This document shows positions 1 through 64,000 of a stretch of 64,000 nucleotides of DNA, piece after piece. Position 1 is the stretch's first letter, and every line of letters begins with the position of its first letter. This DNA comes from an uncultured Flavobacteriaceae bacterium. GTDB taxonomy: Bacteria; Bacteroidota; Bacteroidia; Flavobacteriales; Flavobacteriaceae. A program made the translations under genes and the position numbers. Location: contig CALKOU010000009.1 in the NCBI GenBank assembly GCA_938092005.1, forward strand, positions 1-64,000, read 5' to 3'. The notes beneath the pieces were generated by a model. The model saw nothing but the letters and a program-made list of their open reading frames with translations. It did not search any database and had not been told where the DNA came from.

Positions 1-1737
1 CTTCTTTTTGTAAAACCATAAGGCACTTAATACAGATAGTTCTTTATTGGATGCAATTAGTTCAGGATTAAGAACAAAATCTTTAGTGTTATCATAATTC
101 TTTTGATAAAAGGTAGTAAATTCTTGATAATTGTACTTACCTGTCAATTGAAATATTCCACGACCTCGATATTTATATCCATCTCCGTTGGAATTGTTAC
201 CATTTCTGTTGCCATAAACCAAATTCGCAAATTTTTCTACATCCACATAATCAGAAGATTCTGAACGCTTATAGTCGTTAGGATTGGCTTTGTTCGGGTC
301 AGCAGTTGGGTCACTGATAGGATTAAAATATTTTTTCCAAATAGAGGTAGTCTCCCCTAATTTTCTCCATCTGTAGTTTAGGTTTTCTTCAAATGCACCA
401 AATGCTTCTCCAGCATAGTTGGTGCTTTCATGTCCTGCCTGCGCTAAAAAATGTTGTAGCTTTTCTTTACTATCTATACCAAAATCCTTGCCATGTCTCT
501 TAACGTATTTTGTTATATCCTCTAAAATATCAAAATCGGTATTTGGAAAAACCTCCTCCAAACCATCCTCTTCAGGGTTACAAGGGGTTACGCATTCTCC
601 GTATTTATTTCTTTCTTTTCCTTTGGGGCATCTTTGTATGCATTTTCCATTTTTGTCTTTAATTTGTCCTTCTGGACATTTAAACACACAGTTCCCGAAA
701 GCATTTCTGATATAGCCGGCCGAACATTTAGGCACACATTTTCCGTAAGCATTTTTTTCCTCATTGGTTTTACATGTAGGTACTCTAGGAGTAGTGTTTA
801 TTCGATTTTTATTGTAGTAATCGTACCAGTCATCTTTATCATCTTCAAAATCATCGTAATAATCGTCAAAAATATCTTCAAAATCATCGCAATCATCATC
901 ATAATCAAGATAATCGTTATCCTCCTCGTCGACAAAATAATATTCCCGTGTGTATACTTTACGACAACTTATCGTAACAACTACTTCGCCTAATCTTATA
1001 AATTCTTTTTTTCCGCGTTTTGATTTAGTCCATTTATACGAGACTGTTCGTGTCCTATGAGTGCACTCAATTTCACAATTTTCACGCCGGAAAAAAGGCG
1101 AGCTAATCGTAAATGAAGGCGTAGCGTTCAGTTGTTCTTCATCATTATTCTCAGGTGGTGTTTCAATCGTGTTAATTTCATTCCCATTTTCCATGGTAAT
1201 TGAAGCAATTTGCTTTGCATGAACGTTAAAAATGGTCATAACACCACTAAAAGTAGTAAAATCTTTAGTGTTGGTAGGTTGTGAGGTGTACCATGAAGGG
1301 GTGGGGTTATAACGTATAAGGTGTCCCCATAAACGTCCGTTTTTCATTTGTTTAATAACCAAATTGTCAAACTGGTATGAAGTACTGGTTTGGTATGAAG
1401 TTATAGCCATGCTGTCTTCTGGAAAACGACTATCCTCCAGCTCCTCTGACACCCTAAATAATGGTATGGTGTAACTTGTCGAACCATCTTCGTTCTGCTT
1501 AACAATAGCGTTTCCATAATCCATAGCTCCCAATGTGTTTGGGTCTATTTTATCTTTAATTCTGGAAATATGCTCGTGAAATCTATCAAAGGCAAATACT
1601 ATTTTTTCAGGTAAATGGTGTAGTGAAGTCTTACGCTGGCTTTGTTGTGTTGTATAGTGTTCATCATCAAATTTGCAACTCACTGCAACAAACAACATTA
1701 CTAAAATGACCAACAAAAGGGGGTAGTAACTTTTCAT
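1..1737 (-). CDS. GH19-like lytic lipoprotein, 3' end outside window
   Basis: An open frame of 579 codons runs from the ATG at 1737 to the left edge without a stop. The N-terminus is a lipoprotein signal (hydrophobic residues 6-19, then AVSC with Cys21), so the protein is probably anchored in the envelope or exported. Residues about 22-265 match nothing I recognise. About 268-310 is an extremely acidic Asp/Glu/Tyr tract. About 319-382 holds four short repeats with the pattern N-x-Y/F/N-G-x-C followed by C-P-x-G. From about residue 400 the protein resembles family 19 glycoside hydrolases and phage endolysins: AQAGHES with the expected catalytic Glu, then ENLNY, YGNRNGN, and GDGYKYRGRG leading to QLTGKYNY. 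Such domains cut peptidoglycan or chitin. The domain call is from motif recognition; substrate and biological role are unknown. The C-terminus is missing. Confidence 0.8.
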   Translation of the reverse strand, partial: MKSYYPLLLVILVMLFVAVSCKFDDEHYTTQQSQRKTSLHHLPEKIVFAFDRFHEHISRIKDKIDPNTLGAMDYGNAIVKQNEDGSTSYTIPLFRVSEELEDSRFPEDSMAITSYQTSTSYQFDNLVIKQMKNGRLWGHLIRYNPTPSWYTSQPTNTKDFTTFSGVMTIFNVHAKQIASITMENGNEINTIETPPENNDEEQLNATPSFTISSPFFRRENCEIECTHRTRTVSYKWTKSKRGKKEFIRLGEVVVTISCRKVYTREYYFVDEEDNDYLDYDDDCDDFEDIFDDYYDDFEDDKDDWYDYYNKNRINTTPRVPTCKTNEEKNAYGKCVPKCSAGYIRNAFGNCVFKCPEGQIKDKNGKCIQRCPKGKERNKYGECVTPCNPEEDGLEEVFPNTDFDILEDITKYVKRHGKDFGIDSKEKLQHFLAQAGHESTNYAGEAFGAFEENLNYRWRKLGETTSIWKKYFNPISDPTADPNKANPNDYKRSESSDYVDVEKFANLVYGNRNGNNSNGDGYKYRGRGIFQLTGKYNYQEFTTFYQKNYDNTKDFVLNPELIASNKELSVLSALWFYKKK

Positions 1738-1937
1738 AATCTCGAAATGTATTTTAGATTTTGAATGGATACAGAAAAAATCACGAAATCACATTAAACA
1801 CAATTTGAACTACATTCAAACTGATTTAAAGTGGAAAATGAGTTTAAAAAAATAGTGTGGGATATTACTTACAAATCAAAAAAGAGATTTTTCAAAAACG
1901 TACGTTTAAAATTCATTTAAAAAGAAGGATGCAGCAA

Positions 1938-1967
1938 TTGTTTTTATTGAAATATCGCCTATATTCG
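1938..1967 (+). promoter_or_regulatory. Probable uvrA promoter
   Basis: TTG at 1938-1940 is followed after 19 bp by TATATTCG at 1960-1967, one mismatch from the Bacteroidota -7 consensus TAnnTTTG. It ends 15 bp before the uvrA ATG. Spacing and location fit; no experimental support. Confidence 0.55.
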
Positions 1968-1982
1968 AAGCTTGTCTAGCCT

Positions 1983-4811
1983 ATGGAAGATGCAATCATT
2001 GTACACGGAACGCGTGTTCACAACTTAAAGGATATTGATGTGGAAATTCCACGCAATGAGCTTGTTGTTATAACAGGTTTATCTGGGAGTGGAAAATCAT
2101 CGCTTGCTTTTGATACCGTTTATGCCGAAGGACAACGCCGTTATATCGAAACGTTTTCGGCCTACGCACGTCAGTTTCTGGGCGCATTGGAACGCCCCGA
2201 CGTGGATAAAATAGATGGGTTATCTCCCGTTATTGCGATTGAACAAAAAACAACAGGAAAAAGTCCACGATCTACAGTTGGTACCATTACAGAAATCTAC
2301 GATTTCCTCCGTCTTTTATTTGCCCGTGCAGCAGATGCGTATAGCTATCAAACGCATGAAAAAATGGTGCAATACACCGATGCTGAAATTCAAGATGCCA
2401 TCATGTCGTCCTATGACAAAAAGAAAATTGCCATACTCGCTCCCGTTGTTCAAGCACGTAAAGGACATTATCGAGAGCTTTTTGCCTCTATCTTTAAACA
2501 AGGATTTACCCGTGTTCGTACAGACGGAACGTTTATGGAATTAACCCCCAATTTCAAATTAGATCGTTATAAAACACACGATATTGAGATTGTCATTGAT
2601 AGGCTACAAGTAAAAGCATCTGAGCATGAAAGCAAACGGCTTGCAGACAGCATTGCAACAGCTATGTATCATGGAAACGATATGCTTATGGTTTATGATT
2701 ATGAATCGGAAAGTACGCGTTTTTATAGTCGTAAGCTTATGTGTCCCACTACTGGTATTTCTTATGCGGAACCTGAACCCAATATGTTCTCATTTAATTC
2801 ACCAAAAGGCATGTGTCCAGCTTGCAGTGGACTTGGCATGGTGCATAAGGTAAATCAGCAGAAAATCATTCCAGACCCATCGGTTTCCATTAAAGCAGGT
2901 GGAATTGCACCCGTTGGTGAAGAAAAAAGCAATTGGACTTTTAAGCAAATGAATAGCATTGCGCAGCGGTATTCGTTTTCGTTAGCCGATCCTATTCAAG
3001 ATATTCCAAAAGACGCGCTAGACGTTATTTTACACGGAGGAAATGAGCGCTTTTCTGTTGCATCCAAAACCTTAGGGATTACACGTGATTACAGCATTGA
3101 TTACGATGGTGTTATTCCATTTCTTGAGCATCAATACAACGATGGACACACCAGTGCCTTAAAGCGTTGGGCAAAGGGATTCATGGATGAAATCAAATGC
3201 ACAAGCTGTGCTGGTTCTCGGTTGCGAAAAGAAGCACTGTTTTTTAAGCTTAATGAAAAAAATATTGCAGACCTCACACAAATGGATATTGCTCAACTGC
3301 AGACGTGGGTATCGAGTATAAGGGAGCATTTAAGCGCAAAACAAACTGCAATTGCGCATGAAGTACTGTTAGAAATAGAAAAACGCTTGCAATTTTTATT
3401 AGATGTTGGACTGGAATATTTGTCGCTAAACCGCAGTGCAAAAACCCTTTCGGGTGGCGAAGCTCAACGCATACGATTGGCTACGCAAATTGGCGCACAA
3501 CTTGTCGGGGTGCTTTACATTTTGGATGAACCAAGTATTGGACTGCACCAGCGTGATAATGAAAAACTCATTGAATCTTTGATTCAATTGCGTGACATTG
3601 GGAATTCTGTTATTGTCGTGGAACACGATAAAGACATCATGCTTAAATCAGATTACTTAATTGATATGGGGCCAGGCGCAGGACGCCATGGTGGTACGAT
3701 TGTAGCTGCTGATCATCCCAAAAATATGCGCAACATGAATACCGATACCGCTGCATATTTGACTGGGAAAAAGCAGATTGAAGTACCGAAACAGCGACGA
3801 ATTGGCAATGGTAAAAAATTGATGCTAAAAGGATGTACTGGAAATAACTTAAAAAATGTATCCATATCCCTTCCTCTTGGCTGTATGATAGGCGTTACTG
3901 GTGTTTCAGGAAGTGGTAAATCAACGCTTATAAACGAAACCCTCTACCCTATTTTAAATCAACATTTCTTTAAAGCCGTTAAAAAGCCCTTACCCTTCAA
4001 AAGTATTTCTGGTCTTGAGCATATTGACAAAGTCATTGATATTAATCAAGCGCCTATTGGTCGTACACCACGTAGTAATCCCGTTACATACACTGGGGTT
4101 TTTAGCGAAATACGTCAGTTGTTTACCAAAACACCAGAGGCGATGATTCGTGGCTATAAACCAGGACGGTTTAGTTTTAATGTAAAAGGCGGCCGTTGCG
4201 AAACCTGTCAAGGTGCAGGTGTAAAAACAATTGAAATGAATTTTTTACCTGATGTGTATGTGCATTGCGATGCCTGTTATGGTAAACGCTTCAATAGAGA
4301 AACCCTAGAAATAAAATATCGCAACAAAAACATCAGTGATGTGTTAGAAATGACCATTAACGATGCTTGTAGCTTCTTTGAACCGTACCCAAAAATTTAC
4401 CGCAAGTTAAAAACCATACAAGACGTTGGATTAGGTTACATTACCCTTGGGCAACAGTCCACGACACTTTCGGGTGGTGAGGCACAACGCATTAAACTAG
4501 CAACAGAGCTTTCGAAAAAAGATACAGGTCAAACACTCTATATACTTGATGAACCTACGACAGGCCTGCATTTTGAAGATATTCGAGTATTGATGAATGT
4601 CTTAAACCGTTTGGTGAACAAAGGCAACACCATGATTGTTATTGAGCACAACATGGATGTAATTAAACAAATGGATCACCTTATTGACATAGGCCCTGAA
4701 GGGGGCGTTAAGGGAGGAACTGTTTGTTGTACAGGAACTCCTGAAGAAATAGTAAATAACAAGACAAATCACACCGCTCGCTTTTTAAAGCAGGAATTAA
4801 ATGGAGAATAA
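1983..4811 (+). CDS. uvrA: Excinuclease ABC subunit A (UvrA)
   Basis: DNA damage recognition ATPase of nucleotide excision repair, which loads UvrB at lesions. The 942-residue length is normal for the family. Two ABC modules are visible: Walker [10 protein letters not shown] at residues 32-40 and GVSGSGKST near 641, with signature LSGGEAQRI near 488 and 829, each followed by the ILDEP Walker B. The zinc module near residue 255 has CPTTG where E. coli has CPxCG, so one of the four ligands is Thr. The other half (CPAC) and the C-terminal module (CETC and CDAC) are intact. I believe this substitution is common in Bacteroidota UvrA, so I do not read it as damage. The start ATG sits 15 bp after a -7-like element. 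The stop overlaps the next gene. Confidence 0.97.
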
Positions 4812-5487
4812 TATGGCAAATACATGGACAGAAATGAAATCGAGCAACTCATGGTTAACGTTCAAAATCATGGGAGAGTTTGTTAGTGGATTTGAGCAAA
4901 TGGGCATGATTGAGCCTTGTGTTTCCATTTTCGGATCGGCACGTACCAAACCAAGTGATAAGTACTACAAAGAAACTACGGAGATTGCAGAAAAGATTGT
5001 AAAAAAAGGCTTTGGTGTCATTACAGGAGGAGGCCCCGGACTTATGGAAGCTGCTAACAAAGGTGCCTCACAAGGCAATGGAACATCTGTTGGTTTAGCA
5101 ATCGAACTTCCCTTTGAACAACAAATAAACGCATATGTTGATAAAGATAAACTTATTAATTTTGACTACTTTTTTGTTCGTAAGGTCATGTTTATAAAAT
5201 ATGCCCAAGCATTTGTAGTCATGCCAGGTGGTTTTGGTACTCTTGATGAACTCTTTGAAGCGTTAACGCTAATACAAACAGAAAAAATAAGGAAATTTCC
5301 AATCGTTTTATTCGGTTCTGATTTTTGGTCAGGACTCATCGACTGGATTAAAAACACACTACTTGAAGAATACCACAACATCAGCCCAGAAGATTTAGAT
5401 TTGATTAAAATCGTAGACAATGTTGATGAAGCTGTCGAACACGTATCGCAGTTTCATACAAAGCGTAAATTCACACCAAATTTCTAA
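4801..5487 (+). CDS. LOG family nucleotide phosphoribohydrolase (TIGR00730)
   Basis: Member of the LOG family, formerly mislabelled lysine decarboxylase. Characterised members release a base from a nucleoside 5'-monophosphate, as in cytokinin activation; the bacterial substrate here is unknown. The signature residues are present: GGGPGLMEA near 77-85, RK at 127-128, and PGGFGTLDE at 142-150, which carries the catalytic and ribose-binding positions. It is cytosolic, with no signal peptide. The ATG at 4801 overlaps the end of uvrA by 11 bp; a second in-frame ATG at 4813 would remove the overlap. Homologous N-termini of similar length make either possible. It is followed immediately by the next gene, so uvrA-LOG-M1-like may be one transcript. 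Confidence 0.9.
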   Translation: MENNMANTWTEMKSSNSWLTFKIMGEFVSGFEQMGMIEPCVSIFGSARTKPSDKYYKETTEIAEKIVKKGFGVITGGGPGLMEAANKGASQGNGTSVGLAIELPFEQQINAYVDKDKLINFDYFFVRKVMFIKYAQAFVVMPGGFGTLDELFEALTLIQTEKIRKFPIVLFGSDFWSGLIDWIKNTLLEEYHNISPEDLDLIKIVDNVDEAVEHVSQFHTKRKFTPNF

Positions 5488-8223
5488 ATGTTGCGCCTAC
5501 AAATCTCATTTTTATTGGTATTTGCTTCCCTTTGTCAGGCACAACACAAATATGATGTTCAAGTCAAATGGAATACTCCCGAATCTGCGTTAGCCATTAC
5601 TCAAACGATTCAATGGACAAACACCAGTAACGTTGCTGTTGATGTTATATACCTGTTAGACTGGAATCATGCTTATGCTTCAGAATGGAGCCCTTTGGGG
5701 CGTTTTTTGGCAAACGAATATGATTATAAGCTTATTCGTGCAAACAAAAACAAACGTGGTTACACTTCTGTAAACACCATTTCAGCAAATCAAAATGTGC
5801 TGAATTGGAGCAGAAACCCAGAAAAAAGAGATGTTATAAAGGTAGCATTGGATCGTAAGGTTGCGCCTGCTGATTCAGTTGTTTTTACTATTGATTATAC
5901 GGTTCAATTACCAAATGCTCGTATTTTTACTTACGGTAAGAACAAAGAAGGTGTTTTTTCTCACCACTGGCATTTGGTACTGGCAGCCATAGCTAATGAC
6001 GGTAGCTGGACTTTGGACAGCAATCTAGGTTTTGATAACCCCACAAGTCCGCTTGCAGAAACAACATATGACATAAAATTGCCATCTGATTATGAGCTGA
6101 TACTCCCTCACTCGGAAACACGAGTGTTATCACCATTAATAGCAACAAAAAATAAGCAGATTCAGCAGGTTTCATTTGGAGAAACAACCTTGTTAACAGA
6201 TATGTTACAGCAAAATGACACACAACTGTCTAGTGACCGCTTAGTGGCAATACAAACTTTTTTACAACAACATTTTCCAGACCTAAATCCCAATACCATT
6301 TGGGCATTTCAAAAAGATTATAAACAAAATACACTGTTGGCATTAGAGTCCTTACCCGAAATACTGAAAGCCTTTGATAAAAAACATGTTTTGGAGCTTA
6401 AGCTACTCAAAGCGTTGCTACACTGGTATATTCAAAGAAAGTACAGTGCCACATCTAACGAAGCACATTGGGTATTAGAAGGTTTACCTGATTACTTATG
6501 GTATCAATACGTGCAAGAGCACTTCCCAAACCTTCTGATGACGGGTAATTTACGTGAATTGCCTTTTATGAAAAATTACCATTTTGCACAGGCACCTTAT
6601 CACAGGAGTTGGGAATTGGCTGTAAACGTATCTACAAATAAAAACAGAGGGCAGGCTTTGACCACTCCAAAAGAAAAGTTAACACGTTATAATCGCAAAA
6701 TTGCAAACCCTAATCGCGCTACCCTTGCGCTTATGTATTTGGATGATTATATAGGGGGAGTACGTGTAGCAACAGTATTAAAATCCCTCTCAGGTGGGCA
6801 AATCTCGCATAGTAGCCTAAAGAAAGCCTTGCAAAAACATACAAACAAACCCTTAGATTGGTTTTTTGATTACTATGTTAAGGAGGATAATAATACTGAT
6901 TTTAAAGTAGCAGGAAAAAAAATTGATACCGAATTCACGAAAATTAACATCACAAGCAGTAAGGCAAATAGTGCCATTCCTTTAAAAAAAATATTTTCAA
7001 ATGGTGAACAGCATACAGAATGGTTGCTCCCCAGCGATTTGCCATATAGAAAAGATTACAAAAATTCGAATATAGCTTCGTTAACAGTTAATGAAAATCA
7101 TCTTGTTCCAGAAGAATTGTTGAACAATAACAGTTACCATCTTGGAAATGGGATTTTCCGCAATAACCTTAAACTTCGATTATTGCAAGATATTCCCAAA
7201 AGCGGTACCGCCCTGTTGCTATACAGACCTGAGTTTGCTTATAACTTTTATGATGGTTTATTGACAGGTTTATCGTTAGGAAACAGTAGTATTTTGGGGA
7301 ATACGTTTCGCTTTCAATTTAGCCCACAATTTGGACTAAAAAGCCAGCAATTAAGTGGTTTGGGATACATTATTACAAACCTGTATAATGAAACAAGGGC
7401 AAATTATTTGACGCAAATTACCTTATTTGGCTCTTCATATCACTATGCGTCAAATCTGCGGTATACGGCGTTTACGCCTTCAATAGAATTTTTTTACCGC
7501 CCAAAAGGAATTCAAAACAAAGAACGTTCCTCATTACTTTTTAGACATGTGTCCATTCGATTAGATGACCTACCAGAAGATGATAATCGGAGGAGTTATG
7601 GCGTTAGTTTGGCTTCATTTCAGTCACGAAGCGGAGATGCGTTACGAAACATTTCCTATAAGGTTGAATCCCAACTGGCACATAATTTTAAAAAGATAAG
7701 CGCATCATCAGAATACATTTCATATTATGGACATAACAGAAGATGGACTTTTAGAGCATTTGCAGGTAGTTTTTTGTCTAATAACTCAGGAGACAACTAC
7801 TTTGATTTTAACGCTTCACGCGTAAACGATTATTTATTCCAATATGATTTATACGGACGATCAGAGCGTGAGGGCTTTTTTAGTCAGCAGTATATCAAGG
7901 CAGAAGGTGGTTTACGCACAACAGGGAGGCTAACAAGTGCCAACCAGTGGATAATAACAGCACAGAGCAGTACAACCCTATGGCGGTGGATTGAAGCATA
8001 CGCAGAAATTGGGTGGATTAAAAGCAAGTTACAAAACCCAGAAACCCATTGGGGAACAGGAATCACATTTAACCTTATACCAGACTTTTTTGAAGTGCAT
8101 TTTCCTATCTACAATGCTACTGGTACTGTGGTTTCAAACAACGCCTACCCCAAGTATATTCGATTTCAATTATCGTTACGCCCAGCCGCTTTAGTCAGTT
8201 TACTTTCTCGTAGTTGGTTTTAA
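5488..8223 (+). CDS. M1-like (gluzincin-fold) secreted protein with C-terminal beta-barrel
   Basis: A 911-residue protein with a signal peptide (cleavage after about residue 19, CQA-QH). The first 500 residues follow the layout of M1 aminopeptidase-like proteins of flavobacteria: an N-terminal beta domain, then a helical region. The zinc-binding HExxH is not present where it is expected: around residues 304-337 I read LLKALLHWYIQ followed by WVLEGLPDYLW, which keeps only the second-Glu context. From about residue 570 to the end the sequence is rich in aromatic beta-strands and ends in a terminal Phe, typical of an outer-membrane beta-barrel. It is probably a non-catalytic outer-membrane protein derived from a peptidase. 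The ATG follows the previous stop directly, so it is likely co-transcribed. Function unknown. Confidence 0.75.
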   Translation: MLRLQISFLLVFASLCQAQHKYDVQVKWNTPESALAITQTIQWTNTSNVAVDVIYLLDWNHAYASEWSPLGRFLANEYDYKLIRANKNKRGYTSVNTISANQNVLNWSRNPEKRDVIKVALDRKVAPADSVVFTIDYTVQLPNARIFTYGKNKEGVFSHHWHLVLAAIANDGSWTLDSNLGFDNPTSPLAETTYDIKLPSDYELILPHSETRVLSPLIATKNKQIQQVSFGETTLLTDMLQQNDTQLSSDRLVAIQTFLQQHFPDLNPNTIWAFQKDYKQNTLLALESLPEILKAFDKKHVLELKLLKALLHWYIQRKYSATSNEAHWVLEGLPDYLWYQYVQEHFPNLLMTGNLRELPFMKNYHFAQAPYHRSWELAVNVSTNKNRGQALTTPKEKLTRYNRKIANPNRATLALMYLDDYIGGVRVATVLKSLSGGQISHSSLKKALQKHTNKPLDWFFDYYVKEDNNTDFKVAGKKIDTEFTKINITSSKANSAIPLKKIFSNGEQHTEWLLPSDLPYRKDYKNSNIASLTVNENHLVPEELLNNNSYHLGNGIFRNNLKLRLLQDIPKSGTALLLYRPEFAYNFYDGLLTGLSLGNSSILGNTFRFQFSPQFGLKSQQLSGLGYIITNLYNETRANYLTQITLFGSSYHYASNLRYTAFTPSIEFFYRPKGIQNKERSSLLFRHVSIRLDDLPEDDNRRSYGVSLASFQSRSGDALRNISYKVESQLAHNFKKISASSEYISYYGHNRRWTFRAFAGSFLSNNSGDNYFDFNASRVNDYLFQYDLYGRSEREGFFSQQYIKAEGGLRTTGRLTSANQWIITAQSSTTLWRWIEAYAEIGWIKSKLQNPETHWGTGITFNLIPDFFEVHFPIYNATGTVVSNNAYPKYIRFQLSLRPAALVSLLSRSWF

Positions 8224-8249
8224 TAGGAACATACTATCCGTATTTTTCG

Positions 8250-8257
8250 TAAATTTG
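8250..8257 (+). promoter_or_regulatory. -7 element TAAATTTG before E1 gene
   Basis: Exact match to TAnnTTTG, nine bases before the ATG at 8267. No TTG at the expected -33 spacing. It argues for the ATG at 8267 rather than an upstream in-frame TTG at 8255, which lies inside the element. Confidence 0.5.
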
Positions 8258-8266
8258 CAAAACTTT

Positions 8267-10675
8267 ATGAAAACCGTAAATCTTGCATCTTCGAAGGGTA
8301 CCTTCAACGAATTTAAATCGGATATTCTCAACGATTATCAGATTGCAGCGCTTAGCCGTCAAGTAAGTATTTTAGGTAGAAAAGAAGTGCTTTCTGGAAA
8401 AGGAAAGTTTGGCATTTTTGGTGACGGTAAAGAGTTGGCGCAAATAGCAATGGCCAAAGTCTTTAAAAATGGAGATCACCGCTCTGGTTATTACCGTGAC
8501 CAAACGTTTATGATGGCCATTGGCGGACTAAAACCACAACATATTTTTGCTAGTGTTTACGGACATGCCGATCACATTGCAGAACCCATGTCATCGGGAC
8601 GGCAAATGGTAGGCCATTTTAATACAGACACACTTGATGAAAACGGAAATTTACTGCCGTTAGCAAAATCAAAAAATGCATTTTCAGATGTATCCTGTAC
8701 AGCTGCTCAAATGCCACGACTTTTAGGTTTGGCACATGCCTCAAAACTCTTCCGTAATGTAGCATCTATGAAAGATGAAAATCTTTCTAATGATGGTAAT
8801 GAAGTAGCCTGGGGAACTATTGGAAACGCAAGCACAAGTGAGGGACTATTCTTTGAAACGCTTAATGCTGCAGGTGTGCTACAAGTACCTATGGTAATTA
8901 GCGTTTGGGACGATGGTTACGGCATATCGGTTGACAACTCACATCAAACCGTAAAGGAAAGTATTTCCAAAGCTATGCGGGGTATGCAACGTGACGATTC
9001 GGATGCTGGTATTGAAATTATTGAAGTTCAAGGTTGGAATTATCCCGCGCTTATTGACGCTTACACACGCGCAAGCGAACTAGCACGATCTGCGCATGTT
9101 CCCGTGTTGATTCATGTTCAAGAACTTACACAACCCCTAGGACATTCTACTTCGGGTTCACATGAACGCTACAAATCGGATGAACGCTTACAATGGGAAA
9201 AAGAATTTGATTGCAACCTGACTTTCAGAAATTGGATACTCGAAAAAAAGATTGCTACTGAAGCTGAGCTTACAGCTATAGAACAAAAAGCCGCCGAAGA
9301 AGCAAAGACAGCAAAAACAACGGCTTGGAAAGCCTATCTAGCGCCTATTGAACAGGAACGTCAAGAAGCAGATGCTTTGGCACAAGCGCTTGTACATGCT
9401 GCTTCAAATCCTGATTTACTTGCAAAAGCTGCCGCTCCCCTATCCAAGAAAAATATTGCTTACCGAAAGTCTATTTATGCGGTAGTGCGAGAATTATTGT
9501 TGTTAACCCGTAACCATCCCTCAGCAAGTAGGACTGCCTTATCATATTGGTGGCAAAACAAACAACAAAATACCCAAACGCTTTACAGCGATAAGTTGTA
9601 TAACGAATACGATAACTCCTCGCTTAACATACCCACCATACCAGCCAAATACACTACAGAAAGCTCACCAGTCGATGGTCGTGTTGTGTTACGAGATAAT
9701 TTCAATGCATTATTTGAGCAGCACCCCAAACTTCTAATTTTTGGTGAGGATAGTGGTAAGATTGGCGATGTTAACCAGGGTTTAGAGGGACTGCAAGATG
9801 TTTTTGGTGATGCACGTGTCTCAGATCGTGGAATACGAGAAGCTACCATTATTGGAGAAGGAATCGGAATGGCATTTAGGGGATTGCGTCCTATTGCAGA
9901 AATACAGTATTTAGATTACGTGCTGTATGCACTACAAATTATGAGTGATGATTTGGCTTCATTGCATTACCGTACACGAGGCAAGCAACGCGCGCCGCTT
10001 ATTATAAGAACCCGTGGGCACCGTTTAGAAGGTATCTGGCACTCTGGCTCTCCTATGGGTGGGTTGGTAAGTTTACTACGTGGTATGTTTGTGTTGGTGC
10101 CGCGAAATCTCACCCAAGCAAGCGGTATGTACAACACCTTGCTCAAAGGTCAAGATCCAGCATTGGTTATTGAACCGCTTAATGGCTACCGACTCAAAGA
10201 GAAACGCCCTGAAAATTTGGGAGGTTTTACGGTTCCCATTGGTATTGCAGAGCAATTGCGAACGGGTAACGACATGACCTTGGTTTCTTATGGCTCAACA
10301 TTGCGGTTGGTACAACAAGCAGCTGAGACCTTAGCACAACTGGGTATTGACGTTGATATTATTGATGTGCAATCGTTACTTCCCTTTGACAGTACCAATA
10401 TCATTGGTGCAAGTGTGCAAAAAACAAATCGTTTGTTGGTTATAGATGAAGATGTACCGGGTGGTGGAACAGCTTATATACTAAGTCAATTACTCGAGAA
10501 ACAAAATATTTATTCGTATTTAGACAGCCAACCTGTGCTGTTAACCGCTAAAGATCACCGACCCGCTTATGGGACTGATGGAGACTATTTCTCTAAGCCT
10601 TCGAAAGAAGATATTGTGGAAGCAGCTTATGCCATTATGCATGAGGCAAAACCGAATCAGTTTCCTGCGCTGTAG
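8267..10675 (+). CDS. 2-oxoisovalerate dehydrogenase E1, fused alpha and beta subunits
   Basis: Thiamine-diphosphate E1 component of a branched-chain 2-oxoacid dehydrogenase complex, which decarboxylates 2-oxoacids from Val, Leu and Ile and transfers the acyl group to the E2 lipoyl domain. Residues 1 to about 430 are the alpha-type half: YYRDQTFM, then the TPP/Mg region GNASTSEG near 186 with VWDDGYGIS. About 458-802 is the beta-type half, starting VDGRVVLRDNF and containing GEDSGKIG, ATIIGEGIGMAFRG and IDVQSLLPFD. Alpha-beta fusions of about 800 residues are usual in Bacteroidota. The start is the ATG at 8267, as the upstream TTG overlaps the promoter element. The products feed branched-chain fatty acid primers and catabolism; the carboxylase at 15978 may act in the same leucine pathway. 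Confidence 0.92.
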   Translation: MKTVNLASSKGTFNEFKSDILNDYQIAALSRQVSILGRKEVLSGKGKFGIFGDGKELAQIAMAKVFKNGDHRSGYYRDQTFMMAIGGLKPQHIFASVYGHADHIAEPMSSGRQMVGHFNTDTLDENGNLLPLAKSKNAFSDVSCTAAQMPRLLGLAHASKLFRNVASMKDENLSNDGNEVAWGTIGNASTSEGLFFETLNAAGVLQVPMVISVWDDGYGISVDNSHQTVKESISKAMRGMQRDDSDAGIEIIEVQGWNYPALIDAYTRASELARSAHVPVLIHVQELTQPLGHSTSGSHERYKSDERLQWEKEFDCNLTFRNWILEKKIATEAELTAIEQKAAEEAKTAKTTAWKAYLAPIEQERQEADALAQALVHAASNPDLLAKAAAPLSKKNIAYRKSIYAVVRELLLLTRNHPSASRTALSYWWQNKQQNTQTLYSDKLYNEYDNSSLNIPTIPAKYTTESSPVDGRVVLRDNFNALFEQHPKLLIFGEDSGKIGDVNQGLEGLQDVFGDARVSDRGIREATIIGEGIGMAFRGLRPIAEIQYLDYVLYALQIMSDDLASLHYRTRGKQRAPLIIRTRGHRLEGIWHSGSPMGGLVSLLRGMFVLVPRNLTQASGMYNTLLKGQDPALVIEPLNGYRLKEKRPENLGGFTVPIGIAEQLRTGNDMTLVSYGSTLRLVQQAAETLAQLGIDVDIIDVQSLLPFDSTNIIGASVQKTNRLLVIDEDVPGGGTAYILSQLLEKQNIYSYLDSQPVLLTAKDHRPAYGTDGDYFSKPSKEDIVEAAYAIMHEAKPNQFPAL

Positions 10676-10746
10676 AAGAGGCAATAGTTATTAGTAAATA
10701 GCCATTAGTGAAATTCTGAAAGACTTTTGTAATCTGTCTTAAGATT

Positions 10747-10803
10747 GTCATTGAGCGTGTTCAATTCTCGATACATCCCGACGTGGCGTCGTGATACTCA
10801 TTT
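10747..10803. repeat. Intergenic REP-like palindromic sequence
   Basis: The 148-bp gap after the E1 gene holds a stretch running from TGTCATTGAGCG through TTCTCGATAC to GTGATACTCA, with a short dyad (GACG-TGG-CGTC) at its centre. It resembles the short dispersed intergenic repeats of flavobacterial genomes. Only one copy lies in this window, so the repeat status is an inference. Confidence 0.3.
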
Positions 10804-10823
10804 TACATCAAACCTTTGTCAGT

Positions 10824-11825
10824 TCAAGCAATATTATTAAGTAATTCCTGAAGTATTTCCCCCTCTGAGGTAGGAACGGCATCAACACCTTTTACAGCCA
10901 AATCCGCTTTTTTAATAATACTTAAAATCGGAACAATTGATTTTAGTGGATAGCGCCTTGCCGCTTGTTCAATTTCCCGCACAAAAAACGGATGAATTCC
11001 CAAGGCTTTTGCTACAGCATCAGGATTTTTGGAAGGCATACCGTGATAGGTCAACAGCTGCATAAAATAATTATGCAGGCTGCGAATGGTAACAAGTAAT
11101 GGATGTTGTCTGGGGTGGCGTCCAAAGAAATGGGCTATTTTATGCGCCTGTGCGACGTTACCACTTCCCAATGCTTTGCGTAGCTCAAAATTATTATACT
11201 CTTTACTAATACCAACGTGTTGTTCAACATGGTCTGCTGCTATGGTTTCCCCTGACGCAACCACAAGACAAAGCTTTTCAATTTGATTGTGTAGCGTACC
11301 CAAATCGGCACCTACGCTTTCCGCCAATACAGCTGCTGCTTTAAAATCAATGTTACGTTGCTGCTCCCGCACACGTTGATCAATCCACCCGGGTAGTTTG
11401 TCGTCGTAAAGTTTTTTAGTTTCTACGATCGTAGCGTGCTTAGCCATGCTTTTATATAGCTTTTTACGCTTGTCTAATTTTTTGTTTTTATAACAAATTA
11501 CCAGTATGGTTGAAGGCTGTGGTTGCGCTGCATAGGCTTCCAGTTTTTCTATGGTTCGGCTTAATTCATGCGCTTCACGCACCACCACCAATTGATGGTC
11601 TGCCATCATAGGAAAGCGTTTGCACACCGATGTGATTTCTTCAATCGTAGTGTCTTTACCATAGAGTATGGTTTGATTAAAATCACGTTGATCTTCGGGA
11701 AGTACGGTTTCAATAAGCAACTGACTTAATTGGTCAATAAAAAAGGGTTCATCCCCCATTAAAAAATAGATAGGAGTAAACTTCCGTTGTAAAATATCAC
11801 GCTTTGCGTTTGCGTATGCGTCCAA
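10824..11825 (-). CDS. holA: DNA polymerase III delta subunit (HolA)
   Basis: Clamp-loader subunit that opens the beta sliding clamp. The 333-residue length and sequence match the family: FTPIYFLMGDEPFFIDQ near residues 16-32, the AAA-like FPMMADHQLVVVREAHEL, and the C-terminal collar region. The start is unusual: the codon is TTG at 11825-11823. An in-frame TAA lies only five codons upstream, and the next in-frame ATG (residue 23) would delete the conserved first strand, so TTG is the best start. It diverges from the HSDR_N-like gene with about 29 bp between starts. Confidence 0.93.
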   Translation of the reverse strand: MDAYANAKRDILQRKFTPIYFLMGDEPFFIDQLSQLLIETVLPEDQRDFNQTILYGKDTTIEEITSVCKRFPMMADHQLVVVREAHELSRTIEKLEAYAAQPQPSTILVICYKNKKLDKRKKLYKSMAKHATIVETKKLYDDKLPGWIDQRVREQQRNIDFKAAAVLAESVGADLGTLHNQIEKLCLVVASGETIAADHVEQHVGISKEYNNFELRKALGSGNVAQAHKIAHFFGRHPRQHPLLVTIRSLHNYFMQLLTYHGMPSKNPDAVAKALGIHPFFVREIEQAARRYPLKSIVPILSIIKKADLAVKGVDAVPTSEGEILQELLNNIA

Positions 11826-11854
11826 TTGAAAAATAATTTAGCACTTTTGTGGTC

Positions 11855-12304
11855 ATGCAACCTTTGGCATTCCCGACCTATAGCTTCACTACCAAAAGTA
11901 GCGAAAACAAACGCTATATTTTAGATCCGATTCGAAAAAAGTTTGTGGTGCTTACACCTGAGGAATGGGTGCGCCAACATGTCATACAAGATTTGATGGG
12001 TAAAGGCATAAGCAAAACACGCTTAAGTGTTGAAAAACAAATTATGGTGATGGATCAACAAAAACGTTTTGATGTAGTGGTTGCAGGCGCAAATGCCTCC
12101 ATTGCGTTGTTGGTGGAATGCAAAGCACCTGAAGTACCCATTACGCAAGACACCTTTGATCAAATTGCCCGTTATCAACTTGCGCTTAATGCTTCTTATT
12201 TGATGCTTACCAATGGCTTACAACATGTGTATTGTCAAATTGACTACACCCAAAAATCCTATACCTTTATACCAGAACTCCCAATACGCAAATTGATGTT
12301 ATGA
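11855..12304 (+). CDS. Orphan HSDR_N-like (PD-(D/E)xK fold) protein
   Basis: A 149-residue cytosolic protein resembling the N-terminal domain of type I restriction enzyme R subunits (HSDR_N family), here as a free-standing protein with no restriction genes nearby. The nuclease-type residues are visible: FDVVV near residue 73 and LLVECKAPE near 88-96, giving the D...ExK arrangement, then a conserved QIARYQLALNASYLMLTNG. Free-standing copies beside holA are, as I recall, common in Bacteroidota; their function is not established. The start is taken as the ATG at 11855, because the GTG at 11849 adds only two residues and lies against the -7-like CACTTTTG. It overlaps the glycosyltransferase by 4 bp (ATGA). 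Confidence 0.8.
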   Translation: MQPLAFPTYSFTTKSSENKRYILDPIRKKFVVLTPEEWVRQHVIQDLMGKGISKTRLSVEKQIMVMDQQKRFDVVVAGANASIALLVECKAPEVPITQDTFDQIARYQLALNASYLMLTNGLQHVYCQIDYTQKSYTFIPELPIRKLML

Positions 12305-13251
12305 CAGTTGCCATAGCCATATTGAATTACAACGGTGCAGCGCTTTTGCAACAGTTCTTACCTGCTGTGTTGGAACACTCTGGCAATGCCAAAGTATATG
12401 TGATTGACAATGCTTCTACTGATGATTCCCTTGTGGTATTGCAAAAACATTTTCAAACGGTTACCCCCATAGTATTGCAGGAAAATTTAGGTTATGCAGG
12501 CGGCTATAACAAAGGGTTAAAACAGGTAAATGAAGATATCATTTGCTTGCTTAATTCGGATGTTAAGGTTACGCCGCACTGGCTTGCGCCTATCACTACT
12601 TTTTTGGGAGCGCATCCTGAAGTAGCCATGGTGCAACCCAAAATCAAAGATATCAACCGACCCGAATATTTTGAATATGCTGGAGCGGCTGGTGGTTATC
12701 TGGACGTTATGGGACTGCCCTACTGTCGTGGCAGGGTGGGCACTCGTTGTGAAAAAGACCTTGGACAATACAACACCAATGCACAAGTGACTTGGGCGAG
12801 CGGTGCTTGTTTAACGGTACGTAAATCGGTTTTTGATGCCTTAGGCGGTTTTGATGCGTCTTTTTTTATGCATTTTGAAGAGATTGATTTATGCTTGCGC
12901 GCACAGGCGTTGGAACATCAGGTGTGGGCGTTGGGCACCACAGAAGTTTTTCACGTAGGGGGTGCTTCTTTAGCTACTCATAATCCCAAAAAACTGTATT
13001 ACAACATACGTAACTCATTACTTACCTATACCAAAACACTCCCGCTACTCCACTTAGGTTGGGTATATGTGGCACGAGCTGCATTTGACGTAACGCTTGT
13101 TTTGTATTTTATGATACAATTGAAGTTTGATCATGCACATGCGATTATACGTGCTTACGATGCTTTTTTTGATCGTTTTCAAACAGTATTTAGTAAACGA
13201 AAACACACCCGAAACCCACTAAAATGGGTTAGTGTATTGCTGCGGTTTTAG
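12301..13251 (+). CDS. Family 2 glycosyltransferase
   Basis: Inverting GT-A glycosyltransferase of the rhamnosyltransferase-like group, 316 residues. The fold markers are ILNYNGAALL at residues 7-16, VIDNASTDDS at 34-43, the metal-binding NSD at 85-87 and a C-terminal GGFDASFFMHFEEIDLC carrying the acceptor-site acidic pair. A hydrophobic segment near the C-terminus (about 260-285) may contact the membrane. It is translationally coupled to the upstream gene by ATGA. The donor and acceptor sugars cannot be told from sequence; the lack of other polysaccharide genes suggests a lone envelope glycan step. Confidence 0.88.
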   Translation: MTVAIAILNYNGAALLQQFLPAVLEHSGNAKVYVIDNASTDDSLVVLQKHFQTVTPIVLQENLGYAGGYNKGLKQVNEDIICLLNSDVKVTPHWLAPITTFLGAHPEVAMVQPKIKDINRPEYFEYAGAAGGYLDVMGLPYCRGRVGTRCEKDLGQYNTNAQVTWASGACLTVRKSVFDALGGFDASFFMHFEEIDLCLRAQALEHQVWALGTTEVFHVGGASLATHNPKKLYYNIRNSLLTYTKTLPLLHLGWVYVARAAFDVTLVLYFMIQLKFDHAHAIIRAYDAFFDRFQTVFSKRKHTRNPLKWVSVLLRF

Positions 13252-13379
13252 GGGTTTTTATACTGTGCTACAGCGAACAACCTAAAAATTTATTTAAATT
13301 TTAACTTGCTTATTATCAAATAGTTAGGTTTGTTTTTTGTTAGGATTTTTACTACGTTAGTAGCAACAAATCTTATATT

Positions 13380-13595
13380 ATGAAAACATTACTATATACC
13401 CTTTCTTTTGTTTTGGTAAGTACTTGGGGGGTGGCGCAAAATGCCGCTAACGATTATTTTAATATAAATCAAAAAGCAAGAAAATATCCTGGTTTTGGAG
13501 TAGCTAATTATCAAGGTTTATTTAGTGGGGGGCATCCATATGTGTCGCCCCCCGCTGGCGTGAGGGTCCTCTCTCGGGGCTTTGAAAATATTTGA
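13380..13595 (+). pseudogene. Truncated secreted-protein gene (71 codons)
   Basis: Begins as a normal secreted protein: ATG, signal peptide MKTLLYTLSFVLVSTWGVAQ, then about 28 polar residues. It then runs at codon 50 into a GC-rich palindrome (13527-13553) and ends a few codons later. A -7 box TAGGTTTG at 13325-13332 with TTG at 13306-13308 suggests it once had, or still has, a promoter. The last 18 residues are read from what looks like a dispersed repeat, so I think this is the 5' end of a longer gene broken by repeat insertion or deletion. A genuine 71-residue secreted peptide is possible. Confidence 0.45.
13527..13553. repeat. Perfect 7-bp inverted repeat, GC-rich
   Basis: GGGGGGC and GCCCCCC separated by 13 bp, lying in the truncated gene at 13380. 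It is directly followed by a GCTGGCGTGAGGGTCCTC-type sequence that looks like a short dispersed element. Confidence 0.6.
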
Positions 13596-13857
13596 GTAAA
13601 TTTAAATTCTTAAACATCTACTTATGACACACAAAATCACAACTTTTTTTACGGGAATTGCCAAGATTATGAGGTACAGGACGCAGCCCTGCGCCCGCCT
13701 GAACGGAACGGGCAGGCCAGCGAGGGAAACCTCGAGCAAACCAATGTTAATGTAACACCATTATGGTAAGTGGAAATAATAAGGTTCGTCACGCGTTACA
13801 AACGCGCGCCAGAGGTATTGTTCCAAAGTTGTTGGTAGCCTCAATAACTATTGGGTA
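13596..13857. other. Poorly coding remnant region with GC-rich palindromes
   Basis: No convincing gene. It has a GC-rich patch (about 13675-13740) in AT-rich surroundings, a CGAGG-GAAA-CCTCG hairpin at 13721-13734 with a GNRA-type loop, and CGCGTT-ACA-AACGCG at 13792-13806. A 43-codon frame at 13624-13755 reads through the patch but looks accidental. Best read as debris of short repeats and a decayed gene; a structured RNA cannot be excluded. Confidence 0.4.
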
Positions 13858-14049
13858 TTAAGCCCTGTTCTTGGCTTTTTTAGTAGGTATTCTACCTTGA
13901 TTACCCATACCGTCCAAATCCATTACATCAACAGAACTGTGAGGTACTTTCTTTTCCGATTTATGTTGTTTTAAAATAATCCGTAGTAAGAAAAAGGTAT
14001 ACACCAACACGATTCCCAATCCGATAAAAAACATAAGGCTATTTGTCAT
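13858..14049 (-). CDS. Small membrane protein, 63 residues
   Basis: Starts at the ATG at 14049 (MTNSLMFFIG). A longer in-frame start at 14112 would read antisense-like sequence inside the neighbouring gene and breaks the hydrophobic pattern. One transmembrane helix spans about residues 4-26, followed by a basic cytoplasmic tail ending KKAKNRA. It overlaps the stop of the 57-residue gene at 14039 by 11 bp, so the two are translationally coupled and probably form a pair of interacting membrane subunits. The family is not one I recognise. Confidence 0.6.
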   Translation of the reverse strand: MTNSLMFFIGLGIVLVYTFFLLRIILKQHKSEKKVPHSSVDVMDLDGMGNQGRIPTKKAKNRA

Positions 14050-14212
14050 CTTTGCGTCTTTGTCTAATAGCAATGGCAAATCCCAAAATAGTAATGGGCC
14101 AGAGCCCAACATAAATGCCCTCTAACTCGTTTCCGGTAAACCATAAGAATATCGAATAAACAAAGCTTAAGAAAGCCAAAATAATTGGATAATAGGTGTT
14201 TAAAAATTTCAT
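14039..14212 (-). CDS. Small membrane protein, 57 residues
   Basis: A short gene with ATG at 14212 and TAG at 14039. It encodes MKFLNTYYPIILAF and continues to a terminal RQRRKDDK. Two hydrophobic helices (about residues 7-26 and 32-49) are joined by a short loop with ENEL-like charge and the motif EGIYVGLWP. The positive tail suggests both termini lie in the cytoplasm. Small proteins with a similar EGxxVGLW loop occur in other flavobacteria, to my recollection, without known function. It is coupled to the downstream 63-residue gene by an 11-bp overlap. Confidence 0.65.
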   Translation of the reverse strand: MKFLNTYYPIILAFLSFVYSIFLWFTGNELEGIYVGLWPITILGFAIAIRQRRKDDK

Positions 14213-14381
14213 AAAACGTAATAATTACGTTTCAATGTAGGCATTTTAAAATAAGTCATATGCTAACAGAGTAATAGAAACTAAATAACGAAAATCCCTA
14301 GTGCGCCGGCAGGCAGGCACACGAATCATCGACATGGTTGTCAGTTCGATTGAATTTTGCCATTGAAATGAGTAAAATTTG

Positions 14382-14389
14382 TATCTTTG
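14382..14389 (+). promoter_or_regulatory. -7 element TATCTTTG
   Basis: Exact TAnnTTTG with a TTG at 14357-14359, 22 bp upstream, and 20 bp before the ATG at 14410. It supports that ATG over an upstream in-frame TTG at 14338, which would lie before the promoter. Confidence 0.6.
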
Positions 14390-14409
14390 AGTTGCCCAAG
14401 AACCTATTT

Positions 14410-14865
14410 ATGAACTCATTTACCAGCGTATTAGCTTCGATAGCCTTACCCCTACTAACTGTTATTTTTAATTTTATTCAGTACCCTGCTTTTTCACAGG
14501 AAGCATCCTGTGCCGATTTTCATAATGGTGTTTTCTATGGCTACTCACAAGATGTGGATGCCTTAAAATGGGTTATTACCAGATCGGGGAATCATCAAAA
14601 AGAAACAACAATAACAACTTCTGAAAACGATAGTACAACGAACAACAACTCATTACATGAAATAATTAAGTGGGTGGACAATTGTACGTATGTACTAACA
14701 TACGATCCAACCTATGGGTTAAGTATCTATCAAAAATTTGTAAATGACTGCGGTGGGTCATTAAACAAAATCATCCGTGTAGAAGGTAATTGCTACATAT
14801 ACACCTCTACCATTACCTATGACGGAATGAACGAAACATTTGAAGGAAAAATTTGTAAAGAGTGA
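14410..14865 (+). CDS. Small secreted protein of flavobacterial unknown family
   Basis: 151 residues from the ATG at 14410, with a signal peptide of about 30 residues ending AFSQ-EAS. The mature part keeps a pattern I associate with small exported flavobacterial proteins sometimes mislabelled DNA topoisomerase IV: CADFHNGVF, an R...Q-K-E motif (ITRSGNHQKE), IIKWVDNCTYVLTYDP, and a C-terminal Cys-containing strand (GKICKE). Four cysteines probably form disulfides after export. No enzymatic motif is seen. An in-frame TTG at 14338 gives a 175-residue version, but it begins upstream of an exact promoter -7 box, so I reject it. Confidence 0.7.
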   Translation: MNSFTSVLASIALPLLTVIFNFIQYPAFSQEASCADFHNGVFYGYSQDVDALKWVITRSGNHQKETTITTSENDSTTNNNSLHEIIKWVDNCTYVLTYDPTYGLSIYQKFVNDCGGSLNKIIRVEGNCYIYTSTITYDGMNETFEGKICKE

Positions 14866-14883
14866 CTAGTAGTAGAAAAAACC

Positions 14884-15717
14884 TTACTTATCGGGCACCA
14901 TCGTAGGGCGCTGATAGGGTTGAAAGGGTTGCTTTAGCAACGAACCTACCCTACTGTTTTCTTCTTCATTTGGAAAAACGTCTACGCCATACACGATTTG
15001 CTCAGCGTCTAAGTTTTTATACGTTCCAAGTAACCTATCCCAAAGCGCAAAAATATTACCAAAATTGCTATCCGTATACGGCAACACATAATGATGGTGT
15101 ACCTTATGCATATGCGGGGTTACAATTACATAGCTTAGCACAGCGTCTAGTTTTTTGGGTAATTGGATATTGGCATGGTTAAACTGACTCAACACTACAG
15201 AAAGCGACTGATAGAGCATCACAATGCCAATAGGTGTGCCTAAGACAAACACCCCAAATAGCGTAAACGAAAAACGCACCAAACTCTCCAGCGGGTGATG
15301 ACGGTTGGCGGTCGTTGTATCCACATGATGATCAGAGTGATGAACCAAATGCACCATCCAAAGTGGCTTTACACGATGCTCAATATAATGTGCTAAATAG
15401 GCCCCCACAAAATCGAGTAACATTGCACCCAACACCACATAGAGCCAAAATGGTAAATCAATAAGGTGTAACAATCCAAATTGATGCGTTTGTACCCAAT
15501 CGGCAGTCGCTAACAGCAAAAACGCCAACACAAAGTTTACCACTATTGAAGTTATGGTAAAAAAGAAATTAGGCAACGCGTGACGCCATTTTTGGTACGG
15601 CAATCCTCGCAGGGGTAACAAACCCTCAAGTACCCAAAAAAAAGTAATACCGCCCACCAAAATAATACTACGGTGCAATGAAGGTATGGTTTCAAAATAT
15701 TGAATAATAGTCTCCAT
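14884..15717 (-). CDS. Sterol desaturase / fatty acid hydroxylase family membrane protein
   Basis: Integral-membrane di-iron oxygenase family, 277 residues. The histidine clusters that bind the two irons are all visible: H110xxxH114, H123xxHH with HSDHH to 131, H140-H141 and HMHKVHHH at 202-209. Four or five hydrophobic segments lie before and between them. Members hydroxylate or desaturate lipids such as fatty acids, sterols and carotenoids; the substrate here is unknown. Downstream of a 46-codon gene with a 23-bp gap, so the two are likely co-transcribed. Confidence 0.88.
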   Translation of the reverse strand: METIIQYFETIPSLHRSIILVGGITFFWVLEGLLPLRGLPYQKWRHALPNFFFTITSIVVNFVLAFLLLATADWVQTHQFGLLHLIDLPFWLYVVLGAMLLDFVGAYLAHYIEHRVKPLWMVHLVHHSDHHVDTTTANRHHPLESLVRFSFTLFGVFVLGTPIGIVMLYQSLSVVLSQFNHANIQLPKKLDAVLSYVIVTPHMHKVHHHYVLPYTDSNFGNIFALWDRLLGTYKNLDAEQIVYGVDVFPNEEENSRVGSLLKQPFQPYQRPTMVPDK

Positions 15718-15740
15718 GCTCCAAATATATTGATTTTGAG

Positions 15741-15881
15741 CTATTTACCGTTCAACATTCGCTGAACAGTCTCAAGTGTTGTCATCAATGTAATCTTGTG
15801 TACCGAATCGTTATACTGTCCGTTTTCAATACGGTATTCAAGTGTTTTGATAAGTGCTGAAATGGTTTGATTTTCATTCAT
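15741..15881 (-). CDS. Conserved-looking small protein, 46 residues
   Basis: ATG at 15881 and TAG at 15741. The product, beginning MNENQTISALIKTLEYRIEN and ending QRMLNGK, is soluble, helical and amphipathic, with no signal or membrane segment. Codon use is ordinary for the window and it lies 23 bp upstream of the fatty acid hydroxylase gene on the same strand. I do not recognise a family. A regulatory or subunit role is speculation. Confidence 0.5.
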   Translation of the reverse strand: MNENQTISALIKTLEYRIENGQYNDSVHKITLMTTLETVQRMLNGK

Positions 15882-15977
15882 AAATAGGCTTGCTTATATA
15901 ATTGTGCAAATTTAAAATAATATCTACAAAGGGAGATGTGAAAGCTAAATCGTACTTTTACTGCGATTTTGACAGCT

Positions 15978-17579
15978 ATGAGACCACATAAATCTACCAT
16001 AAAAACCACCAAAGCGAGTTACAAAGACAACTACGCTGAAATGGAAAAACTGGTGCAAGAGTTGCAACAACATCTTGAAAAAAGCAAATCACAAGGAACA
16101 GAAGCTTCTATTGCGCGTGCTCGAAAGCGCGGTAAATTTTTGGCACGTGAGCGCATTGCGCTGCTATTAGATAAAGACAGCTCCTTTTTGGAATTGATGC
16201 CATTAGCCGGAATGACCCACCAAAGTGGCTTTGGACCCGGAGGCACTACCGTTGCTGGTATTGGTTATGTCAATAACCGCTTATGTCTTGTTAACGCAAA
16301 CCTAGGAACACGCAAAGGCGGTGCGGTTGATTATGCCACTAGCTTAAAGATCTTACGCTTGGGTGAAATGGCGTTGGAAAACAAATTACCCACCATCAAT
16401 TTGGTGGAAAGTGGGGGCGCAAACCTTCCAGATCAAGACCGAGTATTTAACAACTACGGCGCTTCGTTTAGAGAAATGTCCCGACGCTCAAAGTTGGGTA
16501 TCCCAACCATATCGGTTGTTTTTGGTAATGCTACAGCAGGAGGCGCATACGTGCCAGGCATGTCCGATTATACCATCATGCAAAAAGATGCAGCCAAAGT
16601 GTTTTTAGCCGGACCACCACTTGTAAAGATGGCAACCAATGAAATTGCTAACGATGAGGAACTTGGCGGTGCAAACATGCACAGTCGTATTTCGGGTGTC
16701 GCCGACTTTTTAGCAGAAGATGAACAGGATGCTATTAGTATTGCTCGTGATGTTGTTAAAACGCTAAAGCCAGCTACACCACATGCAACCCCTACAACGC
16801 CAGTTGTTTCACCACGATACAGCGCAGATGAATTGCTGGGAATTGTTCCAGCTAATCTGAAAAGGGCTGTTGATGTTAGGGAGATTCTTATTCGAATTGT
16901 AGACAATTCGGAGTTTACTGAATTTAAAACCAACTACGGGATTACCATGGTGTGCTGTTGGACAAAAATCAATGGGTACCCTGTGGCTGTTATTGCCAAT
17001 AATGGTGTCATTTTTGCCGAAGCTGCCCAAAAAGCAACGCAGTTTATCCAGCTAGCAAACAAATCCAATACTCCCTTGTTGTTTGTCCATAACACAACCG
17101 GATTTATGGTAGGCAAACGGTATGAACAAAATGGGATGATCAACAGCGGCGCACAGCTTATACACGCCGTTTCGGGCAGTACGGTTCCGCACATTAGTTT
17201 GCTTATTGGAAACTCTTATGGTGCTGGAAATTACGCCATGTGTGGACGCTCTTTTCAACCCCGTTTTTTGTTCTCATTTCCTAATGTACAATCTGGAGTC
17301 ATGGGCGCTGAACAGCTATCGGGCGTTATGGAAATTGTTAAGCGACAATCAGCTGCTTCACTCAACAAAAAAGTGAATGAAAAGGAGTTAAAAAAAGTAA
17401 AGGATGCCATGTATCAAGATGCCAAACAAAAAGCGAGTGTGTGGCACGCAACCTCTGAACTTTGGGATGATGGGGTCATTGATCCTCGTGATACACGCAA
17501 ATACCTAAGTATGAGTTTGGCTACCGTCTACAACGACCGCATTGAAGGAAGTGATGCCTTTGGTGTGTTCCGTATGTAA
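15978..17579 (+). CDS. Acyl-CoA carboxylase beta (carboxyltransferase) subunit
   Basis: Biotin-dependent carboxyltransferase of the propionyl/methylcrotonyl-CoA carboxylase class, 533 residues. It transfers CO2 from carboxybiotin to an acyl-CoA. The N domain includes ARKRGKFLARERI and GGTTVAGIGYV. The oxyanion regions are GGAYVPGMSDYTIM (near 192) and GAGNYAMCGRSF (near 415), with SGVMGAEQLSGVM following. The MCGR and AGPPLVKMATNE forms are closest to methylcrotonyl-CoA carboxylase, which would fit leucine breakdown with the E1 at 8267, but the biotinylated alpha partner is not in the window. Start taken as the ATG at 15978; the TTG at 15969 is a weaker candidate. Confidence 0.87.
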   Translation: MRPHKSTIKTTKASYKDNYAEMEKLVQELQQHLEKSKSQGTEASIARARKRGKFLARERIALLLDKDSSFLELMPLAGMTHQSGFGPGGTTVAGIGYVNNRLCLVNANLGTRKGGAVDYATSLKILRLGEMALENKLPTINLVESGGANLPDQDRVFNNYGASFREMSRRSKLGIPTISVVFGNATAGGAYVPGMSDYTIMQKDAAKVFLAGPPLVKMATNEIANDEELGGANMHSRISGVADFLAEDEQDAISIARDVVKTLKPATPHATPTTPVVSPRYSADELLGIVPANLKRAVDVREILIRIVDNSEFTEFKTNYGITMVCCWTKINGYPVAVIANNGVIFAEAAQKATQFIQLANKSNTPLLFVHNTTGFMVGKRYEQNGMINSGAQLIHAVSGSTVPHISLLIGNSYGAGNYAMCGRSFQPRFLFSFPNVQSGVMGAEQLSGVMEIVKRQSAASLNKKVNEKELKKVKDAMYQDAKQKASVWHATSELWDDGVIDPRDTRKYLSMSLATVYNDRIEGSDAFGVFRM

Positions 17580-17580
17580 C

Positions 17581-18702
17581 TTATCCTAAAGCCTTTTTAT
17601 ACATTTCCTCGTACAGCGGAACAATTTGATGTTCGTCAAAACGGCATGCATATGCATAGGCTTGTTGCTTAAACTGCGTAAGTTTTTCCTTGTCTGAAAG
17701 TAACGAAATTGCGTATGATGCCATGGCGTCAACATCGCCAACATCGGTTAAATATCCCGTTTCGCCATGCATATTCACTTCTGAAAGCCCCCCAGTATTG
17801 CTAGAAATAACAGGAGTTGCAGCTACCATGGCTTCAAGCGCAGCCAAACCAAAGCTTTCGGTTTGTGAAGGCAACAACATCAAGTCAGAGAAACATAAAA
17901 TCTTGCTTACTTCATTTGTTTTTCCATAAAAAATAACGTCGTCCCATATTGCTAATTCATGACAACGAGATTCAGCCGCCATCCGATCTGGCCCATCGCC
18001 TACCATAAGCAACTTAGCAGGCATTTTAGCGCGAATGCGAGCAAAGGTCTCAACAGCATCAAGAACACGCTTTACAGGTCTAAAATTACTAACATGTGTA
18101 ACGATGACTTCATCTGAAGTTGCTACTGCTGCACGTTCACAGTTTACCCGAATGTTATCGAAACGTGCAACATTGATAAAGTTAGGAACAACGTGAATCT
18201 CCTTGTGTACGTCAAAAAAGTTAAATGTATCGCTGCGTAAATCTTTTGAAACCGCTGTTACCACATCTGAATTATTGATGCTAAAGGTTACCGCAGGTTT
18301 GTAAAATGGGTGATTTCCAACCAATGTAATATCAGAACCATGTAAGGTTGTTACCAAAGGAATGTCTATACCATTTTCGGCAAGCATTTGCTTTGCCATA
18401 TAAGCAGCATAGGCATGCGGAATAGCATAATGCACATGCAGTAATTCAATTTGGTGCAGTTTTACCATTTCAACAAGTAAACTTGAAAGGGCTAGCTCAT
18501 AGGGTTGGAAGTGAAAAAGCGGATAACGAGGTACATGCACTTCATGAAAATGGATATTACCCGCAAGGGATTGTAAACGAACAGGCTGCTTGTAACTTAC
18601 AAAGTGAACTTCATGTCCACGGTCGGCAAGAGAAATGCCAAGTTCGGTGGCCACTACCCCACTACCACCATAGGTAGGGTAACAAACAATGGCTATTTTC
18701 AT
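17581..18702 (-). CDS. bshA: N-acetyl-alpha-D-glucosaminyl L-malate synthase (BshA)
   Basis: GT4 glycosyltransferase catalysing the first step of bacillithiol synthesis, joining GlcNAc from UDP-GlcNAc to L-malate. 373 residues, usual for BshA. Diagnostic stretches: MKIAIVCYPTYGGSGVVATEL at the N-terminus with the nucleotide-sugar GGSG loop, LHVHYAIPHA, TTLHGSDITLVG, and the C-terminal EX7E region SQTESFGLAALEAMVA. The presence of BshA implies a bacillithiol-based thiol pool, as described for other Bacteroidota. A well-formed promoter lies upstream (18748-18777). Convergent with the carboxylase gene, one base between stops. Confidence 0.92.
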   Translation of the reverse strand: MKIAIVCYPTYGGSGVVATELGISLADRGHEVHFVSYKQPVRLQSLAGNIHFHEVHVPRYPLFHFQPYELALSSLLVEMVKLHQIELLHVHYAIPHAYAAYMAKQMLAENGIDIPLVTTLHGSDITLVGNHPFYKPAVTFSINNSDVVTAVSKDLRSDTFNFFDVHKEIHVVPNFINVARFDNIRVNCERAAVATSDEVIVTHVSNFRPVKRVLDAVETFARIRAKMPAKLLMVGDGPDRMAAESRCHELAIWDDVIFYGKTNEVSKILCFSDLMLLPSQTESFGLAALEAMVAATPVISSNTGGLSEVNMHGETGYLTDVGDVDAMASYAISLLSDKEKLTQFKQQAYAYACRFDEHQIVPLYEEMYKKALG

Positions 18703-18747
18703 GCTGATGGGTATTTTTGGAGAGCGATTTTATTAACTAGCATTAAA

Positions 18748-18777
18748 CAAAAGTATTGTTAATCGGTTGAAGTGCAA
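18748..18777 (-). promoter_or_regulatory. bshA promoter, TTG-N19-TACTTTTG
   Basis: On the minus strand TTG (18777-18775), exactly 19 bp, then TACTTTTG (18755-18748). This is a full match to the Bacteroidota promoter consensus, leaving a leader of about 40 nt before the bshA ATG at 18702. Confidence 0.7.
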
Positions 18778-18785
18778 AACAATCC

Positions 18786-20390
18786 TCAAAAACCTTCAAT
18801 AAAAACAGGAAGCTTTCCAATCGCTTTTAATGTTCCAAAAAGAACATGTGCGGCAGCTTTGGCAAAAGCATCGTCTTGTTGATGAGCTAATAACACACTT
18901 GAAAATTGTTGTCGTGCTGGAAGTTGTCGCAACACATAGGGTTTTGCAAACACCACCACATGAACATTGTGATGACGAGACAGCTTTTCCAAAACAGCAC
19001 GATCAGCTTTTGTCAAATACTGATTTTTCCAAGGGGTCGAGGTGTTGGCATGAATCCCCACCACCAAAGTAGCATACGCATCAAATGAAGTAGTTGCGGA
19101 TTGGGATGGAAGCTGACGAACGGTTGCGTGTTCCCGTAAGGCCGTTAGAAAACGGTTATTCTGTTGATCACCAAGCGCAACATATGCCACTGTTTTTGCC
19201 GTTGTTACAGGAAATGTGTTTGTGCTTTTGTGACATAATACCACACTTTGATTTGTAATTTCACGCAACAAATAACGATCAACCAAACCAAAGGGCAAGG
19301 TCTCAACTTTGCTGTTTTGCTTTGACTGGCTCAAGCCTAGCTCGTACTTTGCACGTAGTATTTTTTTAACCGAGTGTGCCAAGCGCTTCTCTGTAATAGT
19401 ACCGTTTAAGTAGTTTGACTTCAAAGCTGCTATTGCCTTTGTTAGGTTTTCGGGAAGCAGTAACACATCAGCACCTGCTAAAAATGTGGCAAGTGAAGGG
19501 TGCTTGACTTGATCAGTAACCCCTTTCATATTTAAAGCATCGGTGAAAACAAGTCCTTTAAAACCCAATTGCTTTTGAAGTAAATGTGTAACAACTTCAT
19601 GAGCTACTGAAACGGGTTGTTTTGTGTTTTTTGTCAACGCTGGAATACTTAAATGTCCTACCATAATACCCTTTAAGTCATGCCGAATCAAGTGTTTAAA
19701 GGGAAAAAGATCAAGGGTGTCTAAGGCTTTTTTACTTCGATTGATAAGGGGCAAATGTAGGTGTGAATCTTGCAATGCAGCACCGTGTCCTGGGAAATGT
19801 TTGGCTACTGCCCAAATACCTGCTGCTTGTAGGCCTTCCATAAAAGCTGCTCCGTGTTGTGCTACTGTTTTCGGGCTGTCTCCAAACGAACGTACCCCAA
19901 TAATTGGATTTTTGGATTCGCTATTAACATCTAATACAGGGGCAAAAGACAGGTGTACACCCATGGCACGTTTTCGCTCACCAAGGCGTTTGCCAAGGGC
20001 AAAAACCAAGTCAGGGTGAGACAATGCTCCCAATGTCATCGCATATGGATAAGGTGTTAGGTCTTTGAGCCGCATGGCCATCCCCCATTCGGCATCAGCA
20101 GCGATGAGTAGTGGAACGGCAGTCTTGTCCTGATAAGTACGTGTATCTCGAAGTTGTTGTGCGCTTGTTCCTTTTGAAAACAATACACCACCTACGTGTT
20201 GTTCTTCAATATGAGCAATGGTTTGTGTTTGTTTGGCTGTATTTCCATCTGGATGTGCCATGATCATAAAAAGTTGCCCTATTTTTTGATCTAAGGACAT
20301 TTGCGCATAAAGGCTATCTGCCCACTGGTGTTGCGCATGCGTAAAATAAATGGACAACAGTAAAGCTGTTGTGTAGGCTAGGCGATACAT
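18786..20390 (-). CDS. GH3 beta-N-acetylhexosaminidase (NagZ-like), secreted
   Basis: Family 3 glycoside hydrolase of the NagZ group that removes beta-1,4-GlcNAc from muropeptides or related sugars. Signal peptide MYRLAYTTALLLSIYFTHAQ. The NagZ-specific His loop KHFPGHGAALQDSH lies at 197-210 and the nucleophile is Asp284 in FTDALNMKG. The C-terminal 160 residues form an extra alpha/beta domain that is absent from short cytosolic NagZ but usual in Bacteroidota enzymes. Its periplasmic site fits peptidoglycan recycling alongside the GlcNAc kinase at 28596 and the amidase at 24445. Probably co-transcribed with the upstream gene (14-bp gap). Confidence 0.88.
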   Translation of the reverse strand: MYRLAYTTALLLSIYFTHAQHQWADSLYAQMSLDQKIGQLFMIMAHPDGNTAKQTQTIAHIEEQHVGGVLFSKGTSAQQLRDTRTYQDKTAVPLLIAADAEWGMAMRLKDLTPYPYAMTLGALSHPDLVFALGKRLGERKRAMGVHLSFAPVLDVNSESKNPIIGVRSFGDSPKTVAQHGAAFMEGLQAAGIWAVAKHFPGHGAALQDSHLHLPLINRSKKALDTLDLFPFKHLIRHDLKGIMVGHLSIPALTKNTKQPVSVAHEVVTHLLQKQLGFKGLVFTDALNMKGVTDQVKHPSLATFLAGADVLLLPENLTKAIAALKSNYLNGTITEKRLAHSVKKILRAKYELGLSQSKQNSKVETLPFGLVDRYLLREITNQSVVLCHKSTNTFPVTTAKTVAYVALGDQQNNRFLTALREHATVRQLPSQSATTSFDAYATLVVGIHANTSTPWKNQYLTKADRAVLEKLSRHHNVHVVVFAKPYVLRQLPARQQFSSVLLAHQQDDAFAKAAAHVLFGTLKAIGKLPVFIEGF

Positions 20391-20404
20391 ACCCTAAAGG
20401 TACG

Positions 20405-20887
20405 TTAAAAGTATCGTGCGTGCCAACTTTGGTGTGCAGGCACTTCCCACTGTGTGAGAAACTCGCCTTTGTTCACGACTAAATGATTGAAAACAACACT
20501 GTTTTCAGTGACAGATTTGTTTTTTACCATGGTTTTAAAATCTAATAGAGATTTATAGGTAATGTACTGCCCTTGCTTAAAACTCACGTTCATTTTATCC
20601 ATAAGGATAACGTCATAAGCAGCTTCAATTTCTTGAATAATACGCACCGAAGCATCAATAGAACATCCTGTAGCTTCTTGTTGACTTTCATCTAACGCGA
20701 TGACAATAAATCGATTATACGGCATCGTAAAGCCTGCATTCAATGCAGCACCGTGAGCCGTCCATTGTGTCAAAAAAGTGCTTAGCTTCGTGCATATTTC
20801 TGCTATTTCTTCTTCTTTAAAAGGTCTATTGGCAGGATAAATCCAAACGCGAGCTTCGTCGGACAATTCTTCAAATGGTACGTGCAT
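20405..20887 (-). CDS. Conserved Bacteroidota protein of unknown function
   Basis: 160-residue cytosolic protein without signal or membrane segment. It starts MHVPFEELSDEARVWIYPAN and includes TGCSIDASVRIIQEIE, DKMNVSFKQGQYITYK and a C-terminal WEVPAHQSWHARYF. I recognise it as a widely conserved flavobacterial protein that databases often call ABC transporter ATPase, but no Walker motif or ABC signature is present, so that name is unsupported. It is the last-but-one member of a minus-strand cluster with the Fe-S proteins, two bases from the stop-to-start junction, which suggests a role tied to that complex. Confidence 0.7.
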   Translation of the reverse strand: MHVPFEELSDEARVWIYPANRPFKEEEIAEICTKLSTFLTQWTAHGAALNAGFTMPYNRFIVIALDESQQEATGCSIDASVRIIQEIEAAYDVILMDKMNVSFKQGQYITYKSLLDFKTMVKNKSVTENSVVFNHLVVNKGEFLTQWEVPAHQSWHARYF

Positions 20888-20889
20888 AA

Positions 20890-21684
20890 CTATAAGTCTT
20901 CGGCTTGTTGTAGTAATTCTGCAATGTCCATAACGGCAATGCTTCCTTCTTTTTCTTTGTTTTTTACCCCGTCGGTCATCATGGTGTTACAAAATGGACA
21001 GCCAGCAGCGATTATATCGGGTTTGGTTTCTAACGCTTGTTCGGTACGTTCGATATTAATTTCCTTATCTCCAGCTTCTGCATCTTTAAACATTTGTGCA
21101 CCACCCGCACCACAACAAAGCCCTTTAGCTTTACAACTTTTCATTTCGATCAACTCGCTTTCAAGCTTCTCTAAAACAGCTCTCGGTGCTTCGTATTCGT
21201 TATTGGCACGTCCCAAATAACAGGGGTCGTGAAACGTAATCCGTTTTCCTTTAAATTGACCGCCCTCAACTTTTAATTTTCCTTCTTCGAGTAGTTGTTT
21301 TAGGAATTGTGTGTGATGAACTACTTCATACGTCCCTCCCAATCCTGGATACTCATTTTTTAGGGTATTAAAACAATGTGGGCAGGCCGTAACGATTTTT
21401 TTTACTTCATAACCATTGAGTACTTCAATATTGGTCATGGCTTGCATTTGAAACAAGAATTCGTTTCCAGCACGCTTAGCAGGGTCGCCTGTACAGCTTT
21501 CTTCAGGGCCTAACACGGCAAATGACACATCTGCTTTTACCAATAACTTGACAAACGCCTTTGTTATTTTTTTAGCACGATCATCAAAGCTACCAGCACA
21601 ACCCACCCAAAAAAGCACCTCAGGTTGTTTGCCCTGAGCTGCTAATTCGGCCATGGTTGGTATGTTGTTAGTCGTGAGCGCCAT
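20890..21684 (-). CDS. (Fe-S)-binding CCG-domain protein, HdrB/GlpC-like
   Basis: 264 residues with two cysteine-rich CCG domains. The first has CTGDPAKR and ACPHCFNTL, the second HDPCYLGR, LCCGAGG and CPFCNTM. CCG domains bind non-cubane [4Fe-4S] clusters in heterodisulfide reductase HdrB, glycerol-3-phosphate dehydrogenase GlpC and lactate oxidase LutA. With the membrane protein at 22117 it probably forms a quinone-linked electron transfer unit; the substrate is unknown. The start is placed at the ATG at 21684 (MALTTNNIP), overlapping the HAD gene by 17 bp. The ATG at 21699 would lengthen the overlap without conserved residues. Confidence 0.85.
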   Translation of the reverse strand: MALTTNNIPTMAELAAQGKQPEVLFWVGCAGSFDDRAKKITKAFVKLLVKADVSFAVLGPEESCTGDPAKRAGNEFLFQMQAMTNIEVLNGYEVKKIVTACPHCFNTLKNEYPGLGGTYEVVHHTQFLKQLLEEGKLKVEGGQFKGKRITFHDPCYLGRANNEYEAPRAVLEKLESELIEMKSCKAKGLCCGAGGAQMFKDAEAGDKEINIERTEQALETKPDIIAAGCPFCNTMMTDGVKNKEKEGSIAVMDIAELLQQAEDL

Positions 21685-22114
21685 CGTCAAAAACCTCAAT
21701 GGTAACTTCTTTTTCTACTAAGTCTGTGAACTTACCGTTGTAGCGCGTTGCTCGCACTAAGTGGTTGTCTACCCAGTGATAGTTTCCACCACGTGGTTTG
21801 CCCATCAGCAAGGAGTGATAATGGAAACCATGTTTGTTTAACCAATCTTCGGTTACCTTTCGGTGGTTTTCTGTTCTAGAAGTAAAAAAACAAATCATAT
21901 GCCCTTCGTCGTACCATTTGTTTAATGTTTCTAGTGCATCGGGATATAATTCAGCAGTTGCCATACGTTCTGGCTCCTCATTCGGAATATCGTCACAAAT
22001 GGTACCATCAATATCAATCAAATAATTTTTGACACCTTCTGGAAGCACTGGACTTATGTGTTCTCCGTTTTCCAGCTTTTCTTTTAGCAACTTATCTACG
22101 TCTTCTTTATTCAT
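21668..22114 (-). CDS. HAD-like phosphatase family protein
   Basis: 148-residue HAD-superfamily protein. The nucleophile motif I is YLIDIDGTICDD with Asp34 and Asp36; motif II is FFTSRT near residue 77, and the conserved GGNYHWVDNHLVRATRY follows. Such proteins dephosphorylate small metabolites or act on polynucleotide 5'-ends; which one is unclear. Databases sometimes label close relatives phosphoheptose isomerase, which the motifs do not support. It lies inside the Fe-S cluster, between the membrane Fe-S subunit and the CCG subunit, overlapping the latter. Confidence 0.8.
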   Translation of the reverse strand: MNKEDVDKLLKEKLENGEHISPVLPEGVKNYLIDIDGTICDDIPNEEPERMATAELYPDALETLNKWYDEGHMICFFTSRTENHRKVTEDWLNKHGFHYHSLLMGKPRGGNYHWVDNHLVRATRYNGKFTDLVEKEVTIEVFDDGAHD

Positions 22115-22116
22115 GT

Positions 22117-23445
22117 TTATGTATTTATTTCTTCACGCCATGCGACACGGTCTTGTTGATTAAATGGCCAAGGAGCTCCGTTGTTTTCTACATTGGTCAT
22201 CATTCCGTTTAATTCTGTTGGCGCTGCCGATTGCTCCATAACAAGGTAGCGGCGCATGTCCATGATTATGGATAGTGGATCAATAGCAATAGGACATGCT
22301 TCAACGCAAGCATTGCAAGAGGTACATGCCCATAATTCTTCTCTAGATATATAATTATCTAACAAGATATTGGTATTAGGCTCCTTACCTTTGTTTAAAG
22401 TCAAACCAACTTCAGTGAGGCGATCGCGGGTATCCATCATGATTTTTCGCGGGGAAAGCTTTTTACCCGTTTGGTTTGCAGGACATTCATCGGTACAGCG
22501 TCCACATTCTGTGCACGAGTATGCGTTCATTAATTGCACCCAGTTTAAATCTGTTACATCAGCGGCTCCAAAAGTATTAGGAGGTACGTCAGCGGCAGGT
22601 GTGGCATACGGATCTGCATTAGGATCAAGCATTAATTTTACTTCGTCAGTAACAGACTGCATGTTGGAAAGCTGCCCTTGAGGAGTGAGTTTTGCAAAAT
22701 AGGTATTGGGAAACGCCAAAATAATATGTAAGTGTTTGGAGTAATACAAGTAGTTTAAGAATACTAAAATCCCAGCGATATGAAGCCACCAAGCCGTTCG
22801 TTCAACGGTAATAACTTGACTTACAGACAAGCCATCAAAAAGTGGTGCAATAAACTGGCTAACAGGGAAGCTTCCCGCTTGAGCATAATGTACGTCTTGT
22901 GCTGAAGTTTGCAACCAATAGTCAGCGGCATTCATGGTGAGAAACAAGGTCATAAGCACAACCTCTGCGTATAGAATAATATCAGCATCTAATTTCGGCC
23001 AGCCTTTCATTTCTGGTTTCCAAAATCGTTTGATGCGGATTACGTTTCTCCGTGTCCAGAAAAAGAAAACGCTTACCAACACCAATACTGCAAAGATTTC
23101 AAAGGTTGCAATTAGAACATTGTAGACATAACCTAAATAAGGTGCAAAAATGCGATGTGTGCCCAAAAAACCATCGATAACAATTTCAATTAATTCAATG
23201 TTGATCACAATAAAACCAACATATACAATCACGTGAAGCAAGCCCGAAAGTGGTTTGCGCACCATTTTGGATTGACCCAAAGCAATACGTGCCATATGCA
23301 ACCATCGCTTTTTAGGTTGATCTGAGCGGTTTGCAGGCCCTCCAAGCTTGATGTTGCGTATTATACGGCGAATGTTGCGCACAAACAATCCTACCAAAAC
23401 AAAGAACAATATGCCAAAAAGAATATTAGATAGGTACGCAGTCAT
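22117..23445 (-). CDS. Membrane-bound Fe-S oxidoreductase subunit (HdrC/NarI-like)
   Basis: 442 residues. The N-terminal 270 contain five or six transmembrane helices with a NarI/cytochrome b-like look (for example LLHVIVYVGFIVINIELIEI). The C-terminal half has two [4Fe-4S] ferredoxin motifs: CTECGRCTDECP near 309 and CTSCNACVEACP near 371. This is the layout of a membrane-anchored HdrC-type subunit that passes electrons between a quinone pool and a CCG subunit such as that at 20890. Histidines in the first helices might bind haem. The gene follows the MCE gene by three bases. The physiological donor or acceptor is not deducible. Confidence 0.82.
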   Translation of the reverse strand: MTAYLSNILFGILFFVLVGLFVRNIRRIIRNIKLGGPANRSDQPKKRWLHMARIALGQSKMVRKPLSGLLHVIVYVGFIVINIELIEIVIDGFLGTHRIFAPYLGYVYNVLIATFEIFAVLVLVSVFFFWTRRNVIRIKRFWKPEMKGWPKLDADIILYAEVVLMTLFLTMNAADYWLQTSAQDVHYAQAGSFPVSQFIAPLFDGLSVSQVITVERTAWWLHIAGILVFLNYLYYSKHLHIILAFPNTYFAKLTPQGQLSNMQSVTDEVKLMLDPNADPYATPAADVPPNTFGAADVTDLNWVQLMNAYSCTECGRCTDECPANQTGKKLSPRKIMMDTRDRLTEVGLTLNKGKEPNTNILLDNYISREELWACTSCNACVEACPIAIDPLSIIMDMRRYLVMEQSAAPTELNGMMTNVENNGAPWPFNQQDRVAWREEINT

Positions 23446-23448
23446 CCT

Positions 23449-24396
23449 TTACTCTGATTTTTCAGGTTTTTGGTATTCCTTGTCTTTCTTTCCGAAAAGA
23501 GAAAAATGGACATATCGTTTTGGGTTCAAGCGCATATCTTCAAGTAACAACTGTACTTGTAGATTGGTTTCGTTAAGCGCATTGGCAAGTGAATCACTTT
23601 GCACCAGTTTTCCAACAGTGCCTTCACCAGCGTTAATTTTAGATGTAATAGCAGTTAAGTTTGTTGCTGTTTGTTCAAGTGAACGAAGGGTAGTCGACAG
23701 CGGTGCTTGCTGTAGTGAGTCCGTAATGGCAGCAGCATTGACAGATGCACGTTCCAGTGCATTAAAGGTATTATTCAACGCACCATCTTGATCGCTTAGT
23801 GAAGCATTAAGCGAGGTCGTTAAGGCAGTCAGTGCTGTAGTAGTTTCACTAAATTGATCAATAGCAATACGTAATGCTTCTTGACGTTGTACATCCAAGA
23901 TGTTGGTAATGGAAATCAAAACTGAATCGGCATGAACGATCATGCTTTCAATTTTTTCTTGCAGTGGAGATAATTTTTCGTTGACCAAATCGGTTAAGCC
24001 AGGTGCAACAGCTGTTTGGAGAGTGTCTCCATGTTTGGCAGCAACGGGATCATCAAAATCAGGGAGTATAGCTAGTGCCTTACCGCCAATAAGTCCCGAT
24101 TCATAAATCTGTGCAATACTATTACTGGAAAACGGGAAATCATTTTCTACGCGGAAAGTAACTAGAATTTTACCGTCTGGATAAAGCAAATCACTTGATT
24201 CTACAGCGCCAACTTCATATCCGTTTATTGTTACAGGAGTGCCATTAAGCAATCCTTCCGTATTGTCATAGATTCCGTAAAAAACACGGTCTGAGACAAA
24301 TACATCATTGGATTTTAGGTAGCTAAACCCAATAAAGAATAGACTTATTCCAAAAATGAATAACAGTGCTGTTTTAATTTCGTTGGAAAATTTCAA
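23449..24396 (-). CDS. MlaD/MCE-domain protein
   Basis: Periplasmic lipid-binding subunit of an MCE transport system. One N-terminal helix (about residues 9-27) is followed by the MCE domain: VFYGIYDNTEGLLNGTPVTING and GLIGGKALAI. A long helical/coiled-coil C-terminal region (about 130-290) follows, rich in Thr, Ser and Ala. The start is set at TTG 24396 (reading LKFSNEIKTA), because the alternative TTG at 24423 lies upstream of the -7 box at 24411-24418 and relatives begin with a short K-x-S/T-x-E-K-T-A sequence. No MlaE permease or MlaF ATPase is nearby. Neighbours suggest an envelope function. Confidence 0.85.
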   Translation of the reverse strand: MKFSNEIKTALLFIFGISLFFIGFSYLKSNDVFVSDRVFYGIYDNTEGLLNGTPVTINGYEVGAVESSDLLYPDGKILVTFRVENDFPFSSNSIAQIYESGLIGGKALAILPDFDDPVAAKHGDTLQTAVAPGLTDLVNEKLSPLQEKIESMIVHADSVLISITNILDVQRQEALRIAIDQFSETTTALTALTTSLNASLSDQDGALNNTFNALERASVNAAAITDSLQQAPLSTTLRSLEQTATNLTAITSKINAGEGTVGKLVQSDSLANALNETNLQVQLLLEDMRLNPKRYVHFSLFGKKDKEYQKPEKSE

Positions 24397-24410
24397 ATCA
24401 TCTGTTTTTT

Positions 24411-24418
24411 CAAAAATA
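24411..24418 (-). promoter_or_regulatory. -7 element TATTTTTG before MCE gene
   Basis: Exact TAnnTTTG on the minus strand, 14 bases before the TTG start at 24396. No -33 TTG at the usual spacing. Confidence 0.45.
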
Positions 24419-24444
24419 CACAATATTTGTGCAGGTATATAAGG

Positions 24445-25545
24445 TTATTTGGATTTCATTTCAGGAGTTATTGACACCTCTTTTCCTTTTCGAAAAGCCT
24501 TTATATAGGCACCTTTATATCCTTTTGATTTGGCTTTTGAAATGGCCTTTTCAGCATTTTTATACGATGTGAATTCGCCAAAATAGTAGCGATAAAGGTT
24601 ACCTTTATTGAGACGTGTGATGTTTTTTAATCCCTTAAAATTATAGGATTTGGATGCTATTTTTTTGGTACTTGCGGCAATTTGAATACGATAGACCGTT
24701 GCTGAAGCATCACTAGAAACTTCGAGATCCTCTGATGTGTTGTGTTGTGGAGCATCTAGCACAAGTCCTGTGAAGAGTGTACCATCTAACGACGATTTGT
24801 ATTGCATGATGGCTTTAGCAATGGCGCGACTCATTTCAGCCTGTCCCCTTTTTGAATTTAAATATGAGCCTTCTTTAGCATTGGTCAAAAAGCCTGTTTC
24901 AACCAAGACACTTGGCATATAGGTGTTTCGCAATACCAAGAAACCAGCTTGCTTGACCGTTCTGTTTTTACGCTTTAAATTTTTTACAAAACTCTGTTGA
25001 ATATAGTTTGCAACTTCAATACTTTGGTTTAAATAATCTTCTTGCATCAGTACCAAACTGATTACAGATTCGGGATTGTTGGGATCAAATCCATCATATT
25101 CTTGCTCATAATTTTCTTCCAAGAAAATCACCGCATTTTCCTTTTGTGCAATTCGAAAATTGTCTTTATTACGGTGTAGCCCTAAAACAAAAGTACCAGC
25201 ACCATAGGCGTTCGAATTATGGGCATCGCAGTGAATGGACACAAACAAATCGGCTTTTGCTTTGTTTGCAATGGTAGCCCTGCCGTTTAGCGTTATGTAG
25301 CGATCTGATTTTCGTGTATAAACTACCTTAACTCCCTTTTCTTTTTCTAATAACGCACCTGTTTTAAGCGCAACACTTAGCACAATTTTCTTTTCGTAAT
25401 AGTTGTTTCCTCTGTTACCGGGATCCTTTCCGCCATGACCTGCATCAATGACAACTGTAAACGGCTTGTCATTTTGGGCATATATACTACTGTTAAAACC
25501 CAAAATAGTGAAACCAAAAAATAAAGCAATTTTAATGAAGTGCAT
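24445..25545 (-). CDS. N-acetylmuramoyl-L-alanine amidase with SPOR-like C-terminus
   Basis: Secreted Amidase_3 zinc enzyme that cleaves the lactyl-Ala bond of peptidoglycan. Signal peptide of about 23 residues (SIYAQ-ND). The zinc ligands are His37 in VVIDAGHGGKDPG, the Glu in NYYEKKIVL and His in SIHCDAHNS; the catalytic Glu is in VLVETGFLTN near 225. Residues from about 285 to 360 look like a SPOR domain (YRIQIAAS, FGEFTSYKNAEKAISKAK), which targets denuded glycan at division sites. Its start lies 39 bp from the divergent lptD start. It likely acts in daughter cell separation. Confidence 0.92.
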   Translation of the reverse strand: MHFIKIALFFGFTILGFNSSIYAQNDKPFTVVIDAGHGGKDPGNRGNNYYEKKIVLSVALKTGALLEKEKGVKVVYTRKSDRYITLNGRATIANKAKADLFVSIHCDAHNSNAYGAGTFVLGLHRNKDNFRIAQKENAVIFLEENYEQEYDGFDPNNPESVISLVLMQEDYLNQSIEVANYIQQSFVKNLKRKNRTVKQAGFLVLRNTYMPSVLVETGFLTNAKEGSYLNSKRGQAEMSRAIAKAIMQYKSSLDGTLFTGLVLDAPQHNTSEDLEVSSDASATVYRIQIAASTKKIASKSYNFKGLKNITRLNKGNLYRYYFGEFTSYKNAEKAISKAKSKGYKGAYIKAFRKGKEVSITPEMKSK

Positions 25546-25562
25546 TCTGGATAAAATATGTG

Positions 25563-25570
25563 TATTTTTG
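25563..25570 (+). promoter_or_regulatory. -7 element TATTTTTG before lptD
   Basis: Exact TAnnTTTG 14 bases before the ATG at 25585, embedded in the same 12-base string (TGTATTTTTGAA) found before the MCE gene. It argues against a longer GTG/ATG start upstream. Confidence 0.5.
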
Positions 25571-25584
25571 AACCATATAAGCTG

Positions 25585-28206
25585 ATGTCTTTGTCAAAAG
25601 TAATACATTATTCTGGCACCCAACGTATATGGTATATATACAGCGTCTTGTTTTGTTTGCATATGGTGTCTTTTGCACAAAATATGCCAAATAATGAGTT
25701 GCTTACTGACAGTGTTGCACAAGACAGTGTTGTTACTAAAGAGCCTGTATTGCTAGACAGAATAAAACGACACGCTGACGGCTACATGGTTATTGATCGG
25801 AAAGACAACAAACTTTACATGTACGACGGTGCAGAGCTTTTTTACCAAGACATAGAGCTTAAATCTGGTGTTATTGTATTGGACTATAAGACAAATGAAG
25901 TGTCAGCAGGTCGTATTAAAGACTCGTTGGGTGTGCTTGTCCAACCGCCTGTTTTTAAACAAGGAGGGGATGAAGTTTATCCAGACTCGATACGTTTTAA
26001 TTTTGACAGCAAAAAAGCCATTATCTGGAATTCTAGAAGCGAACAGCAAGGTATGAATGTCAAAGCGACAACTACTAAAAAACAGAACGATTCGGTTTAT
26101 TATTTGCGAAATGCCAAAATAACCACTTCCGAAAACATTGATGATCCAGAGTATTATATTCGAGTACGTACCGCCAAGTTTGTTCCTAAACGCAAAATGA
26201 TAGCTGGACTTAGCAACATGTATATTGCAGATGTGCCAACTCCCGTTTTCTTTCCTTTTGCCTACTTCCCCATGACTCAAAATAGAGCTACTGGGTTTTT
26301 GTTTCCTACCATTGGTGAAAATTTTAATCGTGGGTATTTTCTTCAAAATGGAGGATACTATTTTGTACTAAGTGACAACCTTGATGTAGCCACATTAGGA
26401 GATTACTACACAAACGGAAGCTATGGTTTTCGAGTGGAAAGTAATTACAGAAAACGGTATCGTTACAATGGCAGTTTTAGCTTTCGTTATGAAAACTTAA
26501 TCAATGGAGAGCGTGGGTTACCAAATTATGGTAAATCTACTATTTTTAATTTGCGATGGTCGCATAGCAAAGACAGTAAATCAAACCCAAATAGCAGGTT
26601 TTCAGCATCCGTAAACTTGGGTACAAGCAGTTACTTTAGAGAATCCTTAAATCAAATCAATACCACTAATTTTTTAAACAACACCTTAAACTCATCTATT
26701 TCATACGCTAGGATTTTTCCTAAGTACCCATCGGTGAATGTATCGCTTTCTGCTACCCATAGCCAAAACACACGGGCAGGAACAGTTAACATGACGTTAC
26801 CTTCGTTAACAGCAAACATGGAACGTATCTATCCATTTGCAAAGCGAAATGGAATCAAAAAAGGCATCTTACAAAACATTAACTTTCAATATACCATGCG
26901 TGGTGACAATCGGGTTAATACGACAGATGAACTGATATCGTCAAAAGGATTATTACATGGAGCAAAATCAGGGATGAAACATACCATCCCTATTAACACT
27001 AATTTTAAAATCGCAAAGCATTTTAATGTTAATGTAGGGGGTAATTATAGTGAAGTATGGACGAACCAAACCATCAAAAAAAATGATTATGATGTGCTTT
27101 TAGAAGCATTACCCGGTCAAGATACCATTAGCAGCTTTGACCGATTTGCGCAATACAATTTCAATGCGGCGGCTAGCACTACCCTATATGGTGTTTTTAA
27201 TTTTAAAGAGGACAAAAAAATGCAAAGCATTCGCCATGTTTTGAATGCTAATGTTTCGTATAGTAATAGCCCAAGCTTTGAGCAATATTACGACGAGTAC
27301 ATTATCGATGCTGATGGAAATACGCGTGATTATACTCGTTTTGATGGTGGCCTTTACGGAAGACCTGGAAATAACAAATCAAGTTCCGTTGGGATCACGA
27401 TTCGAAATACGTTGGAAGCAAAAGTAAAAGATAAAGATTCTACAAAAACAGAATTGAAGAAAATTAAATTACTCAACAATCTAAACTTTAGTACAAATTA
27501 TAATATTACGGCCGATTCGCTTCGTTGGAGTCCTGTACGCATGTCTACCGTAATCCCGCTACTTAACAATAAGATTAATGTTAATGTAGGAGCAACCTTT
27601 GACCCCTACGCATTGGATGAAAACAACAGGCGCATCAACACGTTTAGTGCTGCTAAAGGTGGTCCCGTTTTTAGAATGACAAGTGCCAATATTAATTGGG
27701 GATATAGCTTTAGTAGTAAAAATGGAGAAAGCAATAATAGCGGAAGTAACAGTATTCCAGGCTTAAACAACAACAGAGGCCTTGATGAACAACGTGGATA
27801 TGGAGATTTTGCCGATGGTGAAGAGGACGACTCCAATGAAGAGGAGGATAACAGCAGTGGTTTTTATACCACCAATATCCCATGGAGTTTAAATCTAAGG
27901 CATAGCTTTACCTATTCCAACAACGCACAACAACGTGAAATTGGTAATAATTCATTGATGGCGTCGGCAAACGTATCGTTAACGCCTAAGTGGAAAGTTA
28001 ATGTATCTTCAGGTTATGATTTTAAAAACAAAGGTATAACGTTTACTAATTTGGGAATAGACCGCGATTTGGACAGTTGGAATATGAATATTTCATGGAC
28101 ACCATTTGGGTATCGAGAATCATGGTTTTTCTTTATTGGCGTAAAGTCAGGAATGTTACGTGATTTAAAATATGAAAAACGACGAGAGCCAGATAAAAGA
28201 CTTTAA
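25585..28206 (+). CDS. lptD: LptD-like LPS assembly outer-membrane protein
   Basis: 873 residues: signal peptide ending VSFAQ-NM, then an OstA/LptA-like N-terminal domain (YDGAELFYQDIELKSGVIVLDYKT, repeated short beta strands) and a large C-terminal beta-barrel. The barrel contains the LptD-type YYIRVRTAKFVPKRKMIAG and PVFFPFAYFPMTQ segments. It inserts lipopolysaccharide into the outer leaflet. An acidic Gly/Ser/Asn-rich loop (about residues 705-755, with EEDDSNEEED) is probably surface-exposed. The ATG at 25585 follows the -7 element. Divergent from the amidase. Assignment to LptD is by pattern, not alignment. Confidence 0.8.
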   Translation: MSLSKVIHYSGTQRIWYIYSVLFCLHMVSFAQNMPNNELLTDSVAQDSVVTKEPVLLDRIKRHADGYMVIDRKDNKLYMYDGAELFYQDIELKSGVIVLDYKTNEVSAGRIKDSLGVLVQPPVFKQGGDEVYPDSIRFNFDSKKAIIWNSRSEQQGMNVKATTTKKQNDSVYYLRNAKITTSENIDDPEYYIRVRTAKFVPKRKMIAGLSNMYIADVPTPVFFPFAYFPMTQNRATGFLFPTIGENFNRGYFLQNGGYYFVLSDNLDVATLGDYYTNGSYGFRVESNYRKRYRYNGSFSFRYENLINGERGLPNYGKSTIFNLRWSHSKDSKSNPNSRFSASVNLGTSSYFRESLNQINTTNFLNNTLNSSISYARIFPKYPSVNVSLSATHSQNTRAGTVNMTLPSLTANMERIYPFAKRNGIKKGILQNINFQYTMRGDNRVNTTDELISSKGLLHGAKSGMKHTIPINTNFKIAKHFNVNVGGNYSEVWTNQTIKKNDYDVLLEALPGQDTISSFDRFAQYNFNAAASTTLYGVFNFKEDKKMQSIRHVLNANVSYSNSPSFEQYYDEYIIDADGNTRDYTRFDGGLYGRPGNNKSSSVGITIRNTLEAKVKDKDSTKTELKKIKLLNNLNFSTNYNITADSLRWSPVRMSTVIPLLNNKINVNVGATFDPYALDENNRRINTFSAAKGGPVFRMTSANINWGYSFSSKNGESNNSGSNSIPGLNNNRGLDEQRGYGDFADGEEDDSNEEEDNSSGFYTTNIPWSLNLRHSFTYSNNAQQREIGNNSLMASANVSLTPKWKVNVSSGYDFKNKGITFTNLGIDRDLDSWNMNISWTPFGYRESWFFFIGVKSGMLRDLKYEKRREPDKRL

Positions 28207-28218
28207 ATAAACAATACT

Positions 28219-28599
28219 ATGAAAACAATTATCAAAACAGATAAGGCACCCATGCCTATTGGTCCATACAATCAAGCAATCTTAGCAGCTAACACCCTAT
28301 ATGCAAGTGGACAAATTGCTATTGACCCAGTCACAAATGCGCTTATTGACGGGGATATCAAAGATGAAACAAGGCAAGTAATGGAAAATCTAGCTGCCGT
28401 TTTAGATGCAGCTGGAATGAATTTTTCAAATGTTGTTAAGTGTAGTATTTTCATATCAGATATGAACGATTTTGGTGCTATCAACGAAGTTTACGGTCGT
28501 TATTTTGATGATGAAACGGCACCAGCAAGGGAAACGGTTCAAGTAGCTGTTTTACCAAAGCGTGTGAACGTAGAAATATCACTAATAGCGATGCACTAG
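28219..28599 (+). CDS. ridA: RidA family enamine/imine deaminase
   Basis: 126-residue cytosolic RidA protein that hydrolyses reactive 2-aminoacrylate and other enamines released by PLP enzymes such as threonine dehydratase. Family features: the N-terminal APMPIGPYNQAI, the ligand-binding PARETVQVAVLPK with Arg104, and the C-terminal VEISLIA. The length is standard, and the trimer-forming core is intact. It lies 12 bp after lptD on the same strand and overlaps the convergent kinase gene by 4 bp at the stop codons. Confidence 0.95.
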   Translation: MKTIIKTDKAPMPIGPYNQAILAANTLYASGQIAIDPVTNALIDGDIKDETRQVMENLAAVLDAAGMNFSNVVKCSIFISDMNDFGAINEVYGRYFDDETAPARETVQVAVLPKRVNVEISLIAMH

Positions 28600-29447
28600 G
28601 CTAATTTTAGATGGTATTCAACCAGGCCGTCAATAGGTTTTTTGTGAACATTACCAATAGTCAAGCCAAGTTCATTTAACACTTCTGCGAGCTCATCTTT
28701 CAGAAAATAGGCAATGCTACCTATAAAATGAACAGGGATGTTTGCGGCATTTTCAAATTGCATGATTTGATTTTGAGCAAACAAGGCAAAGCCTTTTTTA
28801 ATGAGGTTTTGGCTGTATTCGTTTTCTTTATTTTCAATTAGAAAACGAGCAAATGTTGCCAAATAGGTGTTGGGGTTGGGTTTTTTGTAAAGATTTGTTT
28901 TAATAGATTCCGATGATAAATCAAATGATTCCTCAAAAACAGCAGCCATTTTTTCGGGAATCTTATTGAAATAATAGTCACGTAACAACTGACGCCCAAA
29001 GTAGTTTCCACTACCATCATCCATCAAGATATAACCTAAAGAGTCGATACGTTGTTCAACATTTTGACCATCGAAATAGCTACAATTTGATCCAGTTCCA
29101 AGAATACAAACAATACTTTCATTTCCCCTTTCGGTTGCGGCATAAACAGCTGCGTACGTATCCTCTTTTACTTCAATAGTAGCGTTTGGAAAAATACCTT
29201 GTAAAACCTTTTGCAATAATTCACGGGGCGGGCGTGTTCCACAGCCAGCCCCGTAAAAATGAATATAATTTACAGACTTGCGTTTTCGGTACAATTCATA
29301 ATTGTTGATGATGCGTTCTTCCAGTATTTGGTCGGAGAGCACTTGAGGATTTAACCCAAGTGTTTGCGTTTCATAAATAACCTCATTTTGAGGATTCAAC
29401 GCAATCCAATCCGTTTTTGTAGAACCACTATCAACAATAAGTTTCAT
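28596..29447 (-). CDS. BadF/BadG-type N-acetylglucosamine kinase
   Basis: ASKHA-fold sugar kinase of 283 residues, similar to eukaryotic-type GlcNAc kinases found in Bacteroidota. ATP-binding phosphate loop: LIVDSGSTKTDW at residues 3-14; the second loop is CILGTGSNCSYFDG near 117-130, with the DDGSGNYFGR adenosine and sugar contacts following. It phosphorylates GlcNAc from peptidoglycan turnover, which fits the GH3 enzyme and amidase in this window. It is 7 bp downstream of gapA on the same strand and probably shares its transcript. Substrate specificity is from family, not proven. Confidence 0.82.
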   Translation of the reverse strand: MKLIVDSGSTKTDWIALNPQNEVIYETQTLGLNPQVLSDQILEERIINNYELYRKRKSVNYIHFYGAGCGTRPPRELLQKVLQGIFPNATIEVKEDTYAAVYAATERGNESIVCILGTGSNCSYFDGQNVEQRIDSLGYILMDDGSGNYFGRQLLRDYYFNKIPEKMAAVFEESFDLSSESIKTNLYKKPNPNTYLATFARFLIENKENEYSQNLIKKGFALFAQNQIMQFENAANIPVHFIGSIAYFLKDELAEVLNELGLTIGNVHKKPIDGLVEYHLKLA

Positions 29448-29454
29448 AACATGA

Positions 29455-30498
<1,044 letters not shown>

Positions 30499-30526
30499 TA
30501 TATTTGAATGTCGTTTTGATTGTTAC

Positions 30527-31513
30527 TTAAAGTCTCATTATTTCAGAAACACGAACAAGTTCGCTATCAATTTTTGATTCGCCTTTTATTGCTTTTTCTA
30601 AAGGAGTTAAAATCATTTTTCCGTCTGCAATTCCAATCATGTGACCAGAAACGCCATTTTGTAATTCCTCTACCGCACGAAGCCCCATACGGCTCGCCAA
30701 AACACGATCAAAACATGTTGGAGCGCCACCGCGTTGCATATGCCCAAGCACAGAAACACGTACTTCATAAGATGGGAGATTATCTTCAATATATTCTGCT
30801 AATTCAAAAACATTTTTCCCAATTTTATCACCTTCGGCTACCATTACGATACTGGAAAGCTTACCGGATTTTTTAGAACGTTTAAGCGATTCTAAAAGAC
30901 GATCTAACCCCATATTTTCTTCAGGGATCAAGACTTCTTCCGCACCAGCACCAATGCCTGTGTTTAATGCAATATGACCTGCATCTCTTCCCATAACCTC
31001 AACAAAAAATAAACGGTTGTGAGAGATAGCCGTGTCTCTAATCTTATCCACAGCATCCACCACAGTATTAAGCGCAGTATCGTAACCTATCGTATGAGAA
31101 GTTCCAAAAATATCGTTATCAATAGTTCCGGGAATACCAATCACAGGAATCCCAAACTCTTGCTGAAAAATCAACCCTCCTGTAAAGCTACCATCGCCAC
31201 CAATAACCACCAAGGCATCAATGTTGTGTTTTTGTAGGTTTTCGTAAGCTTTTGCTCTGCCTTCTTTAGTGCGAAATTCATCAGATCGAGCTGATTTAAG
31301 AATTGTTCCGCCTTTATTGATGATATTATTAACGTTACGTGGGCCTAATACTTTGATTTTACCTTCAATTAATCCCTGATATCCTCTTAAGATACCAAAA
31401 CATTTTAGGTTGTAAAAAGAAGCTGACCGAGCTACTGAACGAATGGCAGCATTCATCCCAGGGGCGTCACCTCCAGAAGTTAGGACGGCTATATTTGAAA
31501 TAGTAGCTGACAT
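30527..31513 (-). CDS. pfkA: 6-phosphofructokinase
   Basis: ATP-dependent phosphofructokinase of 328 residues, the normal length. Motifs: VLTSGGDAPGMNAAIR at residues 9-24, VIGGDGSFTG for ATP and Mg, catalytic GTIDNDIFGT, and EVMGRDAGHIAL for fructose 6-phosphate. An open frame continues 51 codons upstream to 31666 but reads back over the end of tamB and has no resemblance to the family, so the ATG at 31513 (MSATISNIAV) is chosen. It forms a glycolytic unit with gapA and the GlcNAc kinase. Confidence 0.96.
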   Translation of the reverse strand: MSATISNIAVLTSGGDAPGMNAAIRSVARSASFYNLKCFGILRGYQGLIEGKIKVLGPRNVNNIINKGGTILKSARSDEFRTKEGRAKAYENLQKHNIDALVVIGGDGSFTGGLIFQQEFGIPVIGIPGTIDNDIFGTSHTIGYDTALNTVVDAVDKIRDTAISHNRLFFVEVMGRDAGHIALNTGIGAGAEEVLIPEENMGLDRLLESLKRSKKSGKLSSIVMVAEGDKIGKNVFELAEYIEDNLPSYEVRVSVLGHMQRGGAPTCFDRVLASRMGLRAVEELQNGVSGHMIGIADGKMILTPLEKAIKGESKIDSELVRVSEIMRL

Positions 31514-31589
31514 TGGTTTAATTAGTTTGGTTAAAACGGATTCGCAATTTAGCAAATAATCTACAATTGTAAGGTAATGATGATGCGCT

Positions 31590-34500
31590 TTAAGGTACTT
31601 TTTTATTAAATATTTTGGTGATGAGTTCTTTGAAAGAATCAAAACGTACTTGGTACCCAATTCCAATGCCTTGGGTGTAGCCTAATTCGTCTCCAAAATA
31701 TTGAAATTCATTTTCCTTATTAAATGCACGTGCTCTCAAATCACCTTTTTTGTTGAGTAAAAATTCGAGTTTTACATTACCAATAATCGTAGTTTCTTCT
31801 TCGTTTCCAACAGGGACACCTACTTTGCCATCAATTAAAATACGTTCATTAATATTTGTAGATAAACTAACCCCTAACCTATCGCGGTTTTTAATTGAAA
31901 CCGCTGCATTTCGATCGCCTTGTAAATAATCAATGCCTAAATTAAGTTTATCATTCTCATTTGTGAAAATATTATCAAATACGCCAGAGGCTTTCTGAAA
32001 CAAATTGGTTGTGAGGGTTTGGCTAGAAATTGCCGCCAATGAAACTTCGTTGATAAAGGAGCCTTGGGAAAGTAATGAAATGGCCTGTAATTGTCTGCGT
32101 TCCTGATCGTTTAAACGGTAATTGAGTTCATTGCGTACTATACCAGAAGCATTTGGAAAATTGATTTCAAAAGTGGGCGTTTCAGGATTAAGTAAATTCC
32201 CAAATAAGGAAATGGAAACTTCAGTTGGAATTTTTTGACTGACATTATCGCCCTCTAAAAGAACCGCAGGATTAGCCCCACCTGGAACATCATAAACAGC
32301 CTGCATATTTATTTGAGCACCGTAAGGATCACCTTCCCAAAAAATCACACCTCCAGGCATAAGGCGAAAGGTTTTATCGATAAGACCTAAGTTTTTAAAG
32401 TTGTAAATACCATCAAAAGCAATAAAGTCGCCCCACATCGCAAAAGATCCCGCCGTATCAATTTCCAACAACAAATTTCCTGCACCCCTACCTCGCATAA
32501 AACTTTTTGTTTCTGGGTCAACAACAATTTCAACTTCTGCATCTGGAGTAACATCTAAATCAAAATTTAATTGCAATCCTTTGACTTGATCTAGCTGCGT
32601 AACTTGTTGTTCTTGTTGTTGTTTTTCAACAAAATTGATAAACGAAACATCACCAATGGTCGTGTCATATTGTATGGGGATAAATATACTTGTTCCCTTG
32701 GCAGTTTCACCCTCAACATCAATTTCCATGTTTGAAAACGTACCGTGTAGGTGCGCATTACCGTTAAAAAAAGCATTACCATAATACAACGCATTTTCTG
32801 AAAATGGGGTATTTAACACCTCTAATTGATCTGCTTCAAGTTTCAAGTCCAATCCCCAATTTGAAAAAGACTGATGACTTAAAATACCTTGAAGCGTACC
32901 CGTTTGAGATGGACTAGATGTAAATGTAGTTAGGGGTATGTTTATTGTTTCATCATCAAATCGAAATGGCACGGTTTCGGGAAATGAATACAACGTGTTA
33001 AGATAGGGCACGCCCATTACCATATCATCTACAAAAAGTTCTCCTTTAGGGCTAAGCAAACCTTTTGATGATGTAAGACGTATAGTTCCGTTGGCACGTC
33101 CGCTAAAAGGAGCAAATGTTTCATGCGTAAGTCCAGCAATAAGTGAAAGGTTGTAGTTGTTGAAAACAGTATTTATGTCCCAAATGGGTTTATCCCCCTC
33201 AAGCCCAATACTCCCGTTTGCTGTAAATACCTCATCGCCTTCTTCTGCAAAGCTAAGTGCCAGTTGATAATCTTGGCTATCATCTCTAGATTCAAGCTTT
33301 ACATCAGCTTCTCCCAAAGGAATATTATTTAAGACCAAATCAGAGAAATGCAAACTCGAATTCCCCCCAAAACCCAATGATGATTGTCGAATGTTTAAAA
33401 AGCCATTGACAATTCCCTCCCATTGCTCATCTTGAAAAGACAATAAATCTTGCATAAACACATCTGAAAAGCTTACATCAATTAAAAAAGAATCATTTCC
33501 ATTTTGAGCTCCATTGGCAATAATAGCAGATTGCCCTGTTTTCAAATTAAGGTTTGAAAACGTAAAGTGAGTTAGATCAGAAGCAATAAGGATAGGGTTA
33601 GCTGATTTTTTTTCAATGTTCCATTTTTTCTTGTTAAAAAACAATTCGGCATCCTGAATTTCAAAAACTGCCTGAGCCGTATCGTTAATGGTAAATGATG
33701 TATTTATAATATTTAAATCTTCAGATGGTTTTTCAGATAAAAACTCCATACGCCCATATAGCTTATTGCCAACTTGAGCATTGATCCATTGCGCATCATA
33801 AATATGAATTTGTGGGCTAACCATCTCGTCTAAGGATATAAAAGAATGATAAATAGACTGTTGCGTATCTATATTTAGGGTAAGACCGCTAATTTCGGTA
33901 CTGTTCAATCTTATTTTTGGAGCTCGTAACTCAAGCGTAAAAAGTTGTTCATTCGCGTTTACACTACCCTTTAAAAAGGTATTGTCATCTAACATTATGG
34001 CATCGCTAAAGAGAGCTGCAGCAATTTTACCCCGTAGGTTAAAATTAAAATCCACCTGTTGATTTGGAGACACAGGAATTGGATTGTAATGCTCAAATTG
34101 ACTACCAAGCGCATTTTGAATTATTTTCCCCAGCTCTGTTGGCTTGAAATCACCTATCAACAAACCAGTGGCTACATCTTCAGAATTTATATTAACAACT
34201 CGAAGACCATTGGTAAGCCTAGATTGTGCAGCTAATGAGGCAAATGAATAGGATTTCTTAGGCGTTTTTAAGCTCCCGCTTTCAATGTATAGATCTCCTA
34301 TCATTTCATCTATTGTATTTCCTTGCAGTGCCAAATCTACCGACCCAGAAAAAACCCCCTGAATTGAATTTGGAATCCAGCCTAAAGCATTAAAATCAGC
34401 TTGTTTAATATCAGCACTGAAAGAAAAGTTCCGTGTTAGCGAAGTGTAATCAACTTGACCCTCCAAGTCAAGATTTAAAGCTGTATCACGAATATTCATG

Positions 34501-35924
34501 CTGCCAACATATCGCTCAGGGTTTACGACTCCTTCTATTGAAACCTGTTCATAGGTATAGTCTCGGTAATCTAAATTTGTAAGCACACCTTTGGTTTGTG
34601 CATTTAAATTGGGTAAATCAATACCGTTACCCGAAAGTGTTATATGTAATCCCGTACGTCCAATGGTGGGAACATCTATAAATGTACCAACATCAAACTT
34701 ATTTGAATGAAGTTCTAACGAATATAAGGTTTTCTGTTCATCGTATTCAAAAGCCGCTACACTTACCATATTTCCTAAGGCAGTATTTAAGTTTGAAGTA
34801 ACCTTCCACACCCCTTTCTCATATGTGATTTCATTTTCTGCTGCAAGACTACCTAGACTAATAACTAAGCGTTGTGTTTGTGGTGCTAATGTTACTGGAA
34901 GAGAAATATCTGTTTTTGGAATAGTTAATGTAAAATTCGTTTTTATGTAACGCTTTTTTTTATTTAAAAAATTTAAAACTTTGGCTGTTAACGACAAAGC
35001 CATATTGTCATCATCTATTTTTACTCCTTGCAGCGAAAAATCACCTAAACTACCGTCAATCACGCCTTGTACACTAAGGTTGCCGCCAGACCAGTTTGGA
35101 ATGATCTTTTGCAAATCAGAAGGACCAATCTCAGAAGTTCCAAGATCAACATCAAAAGAAACAGCATTTACAAAGTCTTTTAAGCCGTCCTCGGGATAGG
35201 AAAGTTGGATGTCGGCAGCCAATACACTTTCCTTGGTTTGAATGGATGCTTGCATTAGACGCATATCATGTTGAGAGAAGGAGTATTTCCCTGACAGCGA
35301 TGTTAACTCGGTGTCCATCCAATTAGTAGTTGTGTTAAGTTGAAGGATATCTCCATAAATAACATCATCGGCAGTATTAAAATCTTTAATCTCGGCATTG
35401 AGACTAGCGAACTGTTGCGGAGTAGTATTTTTGTTTTGATTAGCGATGATCAAATTTGCGTTAATAAGGCTTATCGATGACGCGCTAATGGAGGTGTTTT
35501 TGGTTTTTGATTCATTTTTAAAACGACTAAAAAACTGCTTGATATTAGAATCTTCTTCTCCTTTATAGGTGGTTATATTACAAGTCACATCTTTCAGAAA
35601 AACATCACCAAGATTATCATCATCTTGTAATACGGCACGTAAGCGAAGGGTATTTAATCTAATAAAACCAACATATATAAGAGTGTCTTGCTTATGGTCA
35701 AAAGCCAAAAGGTTATGTACTTTAACATATCCAAAAGGAGATACCTGAACACGCTCTACAGAAATTTCAGCACCAAAGCGCTCGTTTAAACCAGATGTAA
35801 AACGCTGGCCCATATAGGTTTGTGTAGTAGGTAACAGCAGCGTACCAATAAGCAATAACATAAAAACTAAAACAAAAACGATAATGCGTCTTATTTTAAA
35901 TTTTATTAGAAGCTTCTTTTTCAA
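31590..35924 (-). CDS. TamB-family translocation/assembly protein
   Basis: About 1444 residues: a single N-terminal transmembrane helix (RRIIVFVLVFMLLLIG), then a long series of beta-strand repeats and a C-terminal TamB domain (from about residue 1000, with GNLLLEIDTAGSFAMWGDFI and GGVIFWEGDPYGAQINMQAVYD). TamB-like proteins span the periplasm as a hydrophobic groove and serve outer-membrane protein insertion or phospholipid transport. No ATG precedes the helix; I place the start at TTG 35924 (LKKKLLIKFK). TTG 35960 is in frame but reads into tsaD, which diverges. No TamA-like barrel is adjacent. Confidence 0.85.
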   Translation of the reverse strand: MKKKLLIKFKIRRIIVFVLVFMLLLIGTLLLPTTQTYMGQRFTSGLNERFGAEISVERVQVSPFGYVKVHNLLAFDHKQDTLIYVGFIRLNTLRLRAVLQDDDNLGDVFLKDVTCNITTYKGEEDSNIKQFFSRFKNESKTKNTSISASSISLINANLIIANQNKNTTPQQFASLNAEIKDFNTADDVIYGDILQLNTTTNWMDTELTSLSGKYSFSQHDMRLMQASIQTKESVLAADIQLSYPEDGLKDFVNAVSFDVDLGTSEIGPSDLQKIIPNWSGGNLSVQGVIDGSLGDFSLQGVKIDDDNMALSLTAKVLNFLNKKKRYIKTNFTLTIPKTDISLPVTLAPQTQRLVISLGSLAAENEITYEKGVWKVTSNLNTALGNMVSVAAFEYDEQKTLYSLELHSNKFDVGTFIDVPTIGRTGLHITLSGNGIDLPNLNAQTKGVLTNLDYRDYTYEQVSIEGVVNPERYVGSMNIRDTALNLDLEGQVDYTSLTRNFSFSADIKQADFNALGWIPNSIQGVFSGSVDLALQGNTIDEMIGDLYIESGSLKTPKKSYSFASLAAQSRLTNGLRVVNINSEDVATGLLIGDFKPTELGKIIQNALGSQFEHYNPIPVSPNQQVDFNFNLRGKIAAALFSDAIMLDDNTFLKGSVNANEQLFTLELRAPKIRLNSTEISGLTLNIDTQQSIYHSFISLDEMVSPQIHIYDAQWINAQVGNKLYGRMEFLSEKPSEDLNIINTSFTINDTAQAVFEIQDAELFFNKKKWNIEKKSANPILIASDLTHFTFSNLNLKTGQSAIIANGAQNGNDSFLIDVSFSDVFMQDLLSFQDEQWEGIVNGFLNIRQSSLGFGGNSSLHFSDLVLNNIPLGEADVKLESRDDSQDYQLALSFAEEGDEVFTANGSIGLEGDKPIWDINTVFNNYNLSLIAGLTHETFAPFSGRANGTIRLTSSKGLLSPKGELFVDDMVMGVPYLNTLYSFPETVPFRFDDETINIPLTTFTSSPSQTGTLQGILSHQSFSNWGLDLKLEADQLEVLNTPFSENALYYGNAFFNGNAHLHGTFSNMEIDVEGETAKGTSIFIPIQYDTTIGDVSFINFVEKQQQEQQVTQLDQVKGLQLNFDLDVTPDAEVEIVVDPETKSFMRGRGAGNLLLEIDTAGSFAMWGDFIAFDGIYNFKNLGLIDKTFRLMPGGVIFWEGDPYGAQINMQAVYDVPGGANPAVLLEGDNVSQKIPTEVSISLFGNLLNPETPTFEINFPNASGIVRNELNYRLNDQERRQLQAISLLSQGSFINEVSLAAISSQTLTTNLFQKASGVFDNIFTNENDKLNLGIDYLQGDRNAAVSIKNRDRLGVSLSTNINERILIDGKVGVPVGNEEETTIIGNVKLEFLLNKKGDLRARAFNKENEFQYFGDELGYTQGIGIGYQVRFDSFKELITKIFNKKVP

Positions 35925-35929
35925 AGTGT

Positions 35930-35937
35930 TAATTTTG
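35930..35937 (+). promoter_or_regulatory. -7 element TAATTTTG before tsaD
   Basis: Exact TAnnTTTG, 16 bases before the TTG start of tsaD at 35954. It lies in the short divergent region shared with tamB. Confidence 0.45.
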
Positions 35938-35953
35938 TACGTATAATTATATT

Positions 35954-36949
35954 TTGGCAACCATCATATTAGGCATTGAAACTTCTTGTGACGACACTGC
36001 GGCAGCGGTTCTTGTCGATGGCAAATTGCGTGCCAACGTAGTAGCGCAACAACTAGAACACGAAAATTACGGAGGTGTAATCCCCGAACTGGCATCTAGA
36101 GCACACGTAGAACGCATTACTGCTGTTGTAGAAACTTCTTTGTCTAAAGCAAATATCGATAAAAAAGACCTAACGGCGGTGGCCTACACGCAAGGACCTG
36201 GACTTCTTGGTTCGCTTCTTGTCGGAAATGCTTTTGCAAAGTCGCTGTCCTTAGCATTGAACATCCCACTTGTTTCTGTTCATCACATGCAAGCCCACCT
36301 TCTTGTGCATTTTATCGATGACGCATTTCCCACTCCAAATTTTCCATTTCTTGGATTAACCGTTTCGGGAGGGCACACGCAACTTGTTCGTGTTGATAAC
36401 GCAGCTTCGTTTACAATTTTGGGTGAAACTAAAGATGATGCCGCTGGTGAGGCCTTTGATAAAACAGGAAAAATGTTAGGACTACCCTATCCCGCTGGTC
36501 CTATAATGGATAAATACGCTGCATTAGGATCACCAATATTCACCTTTGGAAAGCCATCGGTTCCTAATTTAGATTTTAGTTTTAGTGGATTAAAAACAAG
36601 TGTTTTGTATTTTCTAAGAGAAGAGCAAGACAAGGATCCTGAATTTATTAAAAATAACCTTCATGATTTGTGCGCTTCTATTCAAGCTGCTATCGTATCC
36701 ATATTGGTTAAAAAAGTCAAAACTGCTATTAATCAAACTGGCTTAAAACAACTTGTGTTGGGAGGTGGCGTTTCTGCCAACAGCGGATTGCGAAAAGCGC
36801 TTGAGGCTTGTGACGTGGAACTATACCTACCGCCGTTGCCATACACAACTGATAACGCTGCCATGATAGCGATTGCAGGTTTTTTAAAATTTAAAGCAGG
36901 TGAAATCGATAACTTGTCGAGTGAACCCAAAGCAAGAATGTCTATCTAA
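35954..36949 (+). CDS. tsaD: tRNA N6-adenosine threonylcarbamoyltransferase (TsaD)
   Basis: Catalytic subunit for t6A37 modification of ANN-decoding tRNAs, transferring threonylcarbamoyl from TC-AMP. 331 residues. ASKHA-fold motifs: ILGIETSCDDTAAAVL at 5-20, metal-binding His111 and His115 in SVHHMQAHLL, GGHTQLV, and a C-terminal GGGVSANSGLR with TDNAAMIA. The start must be TTG at 35954: no ATG or GTG lies in frame between the upstream stop and the conserved first strand. A -7 box 16 bp upstream agrees. Overlaps rsmE by one base (TAATG). Confidence 0.96.
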   Translation: MATIILGIETSCDDTAAAVLVDGKLRANVVAQQLEHENYGGVIPELASRAHVERITAVVETSLSKANIDKKDLTAVAYTQGPGLLGSLLVGNAFAKSLSLALNIPLVSVHHMQAHLLVHFIDDAFPTPNFPFLGLTVSGGHTQLVRVDNAASFTILGETKDDAAGEAFDKTGKMLGLPYPAGPIMDKYAALGSPIFTFGKPSVPNLDFSFSGLKTSVLYFLREEQDKDPEFIKNNLHDLCASIQAAIVSILVKKVKTAINQTGLKQLVLGGGVSANSGLRKALEACDVELYLPPLPYTTDNAAMIAIAGFLKFKAGEIDNLSSEPKARMSI

Positions 36950-37644
36950 TGCATCAATTCTTTACCCCCGACATAGATTTAAACGGCAAAAGCTATAGCT
37001 TCAACGAAATTGAAAGCAAACATATTGCAAAAGTCCTTCGCAAGAAATCAGGTGACATACTGCGTTTGACAAATGGAAAAGGAGCATTAATAATGGGGCA
37101 ACTCGAGCTTGTTACACCAAAAATATGTAATATTCGAGTAAGTGAAATAACAACTATTTCGCCCCCTAAAAACACCATACATATGATGGTTGCCCCCACC
37201 AAGAACATCAGTCGATTTGAGTGGTTCTTAGAAAAAGCAACAGAGCTAGGTGTACAGCGCATTACCCCCTTGCTATGTGAACGTAGTGAACGAAAACACT
37301 TTAAGCACGAACGTTGTGAAAAAATTGTTCATGCTGCCTTAAAACAATCGTTGGGTGTTCACGCACCAATACTTGAACCTTTAACTCCTTTGACTTCTAT
37401 ACAACTCGATAAACAAGCATACATTGCGCATTGCTTGAACACGCCAAAACATGCATTAAAAGAAGTGATTCTAGGAAAACCATCAAGTACTATTCTAATT
37501 GGGCCTGAAGGAGATTTTTCTGAAAATGAGATCGCTTGGGCAATCGAACATGGAGCACAAGCCGTTCACCTTGGTGATAAACGTTTGCGTACAGAAACGG
37601 CTGCAATTGTTGCACTTCACACGGCATTACTGATGAACGATTAA
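36949..37644 (+). CDS. rsmE: 16S rRNA m3U1498 methyltransferase (RsmE)
   Basis: SPOUT-class methyltransferase acting on U1498 of 16S rRNA in the 30S subunit. 231 residues: N-terminal PUA-like domain (HIAKVLRKKSGDILRLTNGKG) and C-terminal trefoil-knot domain with KATELGVQRITPLLCERSE, the SAM loop LIGPEGDFSENEI and LGDKRLRTETAAI near the C-terminus. Start codon overlaps the tsaD stop, so translation is coupled. Nothing unusual. Confidence 0.95.
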   Translation: MHQFFTPDIDLNGKSYSFNEIESKHIAKVLRKKSGDILRLTNGKGALIMGQLELVTPKICNIRVSEITTISPPKNTIHMMVAPTKNISRFEWFLEKATELGVQRITPLLCERSERKHFKHERCEKIVHAALKQSLGVHAPILEPLTPLTSIQLDKQAYIAHCLNTPKHALKEVILGKPSSTILIGPEGDFSENEIAWAIEHGAQAVHLGDKRLRTETAAIVALHTALLMND

Positions 37645-37666
37645 TAAATTTCTGTACCTTAGAACT

Positions 37667-38749
37667 ATGAATGCAAATACACTTACCCGTGGCATTGTCC
37701 AAGCCTTTTTAATCATTGTTGGTATCGTAGCTTTATACAATCTTATTGTAATGGCGAAATCGCTGTTAGGATATGTGTTTTTAGCAATTGTTGTTTCGCT
37801 TGTAGGGCAACCTGTAAAACGGTTTTTCATAGAACGTCTAAAATTCAAAAGCACCTTTGCAACCGTTTTAACGCTGTTAATCCTGCTATTATTGATTCTC
37901 GGGCTAGGTTCGTTAATTGTACCTGTTATATCAACACAAGCACAAAACCTTTCGCTACTACAAATTGATCAATGGGAAGCAGATTTATTGAAACTTGTAT
38001 CGGATTTAGATGTCTATTTTGAAAAATATGATATTAATCTTACCGAGAATATAAATAACTTATTGTCTAAAGTTGATTTCGCTTTTCTTCCTAATATATT
38101 AAATGGGTTTTTAGGTTTTCTTGGTGGCTTTACCATCGCATTGTTTTCGGTTTTATTTATCAGTTTTTTTCTATTGAAAGACAGTTCACTACTTCTGAGA
38201 AGTTTGCTGCTTGTTTTTGCTGATGACCAAAAAGATCGTATTGAACGCTCTTTTACGAGGGTTGTCTCGTTGTTGTCTCGTTACTTTTCTGGAATACTTC
38301 TACAGATTACAATTTTGTTTTTATTTTATTCAGGCGTACTTCTTGTTTTCGGTATCCCCAACGCCTTAATTATAGCCTTAATATGTGCTTTGTTTAACAT
38401 CATACCTTACATCGGACCACTCTTTGGCGCAGCTTTTATGATTATTTTGACAATGGTAAGTAATCTTGATGCAGATATTGCAAGTGTAATTGTCCCCAAA
38501 ACCATATATGTGTTTATTGGTTTTGTCATTGGACAACTGATCGATAACTTTTTTTCACAACCCTATATCTTTTCAAAAAGTGTAAAGTCACATCCTCTTG
38601 AAATTTTTCTTGTTATCATCTTAGCAGGATTGTTAGCTGGACCGTTAGGTATGCTATTAGCGGTGCCCTTTTACACTGTTTTAAAAGTTGTCTTAAGCGA
38701 GTTTTTTAGTGACAACAGAATCGTTCGCGAATTAACCAAAAATATGTAA
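37667..38749 (+). CDS. AI-2E/PerM family membrane permease
   Basis: 360-residue integral membrane protein of the AI-2 exporter/PerM family. Two N-terminal helices are followed by a soluble-looking segment (about 100-145) and then five or six more helices. Family motifs in the second half include NIIPYIGPLFGAAFMIILT and a C-terminal DNFFSQPYIFSKSVKSHPLEIFLVIILAG with GPLGMLLAVPFY. Members export quorum signals or act in Na/H exchange; the substrate here is unknown. A TACCTTAG sequence (one mismatch to the -7 consensus) precedes the ATG. Followed one base later by the YbjQ gene, so likely an operon. Confidence 0.87.
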   Translation: MNANTLTRGIVQAFLIIVGIVALYNLIVMAKSLLGYVFLAIVVSLVGQPVKRFFIERLKFKSTFATVLTLLILLLLILGLGSLIVPVISTQAQNLSLLQIDQWEADLLKLVSDLDVYFEKYDINLTENINNLLSKVDFAFLPNILNGFLGFLGGFTIALFSVLFISFFLLKDSSLLLRSLLLVFADDQKDRIERSFTRVVSLLSRYFSGILLQITILFLFYSGVLLVFGIPNALIIALICALFNIIPYIGPLFGAAFMIILTMVSNLDADIASVIVPKTIYVFIGFVIGQLIDNFFSQPYIFSKSVKSHPLEIFLVIILAGLLAGPLGMLLAVPFYTVLKVVLSEFFSDNRIVRELTKNM

Positions 38750-38750
38750 A

Positions 38751-39065
38751 ATGCTTTATGTAAATACCGAAACTATTGCTAATAAAACGATTACTGAATC
38801 CTTAGGGATAGCTAGAGGAAGCACAGTACGCTCTAGAAATATAGGTCGTGATATTTTTGCTTCCATAAAAAACATTGTTGGTGGTGAGATTGAAGAATAT
38901 ACCAAATTGCAAGCAGATGCACGTGAGCAAGCCTTACACCGCATGCTTGACGACGCAAAACGTATGGGAGCAGATGCAGTTGTGAATGTCCGTTTTACTA
39001 CTTCGGTAGTTGCACAAGGAGCTTCAGAAATTTTAGCTTTTGGTACAGCTGTAAAACTCAATTAG
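38751..39065 (+). CDS. YbjQ/UPF0145 family protein
   Basis: 104-residue cytosolic protein of the YbjQ family (heavy-metal-binding domain by name only). Family residues: TTR-like N-terminal strand, GIARGSTVRSRNIGRDIFASIKNIVGG, ARxxAL-type helix (AREQALHRMLDDAKRMGADAVVNV) and the C-terminal FGTAVKL. The members assemble into rings; the biochemical role is unknown. It begins one base after the permease and ends directly against a 34-codon gene. Confidence 0.85.
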   Translation: MLYVNTETIANKTITESLGIARGSTVRSRNIGRDIFASIKNIVGGEIEEYTKLQADAREQALHRMLDDAKRMGADAVVNVRFTTSVVAQGASEILAFGTAVKLN

Positions 39066-39170
39066 ATGAATCGTATTATTTGGATTGCCGTTTTTGTAGG
39101 GTTAATCATCGCTATTATTAACAGAATCCGTCAAAAAGGAAATGAAGATTTTGACCAACGTGATAATTAG
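39066..39170 (+). CDS. 34-residue single-pass membrane peptide
   Basis: ATG immediately follows the YbjQ stop (TAG-ATG) and the frame closes at TAG 39168-39170. The peptide has a hydrophobic helix (IIWIAVFVGLIIAII, residues 4-18) then a basic RIRQK and an acidic tail ending EDFDQRDN, a layout typical of a real small membrane protein. The position as third member of an operon with the permease and YbjQ protein makes it plausible. No known family; function unknown. Confidence 0.55.
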   Translation: MNRIIWIAVFVGLIIAIINRIRQKGNEDFDQRDN

Positions 39171-39201
39171 TTGGCGGATTGATTTTGTTAACGTATTTTT
39201 G
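39171..39201 (+). promoter_or_regulatory. tRNA-Ser promoter, TTG-N20-TATTTTTG
   Basis: TTG at 39171-39173, 20 bp, TATTTTTG at 39194-39201. Complete match to the Bacteroidota promoter, 23 bp before the tRNA-Ser 5' end. Confidence 0.7.
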
Positions 39202-39224
39202 CAGCCGCTTTATAAGCTAAAAAC

Positions 39225-39308
39225 GGAGAGGTGCCAGAGTGGTAATGGAGCAGATTGCTAATCTGTCAACGCGTAAGTGTTGCCTGGGTTCGAATCCCAG
39301 TCTCTCCG
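39225..39308 (+). tRNA. tRNA-Ser (GCT)
   Basis: 84 nt class II tRNA. Acceptor GGAGAGG pairs with TCTCTCC plus discriminator G; anticodon arm GCAGA-TTGCTAA-TCTGT gives anticodon GCT (AGC/AGU codons). It has a long variable arm typical of tRNA-Ser and a standard T arm with GGTTCGAATCC. The 3' CCA is not encoded. Confidence 0.95.
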
Positions 39309-39317
39309 CAAGAATTC

Positions 39318-39368
39318 AAATAACCCCCTGTAATTCAATGCTTTTATAGTGTTTGCAGGGGTATTTAT
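39318..39368 (+). terminator. Hairpin after tRNA-Ser
   Basis: AAATAACCCCCTG and CAGGGGTATTT form a long stem with one bulge around a 23-nt loop, followed by TATTT. It sits 10 bp after tRNA-Ser and is probably its factor-independent terminator. Confidence 0.6.
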
Positions 39369-39378
39369 TTGGATAACA

Positions 39379-39447
39379 GACCCGATTGCTCAGCTGGATT
39401 AGCGCATTCCGATTTCCAATCGGAACGGTCAAGGTTCAAAAGAGCAA
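39379..39447 (+). pseudogene. tRNA-like remnant 1 (anticodon-loop TCC)
   Basis: The order D arm (GCTCAGCTGGATTAGCGC), anticodon arm (TTCCGA-TTTCCAA-TCGGAA) and CGGTC is tRNA-like. However, the D stem mispairs (GCTC with GCGC), the T arm is ruined (AAGGTTCAAAAGAGC) and the acceptor strands do not pair. I read it as a decayed tRNA whose anticodon loop would carry TCC. Its anticodon arm is nearly the same as that in the remnant at 39779. Confidence 0.6.
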
Positions 39448-39458
39448 CAAAAATTAAC

Positions 39459-39532
39459 GGTCGCGTAGCTCAGCTGGATAGAGCATCTGCCTTCTAAGCA
39501 GACGGTCCTAGGTTCGAATCCTAGCGCGATCA
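39459..39532 (+). tRNA. tRNA-Arg (TCT)
   Basis: 74 nt. Acceptor GGTCGCG pairs with CGCGATC plus discriminator A; D arm GCTC-AGCTGGATA-GAGC; anticodon arm TCTGC-CTTCTAA-GCAGA with anticodon TCT (AGA codon); intact T arm CCTAGGTTCGAATCCTAG. No CCA encoded. From base 39502 onward its 3' part belongs to the duplicated unit with the GIY-YIG gene, whose ATG is only 12 bp further on. Confidence 0.95.
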
Positions 39533-39544
39533 CTACACCCCATC

Positions 39545-39787
39545 ATGTTCATCGTCTATATTCTATATTCAAAATCATTAAACCGTTATTACACTGGACA
39601 TACTGCCAATATTCAAGACAGACTTTTAAGACACAATAACGGAAGAAGCAAGGCTACCAAAACAGGTGCGCCCTGGGTAATCGTTTATACAAAAATGTTT
39701 AATACTAAATCTATTGCTTACAAAAGAGAACTGGATATTAAAGCAAAAAAGTCAAGAATATATATTGAAACGTTAATTGCTGGATAG
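39545..39787 (+). CDS. Small GIY-YIG nuclease, copy 1
   Basis: 80-residue single-domain GIY-YIG protein of the UPF0213 type. The motif pair is VYILYS (residues 4-9) and YYTG (15-18), followed by conserved Arg in DRLLRHNNG and the metal-binding Glu in YKRELDIK near residue 64. Proteins of this class are nicking or cutting nucleases related to homing endonucleases and the UvrC N-terminal domain. It starts 12 bp after tRNA-Arg and has no promoter of its own visible, so it may be read from the tRNA transcript. Its last two codons and stop (GCT GGA TAG) coincide with a tRNA D-loop sequence. Copy 2 is about 94% identical (five changes). Confidence 0.88.
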   Translation: MFIVYILYSKSLNRYYTGHTANIQDRLLRHNNGRSKATKTGAPWVIVYTKMFNTKSIAYKRELDIKAKKSRIYIETLIAG

Positions 39788-39840
39788 CGCATTCCGATTT
39801 CAAATCGGAACGGTCCTAGGTTCGAATCCTAGCGCGATCA
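39779..39840 (+). pseudogene. Chimeric tRNA remnant 2 (anticodon-loop TCA)
   Basis: Starts inside a D loop (GCTGGATAGCGC) and continues through an anticodon arm (TCCGA-TTTCAAA-TCGGA) to an intact T arm and 3' acceptor strand identical to tRNA-Arg. The 5' acceptor strand and 5' D stem are absent, replaced by the end of the nuclease gene. The anticodon-arm half matches remnant 1, the T-arm half matches tRNA-Arg, so it is a mosaic. It cannot form a cloverleaf alone. Confidence 0.75.
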
Positions 39841-39852
39841 CTACACCCCATC

Positions 39853-40095
39853 ATGTTCATCGTCTATATACTATATTCAAAATCATTAGACCGTTATTAC
39901 ACTGGACATACTGCCAATATTCAAGACAGACTTTTAAGACACAATAACGGAAGAAGCAAGGCTACCAAAACAGGTGCGCCCTGGGTAATCGTTTATACAG
40001 AAATGTTTAATACTAAATCTATTGCTTACAAAAGAGAACTGGATATTAAAGCAAAAAAGTCGAGATCATATATCGAAATGTTAATTGCTAGATAG
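39853..40095 (+). CDS. Small GIY-YIG nuclease, copy 2
   Basis: Second 80-residue copy, 308 bp downstream of the first. The differences I read are Asn13Asp, one Lys to Glu, and Ile to Ser, Thr to Met and Gly to Arg near the C-terminus. All catalytic-motif residues (VYI, YTG, Arg, Glu) are kept, so the copy may be active. Its 5' side again has the tRNA-Arg 3' end and the same 12-bp spacer. On its 3' side the D-loop sequence has decayed (GCTAGATAGTGCATT) and no anticodon arm follows. Convergent with the HD phosphodiesterase gene. Confidence 0.86.
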   Translation: MFIVYILYSKSLDRYYTGHTANIQDRLLRHNNGRSKATKTGAPWVIVYTEMFNTKSIAYKRELDIKAKKSRSYIEMLIAR

Positions 40096-40127
40096 TGCAT
40101 TTAGATAATTTACGGAATTCTTGAAAT

Positions 40128-42143
40128 CTACTCTGGATACGCTACGCGTAAGTGATAACTGCTAATAAGTTTTTCTGCCAGCACCTTTTTGATGGTTTCA
40201 ATTTCGCGAAGCGTAATATTTGCCTCCAGAAATTGTTTTTCATCCATTAACCGCTGAACAATCTTATCTACAAAAGCAATAATCTTTTCTGCCGTGGGTT
40301 CTTTTAGACTTTTTGAAGCGGCCTCTACTCCGTCAGAAATCATGACAATGGCCGTTTCTTTTGAAAAAGGCTTTGGACCTGGGTATTGAAACGCTTCTAT
40401 ATCTATCTCAGGATTATGTTGCTTAGCTTGCTGATAAAAATAAAGGACAGTTGTTGTACCGTGATGGGTACGTATAAAATCAATAACCCTATCTGGTAAC
40501 TTAGATTTTCTAGCCAGGGTAATCCCATGCAACGCATGCTCAATGATGATTTTAGCACTTACATCTGAGGATAGGTCATCATGAGGGCTATAAGATGCCT
40601 GATTCTCACTAAAGAAAACAGGGTTTTTCATTTTCCCGATGTCGTGATACAAAGCCCCAACCCGAGTAAGCAGTGTATTAGCACCAATGGCATTAGCTGC
40701 AGCCTCAGCAATATTTGCTACCTGTAAGGAATGTTGAAAAGTACCAGGAGCTTTATCTGCCAACTCACGCAATAACTTGCTATTCGTGTCTGAAAGTTCT
40801 AGCAAAGAAGCATCGGATACTAAACCAAATACTTTTTCAAAAATATAAATGAGGGGTTGCACAAACAATATTGCCAATCCATTTATGACAAACAACAGCA
40901 GTATATCGTAAGACAATTGGTTTAAATTGCCGTCGTGAATAAGCGTGAATGCTAGGTATGAAACGACATAGAGCCCAACAATGAGTCCTACAGAAATAAA
41001 TAGTTTTGCGCGCCGGTATAGGTCATTTACGGTAAGAGATGCCAAAATACCAGCCATCATCTGTAAAAACATGAATTCAAAGCTGTTGGGTACCAAAAAA
41101 GCAATTAAAAAAAGTGCAATCATTAACGAGAATAACGCAATACGAGTATCAAAAAAGGTACGCAATAAAAGAGGCAGCATACATATAGGTACTGCATAAA
41201 CATATTGTGGGTTTACATCTACCATCACTTTGGTGAGCAATACCATGAGTAGTATGTTAACACATAGGAAAGTAGTACGTTTATTATTTTCAAAAACTAG
41301 AGGTCTCGTTCGCCACAAAAACACAAAAAGAAGTAATACGGGAATAATGACAAGCAAAGCGTATCCTAAAATAATCCAAGTCGTGTTTGATTGTGTCCAT
41401 GTTTGTGACTCGTACTCTAACTGCAAGGATTGTAAAATTTTTAATTTCTCTCCTTCCACGACTTCCCCCTTTGCAATAACGCGCGTCCCTTTTGTTACCA
41501 ATCCACGAATAGGTACAATTCCAGCCACTGCTTCTGAACGAAATTGTGTCGTTAGTGCTTGATCATACGAAACATTTGGTGCAATAAGCGATAAAACATA
41601 TTGTACGCTGGCATCGGAAACGACGCTTGAATCAAAAGCTTTTCGTTGATTTTGCAGTTCATTTTTGACAGCTTCATCAGAATATAAGTCGCCAATTTTA
41701 AGGGTAGTTTTTCGAGTACTGTTCACTAAAGCAATTTCTTCTTCAAATAATGTTTCTGAAAAGGGAACAACACCTACATTATACATTTCATCTAGGGTAG
41801 TTCTCCAAGTAATAAAAAGAGCATTAGAGGTTTCATTTGCAGCAAGTGCTCCCACATATTGATCAAAAGCATCTAGAATTCTTGCTTTAACTTCTGATTG
41901 AACGGAGAAGTAACGTGGAACATTGGATTCAAGGAGCTTACGTTCTTCGTCAAGCTCGTCTTGTGTTTTTTGAATCGGAAAATCATAGGGTGCTAATAGC
42001 GTTTCGTATTGCCATGGTTTGCCTGCTTGAATTTCATATTGAAAACTTCCTGCTCTTGGTAATAAATACACTACTACGCCAGCGACAAACAAACACAATA
42101 GGATCTTGTAAAGAATAGCTTGAAACCGGTAGAAGAGCGACAT
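40128..42143 (-). CDS. 7TM-HD phosphohydrolase, PgpH-like
   Basis: 671 residues. One N-terminal helix (about 12-30), an extracytoplasmic domain to about residue 265 (7TMR-HDED type), six or seven helices to about 450, and a cytoplasmic HD domain. The metal-binding HD residues are visible: HSLQVANIAEAA, LYHDIGK near 498, HALHGI and RTHHGTT. In Firmicutes the same architecture (PgpH) hydrolyses c-di-AMP; I infer the same here but specificity is not provable from sequence. An exact -7 box lies upstream at 42158-42165. Confidence 0.88.
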   Translation of the reverse strand: MSLFYRFQAILYKILLCLFVAGVVVYLLPRAGSFQYEIQAGKPWQYETLLAPYDFPIQKTQDELDEERKLLESNVPRYFSVQSEVKARILDAFDQYVGALAANETSNALFITWRTTLDEMYNVGVVPFSETLFEEEIALVNSTRKTTLKIGDLYSDEAVKNELQNQRKAFDSSVVSDASVQYVLSLIAPNVSYDQALTTQFRSEAVAGIVPIRGLVTKGTRVIAKGEVVEGEKLKILQSLQLEYESQTWTQSNTTWIILGYALLVIIPVLLLFVFLWRTRPLVFENNKRTTFLCVNILLMVLLTKVMVDVNPQYVYAVPICMLPLLLRTFFDTRIALFSLMIALFLIAFLVPNSFEFMFLQMMAGILASLTVNDLYRRAKLFISVGLIVGLYVVSYLAFTLIHDGNLNQLSYDILLLFVINGLAILFVQPLIYIFEKVFGLVSDASLLELSDTNSKLLRELADKAPGTFQHSLQVANIAEAAANAIGANTLLTRVGALYHDIGKMKNPVFFSENQASYSPHDDLSSDVSAKIIIEHALHGITLARKSKLPDRVIDFIRTHHGTTTVLYFYQQAKQHNPEIDIEAFQYPGPKPFSKETAIVMISDGVEAASKSLKEPTAEKIIAFVDKIVQRLMDEKQFLEANITLREIETIKKVLAEKLISSYHLRVAYPE

Positions 42144-42157
42144 AAAAAAGATTTAAA

Positions 42158-42165
42158 CAAAAATA
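42158..42165 (-). promoter_or_regulatory. -7 element TATTTTTG before PgpH-like gene
   Basis: Exact TAnnTTTG on the minus strand, 14 bases before the ATG at 42143. No -33 TTG at usual spacing. Confidence 0.45.
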
Positions 42166-42217
42166 CCACTTTTCAACAGACACACACATGGTCGGTATTT
42201 TTCTTTATTTTTGGCTT

Positions 42218-42964
42218 ATGACGCATGGCATTTGTGGGTTGAATTTAATTCCACTTCGTGAAGCAGGTAAACACGACGCACCCTTAGTAAGTGAGGTGCT
42301 TTATGGTGAATTATTTCAAGTTGTAACAGCTCAAAAAAATTGGAGTAAAGTTCGCTTAGCAGACTATTCAGAAGGGTGGCTTGACAACAGCCAGTTTATT
42401 GGCATAAGCACACAAGAGTATGCTGATTTAACTAAAAAAGATACCAAAACCGCTACAGATTTAGTAGAATTTGTTCTTGAAAACAATACCATTTTATTCC
42501 CAATTGCAGTGGGAAGCAGCATTCAAAACTGTGCGTTCTTGGGACATACATTTGAAGGAGCTACCACAAGCTTAATTATTCAAAAAGAGAAAATTCCACA
42601 GACTGCGTTTATTTTTCTAAACACACCTTTTAAACAAGGTGGTAAATCACCATTTGGAATAGATGCTTCAGGGTTTACACAAATTGTATATAAGCTGTGT
42701 GGTGTTTTATTACCCAGAACAGCTGCCACACAATCAACACTTGGTGAGGTGTTAAGCTTTATTGAAGAATCAGAAGCAGGTGATTTGGCCTTTTTTGACG
42801 ATCAAGAAGGTAATATCAATCACGTTGGTATCATCCTTGAAAACAACCACATTATTCATGCTGCTGGACATGTTCGTGTAGACAGGTTAGATCAAACAGG
42901 TATTTTTAATACTGCTAAAAATACGCACACCCATAAACTTCGGCTCATAAAATCCATTGCATAA
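42218..42964 (+). CDS. NlpC/P60-like protein lacking the catalytic cysteine
   Basis: 248 residues: an SH3b-type N-terminal half (IPLREAG...GELFQVV...WSKVRL...GWLDN) and an NlpC/P60 C-terminal half, the usual plan of cytosolic or exported peptidoglycan peptidases in flavobacteria. The expected active-site GIDCSGFTQ reads GIDASGFTQ (Ala codon GCT near 42665), so the nucleophile is gone, and the usual YLWGG before it is FKQGG. The His context (NHVGIILENNHIIHA) is kept. Probably a non-catalytic binding protein, or recently inactivated. Start at ATG 42218, as an upstream ATG at 42188 precedes a -7 box (TATTTTTG at 42206-42213); that box would give a nearly leaderless mRNA. Confidence 0.8.
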   Translation: MTHGICGLNLIPLREAGKHDAPLVSEVLYGELFQVVTAQKNWSKVRLADYSEGWLDNSQFIGISTQEYADLTKKDTKTATDLVEFVLENNTILFPIAVGSSIQNCAFLGHTFEGATTSLIIQKEKIPQTAFIFLNTPFKQGGKSPFGIDASGFTQIVYKLCGVLLPRTAATQSTLGEVLSFIEESEAGDLAFFDDQEGNINHVGIILENNHIIHAAGHVRVDRLDQTGIFNTAKNTHTHKLRLIKSIA

Positions 42965-42965
42965 A

Positions 42966-42989
42966 AAAACCTCGCAAAAGCGAGGTTTT
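42966..42989. terminator. Bidirectional rho-independent terminator
   Basis: AAAACCTCGC-AAAA-GCGAGGTTTT, a perfect 10-bp stem with A/T tracts on both sides, between the convergent NlpC/P60-like and TPR genes. Confidence 0.9.
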
Positions 42990-43009
42990 AAATAAATTGT
43001 TTTTCAAGC

Positions 43010-44263
43010 CTATAAAGCGTCCAACATATCGCGATACTTTTTAAAATTAGCAGTGTCTCCAATCGTCCCAAAAATGTTCTTCAATGTAGTTATGGCTTCT
43101 TTATTGTTTGGATTAATCTTCACTAAAGTTTCTAAATAAGGTGCTGCTTCTAGAAAAAGACCTTCACGTTTTTGCTTAAGCATATCGTATTTTCGATTTT
43201 CAGCCGCAGAAGTACCTAGTGCATTCATTTGCTCAACAATCTTAGACTCACCTTCCAAAATTACAGATGATATATTTAGGTATGAAGGCTCGTACTCAGC
43301 GTCCAATTCAATGGCTTTTTTATAGTAAGAAATAGCAACTTCACGATTTCCTTCATTGCCATTAACAACTCCTAAGTTATAATACAAAACTGCATTATTT
43401 GGGTCCTCAGCAATTGCTTCTTCCATTAGCGCTCCAAAACGTGCTTGATCCCCAATTTGGATATAAAGATTTGCTTCTTCCAAAATCAAACCAATATCCT
43501 TGGGTGATATAGAACGTGCATCTTTAACTGCTGCCATTGCAGCTTCGTTATCCCCTTTTTGAACATATATTAATGCAATATTTTTTACAATTTCCGGCAA
43601 TCTAGAGGGAGTTGACCCTTCACGCAAATCTGTAAACTCTTTTGATTTTCCGTAAATCTTAAAGGTTGCTTCATCTGGTACTTCGATTTCTTTTCCTGTA
43701 GAAACTTCTGTTGCATAATAAACAGGTTTACTTCCCGTGTAGTTTGCTTCTTTCAGTGCCAGGTAATACGTTAAAGAATTGTCGTAATCTTGACCATTAA
43801 CAGCACTGGAAGCAGCATAATACAAATAATCTAAATTATTTTCTTTATCAAGCGTGTATGCAGTATGAAGTAATGCAGAAGCATCTACAAAATTTTCGTT
43901 GCTGTTGAGTTCCACGGCTTCATTAATTAGATCTGTAGTTAAATCAAGTAGGCTACCATCAATAAGCTCTGTGTACTTTTTCAAACCTGCACTTTCTTCA
44001 ATGGCTTTCGCTTTGTCATAAGCAGCAATGGATTCAGTAAAAGCTTTGGTTTTTTGTTTAGAGACACCTAATAGATAGTAATAATGTGATGCATATTTAG
44101 CCTCTGTATTTTCAATTAAGGGTTCTAATTGAGATAATGCATTCAACACGTCACTGTATGCACTTGCATCAACAAGTTTTTGAGCTGCTTTAAGCTCTTT
44201 TTTTTGTGCTAAGGCTGAAACAGACATAGCGGCAGCCATAAGCAGGGTAATATAAAATTTCAT
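43010..44263 (-). CDS. Exported TPR-repeat protein
   Basis: About 417 residues with signal peptide MKFYITLLMAAAMSVSALAQ (an ATG two codons further up at 44269 is also possible). The rest is helical with several tetratricopeptide repeats; the clearest are AVLYYNLGVVNGNEGNREVA and AISYYKKAIELDAEYEPSYL near residues 290-330. TPR proteins are scaffolds; there is no catalytic motif. It lies 8-14 bp after gyrA on the same strand, so may be co-transcribed, though a functional link is not obvious. Similar gyrA-TPR pairs occur in other flavobacteria, to my recollection. Confidence 0.82.
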   Translation of the reverse strand: MKFYITLLMAAAMSVSALAQKKELKAAQKLVDASAYSDVLNALSQLEPLIENTEAKYASHYYYLLGVSKQKTKAFTESIAAYDKAKAIEESAGLKKYTELIDGSLLDLTTDLINEAVELNSNENFVDASALLHTAYTLDKENNLDYLYYAASSAVNGQDYDNSLTYYLALKEANYTGSKPVYYATEVSTGKEIEVPDEATFKIYGKSKEFTDLREGSTPSRLPEIVKNIALIYVQKGDNEAAMAAVKDARSISPKDIGLILEEANLYIQIGDQARFGALMEEAIAEDPNNAVLYYNLGVVNGNEGNREVAISYYKKAIELDAEYEPSYLNISSVILEGESKIVEQMNALGTSAAENRKYDMLKQKREGLFLEAAPYLETLVKINPNNKEAITTLKNIFGTIGDTANFKKYRDMLDAL

Positions 44264-44277
44264 GGTCATTAATTAAT

Positions 44278-46776
44278 TTAAGAATTATCGTTTTCGTCAA
44301 GGGTGACATCAATATCTTCAACGTCTTGAATATCATCTTCGTCGTTCATCACCTTAGCAACTGCAGCAATGGAATCATCTCCTTTGATATTAATCAAACG
44401 AACGCCCTGTGTTGCACGTCCCATTACACGTAATGAGTCTACACCCAGTCTAATGGCAATTCCCGAACGGTTGATAATCATCAAGTCGTCACCGTCATTT
44501 ACATTTTTAATCGCAACTAAATCACCCGTTTTTTCTGTTAGCGCAAGGGTTTTAACACCCTTTCCGCCACGGTTTGTGATGCGATAATCATCCAAATTGG
44601 AACGTTTTCCATAACCGTTTTCGGAAACAACCAAAATGTCTGAGTCTAAATCATTAACAGCAACCATGCCAATTACTTCATCATGAGCGTCTTTTAATGA
44701 AATACCACGAACACCTGAAGCATTTCGACCCATTGGTCGCGTTTTACTTTCTTCAAAACGAATGGCTTTTCCTGACTTTACGGCTAACACTACCTGCGAT
44801 ACACCTGTAGTTAGTTTTGCTTCAAGCAACTCATCTCCATCTCGGACAGTAATTGCGTTGATTCCATTTGTTCGTGGTCTCGAATATTGTTCCAAAGATG
44901 TCTTTTTGACTTGCCCTTTTTTAGTGGCCATCACAACAAACATGCTGTTGATGTATGCATCATCCTTAAGATCTTGCGTACAGATAAAGGCTTTTACCTT
45001 ATCGTCTTGTTCAATATTGATGAGATTCTGAATGGCACGTCCTTTTGCGGTTTTGCTTCCTTCTGGAATTTCAAACACACGTAACCAAAAACACTTTCCT
45101 TTTTGCGTGAAAAAGAGCATGTATTGGTGGTTGGTACCAACAAATAAGTGTTCAAGAAAATCCTCACTACGAGTTGTAGAAGCCTTTTGACCAACGCCTC
45201 CCCTATTTTGCGTTCGATATTCCACCAATGGCGTACGTTTAATATAACCGGCATGAGAAATAGTAATCACCACTTTGTCATCGGGAATCATATCTTCAAC
45301 ACGGAAGTTACCACCTGCATATTCAATCGTTGAGCGACGCTCATCGCCGTACTTATTTTTAACCTCTAAAAGTTCGTCTTTGATAATACGCATACGACGA
45401 TCCTTTTTATCTAATATATCTTTAAGGTCTTCGATGGTTTTCATCAAGTCATCATATTCTGTACGTAACTTATCTTGCTCAAGTCCTGTAAGTTGGCGTA
45501 AACGCATTTCTACAATGGCTTTAGCTTGAATTTCGGAAAGTTCGAATGTAGTGATTAACTTTTTTCGAGCCTCATCAGCATTTGCAGACGCTTTGATTAG
45601 CGCAATTACTTCGTCAATATTATCAGAGGCAATTATAAGTCCCTGCAATATATGAGCACGTTCTTCAGCTTTACGCAATTCATATTGAGTACGACGTACC
45701 ACCACTTCGTGGCGGTGCTCAACAAAATGATGAATCATATCTTTTAGATTCAACATTTGAGGACGACCGTTTACTAATGCGATATTATTAACACTAAAAG
45801 ATGATTGCAAGGCTGTGTATTTGTACAACATGTTGAGTACAATATTTGGAATTGCATCTCGTTTGAGGATGTAAACAATTCGCATTCCATTACGATCAGA
45901 TTCATCGCGAATATTGGAAATACCTTCAATTTTTTTATCGTTAACCATCTCAGCCGTCTTCTTAATCATTTCGGCTTTGTTAACTTGATATGGAATCTCA
46001 GTTACAATAATACATTCTCGTCCATTGACTTCTTCAATTTCGGCCTTAGCTCGAACCACAACACGCCCTCGTCCTGTATGGAAAGCTTCTTTTACCCCTT
46101 CATAACCGTAAATTACCCCACCGGTTGGAAAGTCTGGTGCTTTGACATGCTCCATCAAACCATCAATATCAATACTGGTATCTTCAATATAAGCAACAGT
46201 ACCGTCAACAACTTCCGACAAGTTGTGTGGTGGCATATTAGTAGCCATTCCCACCGCAATACCAGATGCGCCATTAATCAATAAGTTTGGAACACGTGTT
46301 GGAAGTACAGTTGGCTCTTTGAGTGTATCGTCAAAATTGAGTTGATGATCAACGGTATCCTTTTCAATATCCGCCATCATGTCTTCCGAAATTTTTTGCA
46401 AGCGAGCCTCGGTATATCGCATGGCTGCTGGACTATCGCCGTCAACAGAACCAAAATTCCCTTGACCGTCAACCATCATGTAGCGCAAACTCCAAGATTG
46501 CGCCATACGTACCATAGTGTCATAAACCGATGTATCGCCGTGTGGGTGATATTTACCCAAAACCTCACCAACAATACGTGCTGACTTCTTGTAAGATGAA
46601 TTTGCTCTTACACCAAGTTCGTGCATACCAAACAAAACGCGGCGGTGCACAGGTTTTAAGCCATCCCTGACATCTGGCAGTGCACGTGACACAATGACCG
46701 ACATGGAGTAGTCGATGTATGCCGACTTCATTTCATCTTCAATGTTGATTGGAATCAACTTATCTTCTGTTGCCAT
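44278..46776 (-). CDS. gyrA: DNA gyrase subunit A
   Basis: Breakage-reunion subunit of gyrase, 832 residues. Catalytic Tyr121 in [10 protein letters not shown]. The quinolone region reads [13 protein letters not shown]; the position of E. coli Ser83 is Thr82 and that of Asp87 is Asp86, with no sign of a resistance change. The GyrA-box QNRGGVGQ and the six-bladed C-terminal domain (repeated IxxxxGxGxR blades) distinguish it from ParC. An acidic tail ([19 protein letters not shown]) ends the protein. The 216-bp gap to divergent clpC holds only AT-rich promoter-like sequence; TGTATTTTAG there is a one-mismatch -7 candidate. Confidence 0.96.
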
Positions 46777-46992
46777 CTAATATTTTTATTTAATGTTGTG
46801 ACATAATTGCTAAAATACACATTCATCGAATGAAAATACAGTAAAATATCGCCTTATTTCTTACAATTTATTAACAGTTGAATTGTGAAAGTGGGGAGAA
46901 AATTTTTATGCAATTTATTTGTAATTCATTTAATTTTTTTGTCTATTCGTTCTGTATCTGGTTCAATTTTTGAATCATAAACACAAAAAGCT

Positions 46993-49548
46993 ATGGACGA
47001 TAATTTTTCATCTCGCGTTAAAGACGTTATCACGTACAGCAAGGAAGAAGCCCTGCGACTTGGTCATGATTTTATTGGCACAGAACATTTAATGCTTGGC
47101 TTACTACGTGATGGTAACGGAAAAGCAATTTCAATCTTATCGGCTCTTGAGATTGATTTAGATTACTTGCGCCGCAAAATTGAAATCCTCAGTCCAGCTA
47201 ACCCTACCAATTCACCGGAGCCACAACACAAAACAAATTTACATTTAACCCGTCAAGCGGAACGTGCATTAAAAACAACCTTCTTAGAAGCAAAGCTTTT
47301 CCAAAGCACCGCTATTAATACCGCGCATCTACTGCTGTGTATTTTACGAAATGAGAACGATCCAACTACAAAAGTTTTGCACAAACTACAAGTAGACTAT
47401 GAAACGGTAAAAGATCAGTTTAAATACATGTCTGTCGATTCTGACGATGACTTTATTGATATGCCTGCTGCTGATGCATTCCCAGAAGATGTACCTGAAG
47501 ACGAAAACCGAGGCCAAGGCGCCTCCTTTTCAACTTCTTCCGGAGATAAGAAATCAAAAAAATCAAGCACGCCTGTTCTAGACAATTTTGGACGCGACTT
47601 AACTAAAATTGCTACAGAAGGAAACATGGATCCCGTTATCGGTAGAGAAAAGGAAATTGAACGTGTTTCTCAAATTTTAAGCAGACGCAAGAAAAACAAC
47701 CCTTTGCTTATTGGTGAACCAGGTGTTGGTAAATCTGCCATTGCTGAGGGATTAGCATTACGCATCATTCAAAAGAAGGTTTCGCGGGTTTTGTATAACA
47801 AACGTGTAGTTACCCTTGATTTAGCATCTTTAGTTGCTGGCACAAAATATCGTGGTCAGTTTGAAGAACGCTTAAAAGCAGTAATGAATGAATTGGAAAA
47901 AAACGCCAATATCATATTGTTTATTGACGAAATTCACACCATTGTAGGTGCGGGTGGAGCAACAGGAAGCCTTGATGCATCTAATATGTTTAAGCCTGCC
48001 CTAGCAAGAGGTGAAATCCAATGTATTGGTGCCACAACACTTGACGAATACCGACAAAACATTGAAAAAGATGGGGCGCTGGAACGTCGCTTCCAAAAAG
48101 TGGTGGTTGAACCCACAACGGTTAGCGAAACCATTGAAATCCTACAAAACATAAAAGACAAGTACGAAGCACATCACAATGTGAATTACACAGATGAAGC
48201 AATAGAGGCTTGTGTTAAGCTTTCAGATCGATATATTACAGATCGTTTTTTACCAGACAAAGCAATTGATGCACTTGACGAAGCAGGTTCAAGAGTACAT
48301 ATCACCAATATGGAAGTGCCTGAAAAAATTGTAAGTGTCGAAAAAGAACTTGAGCATGTTCGAGAACAAAAAAACAGCGTTGTAAAACGACAAAAATATG
48401 AAGAGGCTGCAAAGCTTCGTGACGACGAAAAAAAGCTAGAAAAAGAGTTGCTGCTAGCGCAAGAAGACTGGCATGAAGAGCAACGACAAAACAGAGAAAC
48501 GGTAACCGAAAATCATATTGCAGATGTTGTTGCCATGATGACAGGAATCCCTGTACAGCGTGTTTCTGATGGAGAAAGCGACCGTTTAGCAAAGCTTGAA
48601 GAACTCATTCAAGGGAAGGTTATTGGTCAAGAAAATGCAGTGGCAAAGGTTGCTAAAGCCATTCAACGCAACAGAGCTGGGTTAAAGAATCCCAACAAGC
48701 CTATCGGTTCCTTTATTTTTCTTGGACAAACGGGTGTTGGAAAAACACAGCTTGCCAAAGTATTAGCGTCTGAACTATTTGAAAGCGAAGCATCGCTTAT
48801 TCGAATTGACATGAGCGAGTACATGGAGAAGTTTTCGATTTCCAGATTGATTGGAGCACCTCCAGGATATGTAGGGTATGAAGAAGGCGGACAGTTAAGT
48901 GAAAAAGTACGAAGAAAACCGTATGCTGTTGTGCTACTTGACGAAATCGAAAAGGCACATCCAGATGTATTTAACATGCTTCTACAAGTTTTAGACGATG
49001 GTTATTTAACAGACTCGCTAGGACGGCGCGTTGATTTTAAAAATACCATCATTATCATGACATCAAATGTTGGAGCGCGTCAAGTAAAAGACTTTGGTTT
49101 GGGTGTGGGATTTGGAACAGCAGCTCAAAAATCACAAGAGGATAAAAATATTGAAAGTGTCATCAAAAACGCGCTCAAAAAAACGTTCTCTCCTGAATTC
49201 CTAAACCGAATTGACGATGTTGTCATTTTTAACACATTGGGAAAAGACGATTTAGCGAAGATTATTGCGCTTGAGTTAGCAGCCTTGCAAAGTCGAGTTG
49301 AGGAATTAGGTTACACGTTGAAATTAACGGATAATGCCATAAGCTTTCTAATTGAAAAAGGGTACGACAAACAGTATGGTGCGCGACCACTAGCACGTGC
49401 TATTCAACGCTATGTTGAGGATAAACTTGCTGGGGAAATCATAAGTAACACGCTATCAAACGGAGCTAAAGTTACATTTGATTGGAACAAGAAAGATGAT
49501 GAGTTATCGCTTAGTATCAAAGAAGGTAAAAAACCTTCAAAATCTTAA
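46993..49548 (+). CDS. clpC: ATP-dependent Clp protease ATPase subunit ClpC
   Basis: HSP100 unfoldase that feeds substrates to ClpP. 851 residues: two N-terminal Clp repeats (to about 145), first AAA domain with GEPGVGKSA near 241, a middle domain with a UVR motif ([19 protein letters not shown] near 460), and second AAA domain with GQTGVGKTQ near 577. The UVR motif makes it ClpC, not ClpA or ClpB. An acidic linker (residues about 150-175) separates N domain and core. Upstream TTG (46939-46941) and AATTTTTG (46965-46972) are a weak promoter candidate. Confidence 0.96.
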
Positions 49549-49618
49549 CGATTTATTTTTGTTACAGCAGCGTATATTTCAAATTTTTTTGTTTTCATTT
49601 GTGCACTAATTTCAAAAA

Positions 49619-50992
49619 ATGAAAACAGTTGTTGGCTCTGAAGAATGGGTTTCGTTAAGCGAACTTAATATCCCATACGTAAAAGCACGTGTAGATAGTG
49701 GCGCAAAAACCTCCAGCCTTCACGCGATTAATATTCAACCTTTCCAAAAAGACAATGAAACTTGGGTAAACTTTGAGGTGTTCCCCATTCAAAACGATGG
49801 AAAACGTAAAATTAATTGCAAAGCATTGGTAATTGATAAGCGTGTGGTGAAAAGCTCAAGCGGCGATAGAGAACAACGTTATGTGGTAAGAACAGTAATA
49901 AGTTTAAATGATGAAAGTTGGGATATTGAGCTAACCCTCACAAATCGCGATTCTATGGGCTATCGTATGCTTTTAGGGCGTCAAGCCATGATGGGACGTA
50001 TTCTAGTAGATCCTTCAGAGAGCTTCTTAGCGGGTAATGTTGAAAACGAAACTATTTTTAAATCGTATCGACAATTTAAAAAACCCAACGAGGGATTGCG
50101 AATCGGGCTATTGGCATCGAATCAAAATTTATATAGCAACAGACGCATTATAGAGGCTGCCGAACAACGCGGTCATGAAATTGAGTTCTACAACATTCGC
50201 CAATGTTTTATGAAGCTTGATGCCACCACGCCACAAATTCATTACAGAGGTGGAAAGGCAATTGAGCGTTTAGATGCCGTCATTCCACGCATTCGCCCAA
50301 CGCAAACATTTTATGCTTGTGCTCTGCTTCGTCTCTTCGAAAGTTTGGGTGTATTTTGTTTAAATAATTCAGATTCTATTATCCAATCAAGAGATAAACT
50401 TTTTTCCTTGCAACTACTTTTGAGACAAGGGGTGCAAATTCCAACTACTGGTTTTGCAAGCTCACCTCTTGACACAAACGACTTAATCGAAATGGTAGGC
50501 GGTTCTCCGCTGATCGTAAAACTATTAGAGGGTACACAAGGAAAGGGAGTCGTACTTGCAGAAACCAAAAAAGCAGCTGAAAGTGTAATTAATGCTTTTA
50601 AGAGCTTAAATGCCAATATTTTAGTTCAAGAATTTATAAAAGAAGCTGACGGAAAAGACCTCCGTTGTTTTGTTATTGATGGAAAAGTAGTTGCTGCAAT
50701 GCAACGCACTGCTCCCCCCGGAGAGTTTCGAGCAAATGTACATTTAGGCGGTACTACTTCAATCATTCGTGCAACTTCTGAAGAACGCAAACTTGCCATA
50801 AAAGCCACAAAAGCAATGGGATTGTGTGTTGCTGGTGTAGATATTATTCGTTCTGCAACTGGACCTTTGGTATTAGAAGTGAACTCCTCTCCAGGACTAG
50901 AAGGTATTGAGGCAGCAACACAAAAAGACATCGCGCAAATGTTAATAAAATCGATTGAAAAGCGATGCAACTACAAATCTAATGTGGATTAA
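49619..50992 (+). CDS. Retropepsin-like/RimK ATP-grasp fusion protein
   Basis: 457 residues in two parts. Residues 1-135 are a PF05618-type ATP-dependent zinc/aspartic protease-like domain with [12 protein letters not shown] (Asp26). Residues from about 155 are Rim[17 protein letters not shown], the ATP-grasp loop [14 protein letters not shown] and catalytic [13 protein letters not shown]. RimK adds glutamates to ribosomal protein S6 in gammaproteobacteria; the PF05618 partner removes or regulates. Fused forms put both acts in one polypeptide. Target in Bacteroidota is unproven. Terminal 4 bp overlap the convergent nadC gene. Confidence 0.88.
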
Positions 50993-51855
50993 TCTGCACG
51001 CAAACTCAAATCGATTATAGGTGCTGAATGCGTAATGGCGCCCATTGATACATAATCAACCCCAGTTTCTGCATACGCCACAACGTTATCCATTGTAATA
51101 TTCCCAGATGCTTCGGTAGCTATTGCACCATTAATACGCACGATTGCATTTGTTAAATCTTTTGGTGTCATGTTGTCTAGAAGTATACGGCTTATCCAAG
51201 GGTGCTGTAAACAAGTCTCAACTTCTTGAAGGTTTCGCGTTTCAACAATAACAGGGATCGGTGCAGACAAAGCGTTAACATATGATTTTGTTTTGCGAAG
51301 TGCCTGATCTAAGCCTCCGCAAAAATCAGCATGATTATCCTTAAGCATAATGGCGTCATAAAGCCCCATTCTGTGATTGACACCTCCTCCAATAGCTACA
51401 GCCCATTTTTCGGCAATTCTAAAATTAGGCGTCGTCTTTCTGGTATCCAACACTTTGCAATGTGTATGGCCAATCGCATGTTGAACCTGATTTGTAACCG
51501 TTGCTATACCGCTCATCCGCTGCAAAGCATTAAGCATCACACGCTCCAATCCAAGTATGGACAATGTAGGTCCTTCTATATAAAACAACACCTCTCCTTC
51601 TGAAAAAAAATCGCCATCACGTTGCATTGGTTTTAATGTTACATCTGGTGCATGCCGTTGAAGCAAAAACTCGCAAAAGGAACTGCCAGCTAACACACCT
51701 GATGCTTTTGCAACAAGTTGTGCTTTTGAAATATGATTTTTAGGGAAAATGGCTTTTGACGAATGATCGCCTTGTAGACCTAAATCCTCCTTAATTGCAT
51801 GGTCAATACAACTAATGAGTTCATCGTGATAGGTTGTAATAAAATGCTCAGACAT
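50989..51855 (-). CDS. nadC: Nicotinate-nucleotide diphosphorylase (carboxylating), NadC
   Basis: Quinolinate phosphoribosyltransferase: quinolinate plus PRPP to nicotinate mononucleotide, third step of de novo NAD synthesis. 288 residues with [18 protein letters not shown], the active-site region [24 protein letters not shown] and the C-terminal [24 protein letters not shown]. The start overlaps the end of nadB by 8 bp, so translation is coupled. Order nadA-nadB-nadC. Confidence 0.96.
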
Positions 51856-53407
51856 AATCTTGATTGAAATAAACGCCTTTATTTTTGGTATATTTTTGAG
51901 ATTGCTTAATCATTAGATAGGCTACACTCACCAAATTACGCAAGGTAGTCAGTTGAGGTGTCAGTTTATCTTCTTGATAAAGTGCTTTTGTTGACATATA
52001 CACATCGTGTAGTGCTTTTTCTGCTTGCCTAAGGCTTTCTCCAGATTTAACAATCCCAACGTGCTGACTCATAATACCCTGTAACTCTTGACGAAGCAAG
52101 CTTATTCGCTTAACACGTTCATTTGAAACATCTTCAGTTCCCAGCCATGCTGGAATTGCATCAAAAAATGATTTGGGTAGTAAGGGTTCTGATAAGGTAT
52201 TGGCTGCATGCTCAGCAGCACGAGCTGCATATACCAGTGCCTCTAACAGAGAATTTGAAGCTAAGCGATTTGCCCCATGCAACCCCGTGTGACTGCACTC
52301 GCCTATGGCGTATAATCCGGGCAAACTGCTTTGCCCATGTTCATTAACATCAATTCCACCACATATGTAATGTGCCGCTGGTAATACAGGAATGTATGCC
52401 TTTGTGATATCAATTCCTATATCTAAACAGGTTGCCATAATGTTAGGGAATTCTTGTTGTAGTTTGGATTTATCAATATTGGTTGCGTCAAGAAAAACAT
52501 GCGATGTTTGATGCTTTTTCATTTCGGAATGAATGGCTCTAGAAACAACATCTCGTGGAGCCAAATCCAGACGCTCATCGTAATCCTTCATAAAAGCTTC
52601 ACCATCAATATTGCGAAGAACACCCCCCACTCCTCTCATAGCCTCTGTGATTAAAAAAGTATTGCCATCAACTTTGGGAAATAAGGCTGTTGGATGAAAT
52701 TGAACAAAATGTAGATTTTCAACACGAACTTTAGCTCTGTATGCCGCACCTAAACCATCGCCTGTGGCTGCATTTGGATTTGTTGTATGTGCATACACTT
52801 GACCAGCTCCTCCAGTTGACAGTACGGTAAGTTGTGATGTTATTTTGACAATGCGCTCATCTTCTATAGAAATCACATAGGCACCATAGCATTTTCCGTG
52901 AGCAGTGGTAGACAAATGGTGGTCAGTTATTAAGTCTACAAGCGAAAAATTTTCGAAAAAGGTAATATTAGGTAGCGACCTGGCTTTTGCAATAAGTGCA
53001 TGCTGTATATGCAAACCAGATTGATCTTTATGATGAACAATACGCTCGGCAGAATGTCCTCCTTCTTTTCCCAAATGAAGAGATGTCCCTTTTTTATCAA
53101 ACTGAGCACCCCAGTCCATTAATTCTTGAACTCGCTTTGGTCCTTCACGAACAACAAAATCAACAACATCTGGATCAGAAGTGTAATCACTCGCTTTTAG
53201 CGTATCATCAACATGATCAGCGTAAGAGTCATTAGTAAAGTTGGAAACAACAGCGATGCCACCTTGGGCATATTTTGTATTACTTTCAAGCAAATCACGC
53301 TTAGAAATCATGATAATTTGCTTTTCAGGGCAACGTTCAGCCAAGCGCACGGCAAAGCTTAAACCAGCTATTCCCGTTCCAACAACCAACACATCGGCAT
53401 GCATCAT
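51848..53407 (-). CDS. nadB: L-aspartate oxidase, NadB
   Basis: FAD enzyme making iminoaspartate from aspartate for NAD synthesis. 519 residues. FAD-binding VVGTGIAGLSFAVRLAER at residues 7-24, KYAQGGIAVV, the active-site HTGLHGANRLASNSLLEALVYAARA in the FAD-binding C-terminal part. Differences from the fumarate reductase/SdhA subfamily (shorter, no ferredoxin partner) and its place between nadA and nadC confirm NadB. Its ATG shares base 53407 with the end of nadA. Confidence 0.95.
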   Translation of the reverse strand: MMHADVLVVGTGIAGLSFAVRLAERCPEKQIIMISKRDLLESNTKYAQGGIAVVSNFTNDSYADHVDDTLKASDYTSDPDVVDFVVREGPKRVQELMDWGAQFDKKGTSLHLGKEGGHSAERIVHHKDQSGLHIQHALIAKARSLPNITFFENFSLVDLITDHHLSTTAHGKCYGAYVISIEDERIVKITSQLTVLSTGGAGQVYAHTTNPNAATGDGLGAAYRAKVRVENLHFVQFHPTALFPKVDGNTFLITEAMRGVGGVLRNIDGEAFMKDYDERLDLAPRDVVSRAIHSEMKKHQTSHVFLDATNIDKSKLQQEFPNIMATCLDIGIDITKAYIPVLPAAHYICGGIDVNEHGQSSLPGLYAIGECSHTGLHGANRLASNSLLEALVYAARAAEHAANTLSEPLLPKSFFDAIPAWLGTEDVSNERVKRISLLRQELQGIMSQHVGIVKSGESLRQAEKALHDVYMSTKALYQEDKLTPQLTTLRNLVSVAYLMIKQSQKYTKNKGVYFNQDYV

Positions 53408-54438
53408 TACGAGAGTGCTAACATTCGGTCAATGGGTGCTTTAGCTGCAGCCATTAACGAAGGATCAAGGTTAATTTCGGGCAGCTCATGCTTTAAACAC
53501 AAATAAAGTTTTTCTAGTGTGTTAAGCTTCATAAAAGCGCATTCGCTACAAGCACAGGTGTCATCGGCAACTGGAGCAGGTATAAATGTTTTTCCAGGTG
53601 CACGTTTCTTCATTTCATGCAAAATACCAGCCTCAGTAGCCACAATGAATGTGTCGGCATTGTCGTTTTGAACAAACTGCAACAGTCCAGAAGTACTGCC
53701 AACATAGTGCGCAATATCCAATACTTGTGACTCGCTTTCAGGATGCGCAATAAACTTAGCCTTAGGATGTTGCTGTGCTAATTGTACAATTTTATCAAAC
53801 GAAAAGGCCTCGTGAACAATGCAGCTTCCATCCCAAAGAATCATGTCACGACCTGTTTCTTTGATTAGGTAGCGCCCCAAGTTTTTATCTGGAGCAAATA
53901 TGATGGGTTGATCTTTGGGTATACTTTCAATAACACGAACAGCATTGCTTGAAGTGCAAACGATATCGCTTAGTGCTTTTATTTCTGCAGAACAGTTGAT
54001 GTATGTCACAACAATGGCATCCGGATGTTGTTTTTTAAAGGCGGCAAATGCATCAGGTGGACATGAGTCAGCTAGAGAACACCCTGCATTCAAATCAGGG
54101 AGTAAAACCTTTTTAGTGGGATTGATAATTTTAGCTGTTTCAGCCATAAAATGCACACCAGCAAAAACAATAATTTCAGCAGAAACCGCTGCAGCAGCTT
54201 TTGCCAAATACAAGCTATCTCCCAGATAATCTGCTAAATCCTGTATGGCATCTTCTTGATAATAATGCGCCAAGAGTACAGCATTTTTAGCTTTTTTTAG
54301 ACGTTTGATTTCATCCACAAGAGAAATCCCTTCAGGAATTGGGGAATCAACATACCCCTTTGTTAATGACAATGTGGAATTTAGAGTAGATTTAATAGCT
54401 TCGATTTTAATAGATAAAATTAATGAATTTACAAGCAA
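53407..54438 (-). CDS. nadA: Quinolinate synthase, NadA
   Basis: [4Fe-4S] enzyme condensing iminoaspartate with dihydroxyacetone phosphate. The conserved core begins [22 protein letters not shown]; the cluster cysteines are those in [25 protein letters not shown] region and [12 protein letters not shown] near the C-terminus. No ATG exists in the N-terminal region before the core. The frame starts at TTG 54438, and another TTG at residue 24 is possible, so the exact N-terminus is open. A minus-strand TATTTTTG at 54506-54499 is a possible promoter. Confidence 0.93.
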
Positions 54439-54518
54439 AAGTGTTCTGTTTTGGAGTGAAATTTTTAATGCTTATACTTTTTTACTAACGAACACAAACA
54501 AAAATAATAAAACACGCC

Positions 54519-54547
54519 TAATTTTGGATTTAAAACGGTTACTTTTG
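54519..54547 (+). promoter_or_regulatory. Two -7 elements before thrA
   Basis: TAATTTTG (54519-54526) and TACTTTTG (54540-54547), both exact, ending 44 and 23 bases before the thrA ATG. Either could serve; no -33 TTG at good spacing. Confidence 0.45.
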
Positions 54548-54570
54548 TATCGTTTTTTTAAGATCAAAAG

Positions 54571-57009
54571 ATGATTGTTTTAAAGTTTGGAGGCTCTTCG
54601 GTAGCTGGTGCAAAAGAAGTAGATCAAGTACTTAATGTTTTATCTCAACAACAAAAGCCAATGGCTGTTGTGGTATCAGCATTGGGTGGAATTACAGACG
54701 AATTACATACGCTTGGCAAGCTTGCAGCAAGTGGTGACGCAACTTATACAGAACGCATTAAAGATGTTGAAGGACGCCATGTTGACATGATACACAGCTT
54801 GATTCCTGTTTCTGAACAAAGTAGTATTCTTAGTACAACCAAGCAAATCATCAACAACTTAGAAACAATCTTGGATGGTACGTTCATGATTCGTGAGTTA
54901 TCGCCAAAAACGCTTGATAACTTATTGAGTTTTGGTGAGCTGCTTTCACACAAAATTGTTGCACAAGCTGCCAAGGCTAAAGGCATTGATGCCATTGCCA
55001 AAAATGCACAAGACCTAATTGTTACAACGCAGTCTTTAGGCAGAACTCTTGTTGATTATGAACAAACCAATGTAAACCTTCGTGATTTTTTCAAAAAAAA
55101 CAAACACAAAGTTGTTATCCTTCCAGGTTTTGTTTCCAAAAACGCACAGGGTATTGTTACCACTTTGGGGCGTGGTGGCTCTGACCTTACTGCTTCAATT
55201 GTAGCATGTGCTCTTGATGCAGAATTTTTAGAAATCTGGACAGACGTTAGCGGTATGTTTACTGCACATCCCGCTTTGGTAAAACAAGCTAAATCCATAC
55301 CTGAGATATCATACCAAGAAGCCATGGAGCTCTCTCATTTTGGAGCAAAGGTGATTTACCCACCTACCCTTCAGCCCATTATTGATAAAAATATTCCTGT
55401 TTATATTAAAAACACATTCCAACCTAACGATGCAGGAACACTGATTACAAACGCTACCGAAGCCGAAACAGTCGTTAGAGGCATCAGCCACATCAATGAC
55501 ATTGCATTGCTAACCCTTGAAGGAAGTGGCATGATAGGCGTTCCAGGGTATTCTCAGAAACTATTGACGGTTTTAGCTCAACATCACATTAATGTAGTGA
55601 TGATCACGCAAGCATCATCTGAGCATTCTATTTGTTTAGGTATTGATGCTTCGGAAGCTGATTTTGCACAACAAACCATAGATGAGGCATTTGCACTAGA
55701 CATCGAAACCAAAAAAATAAACCCAATTCGCGTTGAGAAAGACCTTTCCATTATTGCGCTTGTTGGAGAAAACATGAAAAACCATCAAGGCATTAGCGGT
55801 GGTATGTTTAGAGCACTTGGTAATAATAACGTAAATGTTAAAGCCATTGCACAGGGAGCTTCTGAAAAAAACATTACAGCTGTCATTGATAGCAAAGACA
55901 TCAAAAAAGCGTTAAACACGCTGCATGAGGCATTTTTTGAAGCTCAAATAAAGAAACTACACTTATTTGTCACGGGTATAGGAAATGTTGGGAGTAAGTT
56001 TTTAGAACAAGTAAACCAACAGCGAGATTTTCTTAAAGAACACTTTAAGCTCAACCTAAGTGTTGTTGGTATTTCTAATTCCCGTAAAATGGTTTTTGAT
56101 CCTTCAGGAATCAATTTAGATAACTGGAAAGATGCGCTAGAAGCGGGCAATGCAGCAGATAAGGATGTGTTTTTTGAAACGACAAAAGACATGAATATGC
56201 GCAATGCCATTTTTGTTGACAATACTGCAAACCCACTCATTGCAGGAACTTATTCAAAGTATCTCGAAAACAACATCGGGGTTGTTACTTGTAATAAGAT
56301 TGCATGTGCCGATGATTTGGTTAACTATCAAAACCTTAAAAAGCTTTCTAGAAAATACAATGCTCCATTTTTATTTGAAACGAATGTTGGCGCAGGGCTT
56401 CCCATTATTGACACCTTAAACCATCTTATTGCATCTGGTGACCAGGTCCACAGTATTCATGCAGTATTATCTGGAAGTTTAAATTTTGTTTTTAATTCCT
56501 TTAATGAAAAGACTTCTTTCCGCGAGGTAGTAGAACAAGCCATGCAAGAAGGCTACACGGAGCCAGATCCAAAAATTGATTTAAGCGGAATTGACGTTGC
56601 GCGTAAGATTTTGATTTTAGCAAGAGAAAGTGGTTTTGCCTTAGAACTAGCTGATATTGAAAATAATGCTTTCTTACCAGAAGCCTGCTTAGACACAGAT
56701 ACAAACGAAGCCTTTTTAGCGAGTTTGGACGATCACAAAGATCATTTTGATTCGCTTTTTACAGCAGCTGCTCAAGAAAAAGCACGTCTAAAATATGTTG
56801 CCACTTTTGAAAATGGAAAAGCATCAGTAGGTCTAAAACACATCCCAGAAGGGCATGATTTTTATAACTTAGAGGGAAGCGATAATATAGTGTTGTTCTA
56901 CACCGATAGATACGCTCAACAACCTTTAATTGTTAAAGGAGCTGGTGCAGGAGCCGCTGTAACCGCTTCTGGAATATTTGCAGATATTATACGAATTGGA
57001 AAAAGTTGA
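54571..57009 (+). CDS. thrA: Bifunctional aspartokinase / homoserine dehydrogenase
   Basis: First and third enzymes of the threonine branch fused, 812 residues. Aspartokinase part: KFGGSSVAG at 4-12, LGRGGSDLTAS near 204, LEIWTDVSGMFTAHP. Two ACT-like regulatory segments lie between about 310 and 460 and would sense threonine. Homoserine dehydrogenase part from about 467 (LFVTGIGNVGSKFLEQ), with VLSGSLNFVFNSF and the GYTEPDPKIDLSGIDVARK substrate motif. Leads the thrA-thrB-thrC operon. Confidence 0.96.
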   Translation: MIVLKFGGSSVAGAKEVDQVLNVLSQQQKPMAVVVSALGGITDELHTLGKLAASGDATYTERIKDVEGRHVDMIHSLIPVSEQSSILSTTKQIINNLETILDGTFMIRELSPKTLDNLLSFGELLSHKIVAQAAKAKGIDAIAKNAQDLIVTTQSLGRTLVDYEQTNVNLRDFFKKNKHKVVILPGFVSKNAQGIVTTLGRGGSDLTASIVACALDAEFLEIWTDVSGMFTAHPALVKQAKSIPEISYQEAMELSHFGAKVIYPPTLQPIIDKNIPVYIKNTFQPNDAGTLITNATEAETVVRGISHINDIALLTLEGSGMIGVPGYSQKLLTVLAQHHINVVMITQASSEHSICLGIDASEADFAQQTIDEAFALDIETKKINPIRVEKDLSIIALVGENMKNHQGISGGMFRALGNNNVNVKAIAQGASEKNITAVIDSKDIKKALNTLHEAFFEAQIKKLHLFVTGIGNVGSKFLEQVNQQRDFLKEHFKLNLSVVGISNSRKMVFDPSGINLDNWKDALEAGNAADKDVFFETTKDMNMRNAIFVDNTANPLIAGTYSKYLENNIGVVTCNKIACADDLVNYQNLKKLSRKYNAPFLFETNVGAGLPIIDTLNHLIASGDQVHSIHAVLSGSLNFVFNSFNEKTSFREVVEQAMQEGYTEPDPKIDLSGIDVARKILILARESGFALELADIENNAFLPEACLDTDTNEAFLASLDDHKDHFDSLFTAAAQEKARLKYVATFENGKASVGLKHIPEGHDFYNLEGSDNIVLFYTDRYAQQPLIVKGAGAGAAVTASGIFADIIRIGKS

Positions 57010-57943
57010 TGTAACAGGCGTTAGACTATTTGCGCCAGCCAGTATAGCCAATATCTCATGTGGCTTTGATGTTTTAGGGCTTTGTCTTGAAAATATTGGG
57101 GATATTATGGAGATACGTCGTAGCAACACGGCTGGTATTCAAATAACATCCATCAAGGGGCAAGACTTACCGCTTGAAGCCGAGAAAAACGTGGCTGGAG
57201 TTGCAGGATTGGCTTTATTAGCCGAATACAACCCACAATTGGGTTTTGAAATTTATATCGAAAAAAACATCAAACCTGGAAGTGGTATTGGCAGTTCTGC
57301 CGCAAGCGCAGCCGGAGCTGTAGCGGGTATTAACTATTTGCTTGGTAGTCCGTTTTCAACAAAAGAATTGATTCCTTTTGCTATGGAAGGAGAGCGATTA
57401 GCCTGTGGTAGCGCTCATGCAGACAACGTAGCACCAGCACTTTTAGGTGGGTTTACATTGGTACGTGACACCAACCCTTTAGATATTTGTGCGCTTCCAA
57501 CTCCGTTAGAACTCGTAGCAACGGTAATTCATCCTAAAATTGAAGTAAAAACAGCAGATGCACGTGCGGTACTAAAAACACGTGTTTCGCTCGAAAAAGC
57601 GATTAGTCAGTGGGCCAATGTAGGGGCTTTGGTTTCAAGTTTATATGAAGAAGACTATGAGCTGTTGAGTAAGTCTCTTGTTGACGGCATTGTAGAACCC
57701 GCCCGATCCATACTCATCCCTTACTTTAACGAATTAAAAGACGCTTGCAAAAAAGCAGGTGCTTTAGGATCTGGTATTTCAGGATCTGGCCCTTCGGTAT
57801 TTGCACTATCAAGAGGAATGACTACTGCAAATCACGTTGCGCAAGCCATGCAAGCCGTCTTGGAAAAAACCGAAATTCCATTTGACATTCACGTTAGTCC
57901 AGTAAAACAATCTGGAGTAAGCTTTTTAGAAGACATCACATGA
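56996..57943 (+). CDS. thrB: Homoserine kinase
   Basis: GHMP kinase phosphorylating homoserine, about 315 residues. Motifs: VRLFAPASIANISCGFDVLG at the N-terminus, phosphate loop KPGSGIGSSAASAAGAV and C-terminal GSGISGSGPSVFALS. There is no ATG in frame ahead of the core: the only starts are TTG at 56996 or 56978, both inside the end of thrA (stop at 57009). TTG 56996 gives an N-terminus of family-like length and a 14-bp overlap, so I prefer it. Stop overlaps thrC by 4 bp. Confidence 0.93.
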   Translation: MEKVDVTGVRLFAPASIANISCGFDVLGLCLENIGDIMEIRRSNTAGIQITSIKGQDLPLEAEKNVAGVAGLALLAEYNPQLGFEIYIEKNIKPGSGIGSSAASAAGAVAGINYLLGSPFSTKELIPFAMEGERLACGSAHADNVAPALLGGFTLVRDTNPLDICALPTPLELVATVIHPKIEVKTADARAVLKTRVSLEKAISQWANVGALVSSLYEEDYELLSKSLVDGIVEPARSILIPYFNELKDACKKAGALGSGISGSGPSVFALSRGMTTANHVAQAMQAVLEKTEIPFDIHVSPVKQSGVSFLEDIT

Positions 57944-59247
57944 AGTATTACAGCCTAACCAACAACCAAAACACCGCTACCTTTTCAGAAGCGGTTATTC
58001 AAGGACTTGCACCCGACAGAGGTTTGTATTTTCCTGAAAAAACAGCACGATTATCAGATGATTTTTTGGCGAATCTTGCCACTAAATCTGCAACTGAAAT
58101 TGGCTTTGAAGTCATGAAACCATTCGTTGGGGGCAGCATTCCTGATGATAGATTACAACAAATTGTAGCAGACACCTTGTGTTTTGATTTTCCACTAGTC
58201 AAGCTTGACGACAACATCAGTACACTTGAATTATTTCATGGTCCTACTATGGCCTTTAAGGACGTAGGTGGAAGGTTTATGGCTAGGTGTATTGGTTACT
58301 TTAATGAGCAAAGCCCTAAAAAAGTAACTGTTTTGGTTGCCACCTCTGGTGATACAGGCGGCGCAGTTGCCTCAGGATTCTTAGGGATTGAAGGCACTGA
58401 AGTAATCATTTTGTACCCGAAAGGGAAAGTAAGTACCATTCAAGAATTACAGCTTACAACAAACGGCAATAACATTAAGGCTATTGAAGTAGACGGGGTT
58501 TTTGATGATTGTCAAGAGATGGTTAAGAGTGCCTTTTTAGACACAGAACTTAACAGCGCATATAATCTAACTTCTGCTAATTCGATAAACGTAGCACGAT
58601 GGTTACCGCAATCGTTTTATTTTTTCTTTGCATATCAGCAATTGCTACGCCAAGGTTTTGAAGGAAAATTAGCCTTTTCAGTACCAAGTGGAAACTTTGG
58701 AAACATTTGTGCGGGAATTGTGGCAAACCGCTTAGGATTGCCTGTGGATCACTTTATTGCGAGTACAAACGTGAACGATACGGTTCCTCGTTATTTGCAA
58801 ACACAACAATACAATCCAAACCCATCAAAACAAACCATTTCCAACGCTATGGACGTTGGTAATCCATCCAATTTTATTCGTATTCAATCGCTCTTCAACA
58901 ATGATTTTGATACACTAAAAAAACACTTTTCTTCATATGCATTTGATGATAGCGCAACGCGCGAAGCGTTAACAGCATTGCACAAAACGTATGATTATGT
59001 TGCAGATCCCCACGGCGCTGTTGGCTATTTAGGGTTACAGAAATACATGAAAAAACACCCAGAAGCACAGGGTGTATTTCTTGAAACGGCACACCCTATA
59101 AAATTCCGTAATGTTGTAGAAGAAACATTAGGTGTTACCTTAGATATCCCAGAGCAAATCCAGCATGTATTGGGCAAAAAGCAAGAGAAAACAGCACTCA
59201 AAGACTACGCAGCCTTTAAGGAATACTTACTCGCCCAAGCTACTTAA
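57940..59247 (+). CDS. thrC: Threonine synthase
   Basis: PLP enzyme converting O-phosphohomoserine to threonine, 435 residues. N-terminal APDRGLYFPE, PLP-lysine context FHGPTMAFKDVGGRF (Lys near 107), the phosphate-binding ATSGDTGGAVASGF and the VPSGNFGNICAG loop. This is the class with the short N domain common in Bacteroidota. ATGA coupling to thrB. Its 3' end overlaps the convergent aminopeptidase gene by 21 bp. Confidence 0.96.
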   Translation: MKYYSLTNNQNTATFSEAVIQGLAPDRGLYFPEKTARLSDDFLANLATKSATEIGFEVMKPFVGGSIPDDRLQQIVADTLCFDFPLVKLDDNISTLELFHGPTMAFKDVGGRFMARCIGYFNEQSPKKVTVLVATSGDTGGAVASGFLGIEGTEVIILYPKGKVSTIQELQLTTNGNNIKAIEVDGVFDDCQEMVKSAFLDTELNSAYNLTSANSINVARWLPQSFYFFFAYQQLLRQGFEGKLAFSVPSGNFGNICAGIVANRLGLPVDHFIASTNVNDTVPRYLQTQQYNPNPSKQTISNAMDVGNPSNFIRIQSLFNNDFDTLKKHFSSYAFDDSATREALTALHKTYDYVADPHGAVGYLGLQKYMKKHPEAQGVFLETAHPIKFRNVVEETLGVTLDIPEQIQHVLGKKQEKTALKDYAAFKEYLLAQAT

Positions 59248-60843
59248 TTCTGGAAGTACAAATTGATCCAACACACTAGGTTGTTGCATCATGGCTTCAA
59301 TGGCTTCTGCCGTACGTGGAGCGTATGCAGATAAGTTTAAAGGGCCATCGTGCGTTATCAAAATATCATCTTCAATACGAACAGCAATACCCCACCACTT
59401 AGGGTCACATGGACTGTTTTCTGGAATGTAAATGCCTGGTTCTACTGTAATCAGTGTGTTGTGTTTAAAAGGGCTGTAAGTACCTGCATCGTGAACATCT
59501 AACCCAAGGTAGTGAGATGTTCCGTGTGGAAAATAACGACGCACTTCAGAAGCATCTTGAATAATACCCAATGCCATTAATCCTTTCTCAATAACTTTGA
59601 CTGCTGCAAAATGTGGCGCACGCATACCCGCACCAACAACAGATGCTGCAATTCCTGCCTCTTGAGCTTCGTATACAACATCATAAATAGCGCGTTGTTC
59701 AGCTGTGAAGGTTCCGTCGGCGGGAATGGTACGCGTAACATCGGCGGTATAATTATGATACTCTGCTCCCAAATCCATAAGCACTAAGTCCTCGCCTACT
59801 TGTGGCTTGTCGTTGGTAATATAGTGCAACACACAGCCGTTATGGCCACCGCCAACAATGGAGGGGTAACCTTCGTATTCGGCTCCGTATTTTTTAAAAA
59901 CAAACTCGTGAACTCCTTGAATCTCACGCTCCGACATTCCAGGGTGCATGGCCTTCATGACTTCTACTTGACCAACTGCCGAAATATAAATCGCTTTTTT
60001 TAACAAGGCTACTTCTTCAGGGTATTTTACTTCACGTAGTTCATCAAGGATGCTGCCTAAGGTTTCGGTGTCTAAATTGGAAAGTTGCGCACGCATTTGC
60101 TGTTTAAGTTCTAATCGTTGACGCTCATTTATAGCTGTTTTATAGCTAGACAACAACGGATCTTCGGCTAGACGTTCATCACGGCGCAATGAGCGGTCAA
60201 GGATTTGTGCTACGTTCGCAGAGCTTTGTGCATCGGAAGTGGTGATGTAGCGGTATAGTGACGCACGCTGTGATGAAAAATCAGCAGGGTAATTCACCTT
60301 TTGCTTAAAGGTTTCAATAAGCGAAAATAAATCGGCATCATGTGCTTCGTTATCACGAACATCGTTTTTAAAATCAAAAAACAAAATGCGTTCAAAAGTT
60401 TCAAAATTGGCTTTAAACGAAGTGAAATCTGTGTTAAAATAAACATGTGGAAATCCTAATTTTTCGGTTGCACCGACAACTCCCAAACGATACCCATCCC
60501 ATTGTTCACGAAGGGGATCTCGCTCTTGTACAAACAATACTTCTTGTATTTGCTGACCGTCAATGGTTTGTGGCTCCTTAAAGAGCATCAAGATTGCATG
60601 CGGTTCTTTTAATCCTGTTAGGTAATAAAAATTGGGGTCTTGATGGTAATGGTAATCAACGTCGTTAGCACGGTTGCGCACTGGGTTAGCAAAGAACACC
60701 GCCACACTATTTTCTGGCATTTTACTTCGCACATCTGCGCGACGTTCGGCGTGAAATTCAGGTGTTAAATAGTCGTTTGGAAGTTCTTGCGCACCGAGGC
60801 CAAGAACCATACAAGTTGTGAATAAAATGGAGCGTAACATCAT
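59227..60843 (-). CDS. Secreted aminopeptidase P family (M24B) metallopeptidase
   Basis: About 538 residues with a signal peptide (MMLRSILFTTCMVLGLGAQ-EL), so exported. It cleaves an N-terminal residue before proline. N-terminal creatinase-like domain, then the M24 pita-bread domain with the five metal ligands in LMDLGAEYHNYTADVTRTIPA (two Asp), FPHGTSHYLGLDVHD (His), TVEPGIY (Glu) and RIEDDILIT (Glu). An in-frame start at 60897 would add 18 residues before the signal peptide and overlap gcvT, so I reject it. ATG 60840 is also possible. Confidence 0.9.
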   Translation of the reverse strand: MMLRSILFTTCMVLGLGAQELPNDYLTPEFHAERRADVRSKMPENSVAVFFANPVRNRANDVDYHYHQDPNFYYLTGLKEPHAILMLFKEPQTIDGQQIQEVLFVQERDPLREQWDGYRLGVVGATEKLGFPHVYFNTDFTSFKANFETFERILFFDFKNDVRDNEAHDADLFSLIETFKQKVNYPADFSSQRASLYRYITTSDAQSSANVAQILDRSLRRDERLAEDPLLSSYKTAINERQRLELKQQMRAQLSNLDTETLGSILDELREVKYPEEVALLKKAIYISAVGQVEVMKAMHPGMSEREIQGVHEFVFKKYGAEYEGYPSIVGGGHNGCVLHYITNDKPQVGEDLVLMDLGAEYHNYTADVTRTIPADGTFTAEQRAIYDVVYEAQEAGIAASVVGAGMRAPHFAAVKVIEKGLMALGIIQDASEVRRYFPHGTSHYLGLDVHDAGTYSPFKHNTLITVEPGIYIPENSPCDPKWWGIAVRIEDDILITHDGPLNLSAYAPRTAEAIEAMMQQPSVLDQFVLPELSSLGE

Positions 60844-60875
60844 CTTCTTTTTCGCTAAAGTAGCTAAAACTATGC

Positions 60876-60883
60876 TACTTTTG
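60876..60883 (+). promoter_or_regulatory. -7 element TACTTTTG before gcvT
   Basis: Exact TAnnTTTG five bases before the gcvT ATG, which would give a leaderless or nearly leaderless mRNA. Confidence 0.45.
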
Positions 60884-60888
60884 AAAAC

Positions 60889-61971
60889 ATGAAACAATTG
60901 TCGTTACATCATCAGCATATAGCCTCAGGCGCCAAGATGGGGCCTTTTGCAGACTTTGAAATGCCGCTCACCTATCAAGGTGTAAAAGCTGAACACCTAT
61001 GCGTACGCGAGCACGTAGGGGTTTTTGACGTGTCACATATGGGTGAATTTATAGTGTCTGGTGATCAGGCGTTAGCCTTTCTGCAACACAGCACCAGTAA
61101 CAACGTTGCTGCACTTAAAATAGGCGATGCACAATATGCCTACATGCCAAATAAAACTGGCGGCGTTGTTGATGATTTACTTATTTATCGCATTGACGAA
61201 CAAACATACATGCTAGTCGTAAATGCTAGTAACATCAAAAAAGATTGGAACTGGTTACAAGATCAAAATAACGCCTTTGGTGCAAGGCTTCAAAACAAAT
61301 CCAACAACTACGCACTACTGGCGGTGCAAGGGCCAAAAGCCGATGCCCTGATGCAAACCCTATGCACACTTGATACTGCACAACAAAAGAGCTTTACTAT
61401 TGCTCAAACAACCGTTGCTGGAGTATCAGATGTTTGGGTAGCTAAAACGGGGTATACGGGTGCGGGTGGTGTAGAACTCTATATCCCAACGCAATATGCC
61501 CATATGGTATGGAACGCATTACTCGAAAAGGGAAAAATACATAATATTCAACCTATTGGATTGGCGGCTCGTGATACCTTACGCCTCGAAATGGGGTATT
61601 GCCTTTATGGCCACGAACTTAGTGACGCCACTTCACCCATAGCTGCTCGCTTGGCATGGTGTACCGATTTTTCTAAAACGTTTGTGGGAGATAGCCCTAT
61701 CAAAAAAGATAAGGAAAACGGAACGGAGCTTCTTCGTATTGGTTTTACGATGATCGATCGTGGCATCCCACGCCAAGGTTATGTGTTGGTAGATGTTAAC
61801 GGATCACCCATTGGCGAAGTTACATCGGGAACTTCATCCCCTTCTTTAGGTGTGGGTATTGGCATGGGGTATGTAAAAAGAGCTTATGCGAAAACAGGTA
61901 CGGAAATCTTTGTTCAAATAAGGGGTAAAAACATCAAAGCAGCGGTTACAAAACTTCCGTTTATTTCATAG
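60889..61971 (+). CDS. gcvT: Aminomethyltransferase (glycine cleavage T protein)
   Basis: Tetrahydrofolate-dependent T protein, releasing ammonia and making methylene-THF. 360 residues. VFDVSHMGEF near 44-53, the folate-binding GGVVDDLLIYR near 91-101, TGYTGAGGVELY, and AARDTLRLEMGYCLYGHEL. The C-terminal barrel has LGVGIGMGYV. The P, H and L genes are not in the window. Followed two bases later by the RmlD-like gene. Confidence 0.95.
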   Translation: MKQLSLHHQHIASGAKMGPFADFEMPLTYQGVKAEHLCVREHVGVFDVSHMGEFIVSGDQALAFLQHSTSNNVAALKIGDAQYAYMPNKTGGVVDDLLIYRIDEQTYMLVVNASNIKKDWNWLQDQNNAFGARLQNKSNNYALLAVQGPKADALMQTLCTLDTAQQKSFTIAQTTVAGVSDVWVAKTGYTGAGGVELYIPTQYAHMVWNALLEKGKIHNIQPIGLAARDTLRLEMGYCLYGHELSDATSPIAARLAWCTDFSKTFVGDSPIKKDKENGTELLRIGFTMIDRGIPRQGYVLVDVNGSPIGEVTSGTSSPSLGVGIGMGYVKRAYAKTGTEIFVQIRGKNIKAAVTKLPFIS

Positions 61972-61972
61972 C

Positions 61973-62806
61973 ATGAAGCGAATTCTCATTGTTGGTGGAA
62001 GCGGATTCTTGGGACGAGCACTATACAAAGAACTCCACCCCTATTTTGATGTATACGGAACCTATTGCACACAAGAAAGCTATGCGACCAACAAACGCTA
62101 TTTTGAGTACGACATTCGAGAAGATAGCCCAACGGAATTGCTGGGTTTTATTCAACCAGATGTGATTATTTCAGCGCTTCGGGGTGATGCAGATGCACAG
62201 TTTATAGCACATGATATGATGATAGATTATGTGGTTAAAAAAAATGCAAGACTCATCTTTTTGTCAGCGGCAAATGTATTTGACAGCTTTCGCCACTACC
62301 CTAGTTATGAGCACGACAAAACTTTTTCTGAAAGTGCCTACGGTAAGTTTAAAATCAACCTCGAGAATAAGGTGATGCGCATGCCGCCATTTAGTTGGAC
62401 AGTTGCTCGTTTGCCCATGGTGTTTGGTACAGGAACGCCGCGATTACTGGAGTTAAAAACAGCTATTGCCCAACAAACGCCTTATGAGATTTTCCCAAAC
62501 TCGGTTATTAATGTAACCGCAGATTATTTTGTTACGCAGCAACTGCATTACATCATCAATAGAGACTTATGGGGGATTTTCCATTTAGGAAGCACAGATC
62601 TTATCCATCACGATGAATTTATAGCTCAATTGGCAGCCGGTTTGCCATCCGTTAAAAAGCCGGTTTACAAGCATGTTTTTGCGAGTAACATTGACCGTTA
62701 TATTGCGGTATTACCCAAATACAATACGTTACCCAAGCATTTGCGCTATACTGCTGAACAAGTGTTGCAAAACACACTTGGGAGCACCTTACCCAATAAA
62801 CGATGA
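61973..62806 (+). CDS. RmlD-like NAD(P)-dependent sugar reductase/epimerase
   Basis: Extended SDR of 277 residues resembling dTDP-4-dehydrorhamnose reductase. Rossmann GGSGFLGRALYKEL at 8-21, FLSAANVFDSF, and catalytic YGKFK (Y-x-x-x-K) near 122-126. No rml neighbours, so the substrate is unknown and RmlD identity is not claimed. It is a tight unit with gcvT (2-bp gap) and the next gene (4-bp overlap). Confidence 0.82.
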   Translation: MKRILIVGGSGFLGRALYKELHPYFDVYGTYCTQESYATNKRYFEYDIREDSPTELLGFIQPDVIISALRGDADAQFIAHDMMIDYVVKKNARLIFLSAANVFDSFRHYPSYEHDKTFSESAYGKFKINLENKVMRMPPFSWTVARLPMVFGTGTPRLLELKTAIAQQTPYEIFPNSVINVTADYFVTQQLHYIINRDLWGIFHLGSTDLIHHDEFIAQLAAGLPSVKKPVYKHVFASNIDRYIAVLPKYNTLPKHLRYTAEQVLQNTLGSTLPNKR

Positions 62807-62988
62807 AACATCACGTTGTAATTTGGTTTCTTAGTTTGGGTTTAGCGTTGGGGCTAGGCTGGCTGGATTACGAAACCACCTCTTGGCACACACTGTTGTG
62901 TAGCCGTAGCAATGCAATTTCCATCTTAGCGTATACGTTTCTTTTTGCTTGTTTGGGGTATGGTTTGCGTTGGTTAGTAAAAAAATAA
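62803..62988 (+). CDS. Small two-helix membrane protein, 61 residues
   Basis: ATGA-coupled to the SDR gene. Two hydrophobic segments (about 5-22 and 39-57, the second ending GYGLRWLVKK) with a short polar loop containing one Cys. Not a family I know. The tight coupling makes expression likely. Confidence 0.65.
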   Translation: MKHHVVIWFLSLGLALGLGWLDYETTSWHTLLCSRSNAISILAYTFLFACLGYGLRWLVKK

Positions 62989-63013
62989 CGATTAGATACT
63001 GCTAAACATTTTA

Positions 63014-63160
63014 TATATTTGAAGGGAACAAGACCCCGAATCTGTTCTTTTAATCAACCGTCTGTCAAAGACCTGTTTTTTCAACGTACATATTTAGAGG
63101 GTTTTATCACATGTATTTGCATGTATTCATCATTTATAAAACAAACTAAATCTATATATC
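63014..63160 (+). promoter_or_regulatory. aqpZ promoter -7 element and long leader
   Basis: TATATTTG at 63014-63021 is an exact -7 match with no clear -33. It would give an untranslated leader of about 130 nt, which contains GAACA...TGTTC and a GTCT-GTCAA-AGAC hairpin followed by a T-run (63060-63079), and a direct repeat CATGTATT (63110 and 63120). No coding sequence is evident. Confidence 0.4.
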
Positions 63161-63847
63161 ATGAAAAAATTAATCGCAGAATGTATCGGAACATCTTGGC
63201 TTGTGATTGGTGGCTGTGGAAGCGCTATTCTAGCAGCAGCATACCCGGAACTTGGAATTGGATTTGCAGGGGTCGCATTGGCTTTTGGTCTAACTGTAGT
63301 GACTATGGCATATGCCATTGGCCATATATCGGGTTGTCATCTGAACCCTGCCGTTTCCATTGGACTATGGGCTGGTGGGCGTTTTAGCAAAAAAGACCTT
63401 TTACCCTATATCGTGGCACAAATAATTGGAGGTATTATCGGTGCTGGTGTGCTTTATGTTATCGCAACAGGAAAACCAGGTTTTGAATTGGGCGGATTTG
63501 CTGCCAATGGATATGGCGCACACTCACCAGGTGGCTATTCCATGCAGGCCGCTTTGGTAACCGAAGTTGTTATGACCTTTATGTTTTTGATTATTATCAT
63601 GGGAGCCACACACACCAAAGCTGCCAAAGGGTTTGCAGGGCTATCCATCGGATTAGGGCTAACACTAATTCATTTGATTAGCATTCCTGTAACCAACACA
63701 TCGGTAAATCCTGCTAGAAGCATTAGCCAAGCTGTATTTGTTCAAGATTGGGCCATTGACCAGTTATGGTTGTTCATTTTAGCACCTATTATTGGTGCAC
63801 TCTTAGCTGGTATTGTATATAAAAAAATGTCACCAGAAACAGAGTAA
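63161..63847 (+). CDS. aqpZ: Aquaporin Z
   Basis: Water channel of 228 residues with six helices. Both NPA boxes are canonical (HLNPAVS at 60-66, NTSVNPARS at 179-187). The selectivity filter by position is Phe42, His171, Thr180 and Arg186, the AqpZ water-specific set (E. coli Phe43/His174/Thr183/Arg189), so glycerol should be excluded. Preceded by a -7 element and long leader. Followed after 35 bp by an incomplete gene. Confidence 0.95.
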
Positions 63848-63882
63848 AACCCATTTATCATATGTTCTAAGTGCAGTATACC

Positions 63883-64000
63883 ATGAGTAAAATCAATCGT
63901 TTAAACATCATCTCATATGCAACATTTCAAGCTACAATTGTGGCAGGCCTTGGACTTGTTTTGGGGGTTGTTTATGCTTTTGGGGGGCTTATTTTAGACA
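63883..64000 (+). CDS. Membrane protein, 3' end outside window
   Basis: ATG at 63883 opens a frame that reaches the window's end (39 codons seen). The start MSKINRLNIISYATFQ is followed by a hydrophobic, Gly-rich helix (IVAGLGLVLGVVYAFGGLIL). The family cannot be assigned from this much. Confidence 0.6.
   Translation, partial: MSKINRLNIISYATFQATIVAGLGLVLGVVYAFGGLILD

Follow-up and report, generated by a model that had tools for sequence, protein, structure and literature searches.

Two small genes of the GIY-YIG nuclease family lie in tandem, directly downstream of an intact tRNA-Arg(TCT) gene, in the 64,000-nt stretch of an uncultured Flavobacteriaceae bacterium analysed here (hereafter, the window), and altered pieces of the same tRNA lie between and behind them. 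The locus raises the question of whether the genes are a local duplication that merely adjoins a tRNA, or whether they belong to a mobile unit that lives in tRNA genes. I give a probability of about 0.7 to the latter, in the form of a minimal mobile unit of ~300 bp that consists of one 80-aa GIY-YIG nuclease and an altered partial copy of the host tRNA (hereafter tRNA*), and that would spread by a putative copying process started by the nuclease and guided by tRNA homology. This reading builds on direct observations of anatomy, strict co-orientation with the tRNA, partial copies of the same tRNA, isoacceptor fidelity, allelic states at one tRNA, and purifying selection.

Anatomy of the window locus

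The order on the + strand is tRNA-Ser(GCT), a decayed tRNA copy, the intact tRNA-Arg(TCT), and two GIY-YIG ORFs (Table 1). The initial annotation had reported two 292-bp units with a period of 308 bp; the period and the two copies hold, while the repeated unit turned out to be 297 nt long. Its make-up of tRNA-Arg 3' part, 12-bp spacer, complete GIY-YIG gene, and D-arm was corroborated, and a tRNA 3' part is indeed found in both repeat units, but the first of these belongs to a complete tRNA, which leaves the one between the genes as the sole partial copy. Each 308-bp unit holds one 80-aa ORF with PF01541 as its sole domain match, and a 297-nt repeat at 96% identity, together with E-values of 1e-15, rules out chance. 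The spacer stands immediately 5' of both start codons, and a tRNA D-arm closes both genes and supplies their stop codons (GCTGGATAG / GCTAGATAG).

Table 1. Positions of tRNA genes, tRNA copies, nuclease genes, and repeat units at the tRNA-Arg(TCT) locus of the window
Feature	Positions	Strand	Evidence
tRNA-Ser(GCT), upstream neighbour	39225..39309	+	ARAGORN; Rfam tRNA, 56 bits
Decayed extra tRNA-Arg copy, hairpin TTCCGATTTCCAATCGGAA (39407-39425) instead of the anticodon arm	39379..39449 (about)	+	Sequence; 31-nt repeat family D4
Intact tRNA-Arg(TCT)	39459..39533	+	ARAGORN; Rfam tRNA, 71 bits; same sequence in relatives without the gene
12-bp spacer CTACACCCCATC, first copy	39533..39544	+	Sequence; identical to 39841-39852
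GIY-YIG nuclease gene copy 1, 80 aa	39545..39787	+	PF01541, E 3e-15; stop codon within tRNA D-arm
Altered tRNA-Arg copy (tRNA*) between the genes	39779..39841	+	Sequence, repeat; Rfam 39783-39840, 30 bits
12-bp spacer CTACACCCCATC, second copy	39841..39852	+	Sequence
GIY-YIG nuclease gene copy 2, 80 aa	39853..40095	+	PF01541, E 1.6e-15
Decayed end of last tRNA copy, D-arm GCTAGATAGTGCATT...	40087..40117	+	Sequence, repeat
Tandem unit 1, 297 nt	39502..39798	+	Direct repeat
Tandem unit 2, 297 nt, 96% identical to unit 1, 308 bp on	39810..40106	+	Direct repeat

The tRNA* between the genes reads as a D-arm piece, the hairpin TTCCGATTTCAAATCGGAA (39792-39810), the native variable loop, the T-arm, and the acceptor 3' strand, so that a perfect hairpin occupies the position of the anticodon arm. 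The decayed copy upstream carries nearly the same hairpin, and was present in 10 of the 13 genomes of the genus in which the Ser-Arg stretch is visible, with two degenerate cases (by eye). The pattern YYCCGATN5ATCGGRR occurs in the own genome only at these two hairpins, and the other palindrome class, TCCCGAN{2,14}TCGGGA, has three matches there. Two further, distant members of the protein family are encoded in the same genome, one directly upstream of tRNA-Ala(GGC) and one downstream of a tRNA-Met(CAT). The two window genes differ by dN 0.032 and dS 0.061, a ratio of 0.53 that reflects few changes.

The protein belongs to the GIY-YIG superfamily by its domain match, its predicted fold, and its invariant residues (Y5, Y16, G18, R26, H30, E62, and K66 in 27 sequences), among which I take the Tyr, Arg, and Glu to be catalytic. 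An AlphaFold2 model reached a pLDDT of 91, and GIY-YIG chains led the fold search with the SLX1-like 7wme (Z 8.3) and SLX1 6seh (Z 7.7). These fold scores are middling and Foldseek passed only 1zg2 at E 0.001, so that the sequence profile is the stronger evidence: the best solved relatives by profile were UPF0213 1zg2 (E 1e-15), a second UPF0213 structure (E 1.5e-12), and SLX1 7cq2 (E 2e-6), with I-TevI more distant. A scan of the protein against the NCBIfam models returned no match. The solved UPF0213 proteins are not known to be linked to tRNA.

Association with tRNA genes and palindromic tRNA copies

Homologous loci were gathered from three sources: the own genome and 59 relatives (match in 19 of 60), public genome contigs, which gave 24 loci, and a search of 296 Bacteroidota genomes, whose best hits gave 29 automatic loci and 80 regions, a subset of the matches listed. 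Removal of 29 of 251 ORFs as duplicates and of 30 of the remaining 222 as shorter than 60 aa left 147 loci, among which some redundancy persists (e.g. L041/L042); L056-L087 were excluded from the neighbourhood scan, having been obtained by tRNA or hairpin sequence instead of protein. In this non-random sample, which consists of best hits to the query or profile and is biased to near homologues, ARAGORN placed a tRNA within 100 bp of 113 of the 147 loci, and on the strand of the gene in all 113. For uvrC genes of the phylum, taken as a control, a tRNA lay within about 400 bp of the match in 0/30 cases and within 1.5 kb in 1/30, and the enrichment beside tRNAs that the initial annotation had anticipated is thus borne out. 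The remaining 34 loci had no tRNA that close; in 13 it lies 102-315 bp away, and in about eight a contig end is no more than 100 bp off. Four of the 113 nearest-tRNA calls were 'SeC' or '???' and represent altered copies; a genuine tRNA-SeC or UGA suppressor (anticodon TCA) was ruled out, the arm in question being the palindrome of an altered tRNA copy.

At E 1e-10 the family is present in 188/296 Bacteroidota genomes. Members outside the phylum were found in a Parcubacteria MAG (0.9 Mb, seven members), a Yanofskybacteria MAG (0.8 Mb, 11 members), and a Cloacimonadota MAG (four members). Across these and two further MAGs, a tRNA was present in the locus for 18 of 33 ORF entries (30 loci), so that the link to tRNAs is either looser there or ARAGORN misses more of them; a Parcubacteria tRNA-Ser(GCT) copy (L050) shows the same build with a palindrome in the D-arm. 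A phage origin was set aside: only 13 phage records matched the window protein at E 1e-3, all below 60% identity, and no match to a T-even phage appeared at this threshold.

Part of the same tRNA recurs on the far side of the gene in most loci, as the initial annotation had seen in the window. Using one nearest tRNA per array and a score cut-off of 15 or more, a partial copy was detected in 87 of the 112 arrays that have a tRNA at most 110 bp away (83 of the 112 being type A and 29 type B), against 10/336 with tRNAs of another amino acid and 3/98 with distant flank as controls; the other 25 loci had no clear copy. Type A starts with the intact tRNA, followed by the gene and then by the same tRNA in altered form (e.g. 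Arg TCT, Lys, Val, Asp, Gly, Met, Asn); type B starts with an altered 5' part of the tRNA, followed by the gene and then by the intact tRNA (e.g. Arg TCG/ACG, Ser GCT). Loci at tRNA-Ala are of both types, and in those of type B the stop codon of the gene is the TAG at tRNA positions 8-10. The 87 loci therefore have the layout of a mobile ORF with a hybrid gene, in which an endonuclease ORF is flanked by the whole gene on one side and by a displaced piece of it on the other. The claim that the gene takes the place of a tRNA's 5' half did not generalise: the second copy is nearly whole in some loci (e.g. L026, L040, L043, L044, L099), and arms are replaced or split by a palindrome. As to whether the carried part is foreign and the displaced part native, both tRNA-Arg 3' parts begin the T-stem identically in G000, G001, and G009.

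As a rule, tRNA* has one arm replaced or split by a palindrome, which in many loci affected the anticodon, T-, or D-arm. Two ordered tRNA blocks separated by a gap of 12-50 nt were found in 81/112 loci, and in 70 of those 81 the gap contained a palindrome whose arm pairs perfectly over at least 5 bp; counted over the 87 loci with a partial copy, 61 had such an insert and 26 lacked one by this rule. The commonest build is TCCCG...CGGGA, and its position often tracks the isoacceptor. Where two blocks were matched, type-A Lys copies had lost exactly 17 nt of the anticodon arm in 6/6 cases, a loss also usual for Val, type-A Ala, Pro(CGG), and the one Gln, and type-A Asp copies had lost 8 nt of the T-arm in 6/8. 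Type-B copies of Arg(TCG) and Ser(GCT) carried a loss-free insert in the D-arm (4/4, between positions 22 and 23, and 3/3, respectively); the position was variable in Asn, Cys, Ser(GGA), and Pro.

Of 88 distinct inserts, 73 had arms that pair perfectly over 5 bp or more, compared to 10% of shuffles, and 75 folded with z below -2; two of the 88 (L043 B, L194 B) are native arms viewed from the altered copy. Because the stem letters vary while the pairing stays, the data suggest that the structure of the palindrome matters rather than its letters, and because G-U pairs are nearly absent (637 Watson-Crick pairs to 9 G-U), they also suggest that the palindromes act as DNA rather than as RNA. Since tRNA* copies without a nuclease gene occur beside several tRNAs, palindrome editing may be a process separate from the nuclease gene.

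The idea that the palindromes are REP-like elements spread by the nuclease was kept only as a lead, with 13 of 20 sampled TCCCGA-TCGGGA places, among the matches listed, lacking both tRNA-like sequence and a GIY-YIG gene. Over 295 genomes, TCCCGA-N-TCGGGA copy number correlated with the number of GIY-YIG genes (rho 0.47, with counts that include the units themselves); the reversed pattern gave -0.14, within-family permutation reached the observed level in 1 of 1000 cases, and rho within families ranged from -0.32 to 0.39. A different palindrome, CCTGCC-N-GGCAGG, had few copies in most of 40 genomes and 104 in one.

Alleles, target fidelity, and selection

Empty, filled, and decayed alleles at one orthologous place were found at tRNA-Ala(GGC) in 11 genomes of the window's genus, and many different tRNAs are used across the family, both of which match the alternative and empty sites expected by the initial annotation. 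Behind a HAD-like gene (named by eye), the tRNA-Ala is empty in G012 and G013, filled in G008 and, together with a decayed tandem copy, in G000, beside a pseudogene in G001, and beside mere remnants in G002, G003, and G009; an extra gene precedes it in G007 (filled) and in G011 and G016 (empty). Alignment of the flanks extends over hundreds of bases (70-94% identity), in G013 and G016 on the upstream side only, where the contigs end inside the tRNA. In the filled allele, tRNA positions 1-28 are present twice, and the left copy is split by one palindrome (G008) or two (G000, G007). The tRNA-Ala beside the decayed unit of G001 and G002 is interrupted after base 45 by another element, of which the G002 stretch (L206) matches a phage integrase at E 2.7e-7 and the G001 stretch (L207) has a near-identical frame. 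The G007 unit was also considered as a second genomic site reached by a jump to another tRNA-Ala gene, which was dropped because its flanks align with those of the tRNA-Ala locus, which in G007, G011, and G016 contains an additional gene.

At tRNA-Arg, the gene is present in G000, G001, and G009, truncated in G002, and located in G003 at a contig end, with the tRNA out of view. Decayed pieces are found in G007, G008, G010, and G012 (partly by eye), and as possible remnants were also seen by eye in G006 and G012, both empty at this tRNA, empty alleles may be losses. An empty allele could moreover be restored exactly by recombination across the duplicated tRNA segments, so that the differences among these genomes may be gains or losses.

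These allelic states bear on classical free-standing homing of the SegB kind, in which the nuclease would cut the element-free tRNA allele sequence-specifically, the carrier would be resistant, and double-strand-break repair would copy the gene. The nuclease gene does adjoin its presumed target, empty and filled alleles coexist at tRNA-Ala, and decay and remnants resemble the homing life cycle. SegB itself is described as a free-standing GIY-YIG enzyme within a tRNA cluster (PMC2988022, in the part available) and as a cause of tandem amplification (PMC13096335, likewise). I nevertheless consider this account rather unlikely: the tRNA-Arg of the carriers G000, G002, and G009 is the same as that of G006, G012, and G015, and the unchanged carrier tRNA means that a cut site inside it is not destroyed by insertion and would stay open to cutting, although a site reaching into the flank would escape this objection. 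Some type-A loci have a nearly identical trailer of about 100 bp on both sides (L041), and the 80-aa protein is a catalytic domain only, without a separate DNA-binding domain. Duplication of a tRNA and palindromes are not known to be part of ordinary homing.

To assess fidelity to the target, 111 proteins were placed on a tree from 65 N-terminal alignment columns, with the tRNA-overlapping C-terminus removed; the columns are few, and 59 of 107 inner branches are open. The tRNA isoacceptor (23 labels) required 44 changes on this tree against a shuffled mean of 87.9 (minimum 81 in 200 shuffles), while host family (21 labels) required 58 against 75.7, and the tRNA label is thus the more faithful one. 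Protein clades follow the isoacceptor across host families, and a single genome can hold several members at different tRNAs, as in G244 at Asn, Asp, Ser(GCT), Pro(CGG), and Cys. The initial annotation had pictured a tRNA-linked module that jumps between tRNA genes: the link to tRNAs was largely right, but because protein clades mostly stay with one isoacceptor, jumping between different tRNA genes looks uncommon.

An immobile GIY-YIG gene that arose once beside a tRNA and was passed on by tandem duplication and vertical descent is a poor fit to this pattern, and I regard it as quite improbable as a general account. Tandem arrays with a period of 300-400 bp do recur in other genomes (e.g. five copies at 315 bp in G350), loci of the same genus share descent, and host family tracks the tree better than chance. 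Against this, many isoacceptors are occupied by clades that cross host families, paralogues within one genome each sit at their own tRNA, and empty orthologous sites exist. For the two-copy state of the window itself, the simple tandem duplication that had been offered as an alternative is probably correct, in the sense of an ordinary amplification of one unit.

Orthologues are under purifying selection, with dN/dS of 0.08-0.26 in 10 of the 11 different-locus pairs yielding a ratio; the remaining pair, at 0.70, comes from a single genome and shows very few differences, and eight of 19 pairs gave no value owing to saturated dS. Such selection would also be expected of a host function, in which the nuclease acts on tRNA or tRNA-gene structures in quality control, in the repair of stalled forks, or as a toxin-antidote pair with tRNA* as decoy RNA, the palindrome then being an RNA hairpin. 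Placement on the same strand would let the tRNA promoter drive the gene, and the existence of tRNA* without a nuclease agrees with such a role. The patchy and often decayed presence within one genus (match in 7/16 same-genus relatives), hit numbers that range from 0 to 18 among the genomes of one family, and the avoidance of G-U pairs, which points to DNA, make a host function unlikely.

Proposed mechanism and closest known systems

For the mobile unit favoured here, the nuclease would break DNA within the tRNA sequence or next to it, and recombination that relies on identical stretches of tRNA would place a copy of the unit beside the tRNA. One tRNA would stay intact, and the part pushed aside would persist as tRNA*. 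Unequal recombination between the duplicated tRNA segments could then give rise to tandem arrays, as in the window, or to exact loss. As to where the nuclease cuts, putative cleavage of hairpin or branched DNA at tRNA* is slightly favoured over sequence-specific cleavage of the intact tRNA, a guess barely better than even, because the closest solved folds are UPF0213 and SLX1 and the palindromes are nearly perfect, and because the carrier tRNA is unchanged, with carrier immunity as the weak point.

The data suggest a type of minimal mobile DNA, so far little noticed, that takes up residence in tRNA genes while one copy goes on working. A bolder version is put forward tentatively, as it may well be wrong: a separate class of mobile DNA, made up of ~300-bp parasites of tRNA genes, each of which carries one SLX1-like GIY-YIG nuclease together with a decoy of the host tRNA edited by a palindrome. 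The hairpin of this decoy would be the nuclease's own putative substrate. Each lineage would keep to one isoacceptor and spread by a break-and-copy process that spares one tRNA, both in Bacteroidota and in at least two Patescibacteria, and the gene-less tandem tRNA* beside several tRNAs (39379-39449 in the window) would be its non-autonomous form. If the mobile-unit reading as such is right, the unit would be about the smallest protein-coding mobile unit imaginable, inside the most conserved genes of the cell and with one copy working. Given its presence in 188 of the 296 genomes, the family could explain many short GIY-YIG genes, odd partial tRNAs, and false tRNA-SeC(TCA) calls, and the covariation of protein and isoacceptor is a natural data set on target choice by such small nucleases.

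A literature search, whose scope left preprints and most subscription journals outside, turned up no account of GIY-YIG units linked to tRNAs in Bacteroidota, in line with the initial annotation, which knew of none. SegB of T-even phages resembles the window unit in its GIY-YIG family and its place among tRNA genes: it is a free-standing homing endonuclease in a tRNA cluster (PMC2988022), promotes tandem amplification of its segment, and is enriched near tRNAs, and in phage T6 the SegB-dependent segmental amplification of the tRNA region yields tandem repeats (PMC13096335; both as far as the available text goes). SegB is a phage gene, whereas the window unit is chromosomal. No tRNA isotype preference of SegB is reported (PMC13096335), whereas clades of the window family follow isoacceptors, and the available portions mention no partial tRNA copy with a palindrome (PMC13096335, PMC2988022).

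Fungal mitochondrial mORFs with hybrid genes (Allomyces atp6; Glomus atp6, atp9, cox2, and nad3) are similar in that an endonuclease ORF in an essential gene replaces a displaced 3' part, leaving one gene whole while the displaced copy remains (PMC3630166, in the excerpts available). They reside in mitochondrial protein genes and are mostly LAGLIDADG, whereas the window family occupies tRNA genes, replaces a 5' or a 3' part, and has a palindrome in the displaced copy. The MORFFO elements of fern plastomes differ in having other ORFs and a plastid location, and the accessible descriptions contain no isoacceptor-bound nuclease or edited tRNA copy.

Integrative elements at tRNA attachment sites also rebuild the tRNA and leave a fragment at their other end. 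They carry a tyrosine or serine integrase, in contrast to the window unit, which holds one 80-aa nuclease and no integrase; an archaeal case related to such elements has been described (PMC3293823, seen in part). The SLX1 chains are longer than the 80-aa window protein and were solved with SLX4. REP elements are small palindromes tied to a nuclease-type gene, a likeness to the present units, and their RAYT transposases are HUH enzymes, whereas the window gene is GIY-YIG rather than HUH (Y1) and its palindromes lie inside tRNA copies. The closest known systems are thus SegB, the fungal mORFs, and the SLX1-like nucleases.

Altered tRNA copies with and without a nuclease gene

Across the window and its same-genus relatives, 10 of the 13 genomes inspected by eye had a tRNA-Arg-like copy, carrying the hairpin of the window's altered tRNA copy, upstream of tRNA-Arg. 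In most of these the hairpin was retained while the remainder of the copy had decayed. One relative (G001) had two such upstream copies in tandem.

Palindrome-bearing altered tRNA copies were also found in stretches devoid of any GIY-YIG gene, at five loci of genomes G149 and G207 (L277, L278, L279, L280 and L281). Here, tandem copies in units of 72-86 bp adjoined intact tRNA-Arg(CCT) and tRNA-Ala(GGC), a single copy adjoined tRNA-Asn, and a further copy at a contig end was Ser-like as judged by eye. Altered copies at four other loci (L009, L024, L026 and L031) were labelled tRNA-SeC(TCA) by ARAGORN, a label that may be false when it is given in Bacteroidota.

Palindromes and a family member without a nearby tRNA

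At locus L293 of genome G122, the GIY-YIG gene was split by the 18-bp palindrome TCCCGATAGCTATCGGGA in each of three tandem copies; in the first of these, the two stretches of the gene flanking the palindrome lay in different frames. The 3.4-Mb genome G037 contained 104 CCTGCC-N-GGCAGG palindromes, versus at most 17 in the other 39 genomes searched. One family member (L020, G023) had no tRNA nearby; it lay downstream of a tmRNA gene, starting at a distance of ~400 bp.

Positions of the hairpin-bearing copy and of the palindrome within the nuclease gene
Feature	Sequence	Position	Remark
tRNA-Arg-like copy, hairpin as in the altered tRNA copy	window	39379-39449	upstream of tRNA-Arg
18-bp palindrome TCCCGATAGCTATCGGGA	L293 (G122)	432-449
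18-bp palindrome TCCCGATAGCTATCGGGA	L293 (G122)	835-852
18-bp palindrome TCCCGATAGCTATCGGGA	L293 (G122)	1238-1255

Host tRNA genes

A different element cut tRNA-Ala(GGC) after base 45 in two genomes (L206 in G002, L207 in G001); the L206 stretch matched PF00589, the phage integrase family, at E 2.7e-7, while L207 held a near-identical frame.

At the tRNA-Arg(TCT) loci of this genus (L056-L068), close species had different T-stems, with both sides altered (CTAGG, ATAGG, ACAGG, GAAGG), and the T-stem start of the downstream altered copy matched that of tRNA-Arg(TCT) in all three genomes where it was seen. This pattern may be the mark of an exchange of the 3' part of the tRNA.
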